A stretch of DNA of 64,000 nucleotides from Arenimonas caeni (GTDB taxonomy: Bacteria > Pseudomonadota > Gammaproteobacteria > Xanthomonadales > Xanthomonadaceae): assembly GCF_003024235.1 (NCBI RefSeq), contig NZ_KZ679095.1:1-64000 (forward strand). The letters run 5' to 3'. Position numbers and translations under genes: made by a program. The notes under the pieces are model-generated. The model was not told the origin of the DNA. It was given only the letters and a program-made list of their open reading frames with translations, and ran no database searches. Positions 1-64,000 of this stretch are shown in pieces (the stretch's first letter is position 1; the number at the start of each line of letters is the position of its first letter).

Positions 1-16
1 GGAGTTTCCTTTTTAC

Positions 17-66
17 TCATTCAAGCCGAAGCCGCTTCGCGGCTCGGCTTAATTCAGGTGTTGGGT
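17..66 (+). other. Integron attC-like recombination site
   Basis: Two arms form an imperfect hairpin: AAGCCGAAGCCGC at 23-35 pairs with GCGGCTCGGCTT at 39-50, leaving one unpaired A on the left arm, as expected for the extrahelical base of attC sites. The right side ends in GTTGGGT (60-66), which fits the GTTRRRY crossover core. The matching RYYYAAC box on the left is not convincing, so the site may be degenerate or slightly shifted. The next gene starts 21 bases after the core, the spacing usual for an integron cassette. No integrase is in the window. Confidence 0.6.
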
Positions 67-86
67 TACGCACGGGAGGCTGGGTC

Positions 87-434
87 GTGAACGTCATGCT
101 GAAGCGAGCTTACGAATTACCCGCCAAGCACGATGGCCAACGAATTCTCGTGGATCGTCTCTGGCCACGGGGTTTGGGCAGGGCAACAGCCAGGATCGAT
201 CTCTGGCTGAAAGAGGTCGCGCCCTCTGCGGAGCTTCGCCGGTGGTTTGGCCATGATCCGGAGAAATGGACTGAGTTCAGGAAGCGGTATCGCGCCGAGC
301 TGGAGGACAATCCCGCATGGCCTGAGCTTCAAGCGCTCGCGCGCCAAGGCGATCTCACACTTGTGTACGCGGCGAAGGACCAATTGCACAACCAGGCGGT
401 GGTGCTCAAACAGCTCCTGGAGCGCGAAACCTGA
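87..434 (+). CDS. DUF488 family protein
   Basis: A 115-residue protein with the DUF488 pattern: LVDRLWPRG at 21-29, an HDPEKW segment at 56-61, and a C-terminal TLVYAAKD...HNQAVVL block at 91-107. The biochemical role of this family is not established. The GTG start at 87 is preferred over ATG at 96 because the GGGAGG ribosome site (73-78) sits 8 bases before the GTG. The gene lies directly downstream of an attC-like site, so it may be an integron cassette gene, although no second attC follows it. Base composition is visibly less GC-rich than in the genes after about 2 kb. Confidence 0.85.
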   Translation: MNVMLKRAYELPAKHDGQRILVDRLWPRGLGRATARIDLWLKEVAPSAELRRWFGHDPEKWTEFRKRYRAELEDNPAWPELQALARQGDLTLVYAAKDQLHNQAVVLKQLLERET

Positions 435-546
435 CCATTCGTTAAGCTGCCGGATCCGTACCCCTTGGGCAGACGTACGCGTTACCGAGCCCCAGGGGCG
501 CGGCTACGCGTCCTCCAACCCACCAACAGCAAAACCTGTGTATCCC

Positions 547-1158
547 ATGGATCCCACCACCTGGCTACTCTATCTCGCAGCGGCAGTCGGGTTGTCGTTG
601 TCGCCGGGGCCGAACGGGCTGCTTGCGCTGACCCATGGCGCGCTCTACGGCCATCGAAAGACCTTGAACACCATCGTTGGTGGTTCGGTCGGTTTCGTGG
701 CGCTGATCGGGCTGTCCATGTTCGGGATCGGTGCCTTGCTGCAGTCATCGATAGTCTGGCTGGTCGTGCTCAAGTGGGCTGGTGGCGCCTATCTTGTCTA
801 CCTCGGGGTGCAGGTCTGGAGGTCTCCGCCAGTAGACCTCGAACCCGGGCGGCAGTCCTCGGAGCTTTCTTCTGGCGAAATGCTCCGGCAAGGCGCACTG
901 TCCGCAGTGACCAACCCCAAGGGCCTGCTCTTCTTCGCCGCCTTCCTGCCTCAGTTCCTCGACCCTGAACGAAATCTGCTCGTGCAGTTCATGGTCATGG
1001 CAGGCACGTTCGCGCTGGTCGAGATCGTCACGGAGTTCGCCCTGGCAAGTGCAGCGCATCGTCTTCGTCCCTGGCTCCGCAGGGTGGGAAGTCGTTTCAA
1101 TCGTGTTTGTGGCGGTGCATTTGTCGCCATCGGCGCCGCGTTGCCCTTGCGCAGTTGA
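547..1158 (+). CDS. LysE/RhtB family amino-acid exporter
   Basis: A 203-residue polytopic inner-membrane protein. The N-terminus has the family hallmark SPGPNG (19-24) inside the first hydrophobic segment, followed by five further membrane segments and the TNPKGLLFF segment typical of RhtB-type exporters. Members export amino acids or related small metabolites by proton exchange; the substrate cannot be told from the sequence. The ATG at 547 is chosen because homologues begin just before the first helix; the open frame extends upstream through unrelated sequence. It is the second of seven consecutive plus-strand genes after the attC-like site. Confidence 0.85.
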   Translation: MDPTTWLLYLAAAVGLSLSPGPNGLLALTHGALYGHRKTLNTIVGGSVGFVALIGLSMFGIGALLQSSIVWLVVLKWAGGAYLVYLGVQVWRSPPVDLEPGRQSSELSSGEMLRQGALSAVTNPKGLLFFAAFLPQFLDPERNLLVQFMVMAGTFALVEIVTEFALASAAHRLRPWLRRVGSRFNRVCGGAFVAIGAALPLRS

Positions 1159-1231
1159 ATCCGCATCCCACGGTGTCGCGTGGTCCACGGCCCGGCCGTT
1201 TCCACTGCCAATTTCATCCCGGGTGACAGCC

Positions 1232-1513
1232 ATGAAGCTCGATTTTCGAACTGCCAACAAGCCTGGCCTTCTCCTGGGCGCTGCCCTGTTTATCGCAGGT
1301 GTTCTGGCCATTTCAGTGCCGCCGGAGATCGTGGTCCACCACGGAAATTCCAGGCCGGGTGTCTTTCGCGGCCTCAAGACCGCCGAGGTCGTCACCAGGG
1401 ACCGCGCGCGATTCTACGGCGGCTGCCTGGCTGCGGCGGGGGTGTTCCTGACGCTATTCTCGCTCTATGTCCCAAGGCGTCCACCCTCGGTGGACCATGG
1501 CGGGCCCAACTAG
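1232..1513 (+). CDS. Small two-helix membrane protein, unknown function
   Basis: A 93-residue hypothetical protein. It has hydrophobic segments at about 12-30 and 62-80 joined by a basic, probably periplasmic loop containing PPEIVVHHG, and a short polar tail. I do not recognise the family. The ATG at 1232 removes a 61-residue upstream extension that reads as non-coding. It ends just before a short palindrome-like stretch (1502-1524). Confidence 0.6.
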   Translation: MKLDFRTANKPGLLLGAALFIAGVLAISVPPEIVVHHGNSRPGVFRGLKTAEVVTRDRARFYGGCLAAAGVFLTLFSLYVPRRPPSVDHGGPN

Positions 1514-1664
1514 CGTTAAGGCCCAAGCCTCCGGCGCGGCCCGGCCCAGGCAGAATGCGCATCGAGGAGAGTCCGTGGAACAGTCCAGCAAAGCGAATGA
1601 AGACGTCGTCTCTCGCATCTACGGGCTGGCGCCTGAGCCTTTGCCCGAAAGGACTTCAGGAGCC

Positions 1665-2126
1665 ATGTCCGTGCTCGACCACAAGATCCCACCCCCGATC
1701 ATCGGGCTTTCGTGCGCCGCCCTGGCCTGGGCGGTTTCATGGCTGACGCCCCGGTTCGATTTTGATTGGCCGCTCCAGGCGGCCGCCGCCGGGGTCCTCG
1801 CCCTGCTTGGCGCAGGCCTCGACCTTTGGGCCCTGTTTGCCTTTCGTTCGGCACGGACCACGGTCAATCCCCTGGCGCCCGGTCGCTCCAGCGCAGTGGT
1901 GCTCGCCGGCCCCTATCGCTTTTCGCGCAATCCGATGTACCTGGGCATGGCCCTGCTGTTGCTGGCGTGGTGCGTCTTCCTGGGCAACCCGCTCACCGCG
2001 GTGTCGGTGGTGCTTTTCTGCGCTTACATCACAAGGTTCCAGATCCTTCCCGAGGAACGCGCCCTGCTTGCCAAGTTCGGCGCCCCGTATGCTTCCTACC
2101 TTTCAGAGGTCAGGCGTTGGATCTAG
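1665..2126 (+). CDS. Isoprenylcysteine carboxyl methyltransferase-like (ICMT/PEMT) membrane protein
   Basis: 153 residues with four hydrophobic segments. The family's C-terminal SAM-binding signature is present: GPYRFSRNPMYLG (82-94), then PEERALLAKFG...YLSEVRRWI (129-153). Bacterial members methylate membrane-associated or small lipophilic substrates; the substrate here is unknown. The ATG at 1665 fits family length, but its AGGAG is only two bases away. A GTG at 1575 has a better ribosome site (GAGGAG at 1564-1569) and would add 30 polar residues, so the start is uncertain. The next methyltransferase gene begins 10 bases downstream, suggesting one operon. Confidence 0.75.
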   Translation: MSVLDHKIPPPIIGLSCAALAWAVSWLTPRFDFDWPLQAAAAGVLALLGAGLDLWALFAFRSARTTVNPLAPGRSSAVVLAGPYRFSRNPMYLGMALLLLAWCVFLGNPLTAVSVVLFCAYITRFQILPEERALLAKFGAPYASYLSEVRRWI

Positions 2127-2135
2127 GGGAAGCGC

Positions 2136-2879
2136 ATGAAGAACACCTCGCGGCTGTACACGGACCTGGCATGGCTCTGGCCCAGGTGGGGCGACGCCAC
2201 CACCGAGTACGCGCATTACTGTGAGTTCGTCTCGCGGCTGGTCGGCCGGTACGCCAGGATCCCGGCCACCACCTTGCTGGACATCGGCTGCGGCGGCGGC
2301 AAGAACGTCCTGAACCTGAAGCGCAAGTACGAAGTCACCGGCCTGGACCTGAGCCCCGTCATGCTGGCCCAGGCGCAGGCGCTCAATCCCGAATGCGAGT
2401 TCGTCCTGGGCGACATGCGCAGCTTCCGGCTGGGCAGGACCTTCGATGCGATCCTGATGGACGATGCGATGTCCTACATGGCCAGCCCCGGGGACTTCGA
2501 GGCGGCCCTGCGCACCGCCGCCGACCACCTCCGGCCCGGCGGGGTGATGGTCGTGACCCCGGACGTGACGGTGGAGAATTTCCAGCAGAACCGGACCACC
2601 GCAACGCCAGCCATGCGCACCGGGGCGCCGGACGAGCCGGACGTCGTCTTCGTCGAGAACGTCTACGACCCCGATCCGGACGACGGCCAGTATGAAACGA
2701 CGGTGCTCTATCTCATCCGGGAGCACGGAAAGCTCCGGGTCGAGACCGATCATTGGACAATGGGCCTGTTCCCCCTGGCGACCTGGCGCCGCGTCCTGCG
2801 CGAGGCCGGCCTGGAGGTGCACGAGGAGCGCTACGATGCGGGTGGGGAGGCGTACACCGTCCTTGCCTGCGTGAAGTAA
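2136..2879 (+). CDS. Class I SAM-dependent methyltransferase
   Basis: A 247-residue soluble methyltransferase with a Rossmann fold. Motif I LLDIGCGGG is at 47-55, the acidic ribose-binding strand end GLDLS at 69-73, GDMRSF at 92-97, and the motif IV-like LMDDAMSYM at 108-115. The C-terminal half is a beta-rich lid with no diagnostic signature, so the substrate is not predictable. It starts 10 bases after the ICMT-like gene and is followed 20 bases later by a membrane-protein gene, all on the same strand. Confidence 0.85.
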   Translation: MKNTSRLYTDLAWLWPRWGDATTEYAHYCEFVSRLVGRYARIPATTLLDIGCGGGKNVLNLKRKYEVTGLDLSPVMLAQAQALNPECEFVLGDMRSFRLGRTFDAILMDDAMSYMASPGDFEAALRTAADHLRPGGVMVVTPDVTVENFQQNRTTATPAMRTGAPDEPDVVFVENVYDPDPDDGQYETTVLYLIREHGKLRVETDHWTMGLFPLATWRRVLREAGLEVHEERYDAGGEAYTVLACVK

Positions 2880-2899
2880 AACCAACAGGGGGTGGTTTC

Positions 2900-3223
2900 G
2901 TGGAAATGAGGCATTCGGGGCTTGGCATTTCGTCGTTCATCATCAGCACGGCCATCGGCGTGCTCATGTTCCTGCTGTTCGTGATCGCGGGGGTGCTGGA
3001 AACCTCGACGCCCGGCGGCATGGATGAAAATTCGGTGGAGGCGATGCTGGTCGGGCTGTTCCTGATCGCCTTCCTGCTCATGGACCTGGTCGCGCTGGGC
3101 CTGGGGGTCGGCGGCCTGTTCCAGCGGGACCGGAGGAAGGTGTTCGCGGTGCTGGGCGTGGTTTTCTCGGTGGGTACGGTGGCCATCACCCTGCTGTTCC
3201 TGCTGATCGGCATGATGGCCTGA
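2900..3223 (+). CDS. Small three-helix membrane protein, unknown function
   Basis: 107 residues with hydrophobic segments at about 13-33, 47-72 and 80-105, separated by an acidic loop (DENSVEAM) and a short basic loop (QRDRRK). I do not recognise a family. The GTG at 2900 is chosen because AGGGGG (2887-2892) lies 7 bases before it; ATG at 2906 is the alternative. Only two bases separate its stop from the following lipoprotein gene, so the two are probably co-translated. Confidence 0.65.
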   Translation: MEMRHSGLGISSFIISTAIGVLMFLLFVIAGVLETSTPGGMDENSVEAMLVGLFLIAFLLMDLVALGLGVGGLFQRDRRKVFAVLGVVFSVGTVAITLLFLLIGMMA

Positions 3224-3225
3224 CC

Positions 3226-3606
3226 ATGGGAAACGCGGCGGCTTCGCGCTTGCGGGGTTTCGGCCTGTTGGCCGCGGCGGCGACGGCCCTGCTCGCCGGC
3301 TGCCAGCCGGTGCGGCCGGAAGCGGCCTGCCTCGTGGACGGCCCGGAAGCGCTGCTGCCGGCGAAGGTGCTGGACGTCCGCCCGGGCATGACCCGGGAGG
3401 CGCTGGAGCGGCTGATGGGCGAGCCCGACTACTCGCCGGCCGAGGGCCAGTACTACTTCAGCACCGGCGGCGACTGTCCGCTGGGGATCGACGGGCACGA
3501 GGCGCCCTGCGGCCTGGTCGCCAGCTTCGGGCCGGAAGAAGATGCCGACGGGGCACGACTGCCCGGACGGCTGGAATCGTGCTGGTGGGGAGCGATCGGG
3601 GAGTAG
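3226..3606 (+). CDS. Small lipoprotein with SmpA/OmlA-like segment
   Basis: 126 residues. A signal peptide ends in the lipobox LLAGC, with the lipidated Cys at residue 26. The mature part contains RPGMTREALERLMGEPDY, which resembles the first helix-turn of the SmpA/OmlA (BamE) fold, followed by a Cys-containing beta-rich tail. The protein is probably anchored in the outer membrane. Position, spacing and strand link it to the membrane-protein gene upstream. Function is unknown and the SmpA resemblance is by eye. Confidence 0.65.
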   Translation: MGNAAASRLRGFGLLAAAATALLAGCQPVRPEAACLVDGPEALLPAKVLDVRPGMTREALERLMGEPDYSPAEGQYYFSTGGDCPLGIDGHEAPCGLVASFGPEEDADGARLPGRLESCWWGAIGE

Positions 3607-3613
3607 GGCAGGC

Positions 3614-3925
3614 ATGGCGACGAGGCCCGCGACGAGAGCGCATGCACGGCGGCCGCTGCCGCTGGCGAAGGCCTTTACCTACATCGAGCCCGGCCCGGTC
3701 GTGCTGCTGGCCACGCACGACCGCGGCCGGCACAACCTCTGCCGGGTGGTCGAGTTCATTCCCCGCCACGACCTGGTCGTGCTCGAGGCGGTGGCGGCGC
3801 ACCTGTCGACCGGCCGCAAGGAAACACGCCTGCTGCACGCCATCGGTGACGGCCGCTTCGTCGCCGACGGCCGCCGCTACGACCGCCGCCGGCAGATGGC
3901 ATCGAAGCTGCCCGACGGCGTGTGA
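3614..3925 (+). pseudogene. Flavin-reductase-like gene with large internal deletion
   Basis: The 103-residue frame reads like the two ends of a flavin reductase-like (FMN-binding split barrel) protein joined together. Residues 16-41 (LAKAFTYIEPGPVVLLATHD...HNL) match the N-terminus of the family. Residues 43-100 (CRVVEFIPRHDLVVLEA...TRLLHAIGDGRFVADG) match its last third. Intact members are about 190 residues, so roughly 90 central residues carrying most of the flavin site appear to be missing, in frame, at about residues 40-43. The product is unlikely to bind flavin. The alignment is from memory of the family and needs a search. Confidence 0.6.
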
Positions 3926-3929
3926 TGGC

Positions 3930-5417
3930 TCAGGCGCCGGGCTCGGCCCGGAAGATGACCCGGCCCTGGTAGGGCTCGCCCAGCGGCACCAGCCGGAAGC
4001 CCAGCGCCGCGGCGCGATCGACCAGCATCGGGAACATCGCCTGCTTGGTCACCCAGACGGCGTCTTCGCGCTCGAGCAGCTCGCCGGCGAAGCTGGAGTC
4101 GAAGTCGGCGCCGAAGCGCTCGCGCGGCACCGGTTCGAGCGAGACCTTTTCCACCGCCGCGCCCATGTGCAGGTGCAGCCCGTAGCGGGCCATGTCCTCG
4201 ACGAACACCACTTCCTCGACGGGGTGGTCGACGCGCGACGACAGTTCGTCCGCCCAGCGCCCGGCGTCCTTCGAGGTCGGCCACAGCGCCGTACCGAAAC
4301 GCAGCGCCAGCAGGCACACGACCAGCAGGCCGAGCCAGCGCAGTCGCAGCGGGCCACGACCCTCGGCCTGCCACTGCCTGGCTGCCAGCACGGCGATCGG
4401 CACGAACAGGGGCAGCACGTACAGGGGCAGCCGCGAGCGGGCGATGCAGAAGACGATCAGCGGCAGCAGCAACCAGAGCCAGAGCGCCAGCAACGGGGCG
4501 TCGGCACGGCGCGTGGCCGCGTCGCGCCAGGTGCGCGCGCGCCGCAGGCCGCTGCGCAGGGCGCGCCAGGCCACGCCGGTCCAGGGCAGGCTGCCCAGCA
4601 GCAGGGTCGGGCCGTACACCAGCAGCCAGCCGTACCACTGCGGGTTGCGGTGCAGCTTGTCGCTGGCGATGCGGGCCACGACTTCGGTGCCCAGGAAATA
4701 GGAAAGCAGGCCCTCGTGGCGCAGCACCACCACCAGGTACCAGGGCAGGGCCAGCAACACGAACAGCAGCGCGCCCGTCCACCAGGCGCGCAGGCTGCGC
4801 CGCTCGGGCGCGGGTGCCAGCCACTGCATCGCCACCACGGCCAGCAGCGGCAGCAGGGCCGGCGGCCCCTTGGTCATGAAGGCGATGGCGAAGCCCGCCC
4901 ACATCAGCACCAGCCAGCGCCCGGCGTGTTCGCGCGGACCGAAGCGCGACTCGACCCAGGCCCACATCGCCAGGCCCTGAAAGGCGGCGAGCAGGAAGTC
5001 GGTGGTGATCAGGTTGGCGGCCCCGAAGGGCAGCAGCATGGTGGCGAAGGCCAGTGCGGCGGTGGCTTCGGTCCCCGGCTGCAGGCGCCGCGCCACCCGC
5101 CAGGCCAGCCAGGTGCAGGCCAGGAAGGCCAGGGCCGCCGGCAGCCGCGCGGCCCAGGGGTTGGCGCCGAAGGTGGCGACGCTTGCGGCGATGGCCCAAT
5201 AGGTCACCGGGGGTTTGGTCCAGTGCCCAGTTTCGTGGTGGCGCGAGAGGTCGACGAAGTTGCCCGTGTCGAGCATGGTCAGCGCGACATTCGTGTAGCG
5301 CCCTTCGTCCGGATCCCAGATGGCGCGCGCGCCCATCAGGCCGAAGGCCAGAAGCAGCGCCACCACCGCCACCCGGAAGCCGGGCGAGGCCAGCGTGGTG
5401 CGCCAGTCGGGCGTCAC
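3930..5417 (-). CDS. ArnT/PMT-like glycosyltransferase family 39 protein
   Basis: 495 residues with a dozen or so hydrophobic segments. The GT39 first periplasmic loop carries DPDEGRY (35-41), whose acidic residues are catalytic in ArnT-type enzymes, and the second conserved block HWTKPPVTYW (65-74). Such enzymes transfer a sugar from a polyprenyl phosphate donor to lipid A or another periplasmic acceptor; donor and acceptor are not predictable. The ATG overlaps the TGA of the upstream SnoaL-like gene by four bases, indicating translational coupling. Confidence 0.85.
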   Translation of the reverse strand: MTPDWRTTLASPGFRVAVVALLLAFGLMGARAIWDPDEGRYTNVALTMLDTGNFVDLSRHHETGHWTKPPVTYWAIAASVATFGANPWAARLPAALAFLACTWLAWRVARRLQPGTEATAALAFATMLLPFGAANLITTDFLLAAFQGLAMWAWVESRFGPREHAGRWLVLMWAGFAIAFMTKGPPALLPLLAVVAMQWLAPAPERRSLRAWWTGALLFVLLALPWYLVVVLRHEGLLSYFLGTEVVARIASDKLHRNPQWYGWLLVYGPTLLLGSLPWTGVAWRALRSGLRRARTWRDAATRRADAPLLALWLWLLLPLIVFCIARSRLPLYVLPLFVPIAVLAARQWQAEGRGPLRLRWLGLLVVCLLALRFGTALWPTSKDAGRWADELSSRVDHPVEEVVFVEDMARYGLHLHMGAAVEKVSLEPVPRERFGADFDSSFAGELLEREDAVWVTKQAMFPMLVDRAAALGFRLVPLGEPYQGRVIFRAEPGA

Positions 5418-5842
5418 TTCGAGACCTGGGCGATCCAGTCTTCGAGGTTGTAGTAGTTCGTCACGCGGGCGATGAGGCCGTCGCGCACGTCGAAGAAGGC
5501 GCCACCGGGCAGCACGTACTTCTGGCCGTGCGCCGGGGGCAGGCCGGTGTCGTCGGCCAGGTACTCGCCGTGCACCACGTACTCGGCGGCGACGCGGTCG
5601 CCGGATTCGTTGGCCATCACCACGATGTCGCGCAGCTGCTCGCGGTAGCAGCGGTCCATGCGCCCGAGGAAGGCGGTGAAGGCGGCCTTGCCGGTTTCCC
5701 GTCCGCCCTGGTTGACGTCGTGGGCGACGTCATCGGCCAGCAGGTCGAGCATGGCTTCGCGGTCGCCGCGGTTGAAGGCGGTGTAGTAGGCCAGCACCAG
5801 TTCGATGGCGCGGTCGGAGAGGCGGTTGCCGTCGACGATCAT
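5414..5842 (-). CDS. SnoaL/ketosteroid-isomerase-like protein
   Basis: 142 residues of the NTF2-like alpha+beta barrel type: an N-terminal helix with YYTAFNRGD, DLLADDVAHDVNQGG, and the central GKAAFTAFLGRM helix, ending in the strand NYYNLEDWI. It resembles proteins annotated as ketosteroid isomerase-related. No catalytic assignment is safe. Its stop overlaps the start of the GT39 gene (ATGA), and its start is 14 bases after the PLP-enzyme stop, so the three minus-strand genes likely form one operon. Confidence 0.75.
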   Translation of the reverse strand: MIVDGNRLSDRAIELVLAYYTAFNRGDREAMLDLLADDVAHDVNQGGRETGKAAFTAFLGRMDRCYREQLRDIVVMANESGDRVAAEYVVHGEYLADDTGLPPAHGQKYVLPGGAFFDVRDGLIARVTNYYNLEDWIAQVSK

Positions 5843-5856
5843 GGGGTTTCCTCGGT

Positions 5857-6804
5857 TCACCAGGGCAGGGCGTCGAGATCGACGTTGCCGCCGGAAAGGA
5901 TAAGGCCGACGCGCTTGCCGGCGAAGTGTTCCGGATGTTTCAGGACCACGGCCAGGGCAATGGCGGCGGAAGGCTCGACCACCTGCTTGAGCCGGCCCCA
6001 GAGCAGGCGCATGGCGGCCACCACTTCGGCGTCGGTGGCCAGCAGCGCCTGCACGCGCAGCTGCTGCATCAGGGCCAGGTTGGGCGAACCGACGGTGGCG
6101 CGCAGGCCGTCGCATAGCGTGTCGGGCACGAGTTCGGTGACATGGCGGCCCTGGCGCAGCGATTCGAAGGCATCCGGCGCGCCGGCCGGTTCGGCGCCGA
6201 ACACGGCCGCGCCGCCGCGGGCGGCGGCCACCAGGGCGCTGCCGCAGGTGAGGCCGCCGCCGCCGAGCGGGGTGACCAGTGCGTCGAGTGGCCCGGCTTC
6301 CGAGAGCAGCTCGAGCGCGGCCGTGCCCTGGCCGGCGATCACGTCCGGGTCGGCATAGGGGTGCACCAGGCGGGCGCCGGTGTCGGCGACGATGCGGGCG
6401 GCCGTGGCCTCGCGCGCGGCCTGGTTGGCGGCACAGCGGTGCACGTTGGCGCCATAGGCTTCGATCGCGGCGAGCTTCACGGCGTTGGCGCCTTCGGGCA
6501 CCACCACGTGTGCCGGGATGCCGCGTTCGCGGGCGGCCAGGGCCAGCGCCGCGCCGTGGTTGCCGGAGGAATGCGTGACGACGCCGCGGGCGGCGGTATC
6601 GGCGTCGAGCGCCTGCACGGCGTTGCAGGCGCCGCGGAACTTGAAGGCGCCGATGCGCTGCAGGTGTTCGCACTTGAAATGCAGCTGCGCGCCGGCCAGC
6701 GCGTCGAGCGAGCGCGAGCGCAGCACGGGGGTGTGGTTGGCATGCGGGGCGATGCGCGCGGCGGCGGCCAGCACGTCGTCGAAGGTGGGTAGCCGGGTGT
6801 CCAT
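5857..6804 (-). CDS. PLP-dependent threonine dehydratase/serine racemase-like enzyme
   Basis: A 315-residue fold-type II PLP enzyme. The Schiff-base lysine is K55 in AFKFRGA, the substrate-carboxylate loop SSGNHG is at 79-84, and the glycine-rich phosphate-binding loop GGGGL is at 181-185. It is short and lacks the ACT regulatory domain of biosynthetic IlvA, so it resembles catabolic threonine/serine dehydratases, serine racemases or hydroxyaspartate dehydratases. The exact substrate cannot be chosen. It is first in a three-gene minus-strand run and divergent from pepN. Confidence 0.85.
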   Translation of the reverse strand: MDTRLPTFDDVLAAAARIAPHANHTPVLRSRSLDALAGAQLHFKCEHLQRIGAFKFRGACNAVQALDADTAARGVVTHSSGNHGAALALAARERGIPAHVVVPEGANAVKLAAIEAYGANVHRCAANQAAREATAARIVADTGARLVHPYADPDVIAGQGTAALELLSEAGPLDALVTPLGGGGLTCGSALVAAARGGAAVFGAEPAGAPDAFESLRQGRHVTELVPDTLCDGLRATVGSPNLALMQQLRVQALLATDAEVVAAMRLLWGRLKQVVEPSAAIALAVVLKHPEHFAGKRVGLILSGGNVDLDALPW

Positions 6805-6874
6805 GGACGGGTCGTTCAGTGGTCGCGTGCTAGCCTAGCAGCCAGTTCGTTAAACCTTGCGGAAACCCCGTCCG

Positions 6875-9484
6875 ATGAGCCTTTCCCGGGGCGATGGCTT
6901 CGTCCACCTCGCTGATTACCGTGCGCCGGCCTGGCGCGTCCTGCACGCCGGCCTCGTCTTCGAGCTCGACCCCGCGGCCACCACGGTCGAGTCGGTGCTT
7001 TCGCTCGAGCCCGACCCGGCCCGGCCCGGCCAGCCGGTCACGCTCGACGGCGAGGGCCTGGAGCTGCTGGCCATCGAACTCGACGGCCGCGCCCTGGGCG
7101 GCGACGGGTACGCCTACGATGGCCACCAGCTGACGATCCTGGACCCGGGCCGCGCCTGCGAGCTGCGCACCCGTGTGCGCATCCACCCGGACGCCAACAC
7201 CCGTCTCGAGGGGCTGTACCAGAGCGGCCGGCTGCTGCTTACCCAGTGCGAGGCGCAGGGCTTCCGGCGCATCACCTTCATGGCCGACCGGCCCGACGTG
7301 ATGCCGCGCTGGCGCATCACCCTGCGCGCGGCGCGCGACGCCTTCCCGGTGCTGCTGGCCAACGGCAACCCGGTGTCGAGCCGCGGGCTCGGGGATGGCC
7401 GGCACGAAGCTGTGTGGGAGAACCCGCACCCGACGCCGGCCTATCTGTTCGCCATCGCCGCCGGCGAGCTCGGCCGCGTCACGAAGACGCTGCGCACCGC
7501 CGAGGGCCGCGAGGTGGAGCTCAACGTCTGGGCCGAACCAGGCGACGTCGAACGCTGCCGCTACGCCCTGGGCGCGGTGGATCGCTCGCTGCGCTGGGAC
7601 GAACGGCGCTTCGGCCGCGGCTACGACCTGGACGTGTTCAACGTCGTCGCCGCCCAGGACTTCACCATGGGCGCGATGGAGAACAAGGGCCTGAACATCT
7701 TCAACGCCCGCTACATCCTGGCCGACGAGGCCACGGCCACCGATGCCGACTTCCTCGCCATCGAATCGGTGGTGGCGCACGAGTACCTGCACAACTGGTC
7801 GGGCAACCGCGTCACCCTGCGCGACTGGTTCCAGCTTTCGCTCAAGGAAGGCCTCACGGTCTTCCGCGACACCGAGTTCAGCTCCGACCTGCATTCGCGT
7901 GCGCTCAAGCGCATCGAGGTGGTGCGGCTGCTGCGCGGCCGGCAGTTCGCCGAGGACGCCGGCGCGCTCGCGCACCCGGTGCGGCCGGACCGGTACAAGG
8001 AAATCAGCAACTTCTACACGCTGACCATCTACGAGAAGGGCGCCGAGATCATCCGCGTGCTGCACACGCTGGTGGGCGAGGACACCTTCCGCGCCGGCAT
8101 GGACCGCTACTTCGCCGACAACGACGGCAAGGCCGCCACGCTCGAGGATTTCCTGGCCGCGCACGCCGCCGCCAGCGGCCGCGACCTGGCCCAGTTCGCC
8201 CGCTGGTACGCGCAGGCGGGCACGCCCGAGCTGGCCATCCGCGCCGATTTCGACGCCGCCAGCGGCGACTACACGCTCACCATCGACCAGCACACGCCGG
8301 CCACGCCGGGGCAGCCGGAAAAGCAGCCGCTGCTGATCCCGCTGCGCTTCGCGCTCTACGACGCCGACGGCGGCGAGATCACGACGCCGCCGGAAGCCGA
8401 CGCCGTGGTGCGCGAGGGCATGGCCGAACTCACCGCCGCCCGCCACGTGCTGCGCTGGCGCGGCCTGCGCGGGCGGCCGCTGCCCGCCTTCAACCACGGC
8501 TTCGCCGCGCCGGTGAAGCTGCAGGTCGACTACAGCGTCGACGAGCTGGCCCGGCTGGCCCGGCTCGAGCGCGATGCCTTCAACCGCTGGGACCTGCTGC
8601 AGCGCCTGGCCACCGACGCCCTGCTGGGTGCCGCGCACGCCGAGGCCGCCACGCAGACCCTGTCGGACGTGCTGGCCGACCTGCTCGAAGACACCTCGGC
8701 CGACCCGGCCTTCGTGGCCGAATGCCTGGCGCTGCCGGATTTCGACACGCTGGCCGAGCAGGTCGACGAGGTGGACGTCGAAGCACTGGTTGGCCGCCGC
8801 GAGGAACTGCTCGACCGGCTGGCCGAGGACCAGGTCGAGCGCCTGCAGTCGCGCTACGAAGCCCTGGCCGACGTCGCCGCCGGCGGCCTCGATGGCCCGG
8901 AGATGTCGGCGCGCGCGCTGCGCAACGCCTGCCTGTCGTGGCTGACCCGGCTCGACCCGCAGGCGGCCCTGGCCGAGGCGCAGTTCGCCGCCGCCAACAC
9001 CATGACCGCCCGGCTCGCCGCGCTGCGCTGCCTGCTGCATTTCCAGGCGCCGGGCGCCGAGGCGGCGCTGGCGGCGTTCCAGCAGCAGTTCCGTCACGAT
9101 CCTTTGGTCACGGACAAGTGGATCGCCCTGGTGGCGACCCGCCCGCATCCGGAGGCGCTCGCCGACGTCGAGGCATTGATGGCTTCGAATTGGTGGAAGG
9201 CCACCAACCCCAACCGCGTGCGCGCGCTGCTGGGCAGCTTCGCGCGTTCGAACCCGCTGGGCTTCCATCGTCGCGACGGTGCGGGCTATCGCCTGGTCGC
9301 CACGCAGGTGGCGTCGCTCGACGCCATCAACCCGCAGGTGGCGGCGCGGCTGCTGGGCGCGTTCGAAAGCTGGCGGCGCTGGACGGCGCCGCACCGCGGC
9401 CCGGCCCGCGAGGCGCTGGCCGCGCTGGAAGGCAAGCTCGGATCGCCCGACGGGCGCGACCTGCTCGAGCGCCTGCTGGGCTGA
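6875..9484 (+). CDS. pepN: Aminopeptidase N
   Basis: An 869-residue M1-family zinc aminopeptidase. The exopeptidase motif GAMEN is at 266-270 and the zinc site HEYLH at 302-306 with the third ligand E325, giving the correct HExxH-x18-E spacing. Length and C-terminal helical domain match proteobacterial PepN, which removes N-terminal residues from cytosolic peptides. ATG 6875 fits the family N-terminus; an in-frame TTG at 6857 would add six residues. The stop abuts the convergent DMT-transporter stop with no gap. Confidence 0.96.
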   Translation: MSLSRGDGFVHLADYRAPAWRVLHAGLVFELDPAATTVESVLSLEPDPARPGQPVTLDGEGLELLAIELDGRALGGDGYAYDGHQLTILDPGRACELRTRVRIHPDANTRLEGLYQSGRLLLTQCEAQGFRRITFMADRPDVMPRWRITLRAARDAFPVLLANGNPVSSRGLGDGRHEAVWENPHPTPAYLFAIAAGELGRVTKTLRTAEGREVELNVWAEPGDVERCRYALGAVDRSLRWDERRFGRGYDLDVFNVVAAQDFTMGAMENKGLNIFNARYILADEATATDADFLAIESVVAHEYLHNWSGNRVTLRDWFQLSLKEGLTVFRDTEFSSDLHSRALKRIEVVRLLRGRQFAEDAGALAHPVRPDRYKEISNFYTLTIYEKGAEIIRVLHTLVGEDTFRAGMDRYFADNDGKAATLEDFLAAHAAASGRDLAQFARWYAQAGTPELAIRADFDAASGDYTLTIDQHTPATPGQPEKQPLLIPLRFALYDADGGEITTPPEADAVVREGMAELTAARHVLRWRGLRGRPLPAFNHGFAAPVKLQVDYSVDELARLARLERDAFNRWDLLQRLATDALLGAAHAEAATQTLSDVLADLLEDTSADPAFVAECLALPDFDTLAEQVDEVDVEALVGRREELLDRLAEDQVERLQSRYEALADVAAGGLDGPEMSARALRNACLSWLTRLDPQAALAEAQFAAANTMTARLAALRCLLHFQAPGAEAALAAFQQQFRHDPLVTDKWIALVATRPHPEALADVEALMASNWWKATNPNRVRALLGSFARSNPLGFHRRDGAGYRLVATQVASLDAINPQVAARLLGAFESWRRWTAPHRGPAREALAALEGKLGSPDGRDLLERLLG

Positions 9485-10423
9485 TCAGCCGGCGCGCCTG
9501 CGCTGGCCCATCAGGCTGGCCAGGGTCGAACCCAGCACCACCAGGCCGGCGCCGACCCAGCCGGCCAGGCCGACGGTTTCCGGGGCGATGGCCGTGGGCC
9601 AGATCGAGTGCACCAGGCCCACCGCGCCCAGGCACAGCAGCGGCGTGGTCGCCAGGATGGCCGACACGCGCGAGGCCTCCCAGTGCGCCAGCGCCTCGGC
9701 GAAGGCGCCGTAGGCCACCAGGGTGTTCACCGCGCAGTACAGCAGCAGGCCCCAGTGCAGGCCGTCGAGCGCCAGCAGCGAGGCCGGCTTCGCCACCGGC
9801 AGCAGCACCAGGCTTGCCAGCACGTAGATCGCCAGCAGGATCGCCGGCGAGGACAGGCGCAGCAGCAGCTGCTTCTGCGCCAGTGCATAAACCGCCCAGA
9901 CCACGGCCGCCAGCACCACCAGGGCCGAGCCCAGCAGGTAGCCCTCGCCGCCGGGCGGCAGGCCGCCCGACAGCTGGTCGCGGAAGTACAGGCCCAGGCC
10001 GGCGACGATCACGGCCAGGCCGGCCCACTGCCAGCCGTTGAAACGCTCGCCGAAAACGACGATGCCGCCCAGCGCCATCAGCAGCGGCGCCAGCTGGATC
10101 AGCAGCTGGGCGTTGGCGGGCGAGGTGTACTGCACGCCCAGCAGGTAGAGCACGTAGTTGCCGATCAGGCACAGGCCGGCCACCGCCAGCAGCCACCAGC
10201 GCCGCCGGTCGAGCCGGGCGAAGCCGCCCAGGCCGCCGCGCGCGGCCAGCCAGGCCAGCATGACGCCGGCCGCCAGCAGGAAGCGGAACCAGGTGAGGGT
10301 GTAGGGGTCGAGCTGCTCGAGCGTGAGCTTGAGCGCCACCGGCAGGGTGGCCCAGCACGCGGCCGTCACCAGGGCCAGCAGCAGGCCGAGTTTCCAGCGT
10401 CCGGAGGCCTGGTGCATGGACAT
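9485..10423 (-). CDS. EamA/DMT-family transporter
   Basis: 312 residues with ten hydrophobic segments arranged as two EamA repeats (about 10-145 and 160-305). Each repeat has the WRF-type and late glycine-rich helix patterns, for example TWFRFLLAAGV and FAEALAHWEASRVSA. These inner-membrane proteins export metabolites; the substrate is unknown. ATG at 10423 is taken as start since the first helix begins about 12 residues later. A longer frame from 10465 adds residues with no resemblance to the family. Confidence 0.88.
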   Translation of the reverse strand: MSMHQASGRWKLGLLLALVTAACWATLPVALKLTLEQLDPYTLTWFRFLLAAGVMLAWLAARGGLGGFARLDRRRWWLLAVAGLCLIGNYVLYLLGVQYTSPANAQLLIQLAPLLMALGGIVVFGERFNGWQWAGLAVIVAGLGLYFRDQLSGGLPPGGEGYLLGSALVVLAAVVWAVYALAQKQLLLRLSSPAILLAIYVLASLVLLPVAKPASLLALDGLHWGLLLYCAVNTLVAYGAFAEALAHWEASRVSAILATTPLLCLGAVGLVHSIWPTAIAPETVGLAGWVGAGLVVLGSTLASLMGQRRRAG

Positions 10424-10542
10424 GTGCGTGTCTTCGCGCGATATGAAGGGCGCGCACGTTAGCATGGCCGCGACACCTTTGAATTAAGGGCGGATTCACC
10501 GCCCCGGGCCAAGACTACCCGAGCATCCTGGGGGGATCCGCC

Positions 10543-11670
10543 ATGAAACGCATTCTTGCCGCTTTCGCCACGCTCCTGCTGCTGTCGGGTTGCGCCACCT
10601 ATGGCGATGGCTACTACCAGGATCGCGCGGTCTACGCCGACGGCGACTACTACTACCCCGCCTACGAGGGCGAGGGTGACTACTACTACGGCGCCGACAC
10701 CGGTTACGACTACGACTACACCTACGCCTATCCCTACGGCTTCGGTTACGGCTACACGCCGTTCTGGGGCCTGGACCGCTACCGCTGCCGCAGCTACTAC
10801 GGCTGCGTGCCGGCCTGGGGTGGTTATTACCCCTATTACTACGCCCCGGGCTGGAGCTTCTCGCTGGGCCACAGCTGGGGCTGGAGCAACTGGGGCTGGT
10901 ACGGCGGCTACCGCTGGAACAACCGCCACCGCTGGTACGACAGCCACTACGGCTACCGCCACGACGATCGCCGCCGCGACCGTCGCGACGACCGCCGTGA
11001 CGACCGCCGCGACCGCATCGAGCGTCGTGAAGAGCGCCAGGACACCAACCTGGGCCGGATCGAGCGCGAGCGCCGCTACATTCCGGGCGAGAAGGTCGCC
11101 CCGGGCGAGGAACGGAACGTTGATCGCGAGCGTTTCCAGCGTCGGCCCTCGCCGGCCGAGTCCGGTCGCCGCACGCCGGATCCGATCGGCGAAAAGGGCC
11201 CGACCGGAGAGATCCGGCCGGGGTCGGGGCGCCGCACGCCGGCCACCGGCCTGGGTCGCCCGGCCCCGGGCAAGATCGAAGGCCGGCTGGGCCGCCCGGC
11301 GCCGCGCGATATCGAAGATCGGATCGAGCGCCCGGCGCCTCGCGAGGCCGAGCCGGCCGTGGAACGGCCGAGCCGCGTGGGCATGCCGGTGCGCCCGGCG
11401 CCGGCCAACGCCCGTGGCCCGCAGATGCGTTACCCGGCGCAGCGGGCTGAACCCGGGACGGGCACGATGCCCCGCCAGGTGCCAGCGCCGCGTCGGGCCC
11501 CGTCGGCGGACTACACCCCGCGTTCGGCGCCCTCGCCGCGGGTTGCCCCGGCGCCGCGTTCAGCGCCGTCGCCCCGGGTTGCTCCGCCGCCGCGCTCCGC
11601 GCCGTCGCCGCGCCCGGCGCCTCAAGTGAGACCTGCGTCACAGAACAGAACATCCGACCGCGAGGACTAG
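10543..11670 (+). CDS. Tyrosine-rich, proline-rich repeat lipoprotein
   Basis: 375 residues. The signal peptide ends in LLSGC with the lipidated Cys at 17. Residues 19-135 are extremely rich in Tyr, Gly and Trp. Residues 139-170 are Arg/Asp repeats of RRDDRRD type. The rest is low-complexity Pro/Arg/Ala, ending in near-tandem SAPSPRVAP units (about 325-365). No globular domain is visible. It is probably an envelope or surface protein, with the basic Pro-rich tail perhaps wall- or polyanion-binding (inference). The start is supported by GGGGGAT upstream. No known family is recognised with confidence. Confidence 0.75.
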   Translation: MKRILAAFATLLLLSGCATYGDGYYQDRAVYADGDYYYPAYEGEGDYYYGADTGYDYDYTYAYPYGFGYGYTPFWGLDRYRCRSYYGCVPAWGGYYPYYYAPGWSFSLGHSWGWSNWGWYGGYRWNNRHRWYDSHYGYRHDDRRRDRRDDRRDDRRDRIERREERQDTNLGRIERERRYIPGEKVAPGEERNVDRERFQRRPSPAESGRRTPDPIGEKGPTGEIRPGSGRRTPATGLGRPAPGKIEGRLGRPAPRDIEDRIERPAPREAEPAVERPSRVGMPVRPAPANARGPQMRYPAQRAEPGTGTMPRQVPAPRRAPSADYTPRSAPSPRVAPAPRSAPSPRVAPPPRSAPSPRPAPQVRPASQNRTSDRED

Positions 11671-11880
11671 GCCAGGCGGTGCCCCGCGGCATTGCACTGC
11701 GGTTTGGGCCGTCGCATTCTTGGCCCGCCGACTGACCTTCAGCGTCACATTGCGACGCGAACGCTCAGGAACCCTCTGTTCGGCGCCCGGCATCAGGTCC
11801 CCTGGATTCCCCCTGTTCCAAGACCCGCCGGGCGCCGACTTTCTCCCTCTGGCGCCGTGTTTGCACCGGCCGGCCGGAAT
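11671..11880. other. Intergenic stretch with no recognised content
   Basis: Between the lipoprotein stop and the minus-strand terminator at 11887 I see no convincing frame, repeat, promoter or hairpin. With the small-RNA region that follows, the gene-free interval up to mnmG is about 430 bases. Confidence 0.5.
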
Positions 11881-11884
11881 CGAG

Positions 11885-11998
11885 CCAAAAAAAGGGCCTG
11901 GCGCTCCCCCCCGGGAGCGCCAGGCCCTGGCATCCCTACCACGCGCCTGACCAGCCCCTGTTCAGTCTGGTCGACGCCCCCCGGCGTTGGCCGTGGTA
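11885..11998 (-). ncRNA. Candidate small structured RNA with its own promoter and terminator
   Basis: Read on the minus strand, a sigma70-like promoter is followed by a folded region and a perfect intrinsic terminator, with no reading frame between. CCTACCACG (plus-strand 12000-11992) pairs with CGTGGTAGG (11943-11935), closing a junction. Inside are an ACGCC/GGCGT hairpin with a GGGG loop and a GACCAG/CTGGTC hairpin with a 12-base loop. The transcript would be about 110 bases. I do not recognise it as tmRNA, SRP, 6S, RNase P or a Csr-type RNA. It lies between a lipoprotein gene and mnmG. Confidence 0.55.
11887..11927 (-). terminator. Rho-independent terminator of the candidate small RNA
   Basis: A perfect 15-bp stem (11894-11908 with 11913-11927) with a 4-base loop, followed on the minus strand by seven T residues (A tract at 11887-11893). 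No T tract follows on the plus strand, so it works in the minus direction only, and no minus-strand protein gene lies upstream of it. Confidence 0.85.
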
Positions 11999-12003
11999 GG
12001 TGC

Positions 12004-12031
12004 CCCATAGTCAAAGCACGAAGCGTGCCAA
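12004..12031 (-). promoter_or_regulatory. Sigma70-like promoter for the candidate small RNA
   Basis: On the minus strand the -35 box TTGGCA (12031-12026) is separated by 16 bases from the -10 box TATGGG (12009-12004). Transcription would begin near 11997, at the base of the first stem of the structured region. Confidence 0.45.
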
Positions 12032-12100
12032 CCCGTGGCCAAGGGTGCAGCCCCGGCGCCCGCGCGGGATAATCGCGGCCCATGCGAAGGACCCCCGCCC

Positions 12101-13978
12101 ATGCTCAGCCATGAAGTGATCGTCATCGGTGGCGGCCATGCCGGTACCGAAGCCGCGCTGGCTGCGGCGAGGGCGGGCGCGCGCACGCTGCTGCTGACCC
12201 ACAGCATCGAGACCATCGGCCAGATGAGCTGCAACCCGGCCATTGGTGGCATCGGCAAGGGCCACCTGGTGCGCGAGATCGACGCGCTGGGCGGCGCCAT
12301 GGCCATGGCGGCCGATGCCGCCGGCATCCAGTGGCGCACGCTCAACGCCAGCAAGGGCCCGGCCGTGCGCGCCACCCGCGCCCAGGCCGACCGCGCGCTC
12401 TACAAGGCGGCGATCCGGCGCATGGTGGAGCACCAGCCGAACCTGACGGTGTTCCAGGCCGCGGTGGACGACCTGGTGATCGAGGGCGGCCGCGTGCGCG
12501 GCGCCATCACCCAGTCGGGCCTGCGCTTCGAGGCGGCCGCGGTGGTGCTCACCGCCGGCACCTTCCTGGCCGGGCGCATCCACGTGGGGCTGCAGAACCA
12601 TCCGGGCGGCCGCGCCGGCGAGGCGCCGGCCACCACCCTGGCCCAGCGCCTGCGCGAGGGGCCGTTCGTGGTCGACCGGCTCAAGACCGGCACGCCGCCG
12701 CGCATCGACGGCCGCACGCTCGACTACTCGGTGATGGCCGAGCAGCCCGGCGACGAGCCGCGGCCGGTGTTCTCCTTCCTGGGCAGCCGCGAGCAGCACC
12801 CGCGCCAGGTCTCGTGCTGGATCGCGCACACCAACGAGCGCACGCACGAGATCATCCGCGGCGGGCTCGATCGCTCGCCGATGTATTCGGGCGCGATCGA
12901 GGGCGTGGGCCCGCGCTACTGCCCGAGCATCGAGGACAAGGTGGTGCGCTTCGCCGACAAGGCCTCGCACCAGGTGTTCGTCGAGCCCGAGGGCCTGGAC
13001 ACCATCGAGATCTACCCCAACGGCATCTCCACCTCGCTGCCCTTCGACGTGCAACTCGCGCTGGTGCGCTCGATCCGCGGCTTCGGGAACGCGGTGATCA
13101 CGCGTCCGGGCTACGCCATCGAGTACGACTACTTCGATCCGCGCGGGCTCAATGCGTCGCTGGAGACCAAGGCGGTCGAAGGCCTGTTCTTCGCCGGCCA
13201 GATCAACGGCACCACCGGTTACGAGGAGGCGGCGGCCCAGGGCCTGCTGGCCGGCCTCAACGCCGCGCGCCACGTGATGCAGCGCGAGCCCTGGTCGCCG
13301 CGCCGCGACCAGGCCTACCTCGGCGTGCTGGTGGACGACCTGGTGACGCACGGCACCACCGAGCCCTACCGCATGTTCACCAGCCGCGCCGAGTACCGGC
13401 TGCAGCTGCGCGAGGACAATGCCGACGAACGCCTGACGCCGGTCGGCCGCGAGCTGGGCCTGGTGTGCGACGCGCGCTGGGACGCGTGGTCGCGCAAGGC
13501 CGCGGCCATCGCCGCCGAACGCGCGCGCCTGCAGGCGATCTGGGTGGCGCCGGGCGGCGCGCTCGCGCAGGCGCTCGAGGCCGCCACCGGCATCGCACCC
13601 AGCCGCGAGGGCACGGCGCTGGACCTGATGAAGCGGCCGGAGCTCGACTACGCCGCGCTCGCCGCCGTGCCGGGCCTGGGCCCGGGCGTGGATGATGCCG
13701 CGGTGGCCGAGCAGGTGGAGATCGGCGTGAAGTACGCCGGCTACGTCGAACGCCAGCGCGAGGAGATCGAGCGCCAGCGCCGGCACGAAGACACCCGCCT
13801 GCCCGCGGACTTCGACTATGCGGGGCTGCCTGGCCTGTCGGCGGAGCTGCAGGCCAAGCTGGCGCAGGTGCGGCCCGAGACGATCGGCCAGGCCCAGCGC
13901 ATCCCCGGCATGACGCCGGCGGCGATTTCGCTGCTGCTGGTCGCGCTGGCCCGGCGCAAGGGCCAGCGCGTCGCCTGA
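12101..13978 (+). CDS. mnmG: tRNA uridine-5-carboxymethylaminomethyl(34) synthesis enzyme MnmG
   Basis: A 625-residue FAD enzyme (GidA). The N-terminal dinucleotide-binding loop GGGHAG is at 10-15. The MnmG signatures [20 protein letters not shown] and [15 protein letters not shown] follow, and the C-terminal helical tRNA-binding domain is complete. With MnmE it installs the cmnm5 group on U34 of several tRNAs. The ATG at 12101 has GAAGGA nine bases upstream. A sequence resembling a -10 box, GATAAT, sits at 12068-12073. mnmE and rsmG are not adjacent here. Confidence 0.97.
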
Positions 13979-13995
13979 GGCGGCGCGAACCGTCG

Positions 13996-14580
13996 ATGCC
14001 CGTCCGTTCGCATCCGCTGCACCGCCGCTGGCTGGCGCGCCGACGCCGCCTGCGCCGCTGGCTTCGACCGCTGCCCCGGCGCGCCAACGTGGCGCGCTAC
14101 CCGGTGGTGAAATGGTTCGCCGAGGCCGCGCGCAAGCGGCCCTACCTGTGGTCGTTCAAGCGCCCGCACGTGCTGGTGTCGCTCTATTCGGGGGCGGTGC
14201 TGGCGCTGATGCCGGTGTACGGCCTGCAGCTGGCCATCGGCCTGGCGCTGGCGGTGTGGCTGCGCGGCAACCTCACGGTGATGGCCGCGCTGCAGATGGT
14301 GACCAACCCGTTCACGCTCGGGCCGATCTACTACGCCACGCACAAACTGGGCAGCTGGCTGATCGGGCTCACGGGGTACGGCGAGGGTGCCAGTGCGGTG
14401 GGCACGCACATCAATGCCCTGGTGGTCGGAGGCATCGTCGGTGGCCTGGGCTTCGCCCTGCTGCTGGACCTGGGCTGGCGGCTGGTGGCCTGGGAAGCCA
14501 GGCGTTTCCGCGCACAGCTGGCGGCGCTGCACGAACACGCCGGCTATCGCCACGGTGACGTGGACGCGCCCGGCGACTAG
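13996..14580 (+). CDS. DUF2062 domain membrane protein
   Basis: 194 residues. A strongly basic N-terminus (about 1-32) precedes the DUF2062 domain, with FKRPHVLVSLYSGAVLALMPVYGLQLAIGLALA and a TNPFTLGPIYY segment, and two to three membrane helices up to about 170. The family is widespread in gammaproteobacteria and without known function. It lies 17 bases after mnmG and 9 bases before the next gene on the same strand, suggesting a transcript shared with mnmG. Confidence 0.8.
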   Translation: MPVRSHPLHRRWLARRRRLRRWLRPLPRRANVARYPVVKWFAEAARKRPYLWSFKRPHVLVSLYSGAVLALMPVYGLQLAIGLALAVWLRGNLTVMAALQMVTNPFTLGPIYYATHKLGSWLIGLTGYGEGASAVGTHINALVVGGIVGGLGFALLLDLGWRLVAWEARRFRAQLAALHEHAGYRHGDVDAPGD

Positions 14581-14589
14581 ATTGTCGGC

Positions 14590-15783
14590 ATGAAGAGCCT
14601 CGCCACGCTGCTGCTCGCCCTGCCGCTACCGCTGCAGGCCACCACCGTAGAATCCTGGGCGCTGCCGGCGCCGCCCGGCTCGGCGCAGCCCAATCTTTCG
14701 GTCGCCCCCGACGGCGACCTGCTGCTGAGCTGGATCGAGCGGCGCGAAGGCGGCGGACACCGGCTGATGTTCGACCGCCACGACGCCACCGAGGGCTGGC
14801 TGGGCGCGCGCCCGATCGCCGAGGGCGGGGACTGGTTCGTGAACTGGGCCGACTTCCCGGCCCTGCAGGCGCTCGACGACGGCAGCGTGTGGGCGCACGC
14901 GCTGGTCAAGAACGGCGAGGCGACCTATGCCTACGACGTGCGCCTGCATGCGTCCTTCGATGGCGGCCGCAGCTGGGCGCCGCAGGGCGTGGTGCACGAC
15001 GACGGCACGCCGACCGAACACGGATTCGCCACGCTCTGGCCACAGCCGGGTGGGGGGCTGGGCATCGCCTGGCTCGATGGCCGGCATACCGGCGGGGGCG
15101 GGCACCACGGCCACGCCGGCGCCATGACCCTGCGCGCGGCCCGTTACGAAAAAGCCGGCAAGCAGGCCGAGCACGAACTCGACGCCAGCACCTGCGACTG
15201 CTGCCAGACCGACAGCGCGGTGGCCGGCGACGCGGTGCTGCTGGCCTATCGCGACCGCGGCGAACGCGAGATCCGCGACATCGCCGTGGCGCGTTACGCC
15301 GACGGTGCCTGGACCACGCCGGTAAAGGTGCACGACGACCAGTGGATGATGCCGGCCTGCCCGGTCAACGGTCCGGCGATCGCCGCGCGCGGCGGGCAGG
15401 CCTGGGTGGCGTGGTACACCGCCCCCGGCGGCACGCCGTCGGTGCGCATCGCCCGCTCGGACGACGCTGGCCACAGCTTCGGCCGGATGCGCGAACTGGC
15501 CCGCGGCGATGCGCCGCAGGGGCGCGTGGACATCGCCGCCGACGCCGCCGGCGTCTGGGTCAGCTGGGTCGAGGAGCACGCGGGCGCGCAGTCGCTGTGG
15601 CTGGCCCGATTCGACCACGGGCTGCAGGCCGAGCAGTGGCGCGGCAAGGTCGCCGACATCGCCGGCCGCGGCCGGGCCACCGGCTTCCCGCGCCTGCAGC
15701 TGCGCGACGGCGCCGCCTGGCTGGCCTGGACCGAGGTGGTGGACGGCCGCCCCGGGCTGCGCGGCGCGGTGGCCACGCCCTGA
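14590..15783 (+). CDS. Sialidase-like beta-propeller exported protein
   Basis: 397 residues with a short signal peptide (about 1-17). Propeller repeats are visible, including an Asp-box SFDGGRSW at 122-129 and a weaker SDDAGHSF copy. A His/Gly-rich loop TGGGGHHGHAG (167-177) and a CDCCQTD motif (202-208) suggest a metal or redox site. It resembles proteins annotated exo-alpha-sialidase, but the sialidase Arg triad is not obvious, so hydrolase activity is doubtful. The CxCC motif is a feature I have seen in similar proteobacterial proteins of unknown role. Confidence 0.65.
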   Translation: MKSLATLLLALPLPLQATTVESWALPAPPGSAQPNLSVAPDGDLLLSWIERREGGGHRLMFDRHDATEGWLGARPIAEGGDWFVNWADFPALQALDDGSVWAHALVKNGEATYAYDVRLHASFDGGRSWAPQGVVHDDGTPTEHGFATLWPQPGGGLGIAWLDGRHTGGGGHHGHAGAMTLRAARYEKAGKQAEHELDASTCDCCQTDSAVAGDAVLLAYRDRGEREIRDIAVARYADGAWTTPVKVHDDQWMMPACPVNGPAIAARGGQAWVAWYTAPGGTPSVRIARSDDAGHSFGRMRELARGDAPQGRVDIAADAAGVWVSWVEEHAGAQSLWLARFDHGLQAEQWRGKVADIAGRGRATGFPRLQLRDGAAWLAWTEVVDGRPGLRGAVATP

Positions 15784-15872
15784 CCCTACCCAGTGGTATG
15801 GAGCCGGGCTTTGATTTAATGTGGGCGCGATACTCACCGCGTCACCCATAAGTTTCCCGAGGAGTCAAACCA

Positions 15873-17693
15873 ATGCCCCGTACCCACCAGCTCGCCGGCG
15901 CCCTTGCCCTGGCGCTTGCCTGCGCCGGCACCGTCCAGGCCCAGGAGTTCACCGGCTTCTACGTGTTCGGCGACAGCCTGAGCGACTCGGGCAACATCGC
16001 CCAGTTCAGCGGCCTGCCGGCTGGCAACAGCTTCACCACCAACCCGGATCCGGTCGCGGCCGAGATCATCGCCGCCTACTTCGGCCAGTCCGGCCTGAAC
16101 TCGCTGTCCGGTGGCCCGAACTTCGCCTGGGGCGGCGCCTGCGTGAACCCGGTCGGCGACTGCCTCAACCCGGTGCCGCGCATCAGCGACCAGGTCTCGC
16201 AGTACCTCGCGCTGACCGGCGGCACGGCCGACCCGAACGCGCTCTACAGCATCTGGGGCGGCGCCAACGACATCTTCGCCACGCTGACGAATGATCCGCT
16301 CAACGCCCAGGCCAACACCGTCGCCGCGGCGACGGCCTACGTGCAGCAGATCGCGCGCCTGCAGGGCGCCGGCGCCAACTACATCATCGTCTACAACCTG
16401 CCCAACCTCGGCGCCACGCCGCAGTTCGGGTCGACGCCGAACGCCGGCTCGGTCTCGCAGATCACGGTGGTGTACAACTCGGCGCTCAACGCCGGCCTCG
16501 AGCAGCTCGGCGACGGCATCATCCCGGTCAACACCTTCGGCCTGATCAGCGAGATCATCGCCGACCCGACGCGCTTCGGCTTCACCAACGTCACCGGCGT
16601 GGCCTGCACCCCGGCCAACTCGGTGGCCTGCGGTCCGGCCGGTTCCGGCCTGCCGGCGACCTACCAGCCCGGCACCAACGAGACCTACCTGTTCGCCGAC
16701 GGCGTGCACCCGAGCGGCGCCGCGCACGCGATGCTGGCCAACGTGGTGATCACCACCATCGCCGCGCCGGTGCAGTTCTCGATGGCCGGCGAAGCCGGCG
16801 TGCAGATCAACGAGAACCACGTGCGCGCCATCAACGACGAGATGCTGTCGGACTTCCAGCTCGACCGCGAAGTCGGCAGCGTGCGCGGCTACGCCACGGT
16901 GCAGTACGGCCAGCAGGACTTCGACGCCAGCGCCGCCGTGCCGGGCGCCGATGCCGACGTGCTCAGCCTGAGCCTGGGCGCCAACCACCGCTACTCCGAG
17001 AACGCCTACTGGGGCCTGGCCATCACCCTGGGCAACCACGACACCGACACCGGCATCGGCAACCTCGACGGCCGTTCGGTGATCGCCTCGCTGCACGGCA
17101 CCCTGCGCTTCGGCGGCGGTGGCTACGTGCACGGCGCGGTCAGCGGCGGCAGCACCAGCATCGACGTCAGCCGCGAGATCGTGCTCGGCCCGTACGTGCG
17201 TGAGGAAACCGGCGGCACCAACGCCAGCGTCCTCGGCGCCGAGCTGGGCATCGGCTGGCTCTGGAACACCGGCAGCATGCAGCACGGCCCGTTCGCCGCG
17301 GCCACCTGGCTGCAGCAGGAAGTCGACGGCTTCTCCGAGGACAGCGGCTACGCCACCTCGATGAACTACGCCGGCTTCGACCGTGACTCGATGGTCACCC
17401 GCCTGGGCTACCAGCTGATGGGCAACGCGGGCGACTTCCGTCCGTTCGTGCGCGTGGCCTACAACGAGGAGTCCGAGGACAACCAGGTCTTCGTCAACGC
17501 CGGCTCGAACTCGATGCCGGGCCGCTTCACGATGCCGGGCTTCACCCCGTCCAAGGACTGGATGAGCGCCGAGCTGGGCCTGAACTGGCAGGTGGGCGAG
17601 AACATCACCGCCTTCGCCGCCTACAGCGGTCGTTTCAACGACGACCAGCAGGAGCGCCACAGCGGCAGCCTGGGCCTGCGCGTCACGTTCTGA
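15873..17693 (+). CDS. GDSL-family esterase autotransporter (EstA-like)
   Basis: 606 residues. A signal peptide (1-23, ...VQA) is followed by an SGNH/GDSL passenger: FGDSLSDSGN with nucleophile S35, the block III GAND at 130-133, and DGVHPSG with catalytic D276 and H279. From about 345 a C-terminal autotransporter beta-barrel runs to a terminal Phe. The protein is expected to display lipase/esterase activity at the cell surface, as for Pseudomonas EstA. An intrinsic terminator follows the stop. Confidence 0.93.
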   Translation: MPRTHQLAGALALALACAGTVQAQEFTGFYVFGDSLSDSGNIAQFSGLPAGNSFTTNPDPVAAEIIAAYFGQSGLNSLSGGPNFAWGGACVNPVGDCLNPVPRISDQVSQYLALTGGTADPNALYSIWGGANDIFATLTNDPLNAQANTVAAATAYVQQIARLQGAGANYIIVYNLPNLGATPQFGSTPNAGSVSQITVVYNSALNAGLEQLGDGIIPVNTFGLISEIIADPTRFGFTNVTGVACTPANSVACGPAGSGLPATYQPGTNETYLFADGVHPSGAAHAMLANVVITTIAAPVQFSMAGEAGVQINENHVRAINDEMLSDFQLDREVGSVRGYATVQYGQQDFDASAAVPGADADVLSLSLGANHRYSENAYWGLAITLGNHDTDTGIGNLDGRSVIASLHGTLRFGGGGYVHGAVSGGSTSIDVSREIVLGPYVREETGGTNASVLGAELGIGWLWNTGSMQHGPFAAATWLQQEVDGFSEDSGYATSMNYAGFDRDSMVTRLGYQLMGNAGDFRPFVRVAYNEESEDNQVFVNAGSNSMPGRFTMPGFTPSKDWMSAELGLNWQVGENITAFAAYSGRFNDDQQERHSGSLGLRVTF

Positions 17694-17720
17694 CCGCCGC
17701 CGCGTTTTGCACGATGAGAA

Positions 17721-17750
17721 GGCCGCCCCCCGGGGCGGCCTTTCTCTTTC
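17721..17750 (+). terminator. Terminator of the GDSL autotransporter gene
   Basis: AAGGCCGCC and GGCGGCCTT form a GC-rich hairpin with a CCCCGG-type loop followed by TTTCTCTTT, located 30 bases after the stop codon. Confidence 0.8.
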
Positions 17751-17771
17751 CCGCCTCCCCGCCACGCCCTG

Positions 17772-18065
17772 TGTAGGAGCGCCTTCAGGCGCGAAGCTTT
17801 TGCGATTTATGCTTTTTGGCGACTCGTGACTTTCGCGAGTGGAGGCACGCCACCTCCTCGAACCTGTCGTCGTGGCCGAAAGGAAATCAATAGCGAACGG
17901 CAGGCACCAGTCGTTCGCGCCGCAGCTCTTTCGAGTCGCCACCAAGTCGCGTCCCTGGTGGCGGCGCCACTCCGATAGTCACCCGGCCGTAGGGGGCAGG
18001 AGAAAATATTGCGTCGGGCCTGAAGACCCTCCCACAAGAGCTTCGCGCCTGAAGGCGCTCCTACA
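17772..18065. mobile_element. 294-bp MITE-like element with perfect terminal inverted repeats
   Basis: The ends at 17772-17798 and 18039-18065 are perfect 27-base inverted copies of the REP-type unit TGTAGGAGCGCCTTCAGGCG... A second, divergent unit of GTGGGAGGG type lies just inside the right end (18011-18037). The interior contains no convincing gene; short open frames on both strands look like chance reading of a repeat. The interior seems familiar to me as a dispersed sequence in xanthomonad genomes, which is memory and not shown here. The right end lies nine bases from the tamB stop. Confidence 0.65.
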
Positions 18066-18073
18066 GGTGGGGC

Positions 18074-21000
18074 TTAGCGTTCGTGGCGCCAGTTGAGGGA
18101 GGCGGCGTTTTCGTTGCCGGATTCGACGCTGATGTCGAAGCCGCGGGCGAGCAGGTATTTGAGGGTGACGACCTGGCCGGTGCCGACCAGGGACACGCCG
18201 TAGCTGATGAACAGGCGCGGCGAGAGGTACTTGCCGACCGTGAGCGCGGCGCCGCCGAGGTTGCGCGATTCGGCCACGCCGGCCTCGTCCAGGCCCAGGC
18301 GGGCGCCAATTTGCTGGGCCACCAGGTTGCCGCCGGCGCCCAGGGCCATCGCCGCGGCGTCGAGCTGCTGGGATTCGGCGCCGCTGGTGCTGCGCAGCGG
18401 GCGGCCGAACACCAGCCAGCTCAGCGCCTCGCTCGTGTCCATCGCCGGCGCCGACGTGACCGTCGTTTCCGGCCGGCGCGCGGTGCCGCGCACCTGCACG
18501 CCGACGGTGACCTCGTCGAACTTGCGCTCGGCGCGGATGTCCAGGCCCGGGTTGTCGAAGGCCGAGTCCGTGTACGAGAGCCGGGCGCGGCGGATGTCCA
18601 GCGCCTGGCCGTAGGCGCGGTAGCTGCCGGTGACGTCGAGCGTGCCCGAGGCGGTGGCGGCGCGGTCGGGGCGCTGGCGCAGCGTGAGCGCGCCGCCCAT
18701 GCGGCCGTCGAGGCCGAAGCCGCGCAGCTTCACCTCGTCGCCCAGCGACACGCGCACGTCGAGGTCGGTCGGCAACGGCGGGCCACGGTCGGGGTCGACC
18801 GGGTCGAGCACCACCACGTCGGGCGAGACGCTGGCGCTGCCATCGAGCAGCTCCAGGTCCACGCGCGCCTCGGGCACGTCCACCTGGCCGCGCACGCGCA
18901 GCACCGACTGAGCGTAGGCCAGCGACAGCTTCGGGCTGGCGATCAGGTAGAGCTCGGGCGTGCTGGCGAAGGTGACGCGCTCGCCCTCGAGCGTGAGCTG
19001 CAGCGGCGCCTGCGGGTCGCGCAGGTCGAGGCTGCCGTCCACGCGCAGCCGGCCCTCGCCCGAGCGCAGGCTGCCCGACAGCCGCGCCAGGCCTTCGGGC
19101 GGGCCGTCGAATTCGAAATCGCCTTCGGCCAGCTTCAGGCCCAGCGCCGGCAGCTCGGCCGCGAAGCCGGCCAGCCGCGCCTGGCCCGAGAGCACCGGCG
19201 CCGACTCGCGGCCCGCCAGCTGCAGCTGGCCCGCCAGGCGGCCCCGGGGCGCAGCGAGGTCCTCCGAGAACAGCTCGAGGAAGCTGAGCTCGCGCGCATC
19301 CAGGCGCAGCTCGCCGTCGAGCGCGGGGTCGTCGCCGGTGCCGCGCTGCAGCCGGCCCGAAAGGCGCCCGCCCTCGGCGAGCGCGGCCTCGAGATTCACT
19401 CCGAGGCCGCTGCCGTCGAGGAGCAGCGTGGCCACCAGGTTTTCGTAGCCGAACAGGTCGCGCCGGGACTCGGGGTCGAGCCGCAGCGCGCCGCGCGCCG
19501 ACGCGAGCCGGCCGTCGCCGCGCCACTGGCCGTCGCCGTCGCGGCGCAGCGCCGCCTGCAGCGACACCGTGCCGTCGAGCGTGAGCGGCACGCCCTCGTC
19601 GGCCGGCAGCCAGGGCGCGGCCAGCGCGAGCGGGAGCGCGTCGCCGCCCACGTCGAGCGCACTGCCTTCGGCCTGCACGCACAGCCGGCCCTCGGTGTCG
19701 CCCGCGCGCAGGCAGGCGCGCGCCAGCTGCAGGCGCGCGGGGCCGACGCGGAAATCCGCCGGCGCCTGCAGCGCCAGGCGCGGGCCGACGGCGGGCTCGA
19801 CCAGCAGCTGCGAGAGCGTGCCCACCGCATCGCCGCCGGACTGCGCCAGCGTGCCCGCCAGCGCCATCCGCCCGTGCGGGCCATGGGCCTGCGCCTGCAG
19901 TTCGAGCCGGGCGCGGCTACCGCGGGCGTCGAGCGCCAGTTCGTCGGCCTGCAGGCCCGACAGCGACAGGCCCGCGGCGCGCAGCGTGAGTTCGCCACCC
20001 TCGCCGCGCGCCGGCAGGTCGCCGCGCAGCGTGAGGCTGGCGGCTTCCTGGTCATCCCAGGCCAGGGCCTGGCCGCGCAGGTCGGCCGAGATGCCCGGCG
20101 ATGCGGCCGGGCCGCGCACGCGCAGGCGGCCTTCGAGCCGGCCGGCCGCGCCCGCCGCGAGGTCGGACAACGCCAGCGGCGACATCGTCAGCTCGAAGTC
20201 GTGGACGTCGCCGAAGCGGCCGCGCGCGTCGAGCTCGCTGTCGCCGAGGCGAATGCTGGCCTCGCCGTCGCCGCCGCCGGGTGCGAAGCGCAGGTCGGCG
20301 CGCGCCAGCAGCGGCCGCTGGCGCAGCTGGCCCGAGAGCGTGGGCAGCCGCAGCTGGCCACGCCACTGGCCGGCCTCGTCCTGGGTGGCCTGAAGCGCCA
20401 GCTCGCCGTCGAGGCGGCCCGGGTAGCCGGGCAGGAAGTAGCCGGGGTCGAGCGCCTGCAGCCTGGCATCCAGGCGCAGTTCCGTGGCGGACGCCCAGCG
20501 CAGCGCGCCCGAGCCCTGCAGCCCGCCGCCGGGCGTGTCGGCCTGCAGCCGTGCAAGCTGCAGCTGCTCGCGGTCGCCCTGGCCGGCGAGCGTGATCGTG
20601 GCCTGCTCGCCGTCGCGCGCCAGGGTGGCGGCGGCGTCGAGCGACCAGTCGTCCGCGACGCCCTGCACGCGCGCCTCGCCGCGGGCCACCACGGCCGGCG
20701 CGGCCGGGTCGTCCGAGGGAAGCTGCAGGGCGTCGGTGCGGGCGCGCAGGTCGAAGGGCAGCGTGTCGTCGAGCGTGAGTTCGCCGGTCACCCGCAGCGC
20801 GCCGCCGTCGAGCACGAGATCGAGCGGGTCCAGGCGCAGGCGGTCGTCGACGACCGAGACGCGCGAGGGCGCGAGCTGAACGGTCGTTTCGCCCCGGGCC
20901 AGCCGGCCCGACAGGCCGGCCTCGCCGCCGGTGCCTTCGGCCTTGAGCTCGAAGGCGAGGTGCTCGCCGGGCGCCAGGCCCAGCAGCGCCGGCGCCAGGC

Positions 21001-21823
21001 CCTGCGAGCCGGCCTGCAGCGACCAGCGCGGTGCGTCGGCGTCGCCCTGCACGCTGGCGGCGAGCTGGCTGCGACCGGGCAGCTCGCCGCTGGCCTCGAT
21101 GCGCAGGTCCTGCAGGCGGCCCTGCACCGACGCCTGCAGCGCGGCGGCGGGCGAGTCGTCGGTGGCCGGTCGCGACCAGCGTGCAGTGAGCGCGCTGCGG
21201 TAGTCGCGGGCGGGGCGGTATTCGCCCTTGAGCTGCAGGTGGCCGGGCGTGCCGCTGGCGTCGAGCGAGGTGAGGGTGAAGCCCTCGTCCACCAGGTGCA
21301 GGCCGCGCGCGGCCAGCGTGTCGAGCGCAAGCAGCGCTTCCTCTCCTCGCATCACCTCGAGCCCGGCGACATCGACGCGCGCGCTGCGGATGTCCAGTGG
21401 CAGCGGGATGCGCGGCAGCACGCCGGGCCACTCCGGCGGCGAGAAGGGTTCGTCCCTGGCCTCGGGCAGCACCAGCACGGCGTCGTCGAGCTCGAGCGCG
21501 TCGAGCTGCAGGCGGCGGCCGAGCAGGGGCAGCAGGTCGGGGTCGAGCATCAGGCGGCGTGCGCGCAGTTCGACGCCGTCCTGCGCGTAGCGCACGCCGT
21601 GCAGCACCAGCGGCCCGCGCAGGGCACCCTCGGCGCGCTCCCATTGCAGCGCACCCTCCGGCAGGCGCGCGGTGATCTGCGCCAGCAGCGTGTCGCGGCC
21701 GCCGGCGCTGAGCAGCAGCCAGGCCAGCACGGCGCCCAGCAGCGCGCCCAGCGCGAAGCCGGCCGCGCCCAGCCGCAGCGACCAGCGGCGAAGGCGCGAG
21801 CGCGGTGCGGCGGGCGCGTTCAC
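18074..21823 (-). CDS. tamB: Translocation and assembly module inner-membrane subunit TamB
   Basis: 1249 residues. An N-terminal membrane anchor (about 15-38, LGAAGFALGALLGAVLAWLLL) is followed by a very long AsmA-like beta-strand repeat region. The conserved C-terminal DUF490/TamB domain includes SAPAMDTSEALSWLVFGRP, LGAGGNLVAQQIGARLGLDE and VGKYLSPRLFISYG. TamB spans the periplasm and works with TamA in outer-membrane assembly and lipid transport. The GTG start at 21823 overlaps the tamA stop (GTGA), so the pair is translationally coupled. A longer upstream frame is the shadow of tamA. Confidence 0.95.
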   Translation of the reverse strand: MNAPAAPRSRLRRWSLRLGAAGFALGALLGAVLAWLLLSAGGRDTLLAQITARLPEGALQWERAEGALRGPLVLHGVRYAQDGVELRARRLMLDPDLLPLLGRRLQLDALELDDAVLVLPEARDEPFSPPEWPGVLPRIPLPLDIRSARVDVAGLEVMRGEEALLALDTLAARGLHLVDEGFTLTSLDASGTPGHLQLKGEYRPARDYRSALTARWSRPATDDSPAAALQASVQGRLQDLRIEASGELPGRSQLAASVQGDADAPRWSLQAGSQGLAPALLGLAPGEHLAFELKAEGTGGEAGLSGRLARGETTVQLAPSRVSVVDDRLRLDPLDLVLDGGALRVTGELTLDDTLPFDLRARTDALQLPSDDPAAPAVVARGEARVQGVADDWSLDAAATLARDGEQATITLAGQGDREQLQLARLQADTPGGGLQGSGALRWASATELRLDARLQALDPGYFLPGYPGRLDGELALQATQDEAGQWRGQLRLPTLSGQLRQRPLLARADLRFAPGGGDGEASIRLGDSELDARGRFGDVHDFELTMSPLALSDLAAGAAGRLEGRLRVRGPAASPGISADLRGQALAWDDQEAASLTLRGDLPARGEGGELTLRAAGLSLSGLQADELALDARGSRARLELQAQAHGPHGRMALAGTLAQSGGDAVGTLSQLLVEPAVGPRLALQAPADFRVGPARLQLARACLRAGDTEGRLCVQAEGSALDVGGDALPLALAAPWLPADEGVPLTLDGTVSLQAALRRDGDGQWRGDGRLASARGALRLDPESRRDLFGYENLVATLLLDGSGLGVNLEAALAEGGRLSGRLQRGTGDDPALDGELRLDARELSFLELFSEDLAAPRGRLAGQLQLAGRESAPVLSGQARLAGFAAELPALGLKLAEGDFEFDGPPEGLARLSGSLRSGEGRLRVDGSLDLRDPQAPLQLTLEGERVTFASTPELYLIASPKLSLAYAQSVLRVRGQVDVPEARVDLELLDGSASVSPDVVVLDPVDPDRGPPLPTDLDVRVSLGDEVKLRGFGLDGRMGGALTLRQRPDRAATASGTLDVTGSYRAYGQALDIRRARLSYTDSAFDNPGLDIRAERKFDEVTVGVQVRGTARRPETTVTSAPAMDTSEALSWLVFGRPLRSTSGAESQQLDAAAMALGAGGNLVAQQIGARLGLDEAGVAESRNLGGAALTVGKYLSPRLFISYGVSLVGTGQVVTLKYLLARGFDISVESGNENAASLNWRHER

Positions 21824-23598
21824 AGGTCGGGACCGATGTTGAGGTGCAGCTGCACCGAGTTGGCGGCGTCGGAGCCGAAGCCGTGCGCCACGTCCACCCG
21901 CACCGGGCCCACCGGCGAGCGCCAGCGCAGGCCGAGGCCGGCGCCGACCTGTGGGTCGAAGCTGTCGCGGCTTTCGAAGGCGTCGCCGGCGTCGACGAAG
22001 AAGGCAATGCCCCAGCTGCGGGTGAACATGCGCTCGAACTCCACGCTGGCCACGGCCAGGTGCTGGCCGCCGAACACATAGCTGCGGCCATTGCTGCCGA
22101 TGATGGACGGGCCGATTTCCTTGTAGCCGTAGCCGCGTACGCTGCGGTCGCCGCCGGCGTAGAAGCGCAGCGATGGCGGCAGGGAAGAGAACTCGTCGCT
22201 CACCGTGGTGCCGGCCTCGGCGCGCAGCAGCAGGCGGTTGCGGCGGCCGAAGCTGCGGATCCACTTGCCCTCGGCGCGCAGCTGCACGAAGTCGATGTCC
22301 GAGCCCAGCGCCGTCGAGCCGGCGCGCAGTTCCACGGTCAGGCCGCGCGCGCTGCGCGGGTAGAGCGGGTCGTCGGCCTCGCTCCACTGTGCCCAGAGCG
22401 AGGGATAGACCAGGGTCGAGTAGGCATATTCGAAGCCGGTGGTGGCGTCTTCGAAGCGCTCGCGGCGCAGGTTCAGCGCCGCCACCAGGTTCCAGCGGCC
22501 GATGCTGCCGCTGCGGCTGCCGGTGACCTCGAGCAGTTCGTTGTTGATGCCATCGACCTCTTCCTGCTGCAGGCGCGCGCTGGCGGTATACCAGCCGTCG
22601 ACCCAGCGGAAGGCGGGGATGCGGTAGCTGGCCGCGAGGTCGTTGCGGCGCTGCGCGAGGCCGGCGAGCAGGTCGAGCTTGTGGCCGCGGTCGTTCACCC
22701 AGCGACGCTCCAGGCCGCCGGTCAGGCCCAGGCCGCTGTCGGTGCCGAAGCGCACGCCGGCGCTCCAGACGCTGCGCTTGGCCGGGCTGAGCGACACCTG
22801 CACCGGCACCTCCAGGTCCTCGCCTTCGCCGGGCTCGGGGTGGATGTCGATGGCGGCGAAGTAGTCGAGTTGCGCCAGCGAGGACTGCAGCTTCAGCAAC
22901 TGCGCCTGGTCATAGGGCTCGCCCGGGGTCCAGGGCACGAGGTGGTCGAGCAGGCCGTCGCGGAAGGGGTGGCCTTCGAAGCGCGCCTCGCCCAGCGAAT
23001 GGCGTGGGCCGGTGTCCCAGGCCAGGGCGATGTCGGCCACGCGCTCCGCGCGCGTGACTTCCACCCGGTGCGCGCCCAGGCGCGCGCGGAAATAGCCGCG
23101 TGCGGCCAGCAGGCGGTCCACCGAGGCCTTGCCGTCCTCGTACACGGAATGCACGAAGGGCTGGCCTTCGCGCGGGCGCAGGCGTTCGATCCGGCGGGCC
23201 AGCACCTCGTCGGACTCGCCCGGGCCGCTGATCGTGATCTCGCGTTTGCGCACGCGCACCGGTTCGCCCGGCACCACGCGCACGCGCACCGACACGCGCT
23301 CGCCGTCGCGCTCGAACTCGGTCTGAACCTGCGCTTCGTAGTGCCCGTAGGGCTCGAGCGCCTGGCGCGCCTCCCGCGGCGCCCGGCGCAGCAGGTAGGA
23401 CAGCCGCGCCTCGCTCAGGCCCTGGCGCCGGGCCGGATTGAGTTTCTCGAGCGACAGGGCGGCCAGCACGTCGCTGCGCTGGGCGGGGTCGTCCAGGCCC
23501 TCCACGCGCACCGACACCAGCTCGAGCGCCGCCGCCGGCATCGCCAGCAGCAGGCCCAGGCACAGCGTTGGCAGCAGGCGGGTGAGGGGGGCGCGCAT
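21820..23598 (-). CDS. tamA: Translocation and assembly module outer-membrane subunit TamA
   Basis: 592 residues of the Omp85 family. A signal peptide (about 1-24, ending MPAAA) precedes three POTRA domains (about 25-265). A 16-strand barrel follows, with the family's conserved segment FYAGGDRSVRGYGY and a C-terminal strand ending HLNIGPDL. The ATG at 23598 is preferred to the upstream frame start at 23661 because it places the signal peptide at the N-terminus. It is coupled to tamB by a four-base overlap and divergent from the TonB-receptor gene. Confidence 0.95.
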   Translation of the reverse strand: MRAPLTRLLPTLCLGLLLAMPAAALELVSVRVEGLDDPAQRSDVLAALSLEKLNPARRQGLSEARLSYLLRRAPREARQALEPYGHYEAQVQTEFERDGERVSVRVRVVPGEPVRVRKREITISGPGESDEVLARRIERLRPREGQPFVHSVYEDGKASVDRLLAARGYFRARLGAHRVEVTRAERVADIALAWDTGPRHSLGEARFEGHPFRDGLLDHLVPWTPGEPYDQAQLLKLQSSLAQLDYFAAIDIHPEPGEGEDLEVPVQVSLSPAKRSVWSAGVRFGTDSGLGLTGGLERRWVNDRGHKLDLLAGLAQRRNDLAASYRIPAFRWVDGWYTASARLQQEEVDGINNELLEVTGSRSGSIGRWNLVAALNLRRERFEDATTGFEYAYSTLVYPSLWAQWSEADDPLYPRSARGLTVELRAGSTALGSDIDFVQLRAEGKWIRSFGRRNRLLLRAEAGTTVSDEFSSLPPSLRFYAGGDRSVRGYGYKEIGPSIIGSNGRSYVFGGQHLAVASVEFERMFTRSWGIAFFVDAGDAFESRDSFDPQVGAGLGLRWRSPVGPVRVDVAHGFGSDAANSVQLHLNIGPDL

Positions 23599-23654
23599 CC
23601 GGCACAAGCATACCGGCAGTCCGCGTCCGTCCCGGGCAAGGGGGTGTGAAGGGC

Positions 23655-23690
23655 TTGTCATCCCGCCTCACGCGAATGATAATGATTCGC
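23655..23690 (+). promoter_or_regulatory. Fur-box-controlled promoter of the TonB receptor operon
   Basis: GCGAATGATAATGATTCGC (23672-23690) matches the 19-base Fur consensus at 14 positions and is a 9-1-9 palindrome with one mismatch. It overlaps the -10 box GATAAT (23678-23683), which lies 17 bases after a -35 box TTGTCA (23655-23660). Iron-loaded Fur bound here would block RNA polymerase. Confidence 0.8.
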
Positions 23691-23740
23691 ATTAGCTAGC
23701 CTCCGACGGCCCAGCCAACAACAAAACCAAGGGTCTTCCG

Positions 23741-25894
23741 ATGCTTCCGAACCTGCTTTCGCCGGCGGCGCCTGCCGTTTCGCGCCGCCGCCTCGTGCTT
23801 GCCGTTTCCCTGGCCGTGGCCAGCCTGCCGGCGCTGGCCGCGCCGGCGCCGGCCCCGGCTCCCGAGCCGGCCACCCTCGACGAGGTGGTGGTGACGGCCT
23901 CGGGCTTCGAGCAGGTCATCCGGGAAGCGCCGGCGAGCATCAGCATCATCACGCGCGAGCAGCTCGAGACCAAACCCTGGCACGGCCTGGCCGAGGCTCT
24001 GGCCGACGTCGAGGGCATCGACGTCGGCGCCGCGGTCGACAAGACCGGCGCGCCGAGCATCTCGATCCGCGGAATGCCTTCGGACTACACGCTGATCCTG
24101 GTCGACGGCCGCCGACAGAACGCCGCCGGCAACGTCACCCCGAACAACTTCGGCGGCACCGCCAACAACTTCATCCCGCCGCTGTCGGCGATCCAGCGCA
24201 TCGAAGTGATCCGCGGCCCGATGTCGACGCTCTACGGTTCGGACGCGATGGGCGGCGTGGTGAACATCATCACCCGCAAGGTCGGCAGCCAGTGGAGCGG
24301 CGCGCTGGCGCTGGAGGGCACGCTGCAGCAGGACAACGACTTCGGCGACATGAGCGGCGGCAACGTCTATGCCGCCGGCCCGCTGGGCAAGGCGCCGCTG
24401 GGCCTTTCGGTCTGGGGCGGCTGGTTCAAACGCGGCGCCGCCGACGTCGAGTACCTCGACCAGGGCGGCGACACCGTGGTGCCGTGGATGGGCGCCAACC
24501 CGGTGGCCTACGAGAACTTCAACCTCGGCGCGCGCCTGTCGCTGATGGCCGGCGACAACCACGACCTGTGGCTGGAGGCGACGCGCGGCAGACAGCGCTA
24601 CGACAACAGCGCCGGCCAGGTCGGCACGCTCGGCAGCGGCGGCTACGCGCCGGTGCAGCGCTACCACCGCGACCAGCTCACCCTGGCCTGGACCGCGCGC
24701 CTGGGCATCGGCACGCTCGAGACCACGCTGATGGACTCGACCACCGAGACCATCGGCCGCCTGGTGCCGCCGGGCGTGCCCGGCGCCGGCAGCCCGCGCA
24801 CGCTGGAAACCACCAACACCGTGTTCGATGCCAAGCTCGTCACCGGCGTGGGCGATCACACGTTCAGCGTGGGCGGCCAGTACTGGGACGCCGGCATGGA
24901 GGACGGCGTGGCGCCGGGATCCTTCGCCTTCGAGCAGTGGGCGCTGTTCGCGGAGGACGAGTGGACGCTGCGCGACGACCTCAAGCTCACCCTGGGCCTG
25001 CGCCACGACGAGCACAGCAGCTTCGGCGGCCACGCCAGCCCGCGTGCCTATCTGGTCTGGAACGCCAGCGAGCGCTGGGTGCTCAAGGGCGGCATCAGCC
25101 AGGGCTACAAGACGCCGCGCGTCGAGCAGCTCACCGACGGCATCAACGGTTTCGGCGGCCAGGGCCGCATTCCGCTGATCGGCACGCCGGACCTGAAGCC
25201 GGAAACCAGCACCACCAGCGAGATCGGCCTGTACTACGCCGGCGCCAGCGGCATGAGCGCGTCCTTCGGCCTGTTCCACAACGATTTCCAGGACAAGATC
25301 GCGCGCGGCGTGCCGGTGTTCAACTGCAGCTTCGCCGCCTCGCCGGACCGCCCGGGCTGCGTGGACGTGGGCTACTGGCCGCTGGTCGACACCTTCGGCC
25401 AGAGCATCAACATCGACGAAGCGGTGACCCGCGGCGCCGAGCTGGGCCTGACCCTGCCCTTCGCCGAGCGCTGGGAGTGGGTGGCCAACTACACCTGGAC
25501 CGACAGCGAGCAAAAGAGCGGCGATGCCGCCGGCCAGCCGCTGGCCGACACCCCGCGGCACATGTTCAACACCAGCCTGCACTGGGACGCCACCGACGCC
25601 CTGAGCCTCTCGCTGCGCGGCGAGTACCGCTCCGAGCGCTACCGCGGCGCCGGTGCCGCCCAGGACCAGCTGGGCGACTTCAGGGCGTATTCGCTGCTGC
25701 ACCTGTCATCGACTTGGCGCATCAGCGACACCGTCCGCCTGAACGCCGCCATCTACAACCTCGCCGACAAGGATTTCGTCGACTACCGACCCTACGTCAG
25801 CAATGCCGGCACCGGCGCGGTGTCGTACGCCAACACCTACGTCAACAGCGAAGACGGCCGCCGGCTGTGGCTGTCGCTGAACGTGGACTTCTGA
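23741..25894 (+). CDS. TonB-dependent siderophore/iron receptor
   Basis: 717 residues. A signal peptide runs to about 34 and is followed by an Ala/Pro linker. The TonB box TLDEVVVTA is at 45-53. The plug domain (about 60-170) includes SIRGMPSDYTLILVDGRRQN and IQRIEVIRGPMSTLYGSDAMGGVVNIIT, and a 22-strand barrel ends in a terminal Phe. Organisation resembles FepA/CirA-type catecholate receptors. Ligand is not certain, but the overlapping Fur box argues for ferric siderophore or iron complex uptake. The PepSY-protein gene follows 19 bases downstream. Confidence 0.92.
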   Translation: MLPNLLSPAAPAVSRRRLVLAVSLAVASLPALAAPAPAPAPEPATLDEVVVTASGFEQVIREAPASISIITREQLETKPWHGLAEALADVEGIDVGAAVDKTGAPSISIRGMPSDYTLILVDGRRQNAAGNVTPNNFGGTANNFIPPLSAIQRIEVIRGPMSTLYGSDAMGGVVNIITRKVGSQWSGALALEGTLQQDNDFGDMSGGNVYAAGPLGKAPLGLSVWGGWFKRGAADVEYLDQGGDTVVPWMGANPVAYENFNLGARLSLMAGDNHDLWLEATRGRQRYDNSAGQVGTLGSGGYAPVQRYHRDQLTLAWTARLGIGTLETTLMDSTTETIGRLVPPGVPGAGSPRTLETTNTVFDAKLVTGVGDHTFSVGGQYWDAGMEDGVAPGSFAFEQWALFAEDEWTLRDDLKLTLGLRHDEHSSFGGHASPRAYLVWNASERWVLKGGISQGYKTPRVEQLTDGINGFGGQGRIPLIGTPDLKPETSTTSEIGLYYAGASGMSASFGLFHNDFQDKIARGVPVFNCSFAASPDRPGCVDVGYWPLVDTFGQSINIDEAVTRGAELGLTLPFAERWEWVANYTWTDSEQKSGDAAGQPLADTPRHMFNTSLHWDATDALSLSLRGEYRSERYRGAGAAQDQLGDFRAYSLLHLSSTWRISDTVRLNAAIYNLADKDFVDYRPYVSNAGTGAVSYANTYVNSEDGRRLWLSLNVDF

Positions 25895-25913
25895 ACGCCC
25901 GGGGGGCGACGGC

Positions 25914-27098
25914 ATGCTGCGAAAGATCCTGTTCCAGACCCATTGGTTCCTCGGCATCACCGCCGGGCTGGTGCTCGCGCTGGTGGGCGTCACCGGCGCG
26001 ATGCTCTCCTACGAGCATGCGGTGCTGCGCGCCATCAACCCGGGCGTGATGACGGTGCAGCCCGGCGGGCGGACGCCGCTGCCGCCGGCGGAGCTGCTGG
26101 CGCGGGTCGCCGGGGAGGTGCCCGGCCGTGCCGTGCAGTCGCTGACGCTGTCGGCCGAGCCCACCGACGCCGCACGCGTCGGCTTCGCGCCGGCACCGGG
26201 TGCGCTGCCGGGCCCGGGCGGACGGCCGCGCGGCGAAATCCGCTGGCTCGACCCCTACACCGGCGAACTGCTGGGCCAGCCGCGCGGCGAGGCCTTCTTC
26301 CGCACCACGATGCAGCTGCACCGCTGGCTGGCGGCGGGCGAACCGGGCAAGCAGATCGTCGGCGCATCGACGGTGGCGCTGGTGTTCTTCTGCCTCTCGG
26401 GCCTCTACCTGCGCTGGCCGCGGCGCTGGAAGAGCCCGCGCGCTTGGTTGCTGTTCGATCCCGCACTCACCGGTCGGCGATTCCTGTGGCACCTGCACTC
26501 GGTGGTCGGCACGTGGCTGCTCGTGCCCTATCTGGTGATGGCGCTCAGCGGCTTGTGGTGGAGCTATGGCTGGTACCGCGATGGCGTGAACGCGCTCGCC
26601 GGCATGCCGGCGCAGGCCATGCGCGGTGGCCCGGGTGCCGCGGCCGGTGGCCGGGACGTGGGGCCGGCGCCGCGGATCGACGTGGCCGCGGCCTTCGCCG
26701 CCTTCGACGGGCAGGTGGCCGGCTGGTCGACGCGCACGCTGCGGCTGCCGCAGTCGGCCGGCGCTCCGGTGGAGTTCACCTACCTCGATCGCGATCCGCC
26801 GCACGAGCGCGCCAACAATCGCCTGGCGCTGGACGCAGGCACCCTGGCCGTCGGCCTGCACGAGCGCTTCGAGGCACGGCCGCCGGGCCAGCGCTTCGTG
26901 GCGGCGATGTTCCCGCTGCACAGCGGCAGCTACTTCGGCCAGGCCGGCCTGCTGGTGTTCTGCCTGGCGAGCCTGGTGATGCCGTTGTTCACCGTCACCG
27001 GCTTCCAGCTCTACCTGGACCGACGCGCAAAAAAACGCGCCGGCGAGGAGCGCCGGCGCGTACGTGAGCTGGCGTTGGCGAAACGCTCAGCCGGCTGA
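25914..27098 (+). CDS. PepSY-associated transmembrane protein (PiuB-like)
   Basis: 394 residues with four main membrane helices (about 12-34, 150-168, 196-216, 345-370) and periplasmic PepSY-type domains between them. Signatures include HWFLGITAGLVLALVGVTGAM near the N-terminus, MQLHRWL and a second HLHSVVG helix. Such proteins commonly accompany Fur-regulated TonB receptors and are suspected inner-membrane ferric-siderophore reductases. The heme- or iron-binding His residues at helix starts fit that view. Its last codons overlap glyS by 12 bases and also encode the glyS terminator hairpin. Confidence 0.85.
   Translation: MLRKILFQTHWFLGITAGLVLALVGVTGAMLSYEHAVLRAINPGVMTVQPGGRTPLPPAELLARVAGEVPGRAVQSLTLSAEPTDAARVGFAPAPGALPGPGGRPRGEIRWLDPYTGELLGQPRGEAFFRTTMQLHRWLAAGEPGKQIVGASTVALVFFCLSGLYLRWPRRWKSPRAWLLFDPALTGRRFLWHLHSVVGTWLLVPYLVMALSGLWWSYGWYRDGVNALAGMPAQAMRGGPGAAAGGRDVGPAPRIDVAAAFAAFDGQVAGWSTRTLRLPQSAGAPVEFTYLDRDPPHERANNRLALDAGTLAVGLHERFEARPPGQRFVAAMFPLHSGSYFGQAGLLVFCLASLVMPLFTVTGFQLYLDRRAKKRAGEERRRVRELALAKRSAG
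27029..27060 (-). terminator. glyS terminator inside the convergent gene's coding region
   Basis: A perfect 10-bp stem (27036-27045 with 27051-27060), loop AGGAG, followed on the minus strand by seven T residues (A tract 27029-27035). It lies entirely inside the last codons of the PepSY gene, encoding RRAKKRAGEERRR. Confidence 0.8.
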
Positions 27099-29169
27099 GA
27101 GCTGCTCCACCGCCGCCACCGCCGCGAAGCGGTCGGCGATGAGCTTGAGCAGGGCCAGGCGGTTGTCGCGCACCGCCGGGTCCTCGGCCATCACCAGGGT
27201 GCGCTCGAAGAAGTTGTCCACCGGCACCTGCAGGGCCGCCAGGCGCTTGAGCGTGCCGACGTAGTCGCGCTGGGCCAGCAGCGGGTCGGTGTCGGCCAGG
27301 GCCGAGGCCAGGGCGTCGTTGAGCGCCTGCTCGGCCGGCTCGGCCAGCAGGTCGGCGTCCACCACCGGCGGGATCGAGCCTTCGACCTTGCGCAGGATGT
27401 TGCGGATGCGCTTGTTGGCCGCGGCCAGCGAGGCCGCCTCGCGCAGGCGGGCGAACTCGGCGATGGCCTTCAGGCGCTTGTCGAAGTCCACCAGCGAGCC
27501 CGGGCGGACCTCGGCCACGGCGTCGAACTGCGTGCCCGGCACGCCCTGCTCGGCGTAGTAGCCGCGCAGGCGGTCGATGACGAAGTCGTAGAGCTCGGTA
27601 CTCGGGGCCCAGGTGAGTTCGCGCGGCAGGCCGGCGTTGGCGTCGTCGAGCAGGGCGCCGAGGTCGAGGTCCAGGCCGCCTTCGATCAGCGTGCGGGCCA
27701 GGCCCAGCGCATTGCGGCGCAGGGCGAAGGGGTCCTTGTTGCCGCTGGGCTTGAGGCCCGCGGCGAAGCCGCCAGCCAGGGTCTCGAGGCGGTCGGCCAC
27801 GGCCAGCAGGCGGCCCAGCGGCGAGGCGGCGATGCCGTCGCCGGCGAAGCGCGGCGCGTAGGCCTCGTCGATGGCGTCGGCCACCTCGGCCGGCTCGCCC
27901 GAGGCCAGCGCGTAGTGCCGGCCCATCTTGCCCTGCAGTTCGGGGAACTCGCCGACCATGCGGCTGAGCAGGTCGCACTTGGCCAGCGAGGCGGCGCGGT
28001 TGGCCTTGAGGCTGTCGGCGCCGAGCATGTCGGCGATGATGCCGGCCAGTCGTGCCACGCGCGCGCCGCGCTCGGCGTAGCTGCCGAGCTTCTGCTGGTA
28101 GGTGACCGAGGCCAGGCCCGTCATCCAGGCGTCCAGCGGCTGCTTGAGATCTTCGTCGAAGAAGAACTTGGCGTCGGCGAAGCGCGGGCGGATGACGCGC
28201 TCGTAGCCCTTGCGCACCTCGGCCGGGTCCTTGGACTCGATGTTGGCGATGCCGATGAACTTCTCGCTGAGCTTGCCCTCGGCGTCGAGCACCGGGAAGA
28301 ACTTCTGGTTGGTCTCCATCGTCAGCACCAGCGCTTCCTGCGGCACGCGCAGGAACTCGCGCTCGAAGCTGCAGACGATGGCCGTGGGCCACTCGACCAG
28401 GCAGTTGACCTCGTCGAGCAGGGCCTCGGGCACGCGCGCCTGGCCACCGGCTTCCTTGGCGGCGGCGGTGATTTCGCTGCGGATGCGCTGGCGGCGCTCG
28501 CGCGGGTCGGCCAGCACCTTCGCTTCGCGCATGGCCTGCAGGTATTCGCCGGCCTCGTTGAGCCAGACGCCCTTGTCGTGGTGGAAGCGGTGGCCGCGGC
28601 TCATGCGGTCGGACTTCAGGCCCAGCACTTCGCCCGGGGCCACGTCGCGGCCGAACAGGATGACCAGCCAGTGCGCCGGGCGCACGAAGTGGATGTCGCG
28701 GTCGCCCCAGCGCATCGGCTTGGGCACCGGCAGCGCCTTGAGCGCCTCGGCGACGATCTCGGCCAGCAGTTCGGCGGTGGCGGCGCCGGGACGCGAGCTG
28801 CGCGCGACGAAGCGCATGCCCTTGGCGTCGGTGACGCGGTCGAGCTTGTCCCAGTCCATGCCGTTCTTCTGGGCGAAACCCAGCAGCGCCGGCGTCGGCT
28901 TGCCCTCGGCGTCCAGGCCGATGTTGGTGTACGGGCCCAGCACCTCGCTGTGCTGCACCGGCTGCTGGGTGGCCACGGCCGGCAGGAACACGGCCAGGCG
29001 GCGCGGCGTGTAGAGCGGGCCGGCGGGCAGCTCGGCCTGGCCTTCGCGCACCTGGATGCGGCGCGCGGCCAGGCCCTTGAGCACGCCCTCGTGGAAGGCC
29101 TGCGCCAGCTCGGGCAGCGCCTTGGGCGGCAGCTCCTCGGTGCCCAGTTCGATCAGCAGCGGCAGGAAA

Positions 29170-29177
<8 letters not shown>
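27087..29177 (-). CDS. glyS: Glycine--tRNA ligase beta subunit
   Basis: A 696-residue beta chain of the alpha2beta2 bacterial glycyl-tRNA synthetase. The N-terminus [15 protein letters not shown] and internal blocks ([44 protein letters not shown]) are family landmarks, and the C-terminal anticodon-binding region is complete. The start overlaps the glyQ stop by eight bases, ensuring coupled synthesis of the subunits. An intrinsic terminator follows. Confidence 0.97.
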
Positions 29178-30084
<907 letters not shown>

Positions 30085-30153
30085 CGCGGTTTCGCCCTGC
30101 CCAAAGCGGGCTAGTATAGCCGCCGCCCGCGCCACCGCCCTTTCCCGGCCCGC

Positions 30154-30882
30154 ATGAAACCCTTCCTCCTGATCGAAACCGGCGACCCCTTGCCCCACCT
30201 GCGCCGCCACGGCGGATTCGGCCACTGGATCCGCGTCGCCGCCGGCCTGCACGGCCGCGAGGTGCGCAGCGCCCGCGTGCTCGACGGCGAGCCGCTGCCG
30301 GACGCCCGCGGCCTGGCCGGCGTGCTGGTGTCGGGTTCGGGCGCGATGGTCACCGAGCGCCTGGACTGGTCCGAGCGCACCGCCGACTGGCTGCGCGAGG
30401 CGGCCGACGCGGGCCTGCCCCTGTTCGGCATCTGCTACGGCCACCAGCTGCTGGCGCACGCCCTGGGCGGCGCCGTGGACTACAACCCGCGCGGCCGCGA
30501 GATGGGCACGGTGGAGCTGTCGCTGGCCGGGACGGCCGCCGATGATCCGCTGTTCTCGGGCCTGCCGGGCACGCTGCCGGCGCATGCCACCCACCTGCAG
30601 ACCGTGCTGGCGCCGCCGCCCGGCGCCACGGTGCTGGCGCGCTCGGCGCTCGACGACTGCCAGGCCTTCCGCTGGGGCGAGTCCACCTGGGGCGTGCAGT
30701 TCCATCCCGAGTTCAGCGCCGGCATGATGCGGGGCTACATCCAGGCGCGCGCCGACGCCCTGGCCCGCGAGGGCCACTGCCACCACAGCCTGCTCAAGGC
30801 GGTGCGGCCGGCGCCGCTGGCCCGGCGCGTGCTGCGCCGCTTCGTCCACCAGGCGCGTCGTCGCGCCCACCAGGGAGCCTGA
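30154..30882 (+). CDS. Class I glutamine amidotransferase (GMP-synthase-like)
   Basis: 242 residues. A stand-alone triad-type GATase domain: nucleophile C94 in [10 protein letters not shown], and H184/E186 in [10 protein letters not shown]. It lacks a synthetase partner domain. Proteins of this type are annotated as glutamine amidotransferase or GMP synthase-like and may hydrolyse gamma-glutamyl compounds. The substrate cannot be specified. It is divergent from glyQ and five bases upstream of a membrane-protein gene. Confidence 0.88.
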
Positions 30883-30887
30883 ACCGA

Positions 30888-31811
30888 ATGAGTCCGAACG
30901 CCGTGGGCATGGCCGCCCCCTTCCGCTGGCTGGGCAAGGCCTTCGACGTGGGTCGTCGCAACCCCAAGGCGCTGTTCGGGGCGCTGGCGCTGGTGCTGGC
31001 GGTGGTGTTCGCGGTGTCCTTGCTGCAGATGGCGCTGCAGGCGGCGACCGGCGGTTCGGGCACGGGCGTGGCGGTGGTCATGGCCGTCAGCACCGTGGTC
31101 AGCTGGCTGGTGATGCCGCCGCTGTTCGGCGGCGTGTTCCGCGTGCTCGACGCCACCGACCGCGGCCAGCCGGTGCTGGCCACCGATGTCTTCAACGCCT
31201 TCGGCCCGGGCAAGGGCGGCCATCGGCTGGTGCTGACCTCGCTGGTCTACTCGCTGCTCTACCTGGCCTTTGTCGCCCTGCTGCTGCTGACCTCGCTGGG
31301 CCAGTTCTTCCGCGAGTACTTCGCCATCGCGCTGGCCACGCCGGTGGGTGGCGAACCCGACCAGGCCGCGCTGGTGGCCCTGGTGCAGAACACGCCGGCC
31401 TCCGCCGTGCTGTGGCTGCCGGTGGCGGCGATCGCCATCTTCGCCTGGATGCATGCCTCGATGCTGGCCCTGGCGACCGCGGCGCTGCGCCCGGCCAGCG
31501 TGGCCGAATGCGTGGTGGCCGGCCTGCTGGCGGTGCTGCGCAACTTCCTGCCGCTGCTGGGCCTGAGCCTGGTGGTGATGGTCGGCGGCTTCATGCTGGC
31601 GCTGCTGCTGGGCCTGGTGCTGGGCCTGGTGATCGGACTGCTGTCGCTGCTGAGCCCGGCGCTGGGCATGCTCGTCGCGCTGCCGCTGCTGGGCGTGCTG
31701 ATGCTGGCGATGTACGCGCTGATGTTCGGCTTCTACTACCACGGCTGGCGCGAGATCTTCGGCGACGCCGAGCCGGCGGACCCGGCCGCGCCGGGCGAAC
31801 TGGCGGCCTGA
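30888..31811 (+). CDS. Polytopic membrane protein, unknown function
   Basis: 307 residues with about six hydrophobic segments (roughly 28-52, 62-85, 113-140, 172-192, 214-250, 255-285) and a short acidic tail. The layout, with [16 protein letters not shown] before the first helix and [12 protein letters not shown] after the last, resembles the BPSS1780/YciC-like membrane proteins common in proteobacteria, whose role is unknown. It follows the amidotransferase gene closely and converges on the RDD gene, ending seven bases away. Confidence 0.7.
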
Positions 31812-31818
31812 GCGGCCT

Positions 31819-32517
31819 TCAGGGCAGGCCGGCGCCCACCGCCTCGGCCAGCAGCAGCGCGTAGCCGGCGACCACCGCGATGAAGGCGGCGGCCAGGGCC
31901 AGGCCCTGCGCCCACAGCCAGCGCCGCGCCCAGCGCGGCATCGCCTCCGCGGCGCCGGGCGCGAGCACGACGCGGGTGCCGGCGATGTAGTCGTGCAGGG
32001 CGCGCCGGTCCTTGGTCCAGCCGGCCAGGGCGTGGCCCAGATGCAGCATCAGCCAGCTCGGCACGCCGGCGACGAAGCGCAGCGCCAGCCGCCAGGGCGC
32101 CGGCCGGTGGCCGGCGACGTCGGTGACGCGCAGCCCGGCCAGGCGCTTGCCCGGCGTGGCCTGCCAGCGCGAGGCCTCGAAACCGACGAACCACAGCGCC
32201 GAGAGCGCGAACAGCACCGCCGCCGCCACGGCCAGGCCGTGCAGCCAGGTCGCCACCAGCGCCAGTACGCCCTCGTGCAGCACCGGATCACCGGACCAGC
32301 CGGCCAGCTGCGCCAGCGGGTCGCCGGCGTCGCCGCCGCCGGCGATCGCCTGGTCCATCAGCTCGAACAGGCGCAACTGCACCTGCTGCATGGCCACGTC
32401 GGTGTCGGCCAGCACGCGCCGGCCGGAGCCCAGGAGAAGGGGCACGGACAGCGCCAGCGGGGCGAGGGCGTCGAGGCTGTAGGCGGCGTAGCGACGCCAG
32501 AAGCCGGCGGGGCGCAT
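31819..32517 (-). CDS. RDD family membrane protein
   Basis: 232 residues with the RDD pattern: RRYAAYSLDALAPLAL at the N-terminus (R and D in the first helix), TPGKRLAGLRVTD in the middle and RRALHDYIAGTRVV near the C-terminus, plus a last helix at about 200-225. RDD proteins are inner-membrane proteins, some proposed as ion antiporters. Start is one base after the tatC stop, so it is probably the fourth gene of the tat operon here. Confidence 0.88.
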   Translation of the reverse strand: MRPAGFWRRYAAYSLDALAPLALSVPLLLGSGRRVLADTDVAMQQVQLRLFELMDQAIAGGGDAGDPLAQLAGWSGDPVLHEGVLALVATWLHGLAVAAAVLFALSALWFVGFEASRWQATPGKRLAGLRVTDVAGHRPAPWRLALRFVAGVPSWLMLHLGHALAGWTKDRRALHDYIAGTRVVLAPGAAEAMPRWARRWLWAQGLALAAAFIAVVAGYALLLAEAVGAGLP

Positions 32518-32518
32518 T

Positions 32519-33259
32519 TCAGCCCGCGGCCGGCGTGGGCCGCCTGAGCAGCACGCCGGCGAGGATGCCCAGCTCGTAGAGCAGGCACATCGGGATCGCC
32601 AGCATCAGCTGCGAGACCACGTCCGGCGGCGTGATGACGGCCGCCAGGATGAAGACGCCGACGATCACGTAGCCGCGCACCTCGCGCAGCTGCGCCGGCG
32701 TCGTCACGCCCAGCAGCACCAGCACCACCACGGCCACCGGCAGTTCGAAGCTCAGGCCGAAGGCCAGGAAGATCACCAGCACGAAGTCGAGGTAGCGGCT
32801 GATGTCGGTCATCATCGCCACGCCCTCGGGCGTGATGGCGGTGAGGAAGCCGAACACCGCCGGCAGCACCAGGAAGTAGGCGAAGGCGCAGCCGATGTAG
32901 AACAGCAGCAGCGCCGCCACCAGCAGCGGCCGCGCCATGCGCTTTTCCTGCTGGTAAAGGCCGGGCGCGACGAAGGCCCAGGCCTGGTAGATCAGCACCG
33001 GCATGGCCAGCATCACGGCGCAGAAGAAGGCCAGCTTCACCGGGGTGAAGAAGGGCGAGGCCACCTCGATGGCCACCAGCTGGCCGCCGTCGGGGAGCTT
33101 GGACAGCAGTGGCTCGGCCAGCAGCGCGTAGATGCGGTTGGCGAAGGGCATCAGGCCCGCGAACACCAGCAGCACCGCCACCACGCCCTTGAGCAGGCGC
33201 GAACGCAGCTCGAGCAGGTGGCCCATCAGGGTTTCGGCCTGGCCGGGGGCCTCGGTCAT
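32519..33259 (-). CDS. tatC: Sec-independent protein translocase TatC
   Basis: 246 residues with six membrane helices. It shows the TatC start HLLELRSRLLKGVVA, the periplasmic PLLSKLPDGGQLVAIEVASPFFTPVK region, the conserved glutamate-bearing AFGLSFELPV helix and YVIVGVFILAAVITPPDVVSQ. TatC binds the twin-arginine signal peptide and, with TatB, forms the receptor complex in the inner membrane. Its start overlaps the tatB stop by four bases. Confidence 0.97.
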   Translation of the reverse strand: MTEAPGQAETLMGHLLELRSRLLKGVVAVLLVFAGLMPFANRIYALLAEPLLSKLPDGGQLVAIEVASPFFTPVKLAFFCAVMLAMPVLIYQAWAFVAPGLYQQEKRMARPLLVAALLLFYIGCAFAYFLVLPAVFGFLTAITPEGVAMMTDISRYLDFVLVIFLAFGLSFELPVAVVVLVLLGVTTPAQLREVRGYVIVGVFILAAVITPPDVVSQLMLAIPMCLLYELGILAGVLLRRPTPAAG

Positions 33260-33633
33260 GACTTGCCCGCCGCGGCGTCATCGGCGGGCTTGCCGCCGTC
33301 GTCCGGATCCGTGGCCGCGTCGCGCGGCGCCTCGGCGGGGGCGGCTTCCGGGTCGCGCAGGGCCTCGGCGGCGGCGCGGCCGGCCTCGTCGAGCTCGCGC
33401 CTGAGGCCATCGGCCTGGCGGCGCAGGTCGCCCGCAGGGTCGCCCAGGGCCTTGCGCATGTCTTCGGCGGCCAGCTCGCGCTCGAACTCGGACTTCACCG
33501 AATACCACTGCGCGCGCGCCTTGCGCACCCACAGGCCGGCGAAGCGGGCCGCCCGCGGCAGGCGCTCGGGACCGAGCACCACCAGCGCGACCACGCCGAT
33601 CACCAGCAGTTCGCCGAAGCCCAGGTCGAACAT
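33256..33633 (-). CDS. tatB: Sec-independent protein translocase TatB
   Basis: 125 residues. The N-terminal membrane helix with FGELLVIGVVALVVLGPERLP is diagnostic (the E in the helix and the GPERLP hinge), followed by an amphipathic helix (about 24-50) and a charged Ala/Glu/Asp-rich tail. ATG at 33633 gives the standard TatB N-terminus MFDLGF; a longer upstream frame is the shadow of tatA. Middle gene of tatA-tatB-tatC. Confidence 0.95.
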   Translation of the reverse strand: MFDLGFGELLVIGVVALVVLGPERLPRAARFAGLWVRKARAQWYSVKSEFERELAAEDMRKALGDPAGDLRRQADGLRRELDEAGRAAAEALRDPEAAPAEAPRDAATDPDDGGKPADDAAAGKS

Positions 33634-33662
33634 GCGAAGCCAGGCACCCGCCGGGGCGGGGC

Positions 33663-33896
33663 TCAGGAGTCCTTGTGCTGGCTGTCCTGCGAAGCGTCCT
33701 GGCGCGGCGCCTCGCCGTCGCGGCGCTCGTTGCCGAGCTGCTGCGGCGGCGTGTCGTCGCCTTCCTTCAGGCCCTTCTTGAAGCCCTTGATGCCTTCGCC
33801 CAGGTCCTTGCCGATGTTGCCCAGCTTCTTGGTGCCGAAGACCAGCACGACGACCAGGAGGACGATGAGCCAATGCCAGATGCTGAAGCTGCCCAT
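33663..33896 (-). CDS. tatA: Sec-independent protein translocase TatA
   Basis: 77 residues. A single N-terminal helix ([17 protein letters not shown]), then the FGTKKL hinge and an amphipathic helix [22 protein letters not shown], ending in a polar, acidic tail. TatA oligomers form the translocation pathway for folded proteins. First gene of the operon; TAGACT, possibly a -10 box, lies upstream on the minus strand near 33933. Confidence 0.96.
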
Positions 33897-33962
33897 GTGC
33901 CGGATTCCGCGTCAGGAGAGTGGGCGAAGTCTAGCGCAGCCGGGCCCCGGCCGCGCCGTCCG

Positions 33963-34655
33963 TCAGTCCTGGGGAACGGTGTTTTCCTCGAGCCGGTCGC
34001 GGAAATCGACCACCGACGCCGGCGGGGCGGCGGTACGGCCCTCGAAGATCTGGCGCGGGGTGGTGTTGCGGCCGTAGACGCGCTGGTTGGCGGTGTGGTC
34101 CATGCGCAGCACGGTGCCGTCCAGGGCCACGCCGGCGAACAGGCCGCGGGCGCGCGAATAGCTGTAGATCTCGGCCTTGAGCTGCTCGTCGGTGCTGGCC
34201 TGGGCGCTGCGGCCGACCGGGCCGGCGGCCACCGAGGCGTCGGCGCCGAGGGTGAACTTGCCGTTGACGATGTTCTGCACGCCGCGCTCCGAGCGGAACA
34301 CCAGGATCACGTCGGCCGACTGCACGCCGGCCTGGAAGCCGATGCTGCCGCCGCCGAGCTTGATGAAGCTGGGGTTGGACCAGGTGCCGTCCGGGCTGCG
34401 CACCGAGATCAGGCCCTTGCCGCCGCGGCCGCCGATCACCAGGCCGGCCTTGACCACGTCCGGGATGACGGCGATGGCGTGGGCCTCGGAGAACAGCTTC
34501 TCGGGCACGGCGGTTTCCGGGATGCGCATGATCTCGCCGAGCACGCGGGCGGCGTCGGCGGCGCGGGCCTCCTCCTTCTCGCCGGCCAGGGCCGGGGCGG
34601 CGGGGACGAGCGCGAGGGCGAGCGCGGCGAGCATCGGGGCGAGGAAGCGGGTCAT
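33963..34655 (-). CDS. SYLF/Ysc84-domain exported protein
   Basis: 230 residues with a signal peptide (about 1-25, ...APALA) and a SYLF domain (about 40-210). The domain includes AHAIAVIPDVVKAGLVIGGRGGKGLISVR, SFIKLGGGSIGFQAGVQSADVILVF and KFTLGADASVAAGPVGR. SYLF domains bind lipid; bacterial periplasmic members are of unknown physiological role. It lies downstream of the divergent hemH promoter region and is independent of the tat operon, whose first gene starts 66 bases downstream. Confidence 0.85.
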   Translation of the reverse strand: MTRFLAPMLAALALALVPAAPALAGEKEEARAADAARVLGEIMRIPETAVPEKLFSEAHAIAVIPDVVKAGLVIGGRGGKGLISVRSPDGTWSNPSFIKLGGGSIGFQAGVQSADVILVFRSERGVQNIVNGKFTLGADASVAAGPVGRSAQASTDEQLKAEIYSYSRARGLFAGVALDGTVLRMDHTANQRVYGRNTTPRQIFEGRTAAPPASVVDFRDRLEENTVPQD

Positions 34656-34774
34656 GGGGGCAGTCTCCGTGGGGCGCGTGGGCCCGAGTATGTCCGCGGG
34701 CAATGAACCGCGGGTGAGCCAAACCTTCACTTGGGCGATGATACGTTTCCGGCAGCCGCCATGGACAGGTCCGC

Positions 34775-35782
34775 ATGAAGCCCTACCTCGACGCCCCCAC
34801 CTCCGCCGGCCCGGGCCGCACCGCGCTGCTGCTGGTGAACCTGGGCACCCCCGACGCGCCGACCGCCGGCGCGGTGAAGCGCTACCTCTCGCAGTTCCTG
34901 CACGACCACCGCGTGGTCGAGCTGACCCGCTGGCTGTGGTGCCCGCTGCTGCACTTCATCATCCTGCCGCTGCGCTCGCCGCGGGTGGCCCGCAACTACG
35001 CCTCGATCTGGATGGACGAGGGTTCGCCGCTGCTGGTGCACACCCGGAACCTGGCCAGGGCCATGCAGCACGCGCTGCCCGACGTGTCGGTGCGGGTGGC
35101 GATGCGCTACGGCAACCCGTCCATCCCCGACGTGCTGCGCGAGCTGCAGGCCGAGGGCATGCAGCGCCTGCTGGTGCTGCCGCTGTACCCGCAGTACTCG
35201 GCCAGCACCTCGGGTTCGGTGCTCGATGCGGTCGGCAAGGAGCTGGCCGGCTGGCGCCGCACGCCGGACCTGCGCTTCATCGCCGACTACCACCTCGACG
35301 GCGGCTGGCTGGACGCCCTCGAGGCGCGCGTGCGTGCGCACTGGGACCTGCACGGCCGGGCCGACCAGCTGCTGATGTCCTTCCACGGCCTGCCCAAGCG
35401 CTACGAGACCGCCGGCGACCCGTATCCGCGCCAGTGCGAGGCGGGCGCGCGCGCCCTGGCCGGCCGCCTGGGCCTGGCCGAGGGCGAGTGGAGGCTCACC
35501 TACCAGTCGCGCTTCGGCCGCGAGGAGTGGCTGCAGCCCTACACCGACAAGACGCTCGAGGCGATGGCGCGCGAGGGCGTGATGACCGTGGACGTGATCT
35601 GCCCGGGCTTCGCCGCCGACTGCCTGGAAACGCTGGAGGAGATCGCGGTCGAGAACGACCAGGTCTTCCGCGCCGCCGGCGGCCAGGCGCTGCGCTACAT
35701 CAGCGCGCTCAACGACGAACCGGGACACGTGGCGGCGCTGTCGGCGCTGGCGCGCAGCCACCTGCAGGGCTGGCCGCACTGA
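34775..35782 (+). CDS. hemH: Ferrochelatase
   Basis: 335 residues. Inserts ferrous iron into protoporphyrin IX in the last step of heme synthesis. Landmarks are LLLVNLGTPDAPT (18-30), YPQYSASTSGS, the catalytic H204 in SFHGLP, and the acidic metal-path residue E285 in CPGFAADCLETLEE. The CxxC-type iron-sulfur tail found in some ferrochelatases is absent. Its TGA overlaps the ATG of the following hydrolase by one base. Confidence 0.96.
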   Translation: MKPYLDAPTSAGPGRTALLLVNLGTPDAPTAGAVKRYLSQFLHDHRVVELTRWLWCPLLHFIILPLRSPRVARNYASIWMDEGSPLLVHTRNLARAMQHALPDVSVRVAMRYGNPSIPDVLRELQAEGMQRLLVLPLYPQYSASTSGSVLDAVGKELAGWRRTPDLRFIADYHLDGGWLDALEARVRAHWDLHGRADQLLMSFHGLPKRYETAGDPYPRQCEAGARALAGRLGLAEGEWRLTYQSRFGREEWLQPYTDKTLEAMAREGVMTVDVICPGFAADCLETLEEIAVENDQVFRAAGGQALRYISALNDEPGHVAALSALARSHLQGWPH

Positions 35783-36624
35783 TGCAGGAAATCCGGCTGC
35801 GAACCGCCAGCGGCACGCTGGCGGCGCTGCGCGGCGGCGATCCCTCGGGCCCGCGGCTGCTTTGCCTGCACGGCTGGCTCGACAACGCCGCCAGCTTCCT
35901 GCCGCTGGCCCCGCACCTGGCCGGTTTCGACTGGGTGGCCCTGGACCTGCCCGGGCACGGCGCCTCGGACCACCGCCCGCCCGGCTGCGACTACGCCTTC
36001 GCCGACTGGCTGCACGACGGGCTCGACGCGCTCGACGCGCTGGGCTGGGAGCAGGCCGACCTGCTCGGGCATTCGATGGGCGGCGCGATCGCCTCGTTCA
36101 TCGCCGCCGCGGTCCCGGCACGGGTGCGTCGCCTGGCCCTGGTGGAGGCGCTGGGGCCGGTGGCCGGCGACCCGGAGAAGGCCGGCGAGCGCCTGCGCGA
36201 GGCCGTGCGCGCGCGCCGCGCCCGGGCCGGCCGCCCGCCGCGGCTGATCCCGGACGTCGACACCGCGGTGGCGGCGCGGCTGGCCGTGACCCGGATGGCG
36301 CCGGAGGCGGCGGCGCTGATCGTGCGCCGCAACCTGCGCGAGGTGCCCGGCGGCTTTGCCTGGCGCAGCGACCCGCGCCTGACCCTGCCCGGCCACCTGC
36401 GCATGGACGAGGCCGCGGTGCAGGCGGTGCTGCGAGGCATCGAGGCGCCGGTGCTGGTGGTCGCGGCCGATCCCGCGCCGCCGTATTTCACGCCCGGGGT
36501 GCGGGCCGCGCGCCTGGCCTGCCTGCGCGAGGCGCGCCTGGCGGTGCTGGCCGGCGGCCATCACCTGCACATGGAGCAGCCCGGCGTGGTGGCGCCGCTG
36601 CTGCTCGACTTCCTGCGCGGCTAG
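35782..36624 (+). CDS. Alpha/beta hydrolase
   Basis: 280 residues with the alpha/beta hydrolase fold: oxyanion region LCLHGWLDN (27-35), DLPGHG (55-60), nucleophile elbow GHSMG with S98, and the C-terminal catalytic His in GGHHLHMEQP. The substrate is unknown; the family includes esterases and C-C hydrolases. Start codon overlaps the hemH stop (TGATG), so translation is coupled. Its TAG shares bases with the convergent lipoprotein stop at 36621. Confidence 0.9.
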   Translation: MQEIRLRTASGTLAALRGGDPSGPRLLCLHGWLDNAASFLPLAPHLAGFDWVALDLPGHGASDHRPPGCDYAFADWLHDGLDALDALGWEQADLLGHSMGGAIASFIAAAVPARVRRLALVEALGPVAGDPEKAGERLREAVRARRARAGRPPRLIPDVDTAVAARLAVTRMAPEAAALIVRRNLREVPGGFAWRSDPRLTLPGHLRMDEAAVQAVLRGIEAPVLVVAADPAPPYFTPGVRAARLACLREARLAVLAGGHHLHMEQPGVVAPLLLDFLRG

Positions 36625-37130
36625 TCCGAGGCCGGGCGCAGCGAGATCGCCAGCGTGGTGCCGCCGCCGGGCTCGGCGACGAAGTTGGCCTCGAGCCGGC
36701 GGCCGTCCTTGTGGAAACCGAGCGCCTGCACCGGCGCCTGCTCGAGCGCCACGTCCTCCCGCCAGCCCGCGGCGAGCTGCGCGGCGCGGAACTCGTCGAA
36801 CACCAGCCCGAGGCTGCGCGGGCTGCGCAGGCTCACCGACACCGCCGGGCCGAGGGTCATGGAGGTGAGCACGCGCGCATCCACCGGCAGCACCACGTCG
36901 CCGGGGAACTGCGCGGGCAGCGGCAGGTCCTCGCCGCTGGTGGCGGTGTAGAGGCCTTCCTCGGTTTCGATGGTGACCACGTCCCGGGCCCCGTCGGCGC
37001 CGGGGGCCGGTGCGCCGGGCTCGCCGGCCGCCTCGATGGCCTTCCCGACCAGGTCGCCGCCGCCATTGCGGCCGTCGCGATGGCAGGCGCCGGCCAGCAG
37101 GGCCGGCAGCGCGAGCGTGAGCAGGGCAAT
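36621..37130 (-). CDS. Putative lipoprotein lacking a canonical start codon
   Basis: The frame reads IALLTLALPALLAGAC at its N-terminus, a clear lipoprotein signal with the lipidated Cys at about 16, followed by a Gly/Asp-rich linker and a 119-residue conserved-looking domain ending ISLRPASD. Between the in-frame TAG stop upstream and this signal there is no ATG, GTG or TTG; the best candidate is ATT at 37130, or CTG at 37124. Position 35 bases after the YgjP-type gene fits an operon. Function is unknown. Confidence 0.55.
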   Translation of the reverse strand: MALLTLALPALLAGACHRDGRNGGGDLVGKAIEAAGEPGAPAPGADGARDVVTIETEEGLYTATSGEDLPLPAQFPGDVVLPVDARVLTSMTLGPAVSVSLRSPRSLGLVFDEFRAAQLAAGWREDVALEQAPVQALGFHKDGRRLEANFVAEPGGGTTLAISLRPASD

Positions 37131-37165
37131 GGTTCTGGGTGACGCGGCGTCCTACCGGCTGGGGT

Positions 37166-37930
37166 TCACCGGATCAAACGCGCGAGTGCCGCCTTCAAGG
37201 CCAGACCCTCGCCGCGCAGGTAGTCGCGTTCTTCCCGCCAGGTCGGCCAGCGCGCCTCGACCTCGCGCCAGAAGCGGCGCGAATGGTCGGCGTGCACCAG
37301 GTGGCAGAGCTCGTGCACCAGCACGTACTCGAAGGCCGACGGGCGGCCGAGCACGAGCGCGAGGTCGAGCGACACCGCATCGGAGGGACTGAGCGAGCCC
37401 CAGAGCGAACTCAGCGGGCGCACGCGCAGCGCCATCGGCGCACGCGGCAGCCCGGCCAGGTAGCGCGGCAACCAGGCCCCGAGGTCGGTGCGCGCCTGCT
37501 GCAGGTAGAACTCACGCAGCGCGGCGCGGGCGCGGGCGTCGTCGGCGCGCTCGGGCAGCTGCAGCTCCACGCCGTGCTCGCCCAGGCGGGCGCTGGCGTA
37601 GCGCCCCTCGCGCCACGCCAGCGGCAGCTGCATGCCGCGCAGCGGCAGCGGGCCGGTCCAGTCGCGGCCGAAGCGCGGGGCGTGCTCGGGGCGCTGGCGG
37701 GCAAGCTGCATGGCGAGCCAGTCGCGGTGCTCGTGCAGGAAGGACTCGGCGCTGCGGATGGACGCCGCCAGCGGCAGGGTGAGCCGCGCGCCCTTGTCCG
37801 AGACGATCAGCCGCAGCCGGCGCGCGCGCCGGTCGCGCACCCAGCGCACCGGCACTTCGCGGCCGTCGGTCATCACCAGCGGCCGGGTTTCGGGCGCCGG
37901 CGCGGCGGGGCGGGTCAGGCGCAGGAACAT
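37166..37930 (-). CDS. YgjP-like (DUF45) zinc metallopeptidase
   Basis: 254 residues. The conserved C-terminal catalytic block has HELCHLVHADHSRRFW, with zinc ligands H206 and H210, E207 as general base, and a further His at 213 or 216. Upstream the family core RRLRLIVSDKGARLTLP and LSSLWGSLSPSDAVSLD are present. This SprT/WLM-like family is thought to cleave proteins in the cytosol; targets are unknown. It lies 12 bases after rdgC on the same strand. Confidence 0.88.
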   Translation of the reverse strand: MFLRLTRPAAPAPETRPLVMTDGREVPVRWVRDRRARRLRLIVSDKGARLTLPLAASIRSAESFLHEHRDWLAMQLARQRPEHAPRFGRDWTGPLPLRGMQLPLAWREGRYASARLGEHGVELQLPERADDARARAALREFYLQQARTDLGAWLPRYLAGLPRAPMALRVRPLSSLWGSLSPSDAVSLDLALVLGRPSAFEYVLVHELCHLVHADHSRRFWREVEARWPTWREERDYLRGEGLALKAALARLIR

Positions 37931-37942
37931 GCGCGCAATCTA

Positions 37943-38857
37943 TCAGGCGTCGGCGCTGGAGAACTTCAGGGCGCCGTCGAGCACGGCGAACAGGCGCTTG
38001 AGTTCACCGGCCATCAGCGCGTAGCGGGCATCGAGCTCGGCGTGCACGCCGTCGGTCTCGGTGCCTTCGAGCTGGTCGACGGCGCCGTCGAGGAACTTGA
38101 GCTTGCGCAGCACCAGGTCCTCGCCGAGCACGAAGCCGACGTGGTCGTCGAGCACCAGGGCCAGGCGCGTGGCCTGCTTGCCGGCCTCGAGGTGGCGGCG
38201 GATCTCGTCGGCCTGCAGCTCGTGCCGGCTGCAGCGCACCACGCCGCCGCCATCGACGGGATCCTTGAGCTCGCACTCGTCGCCCAGCGTGAGGCCACCG
38301 GGCAGCGGTTCGCCGGCCAGCCAGCCGGTCATCAGCGCGCGCACCGAGGTCTCGGCGTTGAGCGGCAGGGCCGGGAAGCTGCCCAGGGCGTGGCGCAGCT
38401 CGGAGACGAGGTTCTCGGCGGTCTTGCGCGAGCTGGTGTCGACGGCGATGAAGCCATGCTCGAGGTCGAGCGTGGCGCTGCAGCGCACCGGGCGCACGAA
38501 GGCGCGCGGCAGCAGCTCCATCACCACGTCCTCCTTGAGGCGCTTGCGGGCGCGGCCGCCGAGGCGACGACCTTCCTTCTCCTCGATCTCGGCGAGCTTG
38601 CGGCCCAGCTGGTCGTTGACCACGGCCGAGGGCAGCAGGCGGTCTTCGCCGCCGAGCGTGACCCAGATGGCGTCGCCGATGCGATGGCTCATCAGCTCGG
38701 CGTCGCGGCCCATCGGCGGGATGAAGCCGCGCGACATCAGCTCGCTGGGGCCGACCGGCTTGAGCCGGCATTCCTCCAGGCGGGCGTCGAGGTCATCGAG
38801 GGTCTTGGCGAGCGAGGTCGGGAAGCGGAAGAACGTCAGGTTGCGAAAGAACATCAA
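37943..38857 (-). CDS. rdgC: Recombination-associated protein RdgC
   Basis: 304 residues, the usual length. It starts with MFFRNLTFFRFP and contains the conserved GFIPPMGRDAELMSHRIGDAIWVTLGGEDRLLP, RLKEDVVMELLPRAF and SRHELQADEIRRHLEAGKQ. RdgC is a ring-forming DNA-binding protein that restrains RecA. CGGAG sits seven bases before the ATG at 38857. A RAYT-type palindrome arm ends 12 bases upstream, so the element lies in its leader. Confidence 0.96.
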   Translation of the reverse strand: MMFFRNLTFFRFPTSLAKTLDDLDARLEECRLKPVGPSELMSRGFIPPMGRDAELMSHRIGDAIWVTLGGEDRLLPSAVVNDQLGRKLAEIEEKEGRRLGGRARKRLKEDVVMELLPRAFVRPVRCSATLDLEHGFIAVDTSSRKTAENLVSELRHALGSFPALPLNAETSVRALMTGWLAGEPLPGGLTLGDECELKDPVDGGGVVRCSRHELQADEIRRHLEAGKQATRLALVLDDHVGFVLGEDLVLRKLKFLDGAVDQLEGTETDGVHAELDARYALMAGELKRLFAVLDGALKFSSADA

Positions 38858-38869
38858 AACTCCGGGGTT

Positions 38870-38950
38870 GGGGACGGAGGTAATTAATCCGCCCCGGGAA
38901 CTGTCAGTGAAGTCGAGGCGCCGCGAGGCGGATTAATTACCTCCGTCCCC
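38870..38950. repeat. 24-base perfect inverted repeat (REP-transposase-type palindrome)
   Basis: 38870-38893 and 38927-38950 are perfect inverted copies, beginning GGGGACGGAGGTAATTAATC, around a 33-base core. The right arm contains the end of ttcA, supplying the last five codons and the TAA; the left arm lies just before the rdgC ribosome site. The head GGGGAC is shared with the palindrome at 45649-45722. Confidence 0.8.
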
Positions 38951-39838
38951 CGCCTCGCCGGCGAGCCAGGCGTGTGCGTCGGGGAGGGGCGCGTCGGACA
39001 GGCGGCCGAGCGAGAGGAAGTCGAACAGGTTCGGGTCGGCCAGCTGCGAAGGACGCACGTCGGCCAGGGCGCGGGCGATGGTGTCGACGCGGCCGGGGTG
39101 TTCGCGGTCCCACTGCGCCAGCATGCGGCCCACCTGCTTGCGCTGCAGGTTCTCCTGCGAACCGCAGAGCGTGCAGGGGATGATCGGGAAGGCCTTCCAG
39201 TCGGCGTAGGCGATCAGGTCGGCTTCGCGGCAGGTGGCCAGCGGGCGGATCACCACGTGCTCGCCGTCGTCGCTGCGCAGCTTGGGCGGCATGGTGGCCA
39301 GCTTGGCGTGGAAGAACAGGTTCATGAAGAAGGTCGCCACCAGGTCGTCGCGATGGTGGCCGAGCGCGATCTTGGTGAAGCCCTGCTCTTTGGCGTGCGT
39401 GTACAGCGCGCCGCGGCGCAGGCGCGAGCACAGCGAGCACATCGTCTTGCCCTCGGGGACCACGCGCTTGACCACCGAGTAGGTGTCCTGCTCGAGGATG
39501 GTGAAGGGCACGCCGAGCGAGCGCAGGTAGTCGGGCAGCACGTGCTCCGGGAAGCCCGGCTGCTTCTGGTCGAGGTTCACCGCCACCAGTTCGAAGCGCA
39601 CGGGCGCCTTCTTCTGCAGCTGCAGCAGGAGGTCGAGCATGGTGTAGCTGTCCTTGCCGCCGGACAGGCAGACCATCACCTTGTCGCCGTCCTCGATCAT
39701 GCCGTAGTCGGCGATGGCCTGGCCGACCTGGCGGCGCAGGCGCTTGGCCAGCTTGGCGCGCTCGTGGGCGAGCTTGCGCGGGTCGGCGGGCTCGGCCGCC
39801 GGCCGGATCGGCAGGGGATCGTTGAGGACGAGGGTCAT
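38933..39838 (-). CDS. ttcA: tRNA 2-thiocytidine(32) synthetase TtcA
   Basis: A 301-residue ATP-pyrophosphatase. The PP-loop SGGKDS is at 59-64, and the two cysteine pairs that hold the iron-sulfur cluster are MCSLC (C134, C137) and PCTLC (C222, C225). It thiolates C32 of certain tRNAs. ATG 39838 gives the family N-terminus. The last residues, GDGGN, are encoded inside the inverted repeat at 38927-38950, so the C-terminus was probably altered by the element. Confidence 0.95.
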
Positions 39839-39887
39839 GGCGGGTGGGGCGGGACGCGGACCGGGGATTTTACGCCCATGCGAGGGG

Positions 39888-39912
39888 GTCGCGCCTGAAG
39901 GCACTCCTACAA
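39888..39912 (-). repeat. Single REP-type unit
   Basis: GTCGCGCCTGAAGGCACTCC-type unit ending TACAA. It is the reverse complement of the GTAGGAGCGCCTTCAGGCGCGA family with one base change, located between ttcA and the DUF465 gene. Confidence 0.7.
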
Positions 39913-39955
39913 GGACGCGTGGCCGGAGTAAGCTGTGCGGGAACCGGGAGCACGC

Positions 39956-40162
39956 ATGGCCACCGAAGACCCTGCCCGCATCGCCGCCCAGCTGGTGGAA
40001 CTGCGGGTCGAGCACCGAGACCTCGACCAGGCGATCGCCCGCCTGGCGGCCGATCGCGACTCCGACGAGCTCACGCTCAAGCGCCTGAAGAAGCGCAAGC
40101 TGCGCATCAAGGACATGATCACCGCGCTCGAGAGCCGGCTGATCCCCGACCTCGACGCCTGA
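39956..40162 (+). CDS. YdcH/DUF465 small coiled-coil protein
   Basis: 68 residues, almost entirely helical: [23 protein letters not shown] then [28 protein letters not shown]. This is the DUF465/YdcH pattern of a short antiparallel hairpin, with [12 protein letters not shown] as the family signature. Function is unknown. CGGGAG six bases before ATG 39956 supports the start. It converges on plsB. Confidence 0.88.
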
Positions 40163-40171
40163 CGCGCCGGC

Positions 40172-42721
40172 TCAGGCCGGCAGGTCGCCGGTGCCGGCCT
40201 TGGCCACCTTGCTGACCGCCTCGGGCGAGAGCTTGGCGATGGTGTGGCGCAGGTCGCGGCCCAGCACCACCTTGGCGTCCTTCTCCCAGGCCATCAGCGG
40301 CTCGTCGAAGTCGAGCTTGCCGTTCTCGGCGATCCACACCAGCTTCATCTCGCGCAGCTTCTGGATGAAGCCGCGGAACAGGGTCTTGTCGAAGAATTCC
40401 GGCGCCGCCGGCGCGTAGAGCAGGCTCAGGCGCTGGGCGGTGAGCTGGCAAAGGCTCTCGAGCTCGCCTGAGCTGAGCGTGCGCGGGCCGTTCTTGACCA
40501 GCGTGGTGATGGCGATGAAGTAGCGCTCGAAGGCCTGCTGCAGGCTGTGGGCGATGCCGCGCAGGCGGAAGACCTCGTCGGTCTGGCCCGGGCCGCGCGA
40601 CAGGTAGCCACCGTCGTCCTCGCTGGCCATCGACAGCAGGCCCTCGGCAACGAACAGGTCGATGGTGGCGTCGAGCCGTTCGGCGAAGCCATCGGCGTCC
40701 CAGGGCAGGAACAGCTCCTCCTGCACGAACGGGTAGATCGTGCGGCCCAGGCGCAGCAGGCCGGCGCGGCTCATGCGGCGGTTGTTCTGGAAGCACAGCG
40801 CGACCCAGGCCGCGGCCGAGAACAGGTGCAGCACGTTGTTGCGGAAGTAGCTCTGCAGCACCGCCGTCTCGCCCTCGACGCTCAGCACGTCGCCCAGCGG
40901 GTGCACGGTGCGGGTGAGCACGCCGATCTTCTCGCCGTAGGCGATGATCGCCGGCGGTTCGAGGTCGGTGACGGTGACGCGGTCGGAATACGGCAGCGAC
41001 GCCAGCAGCTTCCTGTACAGGGCCAGCTGCGCCAGCAGGTCGGCCTCGGACATGGCGTGCTTGGGCGTGGCCAGCAGGGCCAGCGCCAGCAGGTTCACCG
41101 GGTTCACGTCGGCGGCGCGGTTGATGTTGACCTGGATGCGGGTGGCCAGGTCCTCGACCACGTCGTTGAGCCAGGCCGGCTTCTCGTCCGGTTCGGCGGC
41201 GTTGCGCTCGCGCCAGTCCGGCGCGTGCTGCTCGAGCACCTTGTCCAGGAAGATCGGCTCGCCGAAGTTCACCGCCACCTTGCCGTAGTGCTGGCGCAGG
41301 ATGCCGGCGGCGGCCTTGAGCAGGGCCCAGATGGTTTCCTTCTCCTTGGGCCGGCCGGTGAGCTCGTCGAGGTAGCTCTTGCCCTCGATCAGCTTCTCGT
41401 AGCCGATGTAGACCGGCTGGAACACCACCGGCCGGCGCGGCGCGCGCAGGAAGGCCTTGAGCGTCATCACGATCATGCCGCCCTTGGGCGGCAGCAGCCG
41501 GCCGGTGCGCGAGCGCCCGCCCTCGATGAAGTACTCGAGCGAGAAGCCACCCGACACCAGCTGCGCCACGTACTCGCCCAGCACCGCTGCGTACAGGGCG
41601 TTGCCCTTGATCGAGCGGCGGATGAAGAAGGCGCCGCCGCGGCGCAGGATCGGCCCGATCACAGGCATGTTGAGGTTCACGCCGGCCACGATGTGCGGCG
41701 GCACGATGCCGCGGCTGTAGAGCAGGTAGCTCAGCAGCAGGTAGTCCATGTGGCTGCGGTGGCAGGGCACGTAGATGACCTCGTGCCCGGGCGCGACCTG
41801 CTTGAGCGTGTCGATGTGGTGGACGTTGAGGCCGTCGTAGATGCGGTTCCAGAAGCCGGTGAGCGCGAACGAGGCCGAGCGCACGACCGGGTTGGAGTAG
41901 TCGGCGGCGATCTCCCAGGCGAAGCCGTGCGCCTTCTTCCAGGCGTCGAGGTACTCGGTGCCGTCGCGGCGGGCCTGGTCGGTGATGGCCTTGCGCACCG
42001 GTTCGGCGTCGAGCACGCGGTCGACCAGCAGGCGGCGCGTGGACAGGTCGGGGCCGATGACCGCGGTCTTGATGCGACGGAAGTGCGCGCGCAGCACCCG
42101 GCTGACCTTGCGCACCTGGCGCTCGTGCGGCTGCTCCTCGCCGAGGATCTCCCACACGCGCACGCTGGGCGAGAACTGCACCAGGGTGTCGCGGCCGTTG
42201 AGCAGGATGGCCAGCAGGCGGCGGAAGCGGCCGACGATGGCCCAGTTCTCCGAGAACAGCACCGAGAACCAGCCCGACTGCCGCGCCGGCGCGCGGCCGA
42301 CGAAGATCGACACCGGCACCAGCTGCACGTCCTGGTCGGGATAGAGCCGGTGCGCCATCAGCAGGCGCGAGAGCGCGTCGGAGTGGCTGCGGTTGCGCGG
42401 GCGGCCGAACAGCCCGGCGCGCCGGCGCGAGAGCGCGACGTAGGCGCGCTTGCGGCCCAGCGGGTCGCCCGGCAGCGCCGCCAGCGGCGAGGGCAGGCCG
42501 GCCTCGCGGCAGGCGCGGTCGAGGATCAGGGTGTTGGACAGGCCGTAGTTCTCGATCACGTAGCAGATCGGCCGGTCGAGCGAGAACGGCGGCTCGGCCG
42601 GCTCGCGCTTGATCTGGATCCAGGGCTTGAGCAGGGCCTCGATCAGGCGCGCCCACAGCGGCGGGCGCGCGGGCGCGGGACGGAAGGCGGGCGCCGGCGA
42701 CGGCGTGGTCTGGTCGTCCAT
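40172..42721 (-). CDS. plsB: Glycerol-3-phosphate 1-O-acyltransferase PlsB
   Basis: An 849-residue inner-membrane-associated enzyme that makes 1-acyl-glycerol-3-phosphate, the first step of phospholipid synthesis. The acyltransferase block I HRSHMD has catalytic H321 and D326. Block III FIEGGRSRTG and block IV VFQPVYIGYEK follow. ATG 42721 gives the family-length protein; an upstream open frame is the shadow of the neighbouring gene. It is 10 bases downstream of a lipoprotein gene on the same strand. Confidence 0.96.
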   Translation of the reverse strand: MDDQTTPSPAPAFRPAPARPPLWARLIEALLKPWIQIKREPAEPPFSLDRPICYVIENYGLSNTLILDRACREAGLPSPLAALPGDPLGRKRAYVALSRRRAGLFGRPRNRSHSDALSRLLMAHRLYPDQDVQLVPVSIFVGRAPARQSGWFSVLFSENWAIVGRFRRLLAILLNGRDTLVQFSPSVRVWEILGEEQPHERQVRKVSRVLRAHFRRIKTAVIGPDLSTRRLLVDRVLDAEPVRKAITDQARRDGTEYLDAWKKAHGFAWEIAADYSNPVVRSASFALTGFWNRIYDGLNVHHIDTLKQVAPGHEVIYVPCHRSHMDYLLLSYLLYSRGIVPPHIVAGVNLNMPVIGPILRRGGAFFIRRSIKGNALYAAVLGEYVAQLVSGGFSLEYFIEGGRSRTGRLLPPKGGMIVMTLKAFLRAPRRPVVFQPVYIGYEKLIEGKSYLDELTGRPKEKETIWALLKAAAGILRQHYGKVAVNFGEPIFLDKVLEQHAPDWRERNAAEPDEKPAWLNDVVEDLATRIQVNINRAADVNPVNLLALALLATPKHAMSEADLLAQLALYRKLLASLPYSDRVTVTDLEPPAIIAYGEKIGVLTRTVHPLGDVLSVEGETAVLQSYFRNNVLHLFSAAAWVALCFQNNRRMSRAGLLRLGRTIYPFVQEELFLPWDADGFAERLDATIDLFVAEGLLSMASEDDGGYLSRGPGQTDEVFRLRGIAHSLQQAFERYFIAITTLVKNGPRTLSSGELESLCQLTAQRLSLLYAPAAPEFFDKTLFRGFIQKLREMKLVWIAENGKLDFDEPLMAWEKDAKVVLGRDLRHTIAKLSPEAVSKVAKAGTGDLPA

Positions 42722-42731
42722 CGCGGCGGGC

Positions 42732-43685
42732 TCAGTCGGCGGACGCGCCCATGGCGGCGTCGGTGGCCAGGCCGTCGTCGTCGGCCAGGGCCTCGCCGGT
42801 GGCGTGGGCGGCCTCGGCCAGCTCGGCCTCGGCCTGGCGGATCGCCTCGGCGCCATACCAGCCTTCGCCGACGCGCTGCATCTTCGTCTCGAAGGCGATG
42901 GTGCGGCCAAGCAGGGGGTAGCTCACCTTCACGGTGGCCTGGTCGCCTTCGGTGGACAGCAGCTCGGCCTGCACGCCGTCGAGCGCCGCGTCGAGGTCGA
43001 GGTCGTAGGCCAGGGCGGCCTGCTTGAGGCCGGCCAGGGCGACGCCGCCCTTTTCCAGGGCGGGGGTCATGCCGAGGGCGCGGGCCTGCTCGAGCGTGGG
43101 CAGGTCGAGCTCGCGGGCGGTGGCGCTGAGCGCGGCGATGGCGCGGCGGGCGCGGGCGCGGTCGGTGATCAGGGCCGGCTGGGCCCAGTCGAGTACGGCA
43201 TCGGCGAGCTCGCGGCCGTGCGCCTTCTCGGCCGCGGCCAGCTCGGTATTGGCCTCGATGGCGGCGCTCAGGAAGATCGAGGCGGTGGCCTGCATCAGCG
43301 GCCACTGGCCGCCGACCTCGGCCTCGAACTGCTGCAGCTTGGGCTCGAGGTCGCGCATCAGGGCGGCTTCGGCGTCGGGCGCGGTGAGCCGGGCCATGAC
43401 CTCGGCGTACTCGCGGGCGTCCTCGTCCCCGGCCGGGGTGGCCTCGGCCAGGCGCCGGTCCCACAGCGCCTCGGAACGGGCATGCAGCTCGGGCGGCAGG
43501 CTCAGGCGCGACCAGCGCACCAGGTCGTTGTCGCGCAGCGCCCGGGCCTGGGCCTTGACCGCGGCCACCGGGTCGCCCGCGGCCTTGGCCAGGTCCTCGG
43601 CGGGCGGCTCGCGGCGGCAGCCGGCGAGCGCGAGCGCGGTCAGCAGCAGGGCGGCGAGCGCCCGGATGGCGGGGGATCGGATCAT
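42732..43685 (-). CDS. Lipoprotein of unknown function
   Basis: 317 residues. A signal peptide ends in LALAGC with the lipidated Cys at 23. The mature protein is mainly helical and rich in Ala and Glu, with a later strand-rich part containing GDQATVKVSYPLLGRTIAFETKMQRVGEGWYG that looks like a small ligand-binding or NTF2-like domain. I do not recognise the family. ATG at 43685 places the signal peptide correctly. It directly precedes plsB, so a role near the membrane is possible but unproven. Confidence 0.75.
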   Translation of the reverse strand: MIRSPAIRALAALLLTALALAGCRREPPAEDLAKAAGDPVAAVKAQARALRDNDLVRWSRLSLPPELHARSEALWDRRLAEATPAGDEDAREYAEVMARLTAPDAEAALMRDLEPKLQQFEAEVGGQWPLMQATASIFLSAAIEANTELAAAEKAHGRELADAVLDWAQPALITDRARARRAIAALSATARELDLPTLEQARALGMTPALEKGGVALAGLKQAALAYDLDLDAALDGVQAELLSTEGDQATVKVSYPLLGRTIAFETKMQRVGEGWYGAEAIRQAEAELAEAAHATGEALADDDGLATDAAMGASAD

Positions 43686-43780
43686 TTCGGTTTCGGGACC
43701 GTGGGTTCGGGCGCTGAATCTAGCAGATCGGGGGTTCAGGACCCGTTTGCCGGGCCGGGCCCCAAGGCGGGCCGGGGCCA

Positions 43781-43807
43781 AAAAACCGGGGCCCCGAGGG
43801 GCCCCGC
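43781..43807 (-). terminator. Rho-independent terminator downstream of pyrF
   Basis: CGGGGCCCC / GGGGCCCCG, nine-base stem with a two-base loop, followed on the minus strand by TTTTTT (A tract at about 43781-43786). It ends the candidate small RNA and would also end pyrF transcripts. Confidence 0.8.
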
Positions 43808-43872
43808 GAATCCGGTGTGATCCGGAGGACAGGTCGTCGTTGTGGATCCCGGCGGGCCGGTGCCCGACGACC
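43782..43872 (-). ncRNA. Second candidate small RNA with promoter and terminator
   Basis: Downstream of pyrF on the minus strand, a sigma70-like promoter is followed by about 90 bases of hairpins and an intrinsic terminator. GGTCGTCG and CGACGACC pair at long range around a CCGG-rich hairpin; TCCGG/CCGGA forms a small hairpin; the terminator is CGGGGCCCC-TC-GGGGCCCCG followed by six T. No frame of useful length lies inside. It could instead be simply the pyrF 3' untranslated region with its terminator. Confidence 0.45.
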
Positions 43873-43877
43873 GGCTC

Positions 43878-43906
43878 AGGATAGGCCAGGGCGAATGCTT
43901 AGGCAA
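43878..43906 (-). promoter_or_regulatory. Sigma70-like promoter downstream of pyrF
   Basis: On the minus strand, -35 TTGCCT (43906-43901), a 17-base spacer and -10 TATCCT (43883-43878), in a locally AT-rich stretch. The start would be near 43871, giving a transcript of about 90 bases to the terminator. Confidence 0.4.
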
Positions 43907-43937
43907 TACCTGAGGTTTTACAGGATAAGTTCCTGTT

Positions 43938-44639
43938 CTATATGAATATCGCCTGGGCGATCTGGGCCTGGATCTGCTCCGCGGCGGCCACCGGGTCGGC
44001 GGCGTTGCGGATCGGCCGGCCCACCACGATGTAGTCGGCGCCGGCCGCGAAGGCCTGGGCCACGTCCACGGTTCGCTTCTGGTCATCGCCGGCCGGGCCG
44101 GCCGGGCGGATGCCCGGGCAGACCACCAGGAAGCCCGGGCCGGTGGACTGGCGGATCAGGCCGGCCTCCTGGCCCGACGCGATGACGCCGTCGCAGCCGG
44201 CGTCGCGGGCGGCCAGGGCGCGTTCGACGACCACCTCCGAAGGCTCACGATCGATGCCCAATTGGCGAAGATCGCTGCGATCCATGGAGGTGAGCACGGT
44301 GACCGCCAGGAGGCGAATATCGCCCTTCTCCTGCGAAGCGGCATGCATCATGCCGTGATGTTGGCCGTGGATGGTGCAGAAACTGACCGGGTAGCGGCGC
44401 AGGCCGCGGATGGTGGCGGCCACGGTGGCCGGCACATCGTGGAACTTCAGGTCCACGAACACCTGCTTGCCGCAGGCGGCCAGGTCCTCGAGCACGCGGA
44501 AGTAGTCGCCGCTGGTCAGCAGCTCCATGCCGATCTTGTAGAAGGACACCGAGTCGCCCAAGCGCTCGACCCAGGCGTGGGCCTCGGCGGCGGTCGGCAC
44601 GTCGAGGGCGAAGATCAGGCGGTCGCGGGTCGTGGGCAT
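43938..44639 (-). CDS. pyrF: Orotidine 5'-phosphate decarboxylase
   Basis: A 233-residue TIM-barrel enzyme making UMP from OMP. IFALDVP lies at the N-terminus, the catalytic array D63-K65-D68 is in [10 protein letters not shown], and the phosphate-gripping C-terminal segment [12 protein letters not shown] is present. It starts four bases after the acid-phosphatase gene stop and is likely co-transcribed with it. Confidence 0.96.
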
Positions 44640-44643
44640 GGGC

Positions 44644-45549
44644 TTACTCGGCGTAGTCCAGGGCCTCGAGCTTGAGCTGGCGGCGCTCGGCCTCCGGCAG
44701 GCTCCAGGCGTTGTTGAACAGGGCCGGCTCCCAGCTGCCGTAGCTGGGGTTGGGCAGCACCCACCAGCGCTCGCCGAACCAGCCCAGGTAGGGCTCCAGC
44801 GCCGCCTTGCGGCCGGCCGGGTTGTTGGCCTCGATGGTGACCATGTCGCCGATCTGGTCGCCGAACTGCATCAGCACGCGGTGGGTGCGGCCCACGTGCT
44901 GGCGGCGGCAGCCCTTTTCCGAGCCCTGCTGCTCGCAGCCGTCCACGAAGAAGCCCAGGCCCAGGAACTGCGCCTCGGACTCGATCGGGAAGCCGACCGC
45001 CCGCAGGTTGGCCACGGTGGCCTCATTGAGGTGCGCGGCGCGGTTGGACACGTAGAAGATGGTGACGCCGCGGGCGGCGGCGGCTTGGGCGAACTCGAGG
45101 GCGCCCGGCACGGGACGGGCCTTTTCCTCGCGCACCCAGGCGTCCCAGGTGACCTCGTTGTAGCTGCCGCCGTCGCGCACCAGGCGGGCCTGGTAGGGCG
45201 AGTTGTCGAGCACGGTCTCGTCGATGTCGACGATCACCGCCGGCGGCAGGCCGTCGGCCGGGTTGGCGCGCTCGGACGGCACCAGCGCATCCCAGCCCGG
45301 GGTCTTGATGGCGCGGTCGAGCTGCACCAGCGCCGACCGGAAGGTCTGGCCGGCCAGCAGGCGGTATTCCTCGGCGGCCTGGATCCAGGCCACGGCATTG
45401 AGGTTGTCGTTGGCGGCCGGGCCGGCGGGCGCGGCCACCGGGGCCGGGACCGGTGCGGGTTCGGCGGCGGGACGTGGGGTCGGGGCGGTCTGGCAGGCCG
45501 CCAGCGCGAGCACGAGGGTGGACAGGACCAGGGGGCGGGGCAGGGACAT
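44644..45549 (-). CDS. HAD acid phosphatase, 5'-nucleotidase lipoprotein e(P4) family
   Basis: 301 residues. A lipoprotein signal ends in LALAAC (Cys 19), then comes an Ala/Pro linker. The class C acid-phosphatase HAD core carries DIDET at 108-112 (nucleophile D108, acid D110), YVSNR as motif II and a C-terminal acidic motif with GDQIGD. Family members dephosphorylate nucleotides at the outer membrane to allow nucleoside uptake, as for Haemophilus e(P4). ATG 45549 is chosen over an upstream frame that runs into a repeat. Confidence 0.9.
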
Positions 45550-45648
45550 CGGCGGCTTCCTTCCAATCAAGGCCGCCGAGTTTAGCCGAGCCACATGACC
45601 GAATTCCCCGTGCCGACCCCGCGAAGGTGAATCGCGGCTGGGAGGAAA

Positions 45649-45722
45649 GGGGACAGGTGCATTTTCCGGTCCGGGCAGCTCGGGACTTTGGCCTGCCTGG
45701 GCCGGAAAATGCACCTGTCCCC
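45649..45722. repeat. 21-base perfect inverted repeat (REP-transposase-type palindrome)
   Basis: 45649-45669 (GGGGACAGGTGCATTTTCCGG, 21 bases in all) and 45702-45722 are perfect inverted copies around a 32-base core. The sequence resembles palindromes found beside REP-associated tyrosine transposases; no transposase gene is in this window. It lies between the acid-phosphatase gene and rep. Confidence 0.8.
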
Positions 45723-45759
45723 ATCAATCGTGCTGGTGTCGGCGCTGTAAGCGCGCCGG

Positions 45760-47739
45760 TCAGTCGCCGAACAGCGCGGCGATGGCGTCCATATGGGCGC
45801 GGCCGCGCTGCTTCTTCTCGGCCGATTCGCGCTCGGGGTCGGCGCCGTCGCGCAGCAGGTCGCCGGGCGGCAGTTCGTCCAGGAAGCGGCTGGGCAGCAG
45901 GTGTTCGACCGCGCCCCAGCGCTTCACCTCGGCGCTGTGCGACAGGTAGAGCCGCTCCTTGGCGCGGGTGATGCCGACGTACATCAGCCGGCGCTCCTCC
46001 TCGAGCCCGCCCTCCTCGAGCGCGGCCTCGTGCGGCAGGTTGCCGTCCTCGCAGCCGACCACGAACACGGCGCGGAACTCCAGGCCCTTGGCCGCGTGCA
46101 GGCTCATCAGCCGCACGGCGTTGCCGGGCTCGCCGCGGTCGGCGTTCGACAGCAGGGCCAGCTGCGCGGCCAGCTCGCCGGGGCCGCCGCCGCGGGCGCC
46201 TTCGAACCACGAGGCCAGCTCCTCGAGGTTGGCCTTGCGGCGCAGGAAGCCGGCCTCGTCCTTGCACTGGCTGCGGATCATGCCCAGCAGGCCGCTGCGT
46301 TCGGCCAGCACCGGCACCAGCTCGGCCGGGGTGAGTTCGCGCGACAGGTCGCGCAGGCCGTCGACGATGCGCGAGAACTCGTCCAGGCCGGCCGCCGCGC
46401 GCGGCGTGAGCTGCTTGAGGAAGCCGATCTGGCCGGCCGCCTTCGACATCGGCATGCCCGCCGTCTGCGCCATCGCCGCCAGCTTCTCGAGCGTGGTGGC
46501 GCCGACCTCGCGCTTGGGCGCGGCGATCGCGCGCAGGAAGGCGGTGTCGTCGTCGGGGTTGGCCAGCACGCGCAGCCAGCTCAGCAGGTCCTTGACCTCG
46601 GCGCGGTCGAGGAAGGCCGTGCCGCCGGTGAGGTGGTAGGGGATGCGCAGCAGCTGCAGTGCCTTCTCAAGCGGCCGCGACTGGTGGTTGCCGCGGAAGA
46701 GGATGGCGAACTCGCCCCAGGGGATTTCCTTGGCCTGGTGCAGGTAGTGGATCTCGGCCGCGACGCGCTCGGCCTCGTGTTCGTTGTTGCGGCTCTGCCA
46801 CACGCGCACCGGCTCGCCGTCGCCGTGCTGGCTCCAGAGCTGCTTGAGGTGCTTGTGCGGGTTCTTCTCGATCAGGGTGTTGGCGCAGCGCAGGATGCGC
46901 CCCGAGCAGCGGTAGTTCTGCTCGAGCTTGATCACCTTCAGCGCCGGGTAGTCCTGGGCCAGCAGCTCGAGGTTCTCGGGCTGGGCGCCGCGCCAGGCGT
47001 AGATGCTCTGGTCGTCGTCGCCCACGCAGGTCATCTGGCCCTTCGGCCCGGCCAGCTGCTTGAGCAGGCGGTACTGGGCGCCGTTGGTGTCCTGGCACTC
47101 GTCCACCAGCAGGTAGCGCAGGCGCTCGCGCCAGCCGGCGGCGAGCTCGGGGTCGGCTTCGAGCAGCTGCAGGGGCAGGCGGATCAGGTCGTCGAAATCG
47201 ACCGCGTTGAAGGCCTGCAGGCGCGCCTGGTAGCGGGCGTAGATGGCCGCCGCCTCGCGCTCGCGGACGCTGCGCGCGGCCTCGGCGGCCTGCTCGGGCG
47301 TGAGCGCGTTGTTCTTGGCCGTGCTCACCAGGTTCTGCAGCGCGAACAGGGCGTCGTTCTTCAGGCCCTGCGGCGCCAGATCCTTGATGATGGCCATCTG
47401 GTCGTCGGCGTCGAAGATCGAAAAGCCGCGGCGCAGGCCGGCCCGGTCGTGCTCGATCTGCAGGAAGCGCAGGCCCAGCGAGTGGAAGGTGGTGACCGTC
47501 AGGCCTTCGGCGGCGTCGCCCCTGATGCGTTTGGCCACGCGCTCGCGCATTTCCTTCGCCGCCTTGTTGGTGAAGGTGATGGCGGCGATGTGCCGGGCCT
47601 CGCGGCGGCCGGTGGCCACGAGGTGGGCGATCTTCTCGGTGATCACGCGGGTCTTGCCGCTGCCCGCGCCGGCGAGCACGAGCAGGGGGCCGTCGAGGTA
47701 CTCGACCGCGGCTTGTTGTTGGGGGTTGAGGCCGTGCAT
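45760..47739 (-). CDS. rep: ATP-dependent DNA helicase Rep
   Basis: A 659-residue superfamily 1A helicase. Motif I GAGSGKT is at 24-30, motif Ia TFTNKAA, motif II DECQDTN at 213-219 (DECQD rather than DEYQD), motif III GDDDQSIYAWRGA, motif IV QNYRCSGRIL, and motif VI VGITRAKERLYL. Length and the start MHGLNPQQQAAVEYLDGPLLVLAGAGSGKT-like arrangement favour Rep over UvrD. It restarts blocked replication forks. A REP-type repeat lies immediately upstream. Confidence 0.93.
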   Translation of the reverse strand: MHGLNPQQQAAVEYLDGPLLVLAGAGSGKTRVITEKIAHLVATGRREARHIAAITFTNKAAKEMRERVAKRIRGDAAEGLTVTTFHSLGLRFLQIEHDRAGLRRGFSIFDADDQMAIIKDLAPQGLKNDALFALQNLVSTAKNNALTPEQAAEAARSVREREAAAIYARYQARLQAFNAVDFDDLIRLPLQLLEADPELAAGWRERLRYLLVDECQDTNGAQYRLLKQLAGPKGQMTCVGDDDQSIYAWRGAQPENLELLAQDYPALKVIKLEQNYRCSGRILRCANTLIEKNPHKHLKQLWSQHGDGEPVRVWQSRNNEHEAERVAAEIHYLHQAKEIPWGEFAILFRGNHQSRPLEKALQLLRIPYHLTGGTAFLDRAEVKDLLSWLRVLANPDDDTAFLRAIAAPKREVGATTLEKLAAMAQTAGMPMSKAAGQIGFLKQLTPRAAAGLDEFSRIVDGLRDLSRELTPAELVPVLAERSGLLGMIRSQCKDEAGFLRRKANLEELASWFEGARGGGPGELAAQLALLSNADRGEPGNAVRLMSLHAAKGLEFRAVFVVGCEDGNLPHEAALEEGGLEEERRLMYVGITRAKERLYLSHSAEVKRWGAVEHLLPSRFLDELPPGDLLRDGADPERESAEKKQRGRAHMDAIAALFGD

Positions 47740-47755
47740 AGGGACGCGATTGTAC

Positions 47756-47809
47756 TGTGGGAGGGCCTTCAGGCCCGACGCCCGTCGCCGGGCGTGAAGG
47801 CCCCCGCAC
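47756..47809. repeat. REP-type palindrome pair, GTGGGAGGG subtype
   Basis: TGTGGGAGGGCCTTCAGGCC-type unit followed by an inverted copy CGGGCGTGAAGGCCCCCGCAC, forming a hairpin. It occupies most of the 89-base gap between the divergent rep and arfB starts. It is the same subtype as the unit at 18011-18037. Confidence 0.75.
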
Positions 47810-47828
47810 TGGTTTAGAATCCGCGGCC

Positions 47829-48254
47829 ATGCTGGAGATCACACCAACCCTGTCCATCCCCGACGACGAGCTCGTCGAGCGCTTCGTGCGCTCGGGCGGG
47901 CCGGGCGGGCAGAACGTGAACAAGGTCTCGACCGCCGTCGAGCTGCGTTTCGACATCGCCGGCTCGACCGCGCTGCCGGCCGAGGTGAAGGCCCGGCTGC
48001 TGGCCCGGCGCGATCGCCGGATCACCGCCGAAGGTGTGCTGGTGCTCAGCGCCCAGCGCTTCCGCACCCAGGACCGCAACCGCGAGGACGCGCGCGCGCG
48101 CCTGGCCGCGCTGGTGGCCGCCGCCACCGTGGCGCCGAAGAAGCGCGTGGCGACCAAGCCCACCAAAGGCTCGAAGGAACGCCGGCTGGGCGCCAAGCGC
48201 GAGCGCGCGTCGGTCAAGCGCCAGCGCAGCGCCTCGGCGTGGGATCGCGAATGA
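47829..48254 (+). CDS. arfB: Alternative ribosome-rescue factor ArfB (YaeJ)
   Basis: A 141-residue peptidyl-tRNA hydrolase that frees ribosomes stalled without a stop codon. The catalytic GGQ at 26-28 lies in RSGGPGGQNVNKV, and the basic C-terminal tail (about 105-141, rich in Lys/Arg) that enters the empty mRNA channel is present. ATG at 47829 gives the standard start. The stop overlaps the next gene's ATG (ATGA). Confidence 0.95.
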   Translation: MLEITPTLSIPDDELVERFVRSGGPGGQNVNKVSTAVELRFDIAGSTALPAEVKARLLARRDRRITAEGVLVLSAQRFRTQDRNREDARARLAALVAAATVAPKKRVATKPTKGSKERRLGAKRERASVKRQRSASAWDRE

Positions 48255-48841
48255 GCCCGGTCGTCCCCGTCCTGCCGCCGCAGGCCCCGCGCACCGGCAG
48301 CCGCCTCGGGCGCTGGTTCGGCCGCACCCTGCTGAGGCTGGGGGGCTGGCGGGTCACCGGCCAGTTCCCCGACCTGCCGAAGATGGTGATCATCGTCGCC
48401 CCGCACTCCTCCGGCTGGGACGCCTACTGGGGCCTGGCGGCGAAGCTGGCGATGGGCCTGGACATCGCCTTCATGGCCAAGGCCGAGCTCTTCCGCGGCC
48501 CGCTGGGCTGGCTGCTGCGCTGGTTCGGCGGCATCCCGGTCGACCGCGGCGCGCCCGGCGGCATCGTCGAGCAGTCGGCGGCGCGCGTGCGCGAAAGCGG
48601 CAACATCTGGTTCCTGCTGGCGCCGGAAGGCACCCGCAGGCGCGTCGAGCGCTGGAAGCCGGGCTTCTGGAAGATCGCCCGGCTGGCCGGCGTGCCGGTG
48701 TTCTGCGCCGCCTTCCACTATCCGGGCAAGACCATCGTGCTCGACCAGCTGGTCGAGACCACCGAGGACTACGACGCCGACATGGTGCGCATCCGCGCGC
48801 TGTACCGGCCGCACATCGGCAAGAACCGCGACACGCTGTAA
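48251..48841 (+). CDS. PlsC-like lysophospholipid acyltransferase family protein
   Basis: 196 residues. The acyltransferase HX4D motif is PHSSGWD (H52, D57) and the EGTR-type motif is PEGTR at 125-129. The small size and the IVAPHSSGWDAYWGLAAK pattern match the 1-acylglycerol-3-phosphate acyltransferase-like group rather than canonical PlsC. Acyl acceptor unknown. Start at 48251 overlaps the arfB stop, giving coupled translation. Confidence 0.87.
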   Translation: MSPVVPVLPPQAPRTGSRLGRWFGRTLLRLGGWRVTGQFPDLPKMVIIVAPHSSGWDAYWGLAAKLAMGLDIAFMAKAELFRGPLGWLLRWFGGIPVDRGAPGGIVEQSAARVRESGNIWFLLAPEGTRRRVERWKPGFWKIARLAGVPVFCAAFHYPGKTIVLDQLVETTEDYDADMVRIRALYRPHIGKNRDTL

Positions 48842-48852
48842 TCCGGACTTCC

Positions 48853-48880
48853 TGTAGGAGCGCCTTCAGGCGCTCCTACA
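48853..48880. repeat. REP-type perfect palindrome
   Basis: TGTAGGAGCG-CCTTCAGG-CGCTCCTACA is a self-complementary 28-base unit 11 bases after the acyltransferase stop and 51 bases before the mechanosensitive-channel gene. It may act as a 3'-end hairpin. Confidence 0.75.
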
Positions 48881-48931
48881 AGGGCTTGACTGCGGGTTGG
48901 GCGAGGGCGGCAGGGCCGATAAACTGGCCGA

Positions 48932-50206
48932 ATGGAACCGTTCACCGCCTTCTACGACCAGCTGGCCACGCGGCCCTGGCTGCTGACCCTCGCGACCTCC
49001 ACCACCCTGCTGCTGGTGGCGTGGCTGGCCGACCAGCTCACCCGGCGCCTGCTGGTGCGCGTGCTGGTGCAGCTGGTGCAGGCCTCGCCGGTGAAGTGGG
49101 ACGACGCCATCCTCCGCCGCGGCGTCATCAGGCGCCTGTCGCACACGGTGCCGGCGATCGTCATCTATCTCGGCGCGCCGCTGCTGCCGGGCGTGCCCGA
49201 AGGCGTGGTGGCGGTGGCGCGCAACGTCGCCGCCGCCTACGTGGTGCTCACGGCGGCGCAGGCGCTGTCGGCCTTCCTCTCGAGCCTGCAGGACATCTAC
49301 GAGTCGCGCGACCCGGTGCGGGCGCGCAACCGGCCGATCAAGGGCTACCTGCAGGTGGCCAAGATCGTGCTGTTCGTGCTGGCGGCGGTGCTGGTGATCG
49401 CGGTGCTGGTGGAGAAGTCGCCGCTGCTGCTGCTCTCGGGCTTTGGCGCCATGACCGCGGTGCTGATGCTGGTGTTCAAGGACACGATCCTGTCGCTGGT
49501 GGCCAGCGTGCAGCTCAACTCCAACGACATGGTGCGGGTGGGCGACTGGATCGAGATGCCCAAGTACGGCGCCGACGGCGACGTGATCGACGTGGCCCTG
49601 CACACGGTGAAGGTGCAGAACTGGGACAAGACCATCACCACCATCCCCACCCACGCGCTGATCGCCGACAGCTTCAAGAACTGGCGCGGGATGAGCGAGT
49701 CGGGCGGGCGCCGCATCAAGCGCGCGCTGCAGATCGACCAGGGCACGGTGCGCTACCTGGACAACGAGGAGCGCCAGGCGCTGTCGCGCTTCGTGCTGCT
49801 GCAGCCCTACCTGGAGAAGAAGGCCGCCGAGCTGGCCGAGTGGAACGCCACCCAGGAAGGCCGGGCGCCGGTGAACCTGCGCCGGCTCACCAACCTCGGC
49901 ACCTTCCGCGCCTACGCCCGCGCCTACCTGCAGGCGCACAAGGGCATCCACCAGGGCATGACGCTGCTGGTGCGCCAGCTCCCGCCCGGGCCCGAGGGCC
50001 TGCCGCTGGAGATCTACTGCTTCACCGCCACCACGGCCTGGGGCGAGTACGAGGACATCCAGTCCGACATCTTCGACCACCTGCTGGCGATCCTGCCGGA
50101 GTTCGGGCTGCGGGCCTTCCAGCAGCCCTCGGGTGCCGACATCGCCGCCGCCGCGGGCGCGGTGGGGAAGGGCGCTCAGCGTTCGGAGTGGCCGGCCTCG
50201 AAGTAG
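48932..50206 (+). CDS. MscS-family mechanosensitive channel (YbdG/MscM-like)
   Basis: 424 residues with five N-terminal helices. The pore-helix and beta-domain region includes LLLSGFGAMTAVLMLVFKDTILSLVASVQLNSNDMVRVGDWIEMP, and a YbdG-type cytoplasmic insertion follows the RNRPIKGYLQVAK block. C-terminal sequences GMTLLVRQLPPGPEGLPLEIYCF match the YbdG/MscM group. It probably opens on membrane tension during osmotic downshock. The last 31 bases overlap the 3' end of the convergent LysR gene. Confidence 0.9.
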   Translation: MEPFTAFYDQLATRPWLLTLATSTTLLLVAWLADQLTRRLLVRVLVQLVQASPVKWDDAILRRGVIRRLSHTVPAIVIYLGAPLLPGVPEGVVAVARNVAAAYVVLTAAQALSAFLSSLQDIYESRDPVRARNRPIKGYLQVAKIVLFVLAAVLVIAVLVEKSPLLLLSGFGAMTAVLMLVFKDTILSLVASVQLNSNDMVRVGDWIEMPKYGADGDVIDVALHTVKVQNWDKTITTIPTHALIADSFKNWRGMSESGGRRIKRALQIDQGTVRYLDNEERQALSRFVLLQPYLEKKAAELAEWNATQEGRAPVNLRRLTNLGTFRAYARAYLQAHKGIHQGMTLLVRQLPPGPEGLPLEIYCFTATTAWGEYEDIQSDIFDHLLAILPEFGLRAFQQPSGADIAAAAGAVGKGAQRSEWPASK

Positions 50207-51135
50207 TCGCGGCGCTGGAACAGGCCGGGTTTGACCAGGTCGACGAAGGCGCGCGCCTGCGGGCTGAGGTATTTGCCCTTGCGCATCACCACGCCGTAGC
50301 TGCGCGGCGGGAAATACTCGGCCAGGCTGCGCGCCACCAGGCGCTGCTGGTCGGCCTCGGTCAGGCAGATGCTGGTGACGATGCTGATGCCCAGGCCCAT
50401 TGCCACGTACTGCTTGATCACCTCCCAGCCGCCCACCTCCAGCGCCACCGTGTAGGGCACGCGCCGCTGCTGGAACACCAGGTCCACCAGCCGGTAGGTG
50501 GTCAGGCGCCGCGGCGGCAGGATCAGGCCGTAGGGCGAGAGGTCCTCGAGGCGCAGGTCGGCCTTGTCGGCCAGCGGGTGCCCGGGCGGGCAGATCAGCA
50601 TGGGGTCGAAGGAATAGACCGGCTCGTAGGCCAGGTCGTTGGGCACGTCGAGCATCGACCCCACGGCCAGGTCGACGCCGTCCGAGCGCAGCAGGCCCAG
50701 GCCGTCCTGGCCGGTGACGTTGTGCAGCACCAGCTGTACCTCCGGATGGGCGGCGCGGAAGGCCTGCACCAGGGTCGGCAGCAGGTAGAGGATGGTCGAA
50801 CTGCCGGCCGCCACGTGCAGCTCGCCGGCCTGCAAGCCCTTGATCCGGCTGCGGAATTCGCCCTCCAGGCCGTCCAGCCCCTCGACCAGGGGCCGGGCCA
50901 GGTCGTAGAGCACCTGGCCCTCGCGGGTGAGGCTGAAGCGCCGGCCGATGCGCTCGAACAGGGGTACGCCCAGCTCGCGCTCGAGCGCCTGCACCTGCAG
51001 GGTCACGGCCGGCTGGCTGAGGAACAGGGCCTCGGCCGCCCGGGTCACCGAGCCCAGCCTGGCCACCTGGCAAAAGGCGCGAACCGGCTTGAGGCGGTCG
51101 CCCTTGTAATAAAACCGGGGGCTGGATTCGGCCAT
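50176..51135 (-). CDS. LysR-family regulator next to aceBA
   Basis: 319 residues. The winged-helix DNA-binding domain (about 15-75) contains LKPVRAFCQVARLGSVTRAAEALFLSQPAVTLQVQALERELG, followed by a periplasmic-binding-like effector domain. Only 120 bases separate its ATG from aceB, with a palindrome between, so it probably controls the glyoxylate-bypass genes (inference from context). ATG 51135 is preferred; an in-frame GTG at 51153 would place the start inside the operator. Its 3' end overlaps the mechanosensitive-channel gene by 31 bases. Confidence 0.9.
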   Translation of the reverse strand: MAESSPRFYYKGDRLKPVRAFCQVARLGSVTRAAEALFLSQPAVTLQVQALERELGVPLFERIGRRFSLTREGQVLYDLARPLVEGLDGLEGEFRSRIKGLQAGELHVAAGSSTILYLLPTLVQAFRAAHPEVQLVLHNVTGQDGLGLLRSDGVDLAVGSMLDVPNDLAYEPVYSFDPMLICPPGHPLADKADLRLEDLSPYGLILPPRRLTTYRLVDLVFQQRRVPYTVALEVGGWEVIKQYVAMGLGISIVTSICLTEADQQRLVARSLAEYFPPRSYGVVMRKGKYLSPQARAFVDLVKPGLFQRRDYFEAGHSER

Positions 51136-51151
51136 AAGTCGCTGTTCCGGC

Positions 51152-51179
51152 ACTTGTATAAGTCCAGCTTATAACAAGT
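51152..51179. promoter_or_regulatory. Palindromic LysR-type operator between regulator and aceB
   Basis: ATAAGTCCAGCTTAT (51158-51172) is a perfect palindrome with a five-base centre and fits the T-N11-A LysR box. Flanking ACTTGT/ACAAGT extends the symmetry to 51152-51179 with one bulged base. CTTTGGCAAAG, another small palindrome, lies at about 51193-51203 in the aceB leader. Confidence 0.65.
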
Positions 51180-51255
51180 ATCAAAACATTTGCTTTGGCA
51201 AAGTCGCCGTGCGGGGCCTAGCGTCGAACCCGACCCCGAACCCCGGAGCAATCCC

Positions 51256-52860
<1,605 letters not shown>

Positions 52861-52871
52861 CTGCCATTCCC

Positions 52872-52956
52872 CGTAGGAGCGCCTTCAGGCGCGAAGCGCT
52901 TCTTTGCCAGAGGCAAAAGCAAAAGCAAAAGATCCGCGCCTGAAGGCGCTCCTACA
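52872..52956. repeat. REP pair (BIME-like) between aceB and aceA
   Basis: CGTAGGAGCGCCTTCAGGCG at 52872-52891 and its inverted partner at 52937-52956 surround a core with three AAAAGC-type tandem repeats (52915-52931). It fills most of the 133-base aceB-aceA gap and could form one long hairpin in the transcript. Confidence 0.75.
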
Positions 52957-52993
52957 AAAAGCTCCCTCCCCACAGCCACAAGGAACCGCCGCC

Positions 52994-54298
<1,305 letters not shown>

Positions 54299-54303
54299 GC
54301 CTG

Positions 54304-54345
54304 GTCCCGGCCCCGGGTTTGCCCCGGGGCCGGGACATTTTGACG
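54304..54345 (+). terminator. Terminator of aceA
   Basis: GTCCCGGCCCCGGG and CCCCGGGGCCGGGAC form a strong stem around TTTG and are followed by ATTTTG, six bases after the aceA stop. Confidence 0.85.
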
Positions 54346-54406
54346 CATCCACTGTTTCCCGACGCCAGCTTGGATACACTCGGGTCAAACAGGGCTGGGA
54401 TCCAAC

Positions 54407-55423
54407 GTGGCGCCAACCTCATTCCAGGGCTCCGTCACCTCCCCCGCGGAGGGTGACGAGGGCCTTCATCTGCCTTCACAGCTGGCCCCGGAAGCCTTCC
54501 GGGTGCTGGCGTCGGCGGGTGTGAGCCGGGCGGTGCTGCCGGGCGAGGAGCTGTTCCGGCGCGGTGAAGCGGCCCAGAGCATGTTCCTGATCGACACCGG
54601 CGAGGTGCGCCTGTCCTTCGACGAGGGCCTGGCCGACAAGCTGCTCGGCCCCGGGCAGTACTTCGGCGAGCTGGCCGTGTTCATCGGCCGCCACCAGCGC
54701 TTCGCCCGGGCCGTGGCCGAAACCCCAGGCGTGCTTTACGAAATCACCCAGGACGCCTTCCAGGCGCTGCTCGAGCGCGAGCCGGCGCAGGTGGCGCGCT
54801 TCATGCAGCGCAGCTTCGCCTACCTGGTGGCCGGCGAGCACCAGCTGGTGCAGAGCCTGCGCCGCCGCAACGAAGACCTGCTGCAGACCCTCGACACCCT
54901 GCGCCAGACCCGCAGCGAGCTCACCGTGGCCCAGCAGCTGGTGCGCAGCGACGACCTGACCGGCCTGGCCAACCGCCGCGGCCTGTACCGCTACCTGGAC
55001 GAACTGGGCCGGCAGCCGCTGGGCGGCCTGCGCCTGGCCCTGCTGCTGGTGGACGTGGACCACTTCAAGGGCATCAACGACCGCAGCGGCCACCTGGCCG
55101 GCGACGCCGCGCTGCGCGCGGTGGCCGAGGAGGTGCGCCGGATGGCGGGGCCGCTGGAGCTGCCCTGCCGCCTGGGCGGCGACGAATTCGCCCTGGTGCT
55201 GCGGGTGGCCGACGAAGGCGAGCTGGCCAACCGCGCCCTCGGCCTGCTGGCGGCGGTGCGCAGCCTGCGCCTGCCCAGCCTGCGCGAGCACCGCCTGAGC
55301 GTGAGCATCGGCGGCGCCTTCTGCGGCGATCCCGGTGGCTGGGCGGCCTGGTACAGCGAGGCCGACCGGGCCCTGTACGCCGCCAAGCGACAGGGCGGCG
55401 ACGCCTGGCGCCTGGACGAATAA
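54407..55423 (+). CDS. Cyclic-nucleotide-binding domain GGDEF protein (diguanylate cyclase)
   Basis: 338 residues. A cNMP-binding domain (about 30-145) with [26 protein letters not shown] and [17 protein letters not shown] precedes a coiled linker (145-178) and a GGDEF domain (179-338). The active site GGDEF is intact at 257-261 with metal Asp 216 in [13 protein letters not shown], so c-di-GMP synthesis is expected. The inhibitory RxxD site upstream of GGDEF is missing (GPLE instead). The start is a GTG with GGGA six bases upstream. It is followed by the class III cyclase-like gene on the same strand. Confidence 0.9.
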
Positions 55424-55487
55424 TTCGCTGTCCGGCCGGCCCGGACCCGTGCGTTCACCCCGATAGGAATGCTGGTTGGCCCGCTGA

Positions 55488-58121
55488 ATGGACGTGCAGG
55501 AACCCCGCACCCCCAGTCACCTCGATGCCCCGGTCGTCAGGCCGATGCTTCGCGCGGTGCTGGTGTGCGACATCGTCGAGTCCACCGCCCTGGTTGAAAA
55601 ACTGGGCGATGCGCGCGCGGCCGCCTTCATGCAGCGCCACGACCAGTTGATGCTGCAGGCCATGAAGCTGTGCCACGGCCAGCTGGTGGACAAGGCCGAC
55701 GGCGTGCTGGCCCTGTTCGAGCGGCCGATCCAGGCCCTGGATTTCGCCCTGCGCTACCAGCGCGGCTTGTACGAACTGGGCCAGGCCGAGGGCTTCCAGC
55801 TCAAGGCGCGCACCGGCATCCATGTCGGCGATGTGATGACCTGGGCCAACCACCCGCGCGACGTCGCGGCCGGCGCCAAGCCCTTCGAAGTCGAGGGCCT
55901 GGCCAAGCCGGTGGCCGCGCGCCTGATAACCCTGGCCCTGCCCGGGCAGATCCTGATGTCGGGCATGGCCCAGAACCTGGCGCAGCGCGCCGCCGGCGAG
56001 CTGGGCGAGCGCGCCGGGCGCCTGCGCTGGCTCATGCACGGGCGCTACCGGTTCAAGGGCGTGCCGGCACCGATGCTGGTGCACGAGGTGGGCGAGCCGG
56101 GCATCGCGCCGCTGCGCCCTCCGGACTCGGGCCCCAAGGGCTGGCGCGAGGTGCCGCTGTGGCGGCGGCCGCCGGTGCTGGCGGCCGAAGCGATGCTGCT
56201 GGTGGCCCTGGCCGGCGCCGTGCTGTGGTCCACCTTCCGCAGCGAGCCGGCCATCGCCTTCGCCGAGCGCGACTGGGTGGTGGTGGCCGACCTGCAGAAC
56301 CGCACCGGCGAAATCATGTTCGACGACGCCCTCGACACCGCACTGCGGGTGGGCCTGGAGCAGTCGCAGTACGTCAACCTCTACAGCGACCTGCAGGTCG
56401 ACCGCGCCCTGCAGCGCATGCAGCGGCCGGGCCAGCCGCTCGACCGCCAGCTGGCCACCGAGCTGGCCCTGCGCGAGGGCGCGCGCGCCGTCATCCTGCC
56501 CACCATCGCCCAGGTCGGCGGCGTGATCCGCGTCAGCCTGGAGGTCATCGACCCCAAGACCGGCGTCACCGTCTACAGCGAAAGCGCCGATGGCCGCGGC
56601 GTCGAAAGCGTGCTGCCCTCGCTCGACACCGCCCTGGCCGACGTGCGTGGCCGGCTGGGCGAAACCATGGCGGCGGTGTCGGCCGACCGGGTGCCGCTGG
56701 AGCAGGCGACCACGCCGAACATCGAGGCGCTGCGGGCGTTTTCGCTCGGCACGACGGCGCGCTACAAGGGCCAGGCCGGCGATGCCGAGGCCTTGTTCCG
56801 GGAAGCCGTGCGCCTGGATCCGGGCTTCGCCATGGCGTGGCTGCGGCTGGCGTTCCTGCGTTACGTCGAGGGTGACGAGGCCGGCACGCGCGAGTATCTC
56901 GCCCAGGCCCAGGCCCACCGCGACCGGCTGACCCGTCGTGAACTGCTTTTCATGGAAGGCGCCGAAGCCACGCTCGACGACGCGCCGCGGGCCGTGGAGC
57001 GCCTCCGGCTGCTGGCGTCGCTATACCCGGATGACTATCGCGGCCGCTACAACGCCGCGTTTTTCGCTCATTTCGACCTGCTGCGCAGCGAACAGGTCGC
57101 CGAGGTCATGGCAGGCACCGATGTACCCCAGAATCCCCAGCGTCCGTCGGCGGTCTACATGATCGCCGCGGCCGAACTGGCGAAGGGCGATGCCCCCGCC
57201 GCCATCGCGCTTTTTGAAAAGTCGCGCACGCTCGGCATGCGCGGTAGCCTGCGCGAACTCATCGATGCCCACGCGTCGCTGCGCCAGTACGACCAGGCCC
57301 GGCGCGTGGCCGGGCAGCAAACCGCGGTGGGACTGCCTGCGCAGGACCTGGAAAGCCGCACCTTCGAGGCCAGCCTGCCGCTGGACCAGGGTGACTGGCG
57401 CGGTGCCCGGTCCGCACTGGTCGTGCTCAAGGTCGATGGCATCGAAGCCGGGGCCACCGCCTTCGCGCTGGGCAAGATCGACCTGATGGCGCTGTCGCTG
57501 CGCGCCTACGCGCCGGATGCAGCGTTTTCCGCCGACCTGCACGCCTGGGTCGAGGCCGAGAAGGTGGCCTTTGCCTCGTCGAACGCGATGAACCGGCGCG
57601 AGTACATCTTCCGGCTGCTGGCCGGCGCCTGGATGGCGGCCCATGTCGGCGAGGTCGATTACGCCCGCACCCTGCTGGCGGTCGTGGCCGACGATCCGCA
57701 GACGCGCGTGTACCCGTTCAATGCCTCGATGGCGCGCGTGGTCGAGGCCGAGATCGCGCTGGCCGAAGGGCGGGCCCCCGATGCCATTGCGCGCCTGGCG
57801 GGCGATCCCGGGCAGGGTGGCGACATCTACTTCAGCAAGGCGGTGCTGATGCGCGCGCTGGTCGCCGCCGGCGACCGCAAGCAGGCATCGCGCGTGGCCA
57901 GCTGGCTTGCGGAAAACCGGGCCGTCGCATTCGGCGAGCCCACCTACACCCGCGGCTGGCAGCTGGCCAACGTGGCTGAAAGCAACCTCGCCCTGCGCGC
58001 CATGGCGCGCCTGGCGGAGCCGGGGTCCGCGGAGGCCGCTGAAGCCAGCGAGGCCTTCGCCAATGCCTGGCCCGGGGCGGGGGATAGCGCCGAGGTCGCG
58101 CGGCGGGACGCCGCGCTCTGA
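55488..58121 (+). CDS. Putative peptide-modification-system cyclase (class III cyclase domain plus TPR)
   Basis: 877 residues. An N-terminal class III nucleotide-cyclase domain (about 20-205) keeps both metal-binding aspartates: D28 in CDIVEST and D71 in KADGV. The usual Asn before the AAR motif is replaced by Pro (AKPVAARL, 139-146), so activity is uncertain. One membrane helix (229-248) follows, then a strand-rich domain (about 260-370) and TPR-type helical repeats to the C-terminus. This build matches the family I recall as TIGR04510, found beside modified-peptide genes. The precursor peptide and dehydrogenase genes follow directly. Confidence 0.8.
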   Translation: MDVQEPRTPSHLDAPVVRPMLRAVLVCDIVESTALVEKLGDARAAAFMQRHDQLMLQAMKLCHGQLVDKADGVLALFERPIQALDFALRYQRGLYELGQAEGFQLKARTGIHVGDVMTWANHPRDVAAGAKPFEVEGLAKPVAARLITLALPGQILMSGMAQNLAQRAAGELGERAGRLRWLMHGRYRFKGVPAPMLVHEVGEPGIAPLRPPDSGPKGWREVPLWRRPPVLAAEAMLLVALAGAVLWSTFRSEPAIAFAERDWVVVADLQNRTGEIMFDDALDTALRVGLEQSQYVNLYSDLQVDRALQRMQRPGQPLDRQLATELALREGARAVILPTIAQVGGVIRVSLEVIDPKTGVTVYSESADGRGVESVLPSLDTALADVRGRLGETMAAVSADRVPLEQATTPNIEALRAFSLGTTARYKGQAGDAEALFREAVRLDPGFAMAWLRLAFLRYVEGDEAGTREYLAQAQAHRDRLTRRELLFMEGAEATLDDAPRAVERLRLLASLYPDDYRGRYNAAFFAHFDLLRSEQVAEVMAGTDVPQNPQRPSAVYMIAAAELAKGDAPAAIALFEKSRTLGMRGSLRELIDAHASLRQYDQARRVAGQQTAVGLPAQDLESRTFEASLPLDQGDWRGARSALVVLKVDGIEAGATAFALGKIDLMALSLRAYAPDAAFSADLHAWVEAEKVAFASSNAMNRREYIFRLLAGAWMAAHVGEVDYARTLLAVVADDPQTRVYPFNASMARVVEAEIALAEGRAPDAIARLAGDPGQGGDIYFSKAVLMRALVAAGDRKQASRVASWLAENRAVAFGEPTYTRGWQLANVAESNLALRAMARLAEPGSAEAAEASEAFANAWPGAGDSAEVARRDAAL

Positions 58122-58151
58122 CGCTCCCCTCTCGTGCGCCCGGGCTTCGGC

Positions 58152-58421
58152 TTATTCGGGCAGGTGGAAGTTGATCGGCTCGAACGGGACCCGGGAAGCG
58201 AGCAAACGCTGGCGGATGACGGCGCGCGATTTCTGGAACGCTTCCTTCCGCGCCAGGCGGGTGATCGGCGCTTCCGGCAGACCGTCGGTGGCCGGGTCGT
58301 CCGTGTTCAGCGAGACGGTCGCGGCCTTCGGGTTGGCCATGAAGGACGTGCGGAAGGCGTCGTCGCCGCCGAGCTTGTCCAGCAGCGCGTCGACGGTGCG
58401 CTCGGAGAGTTGTTTGGACAC
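58152..58421 (-). CDS. Putative NHLP-related modified (RiPP-like) precursor peptide
   Basis: 89 residues. The N-terminal part, TVDALLDKLGGDDAFRTSFMANPKAA, resembles the nitrile-hydratase-like leader (LL.KL..D..FR..F..NP.AA). The C-terminal part ends VPFEPINFHLPE and contains no Cys anywhere; Ser and Thr are the only likely heterocyclisation or dehydration residues. The GTG start is supported by AGGGGA seven bases upstream. The gene is on the minus strand between two plus-strand genes for a cyclase-like protein and a SagB-like dehydrogenase. It matches the family I recall as TIGR04509. Confidence 0.75.
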   Translation of the reverse strand: MSKQLSERTVDALLDKLGGDDAFRTSFMANPKAATVSLNTDDPATDGLPEAPITRLARKEAFQKSRAVIRQRLLASRVPFEPINFHLPE

Positions 58422-58540
58422 GCGTGATTCCCCTGGGTGGGCACCAATGGGTGCCGGCAGAGTCTAGCGGCTGTCGCGCGGGCTTGTCAGGGGATGGGCG
58501 CAGCGGTCAGGCTCGCCGGGCCGGAACACAAGGACCCGAC

Positions 58541-59737
58541 ATGCAGCTCAGGCGATGCGCCCACCTGGTGGTGGCGCTGGACGACGAACCACGCTTCGAC
58601 TTCAACGACCTGCTGGCGGGCGGCGACGGCCTGGCCCGGCAAGCGCGCTGGCTGGCCCAGGCACCGCACCTGCCCGAGGCGGTGCCGGTGACGCTGGCGC
58701 AACTGGCGGTACTCGAGGCGGTCGGCGCCGAGGCGTGGGCGCCCCGCGCCGAACTGGAGGAGCGCTTTGGTGCGCCGGTCATCGCGGACCTGCTCGATGG
58801 CGGTTTGCTGTTGTCCTCGGCCGATGCCGTGTCGCCCGTCGCCGCTGCCGACCAGTCCGCGCGCGAACTGGCCTGGTGGCCGCCTGCGCTGCTGGCGCAG
58901 GCGCAGGGCGCCTGGCGCGGCGTGGACATCGAGGCGCGTGAAGCGCAGGGCCTGCGCCCCAGTGCCCGCGAGCTGGTCGAGAGTTTCGGCGCCGCGCCGA
59001 CTCCGGCGCCGCGAAAGCGGACCGCCGCCGAGCGGGTCGCGCTCGCGCCGGCGCGCCAGGCGGCGTTCGACGAGCTGCTGCAGGCGCGCCGCACCTGCCG
59101 CAACTTCGACCCCGCCGCCACGCTCGACGCCCAGCGCTTCGCGACCATGATGCGCCGGACCTGGGGTGCGCTGGGCACGCACGAGCTCGCGCCCGGCGCG
59201 GTGGTGGTCAAGAAGACCAGCCCGGCCGGCGGCGGCATGCACGCGGTCGAGGCCTATGCCCTGGTGCAGCGGGTCGAAGGCCTGTCGCCCGGGCTCTACC
59301 ACTACCTGCCGATGGAACACGCGCTCGAGCCGCTGCAGGCCATGGCGGCCGAAGAGGCTGCCGGCTGGGCGCATCGTTTCGTCGCCGGCCAGGCCTGGTT
59401 CCGTGATGCGCCGGTGCTGGTGGTGATGGTGGCGCGCTTCGACCGGTTGTTCTGGAAGTACCGCCGCCACGCCAAGGCCTGGCGCGTGGTGCACCTGGAC
59501 GTGGGCCACCTCTCGCAGACGATGTACCTGTCGGCCACCGAGCTGGGCCTGGGCGCCTTCGTCACCGCGGCCATCAACGACGGCGAGATCGGCGAGCTGC
59601 TGGGCCTGCCGCCGCTTCGCGAGGGCGTGATCGCCCTGGTCGGCTTCGGGCCGCGTGCGGCGACGATGACGCATCGCGAACTGGTCGACCTCGACCCGGT
59701 GCCGGCCGGCGCGCGCCAGCCGCCGGGCGCGCCCTAG
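58541..59737 (+). CDS. Putative peptide maturation dehydrogenase (SagB/ThcOx-like)
   Basis: 398 residues. An N-terminal domain of about 175 residues with no clear family precedes a nitroreductase-type FMN domain (about 178-390): ARRTCRNFD (182-190), KKTSPAGGGMHAVEAY (224-239), and LGLGAFVTAAINDGEIGELLGLPP near the end. SagB-like enzymes oxidise azolines to azoles in modified peptides. The pairing with the precursor peptide, as in the family I recall as TIGR04511, suggests peptide maturation. AAGGAC lies before ATG 58541. The stop shares bases with the convergent GFA gene. Confidence 0.82.
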   Translation: MQLRRCAHLVVALDDEPRFDFNDLLAGGDGLARQARWLAQAPHLPEAVPVTLAQLAVLEAVGAEAWAPRAELEERFGAPVIADLLDGGLLLSSADAVSPVAAADQSARELAWWPPALLAQAQGAWRGVDIEAREAQGLRPSARELVESFGAAPTPAPRKRTAAERVALAPARQAAFDELLQARRTCRNFDPAATLDAQRFATMMRRTWGALGTHELAPGAVVVKKTSPAGGGMHAVEAYALVQRVEGLSPGLYHYLPMEHALEPLQAMAAEEAAGWAHRFVAGQAWFRDAPVLVVMVARFDRLFWKYRRHAKAWRVVHLDVGHLSQTMYLSATELGLGAFVTAAINDGEIGELLGLPPLREGVIALVGFGPRAATMTHRELVDLDPVPAGARQPPGAP

Positions 59738-60132
59738 CCGCCCTTCCGCGGCAGCCCGTCGTCGGCGGTGGGCAGCCAGGGCGCGTGGGTGTCGTAGAAG
59801 ACGTGCAGCTGCGGCTCGCGGTCGAGCGGCGTGTCGAAGTTGGCGCGCACGATGTGCAGTTCGCCCGGCCAGCGCGCGGAACGGAAGAACAGGGTGCTGC
59901 CGCAGCGGCTGCAGAAGCCGCGCTCCGCGCCGGGCGTCGATTCGTACCAGTGCAGCCGGCCCAGCGGGTCTTGCACGTCGACCTGGCCGGCCTCGAAGCC
60001 GACCCAGGTGACCACGCCGGCGCCGTGCGCGCGCTGGCATAGGCTGCAGTGGCAGTGCGCCATCCACTTCGAGGGCAGGCGCGCGTCGAAACGCAGGTCG
60101 CCGCAAAGGCATTGGCCGCTGGCGTGGGTCAT
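59734..60132 (-). CDS. GFA family (glutathione-dependent formaldehyde-activating-like) zinc protein
   Basis: 132 residues of the Gfa/CENP-V fold. Cysteine clusters typical of its two zinc sites are visible: C8/C10, C27/C29/C32 and C74/C77 (GFCSRCGSTLFF). True Gfa activity is proven for few members, so the function is open. AGGAGG eight bases before ATG 60132 fixes the start. Convergent with the dehydrogenase gene, sharing CTAG at the stops. Confidence 0.9.
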   Translation of the reverse strand: MTHASGQCLCGDLRFDARLPSKWMAHCHCSLCQRAHGAGVVTWVGFEAGQVDVQDPLGRLHWYESTPGAERGFCSRCGSTLFFRSARWPGELHIVRANFDTPLDREPQLHVFYDTHAPWLPTADDGLPRKGG

Positions 60133-60155
60133 GGCGGGCACCTCCTGGCGCCATG

Positions 60156-61670
60156 CTAGCCCGGCCCGGGCGCGCCGCGGTCGAGAAGGCGGTAGCCGAT
60201 GGCTTCGGCCACGTGCGGCATGGCGATGGCGTCGGCGCCTTCAAGGTCGGCGAGGGTGCGGGCCACGCGCTGGATGCGGTGCAGGGCCCGGGCCGAGAGC
60301 TGCAGCTGGTCGATGGCGCGCTCGAGCAGGCGGCGGTCGGCGGGGGCGAGCGCGCAGTCGCGCTCGGTCGTCGCCTGGTCGAGCTGGGCGTTCGGCATGC
60401 CGGCACGCCGGATCTGGCGTTCGCGCGCGGCCAGCACGCGGGCGCGCACGGTGGCGGTGGATTCGCCGGGCGGGCCGTCGGGGCGCAGCTCGGACGGCGG
60501 CAGCCGCGGCACGGCCAGCTGCAGGTCGATGCGGTCGAGCAGCGGACCCGAGAGTTTGCCGCGGTAGCGTGCGACCGCTTCGGCGCTGCAGCCGCAGCGC
60601 CCGCTCGGGTCGCCGGCCCAGCCGCAGGGGCAGGGGTTCATGGCGGCGACCAGCTGGAAGCGGGCCGGGAACTCGCTTTGCCGCGCGGCGCGGGAAATCA
60701 CCACGCGGCCCGACTCCAGCGGCTGGCGCAGGGTGTCGAGCGCGTACCGCGACCATTCCGCCAGTTCATCCAGGAACAGCACGCCGTGGTGGGCCAGCGA
60801 AATCTCGCCGGGCCGCGGGTTGCCGCCGCCGCCCACCAGGGCCACCGCGCTGGCCAGGTGGTGGGGGCTGCGGAAAGGCCGCTGGCGCCAGCGCGCCAGG
60901 TCCAGGCCCTGGCCGCTGACCGAGTGGATGGCGGCGGTTTCCAGCGCCTCGGCCTCGCTCGGGTCGGGCAGCAGCCCGGGCAGGCGCGAGGCCAGCAGGG
61001 TCTTGCCGCAGCCGGGCGGCCCGATGAAGAGCAGGGCGTGGGCACCGGCGGCGGCCACCTCCAGCGCGCGCCGGGCGGCGGCCTGGCCGCGGACGTCGGC
61101 AAGGTCCGGATACCGCACCGGCGACGCAGCGACGTCGGCCGTGGCGGGTGGCAGCAAGGCTTCGCCGCGCAGGTGCGCGCAGACCTCGAGCAGGGTGCGT
61201 GCCGCGAACGCCCGGCCTCCCGCGGCCAGCGCGGCTTCGGCGGCGTTGGCGGCCGGCACCACCAGCGGCCGGCCCTCGCGCGCCGCCGCCAGCGCCGCCG
61301 GCAGCACGCCGTCGACCGGCTTGAGTTCGCCGGTGAGCGCCAGCTCGCCCAGTACCTCCACCTCGCCCAGAGCCGCCACCGGCAGCTGGCCGCTGGCCGC
61401 CAGCAGGCCGAGCGCGATGGCCAGGTCGTAGCGGCCGCCCTCCTTGGGCAGGTCGGCCGGCGCCAGGTTGACGGTGATGCGCCGCTGCGGGAACTCGAAC
61501 TGCCCGTTGCAGATGGCCGAGCGCACCCGTTCGCGACTTTCCCGCACCGCCGTGGCCGGCAGGCCGACCAGGGTGAAGTTCGGCAGGCCGCCGCCGAGGT
61601 GCACCTCGACCCGGACGGCGGGCGCGTGCACGCCGACCCGGGCGCGGCTGTGCGCCAGCGCCAGGTTCAT
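60156..61670 (-). CDS. comM: YifB/ComM-family Mg-chelatase-like AAA ATPase
   Basis: 504 residues. An N-terminal LonC-like domain (NFTLVGLPATAVRESRERVRSA) is followed by the AAA core with Walker A GPPGCGKT (217-224), Walker B VLFLDEL, and a zinc-like cysteine cluster CPCGWAGDPSGRCGC. A C-terminal Mg-chelatase domain closes the protein. In naturally competent bacteria ComM is a helicase that extends heteroduplex DNA during integration; the symbol is assigned by family. ubiK lies 21 bases upstream on the same strand. Confidence 0.92.
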   Translation of the reverse strand: MNLALAHSRARVGVHAPAVRVEVHLGGGLPNFTLVGLPATAVRESRERVRSAICNGQFEFPQRRITVNLAPADLPKEGGRYDLAIALGLLAASGQLPVAALGEVEVLGELALTGELKPVDGVLPAALAAAREGRPLVVPAANAAEAALAAGGRAFAARTLLEVCAHLRGEALLPPATADVAASPVRYPDLADVRGQAAARRALEVAAAGAHALLFIGPPGCGKTLLASRLPGLLPDPSEAEALETAAIHSVSGQGLDLARWRQRPFRSPHHLASAVALVGGGGNPRPGEISLAHHGVLFLDELAEWSRYALDTLRQPLESGRVVISRAARQSEFPARFQLVAAMNPCPCGWAGDPSGRCGCSAEAVARYRGKLSGPLLDRIDLQLAVPRLPPSELRPDGPPGESTATVRARVLAARERQIRRAGMPNAQLDQATTERDCALAPADRRLLERAIDQLQLSARALHRIQRVARTLADLEGADAIAMPHVAEAIGYRLLDRGAPGPG

Positions 61671-61691
61671 GGGCTTGGGAAAACGCGGCGC

Positions 61692-62464
<773 letters not shown>

Positions 62465-62469
62465 GGTTT

Positions 62470-62615
62470 TTTGCCGCGGATGACGCGGATATACGCTGAT
62501 AAGGCAAAAGCAGAACAAAAATGGGCCCGCGAATCCTTGGGGAATCGCGGGCCCATTCAATTTTGCTCTTGCTGTATCCGCGCATATCCGCGTCATCCGC
62601 GTCATCCGCGGCAAA
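62470..62615. repeat. 146-bp inverted-repeat element carrying a two-way terminator hairpin
   Basis: The outer arms (62470-62492 and 62584-62615) are inverted copies of a GCCGCGGATGACGCGGATAT-type sequence; the right arm carries an extra GATGACGCG copy. In the centre, 62521-62556 forms a stem of 12 or more base pairs (ATGGGCCCGCGA/TCGCGGGCCCAT). Fits a short dispersed palindromic element between the P-II gene and speE. Confidence 0.7.
62516..62564. terminator. Bidirectional terminator between P-II gene and speE
   Basis: The hairpin 62521-62556 is followed by TCAATTTT on the plus strand and by TTTTTG on the minus strand (A tract 62516-62520), so it can end both the P-II and the convergent speE transcripts. 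Confidence 0.75.
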
Positions 62616-62624
62616 CCCCATCCT

Positions 62625-63476
62625 TCACTCGCCGAGGGCGCTGGACATGATGGGGGGCATGGAGAGGGCGGCGTGGTGGGTGGCGGCGGTGTAGTACTGG
62701 GTGTCGAAGGGCTTCGCGGCGGCATCGGCCTTGCGGAAGTTCGTGAGGTCGCGCGCTTCCTTCGAGGCGATGGTGCAGCTCCACCAGCCGGTCGGGTAGC
62801 AGGGCTGCGGGAAGGGCAGGGTGCGGAAGGACTTGAAGCCGGCGTCGGCCATGGCCTGGCGCATGTCCAGGATCAGGTTCATCAGCGCCAGCGGGCTTTC
62901 GCTCTGCTGCACCAGCAGGCCGCCCGGGCGCAGGGCCTTGAGGCAGTTCTCGTAGAAGGCGCGGTTGAACAGGCCCTCGGCCGGGCCGACCGGATCGGTC
63001 GAGTCGACGATGATCACGTCGATCGACTCCGGCGCGGCGTTGGCCATGTAGGCGATGCCGTCGTCGAACATCACCGTCGCGCGCGGGTCGTTGTTGGACT
63101 CGCACAGCTCCGGGAAGTACTTCTCGGCCATGCGCGTCACCTGCTCGTCGATGTCGCACTGCACGGCGGTGCGCACGCCCGGGTGGCGAAGCACTTCGCG
63201 CAGGGTGCCGCAGTCGCCGCCGCCGATGATCACCACGTCCTTCGGGTCGGCGTGGGTGAACAGCGGCGCGTGCGACATCATCTCGTGGTAGAAGAAATTG
63301 TCGCGCGTGGTCACCATCATCGCGCCGTCGATGAGCATGACGTTGCCCCAGTCGGTGCTCTCGTACATCTCGATCTTCTGGAACGGCGACTGCACCTCGT
63401 CGAGCTTGCGCCTGATGCGCAGGCCGAAGGCCGAGCCGGTGTGCTCGAAGTTTTCATGAAGCCAGGTCGTGGTCAT
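62625..63476 (-). CDS. speE: Polyamine aminopropyltransferase (spermidine synthase)
   Basis: 283 residues. Transfers the aminopropyl group of decarboxylated SAM to putrescine. The nucleotide loop is VVIIGGGDCGTLREVLRHP, with Cys where most homologues have Gly. The catalytic Asp lies in VIIVDSTDPVGPAEGLF, and YHEMMSHAPLFTH lies in the substrate pocket. ATG 63476 gives the family start; the longer upstream frame overlaps speA. It is divergent from speA, with TACAAT boxes on both strands in the shared gap (63511-63516 minus, 63551-63556 plus). Confidence 0.95.
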   Translation of the reverse strand: MTTTWLHENFEHTGSAFGLRIRRKLDEVQSPFQKIEMYESTDWGNVMLIDGAMMVTTRDNFFYHEMMSHAPLFTHADPKDVVIIGGGDCGTLREVLRHPGVRTAVQCDIDEQVTRMAEKYFPELCESNNDPRATVMFDDGIAYMANAAPESIDVIIVDSTDPVGPAEGLFNRAFYENCLKALRPGGLLVQQSESPLALMNLILDMRQAMADAGFKSFRTLPFPQPCYPTGWWSCTIASKEARDLTNFRKADAAAKPFDTQYYTAATHHAALSMPPIMSSALGE

Positions 63477-63586
63477 CGCCGGGTCCCGGGGTGGTGGAAA
63501 GAGGGGGCGCATTGTAGCGCCCGCGCATGAACCCCCGCGCCCCCGGGGGGTACAATGCGCGCCCAACCCGCCCCGGAACCCCGCCC

Positions 63587-64000
63587 ATGCCCGCCTGGTC
63601 CCTCGACCGCGCCCGCCACACCTACTCCATTCCTTACTGGAGCGAGGGCTACTACGACGTGGACGAAGCCGGCCAGATGGTCGTGCGCCCGCGTGGCGCC
63701 GGCGGCCCGGCGCTGGCATTGCCCGAGGTCGTGGCCCGAGCCACCGGCGCCGGCCTGAAGCTGCCGCTGCTGCTGCGCTTCTCCGACATCCTCGGCGACC
63801 GCCTGGGCAAGCTGCAGGCCGCCTTCGGTCGCGCCATGGCCGAGCTGGACTACCAGGGCGGCTACACCGCCGTGTACCCGATCAAGGTGAACCAGCACCG
63901 CGGCGTCGCCGGCGAGCTGGCCAGGGCCGGCGGCGAGGGTTTCGGCCTCGAGGCCGGTTCCAAGCCCGAGCTGATGGCCGTGCTCGGCCTGGCGCGTCCC
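63587..64000 (+). CDS. speA: Biosynthetic arginine decarboxylase SpeA (partial, cut by window end)
   Basis: The first 138 residues of an enzyme usually about 630 long. ARHTYSIPYWSEGYYDVDEAG lies at the N-terminus, and the PLP lysine is in YPIKVNQHRGVAGEL (about residues 97-111), with FGLEAGSKPELM following. It makes agmatine from arginine for putrescine synthesis, which feeds the divergent speE. ATG 63587 matches the family start. The frame is open to the end of the window with no disruption seen. Confidence 0.95.
   Translation, partial: MPAWSLDRARHTYSIPYWSEGYYDVDEAGQMVVRPRGAGGPALALPEVVARATGAGLKLPLLLRFSDILGDRLGKLQAAFGRAMAELDYQGGYTAVYPIKVNQHRGVAGELARAGGEGFGLEAGSKPELMAVLGLARP

Follow-up and report, generated by a model that had tools for sequence, protein, structure and literature searches.

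A RiPP-type peptide cassette beside an XC_0250-like cyclase in Arenimonas caeni: a candidate four-gene signalling module

Why should a gene for a nucleotide cyclase lie beside those for a small leader-bearing peptide and a flavin dehydrogenase? Exactly three genes, encoding a cyclase-TPR protein, a peptide and a SagB-like dehydrogenase, occupy positions 55488-59737 of the window, the 64,000-nucleotide stretch of Arenimonas caeni DNA analysed here. The initial annotation had assigned them to TIGR04510, TIGR04509 and TIGR04511, and HMM searches bear this out; all three proteins exceed the curated NCBIfam cut-offs (840.5 against 400, 53.3 against 34 and 460 against 240 bits, respectively). These adjacent families are each named as a putative peptide modification system, the names including neither a CRP-GGDEF protein nor a signalling role, and no paper carrying the accessions or giving the function of the peptide system was found in the open-licence literature. 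The three genes were correctly seen, but the cassette was not complete as described; a CRP-GGDEF gene (54407-55423, forward strand), just upstream of the cyclase gene, was overlooked and is a fourth member of the unit.

Four co-inherited genes

The distribution of the genes was followed in 100 genomes, that of A. caeni itself and 99 relatives. One and the same set of 51 genomes carries the peptide, the dehydrogenase and the cyclase, with a few genes partial or broken, and the three genes adjoin one another in these relatives too, in agreement with the initial annotation. The peptide is above its cut-off in every one of the 51 and the dehydrogenase in 48, the remaining three giving partial matches at the same place (in pieces in G003, near contig ends in G033 and G050); the cyclase is above its cut-off in 50, the copy in G037 being in pieces. 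When the CRP-GGDEF protein of locus L050 was used as the query (E 1e-30, with at most the best 21 first-look candidates scored per genome), a match was present in at least 50 of the 51; G059, the single exception, had at most the best 21 of its 86 candidates scored and may be a miss.

The 49 genomes without the cassette gave no peptide match in the profile search and, among at most the best 21 candidates each, no CRP-GGDEF match at E < 1e-60, only one weaker and one partial relative. Five of them (G061, G062, G072, G076 and G079) hold dehydrogenase-family matches below the cut-off, the best at 96.9 bits, and most hold cyclase-family matches below the cut-off, chiefly over the TPR part. In the stretches fetched from G062 and G076 only a SagB relative (26-33%) was seen, the other three genes all being missing there. 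Nine of the 16 non-cassette genomes of the family show an empty site, with none of the four genes between aceA and comM; in the other seven aceA was not found, or it and comM are widely separated or lie on separate contigs.

The layout is also shared. Taking one peptide per genome, the peptide gene is convergent with the cyclase gene in 46 of 51 genomes and divergent from the dehydrogenase gene in 44, and in 47 the CRP-GGDEF gene precedes the cyclase gene on the same strand at a distance of less than 600 bp; three genomes have it elsewhere, yet keep all four genes. The usual chromosomal site is beside aceBA and comM. Three further families of the order carry the block too, and in G070 it stands in a different genomic context. 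Most cassette genomes (41/51) have one peptide only; G048 has nine peptide matches and one full-length cyclase. In wider searches, 369 genomes of the class yielded TIGR04511 in five (E 1e-40), all of this order, and TIGR04510 was found in the same five among 299 genomes of the phylum (E 1e-80). A Rhizobium locus (L113) holds a SagB relative (39%) without a cyclase match. Plasmid-borne spread was rejected, the plasmid search having given a single distant SagB match at E 1e-20.

The peptide and its dehydrogenase

The RiPP precursor-like peptide (58152-58421, reverse strand; 89 amino acids) has an NHLP-type leader and a variable C-terminus, the window copy ending PFEPINFHLPE. Its reading frame is under purifying selection, with dN below dS in all seven pairs compared and dN/dS of 0.40-0.50 against four related loci. 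A ribosome-binding-site-like CCAGGGG is conserved in 10 of 12 intergenic regions, and a putative sigma-70-like element at 58461-58490 on the same strand (-35 CTGACA, 58490-58485; 18-base spacer; -10 TAGACT, 58466-58461) may be the promoter of the peptide gene; its 7-mers AGTCTAG and TTGTCAG recur in 6 and 5 of the 12 regions as raw counts.

Across 69 peptides of more than 60 residues, a set that includes two from G044 below the family cut-off and leaves out a shorter interrupted copy from G048, the C-termini are very variable. No signal-peptide-like stretch was found in any of the 69 by a crude hydropathy test, and only five have GG within the last 45 residues, while 67 carry at least one Cys, Ser or Thr among their final 20 residues. 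A Cys lies a few residues before a LASK-like motif in 44 peptides, 28 of which have it exactly five residues before; against these 44, random Cys placement gave a mean of 14.4 and a maximum of 27 in 200 trials. Cys was nevertheless rejected as a general substrate, since the pattern is missing from the window peptide and those closest to it. The classic NHLP precursor TIGR03793 is described as having a Gly-Gly cleavage site, a C-terminus rich in heterocyclizable residues and an ABC exporter with a peptidase (PMC2887384). In contrast, the window peptide has no GG in its last 45 residues, its final 24 contain a single Ser but neither Cys nor Thr, and a whole-genome search found no C39 peptidase in its genome; at E 0.01 it does not reach TIGR03793, though 8 of 15 relatives do. 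Its match to the Os1348 domain is weak (19.6 bits, below the cut-off of 40).

The dehydrogenase (58541, the likely ATG, to 59737, forward strand) matches the nitroreductase family (PF00881, 81.1 bits) as well as TIGR04511, and also exceeds the cut-off of the SagB family TIGR03605 (111.5 against 78.4 bits). It is predicted to consist of an N-terminal RRE-like domain (residues 1-104) and a nitroreductase domain (about 181-370) with a Lys306-Tyr307 motif, both residues being invariant in an alignment of 17 sequences, as in an FMN dehydrogenase of the SagB type. The N-terminal part of the model matched RiPP-enzyme folds with VIA-align, including NisB, MccB and TbtB; the matched parts of these and others are, we assume, their recognition domains. 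Confidence in the model is low in the catalytic domain. The predicted RRE-like fold favours the RiPP-type reading made at the outset. The Lys-Tyr motif has been described for SagB-type enzymes (PMC11055893), and a SagB-type dehydrogenase with this motif and a predicted RRE-like domain recalls the TOMM systems (microcin B17, streptolysin S and the cyanobactin oxidases ThcOx and CyaGox). Unlike in these, no YcaO (PF02624) was found in the A. caeni genome, and the peptide has but one Ser near its C-terminus. YcaO was likewise not found in 48 other cassette genomes but was found in G041 and G048. The observation that no protease, cyclodehydratase or exporter is adjacent was right, and azole formation in this genome is unlikely because the YcaO search was empty.

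It is probable that the dehydrogenase modifies the peptide, an estimate lowered slightly because the leader-dehydrogenase co-evolution signal in a genus-only set of 14 loci was not significant (0.20, p 0.12). The RRE-like domain would bind the NHLP-type leader and the enzyme would then carry out an FMN-dependent oxidation of the peptide without a YcaO partner, a step which computation supports; the chemistry is most likely a Calpha-Cbeta or similar two-electron oxidation.

The cyclase and its CRP-GGDEF partner

The 877-residue cyclase-TPR protein (55488-58121, forward strand) comprises a class III nucleotide cyclase domain (about residues 20-200), one membrane helix (230-248), an alpha/beta part (256-400) and a TPR superhelix (410-871). 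These boundaries were drawn from an alignment with the cyclase Ma1120, residue conservation (counted over 49 cyclases, three of them without the N-terminal columns), hydropathy, TPR fold matches and an AlphaFold model, in which confidence is low for residues 113-229 of the cyclase domain. Hydropathy predicts that the TPR part lies outside the membrane; this was counted from the first hydrophobic segment, and among 45 proteins seven had two such segments, one had three and one had none.

The nucleotide-cyclase-like partner noted at the outset belongs to the family of XC_0250. In Xanthomonas campestris, XC_0250 is a guanylate cyclase and XC_0249 a cGMP-stimulated diguanylate cyclase (PMC3770947); that Xanthomonas owes its cGMP to XC_0250 has been known since 2013, and the TPR part of XC_0250 is described as "of uncharacterized function" (PMC8042644). 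For the peptide it remains true that no product or reaction is known; for the cyclase family it does not. The window protein has the same order of a class III cyclase domain followed by a TPR part. Of the residues tested in PMC3770947, metal-site Asp included, D41, D71, A150 and A161 are identical in it, as is D28, while it differs at two published positions, L73 (Val) and L157 (Met). In the alignment with Ma1120, Asp residues stand opposite D28 and D71. The protein is best read as an XC_0250-like guanylate cyclase, with conversion of GTP to cGMP putative, an identity based on published residue numbers and PDB 5h5o. The cyclase of G043, presumably a Xanthomonas, has 830 residues and is shorter than XC_0250 (886).

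The CRP-GGDEF protein has a cNMP-binding domain at about residues 42-124 (PF00027, 63.7 bits) and an intact GGDEF domain at about 181-331 (PF00990, 109.1 bits). It matches PDB 5h5o, which we take to be XC_0249, whose published code is 4KG1. The XC_0249 contacts to cGMP at F73, E90, H98 and E146 are all found in the window protein and in each of 30 aligned CRP-GGDEF proteins, these being the genes found by a simple gene caller among the 50 cassette genomes with a match. N145 of the N145-E146 diad is Gly in the window protein and N, G and S in 7, 16 and 7 of the 30, so that cGMP selectivity is not established and the protein is not classed as a proven member of the XC_0249 type. The two pairs agree in cyclase-TPR architecture, a cNMP-GGDEF partner, gene linkage, catalytic residues and most ligand contacts.

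A possible peptide input to cGMP signalling, and its alternatives

Membership of the XC_0250 family speaks for signalling and not for an unusual enzyme within the peptide chemistry and, since the cyclase and CRP-GGDEF pair matches XC_0250/XC_0249, a signalling module is the best reading of the cassette; the full four-gene scheme, with the modified peptide as the input of the cyclase, stands at about even odds. Most likely the SagB-like enzyme alone oxidises the peptide and its product serves as that input. The trimmed product would act on the membrane cyclase, probably at the TPR superhelix outside the cytoplasmic membrane. By analogy with XC_0250/XC_0249, for which others have shown these steps, the cyclase would then make cGMP inside the cell, and cGMP bound by the cNMP domain of CRP-GGDEF would raise c-di-GMP and switch lifestyle genes (biofilm in Xanthomonas). 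With the RRNPP receptors Rap and NprR, which are cytoplasmic and have other outputs, only the TPR fold is shared; in VIA-align comparisons of residues 410-871, unrelated TPR proteins of eukaryotes, the APC/C among them, score level with these receptors.

Co-evolution of peptide and cyclase has mixed support and is suggestive only. Whole-peptide tree distances support it moderately. The peptide C-terminus and the TPR part gave 0.64 over 35 loci including truncated cyclases, a signal that, once these were removed and ranks used, was weak in or missing from two sets out of three; in the genus-only set the C-terminus gave 0.37 for the TPR part and 0.60 for the alpha/beta part.

The peptide could instead be an output, with the cGMP/c-di-GMP arm governing how a RiPP aimed at other cells, an antimicrobial for instance, is made or released; the cyclase would then regulate the peptide and not sense it. 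In the available part of PMC7726476, the Os1348-Os1351 cluster of Pseudomonas sp. Os17, tied to antibiotic activity, likewise combines a small NHLP-clan protein (by NCBIfam naming) and a SagB-type protein with no sagC or sagD homologues reported; it differs in having acetyltransferase and peptidase-like genes and no named cyclase. The peptide's own promoter-like element and very variable C-termini would also suit an output. However, no recurrent exporter- or immunity-like neighbour appears in the gene maps, made with a simple gene caller that missed some peptides and small genes and left most neighbours unannotated; most genomes have a single peptide; and the word "peptide" is absent from the main text of PMC3770947, itself a difference from the Arenimonas cassette. 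We consider an output role unlikely, and slightly more so a third reading, in which the modified peptide is never exported and either inhibits the cyclase or CRP-GGDEF or serves one of them as a small regulatory subunit. The missing signal peptides, the scarcity of GG and the lack of a C39 peptidase fit such an internal partner, but hydropathy places the TPR part beyond the membrane, and so variable a C-terminus would be unusual for a fixed internal subunit.

Shared position alone might explain the association, the peptide-dehydrogenase and cyclase-CRP-GGDEF pairs being independent and held together by linkage. The CRP-GGDEF gene is an immediate neighbour of the cyclase gene in 47 of 51 genomes, and the peptide gene is usually flanked by those for the cyclase and the dehydrogenase, so that joint loss by single deletions is expected. 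Against this, neither pair occurs without the other in any of the 100 genomes at the thresholds used, all four genes are kept where CRP-GGDEF lies elsewhere, and the block persists in other families and in the different context of G070; independence is thus improbable. Anti-phage defence of the Pycsar type, with a cyclic nucleotide made on infection and sensed by a cNMP-binding effector, has hardly any claim. The cNMP domain of CRP-GGDEF matches Pycsar models weakly (best 31.6 bits), but the effector is a diguanylate cyclase, the chromosomal site is a common one, and the cyclase matches no PADLOC defence model at E <= 0.01, on which the defence role was rejected.

Returning to the peptide as input, no paper linking the peptide system to the cyclase pathway was found in the open-licence literature. 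If the four genes work as a single system, the input still lacking for a biofilm-controlling cGMP pathway of bacteria would be a defined, testable peptide, a RiPP family would have a signalling role, and the locus would be a case of SagB-type peptide oxidation without a cyclodehydratase. The modified peptide may control the cGMP signal much as animal peptide hormones do. More tentatively, the locus could be a counterpart of the peptide-hormone receptor guanylate cyclases, in which a ribosomal peptide, oxidised by a stand-alone SagB enzyme, leaves the cell and is detected by a periplasmic TPR superhelix, and cGMP drives a dedicated c-di-GMP synthase; variable peptide tails and variable TPR sensors would then make up private pairs across the Lysobacterales, and sets such as that of G048 would be signal repertoires.

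The four-gene cassette and its distribution

The initial annotation recognised three neighbouring genes at 55488..59737 and gave family names for their products. Gene calls confirmed these coordinates, and the cyclase-TPR protein (55488-58121), the peptide and the SagB-like dehydrogenase (58541-59737) all scored above the NCBIfam cut-offs, of TIGR04510, TIGR04509 and TIGR04511 respectively; the genes are also neighbours in related genomes (100 genomes compared). The dehydrogenase is 80% identical to its Arenimonas sp. SCN 70-307 counterpart. A domain search identified a further gene on the forward strand at 54407-55423, encoding a cyclic-nucleotide-binding domain fused to GGDEF (CRP-GGDEF), which ends 64 bp 5' of the cyclase on the same strand.

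Co-occurrence was scored in 100 genomes, our own and 99 relatives. The peptide is present in 51, and the same 51 hold both the dehydrogenase (above cut-off in 48, partial in 3) and the cyclase (above cut-off in 50, in pieces in one). CRP-GGDEF reaches E < 1e-60 in 50 of these 51 genomes; G059 is the sole cassette genome with no match, among 21 of 86 candidates scored. The other 49 genomes gave zero peptide matches, no dehydrogenase or cyclase above cut-off and no CRP-GGDEF at E < 1e-60. Lesser matches occur in these cassette-free genomes: G086 bears a CRP-GGDEF-like gene (G086:C1:61279-62220; E 1.7e-49, 39% identity) and G038 a partial one (E 1.3e-31), while the cyclase family is seen below cut-off in most of the 49, with some match in 97 of 100 genomes (E 0.001). 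Five of the 49 (G061, G062, G072, G076 and G079) have below-cut-off TIGR04511 relatives; in G062 and G076 the other three cassette genes are absent from the stretch around this gene. Since single deletions could remove the genes jointly, the Fisher co-occurrence values are not independent evidence. It is very probable that the four genes work together.

CRP-GGDEF lies directly 5' of the cyclase in 47 of the 51 genomes and elsewhere in the genome in three more. The usual cassette site is between aceBA and comM/glnK; other contexts occur, for example in G070. In 9 of the 16 cassette-free genomes of the family aceA and comM lie close on one contig, and tblastn found none of the four genes between them in those 9. 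The aceA-comM gap of cassette-free G052 is ~160 bp, and two cassette-free members of the same genus retain GFA and have further small genes there, none of them one of the four.

Several layouts vary. The dehydrogenase precedes the peptide in the same direction in G031, G040, G044, G057 and G088, an order that looks operon-like; in G059 a peptide is 5' of a dehydrogenase on the same strand. The latter genome carries two cassettes of differing layout (L084:6758-16306); where the first would have its peptide there is an 88-aa gene, absent from the TIGR04509 hits. Two cyclase-peptide-dehydrogenase cassettes stand in tandem in a Lysobacteraceae MAG (L111:615-9179). An expanded cassette in G048 (L043 and L044, G048:C2:336001-366000) gave nine hits to TIGR04509, of which one contains an internal stop, and five to the dehydrogenase, of which one is partial; it has one full-length cyclase plus a broken cyclase fragment, with CRP-GGDEF ~180 kb away. 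In G003 (L093) and G037 (L092) the cyclase and dehydrogenase genes are fragmented and the peptide intact, reflecting either assembly errors or decay.

The cyclase and CRP-GGDEF arm

This arm is an already known type of pathway (PMC3770947). As described there, XC_0250 of Xanthomonas campestris is a TPR-bearing class III cyclase of 886 aa that makes cGMP and is inactive on ATP; the linked XC_0249 (cNMP plus GGDEF) binds cGMP and in response produces more c-di-GMP, and mutants of either gene are reduced in both biofilm and virulence. The cyclase of cassette locus L060 keeps all six residues tested in that work, at positions identical to XC_0250; its CRP-GGDEF shares 93.7% identity with PDB 5h5o across 126 residues, with the published XC_0249 contact residues in register. 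The window cyclase keeps D28, D41, D71, A150 and A161, whereas L73 is Val and L157 Met. Alignment to the cyclase Ma1120 would make D28 (55569-55571) the first metal-site aspartate, whereas D41 is the residue named in PMC3770947; the two aspartates are both conserved across the family. The window CRP-GGDEF keeps F73, E90, H98, E146 and the GGDEF motif, but N145 is Gly, and its nucleotide preference is therefore not assumed from XC_0249.

The peptide arm and its proposed link to the cyclase

The dehydrogenase probably modifies the peptide. The nearest relative found for this arm is a Pseudomonas Os17 cluster, Os1348 (PMC7726476); the NHLP definition used is that of PMC2887384. A cysteine lies a few residues before a mid-peptide LASK-like motif in 44 of 69 peptides, a pattern absent from the clade of the window peptide (58155-58421).

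A single membrane helix follows the cyclase domain. Because its positive flank is on the cyclase side (39 of 44 proteins), the TPR part, a superhelix at residues 410-871 of the predicted structure, should lie outside the membrane. This half evolves fast, with 37-40% identity among 16 proteins of the genus against 76% in the cyclase domain; a 2019 review still calls the TPR part uncharacterized (PMC8042644). In tree-distance comparisons whole-peptide distances track TPR distances beyond those of other domains; the alpha/beta part also gave 0.19 (p 0.026). Peptide C-terminal distances showed no robust tracking of this kind, and in a genus-only set the alpha/beta part scored above the TPR part. 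The peptide-TPR link, which is inferred, is the weakest point in joining the two arms; that the peptide is the input of the cyclase has about an even chance.

No paper joining such a peptide system to a cGMP pathway was found in the open-licence literature, outside which most subscription papers lie. The initial reading as a three-gene peptide-modification system holds for its three families, but the unit has a fourth gene, and the cassette is best filed as a four-gene signalling module in which cGMP and c-di-GMP are linked to a peptide.
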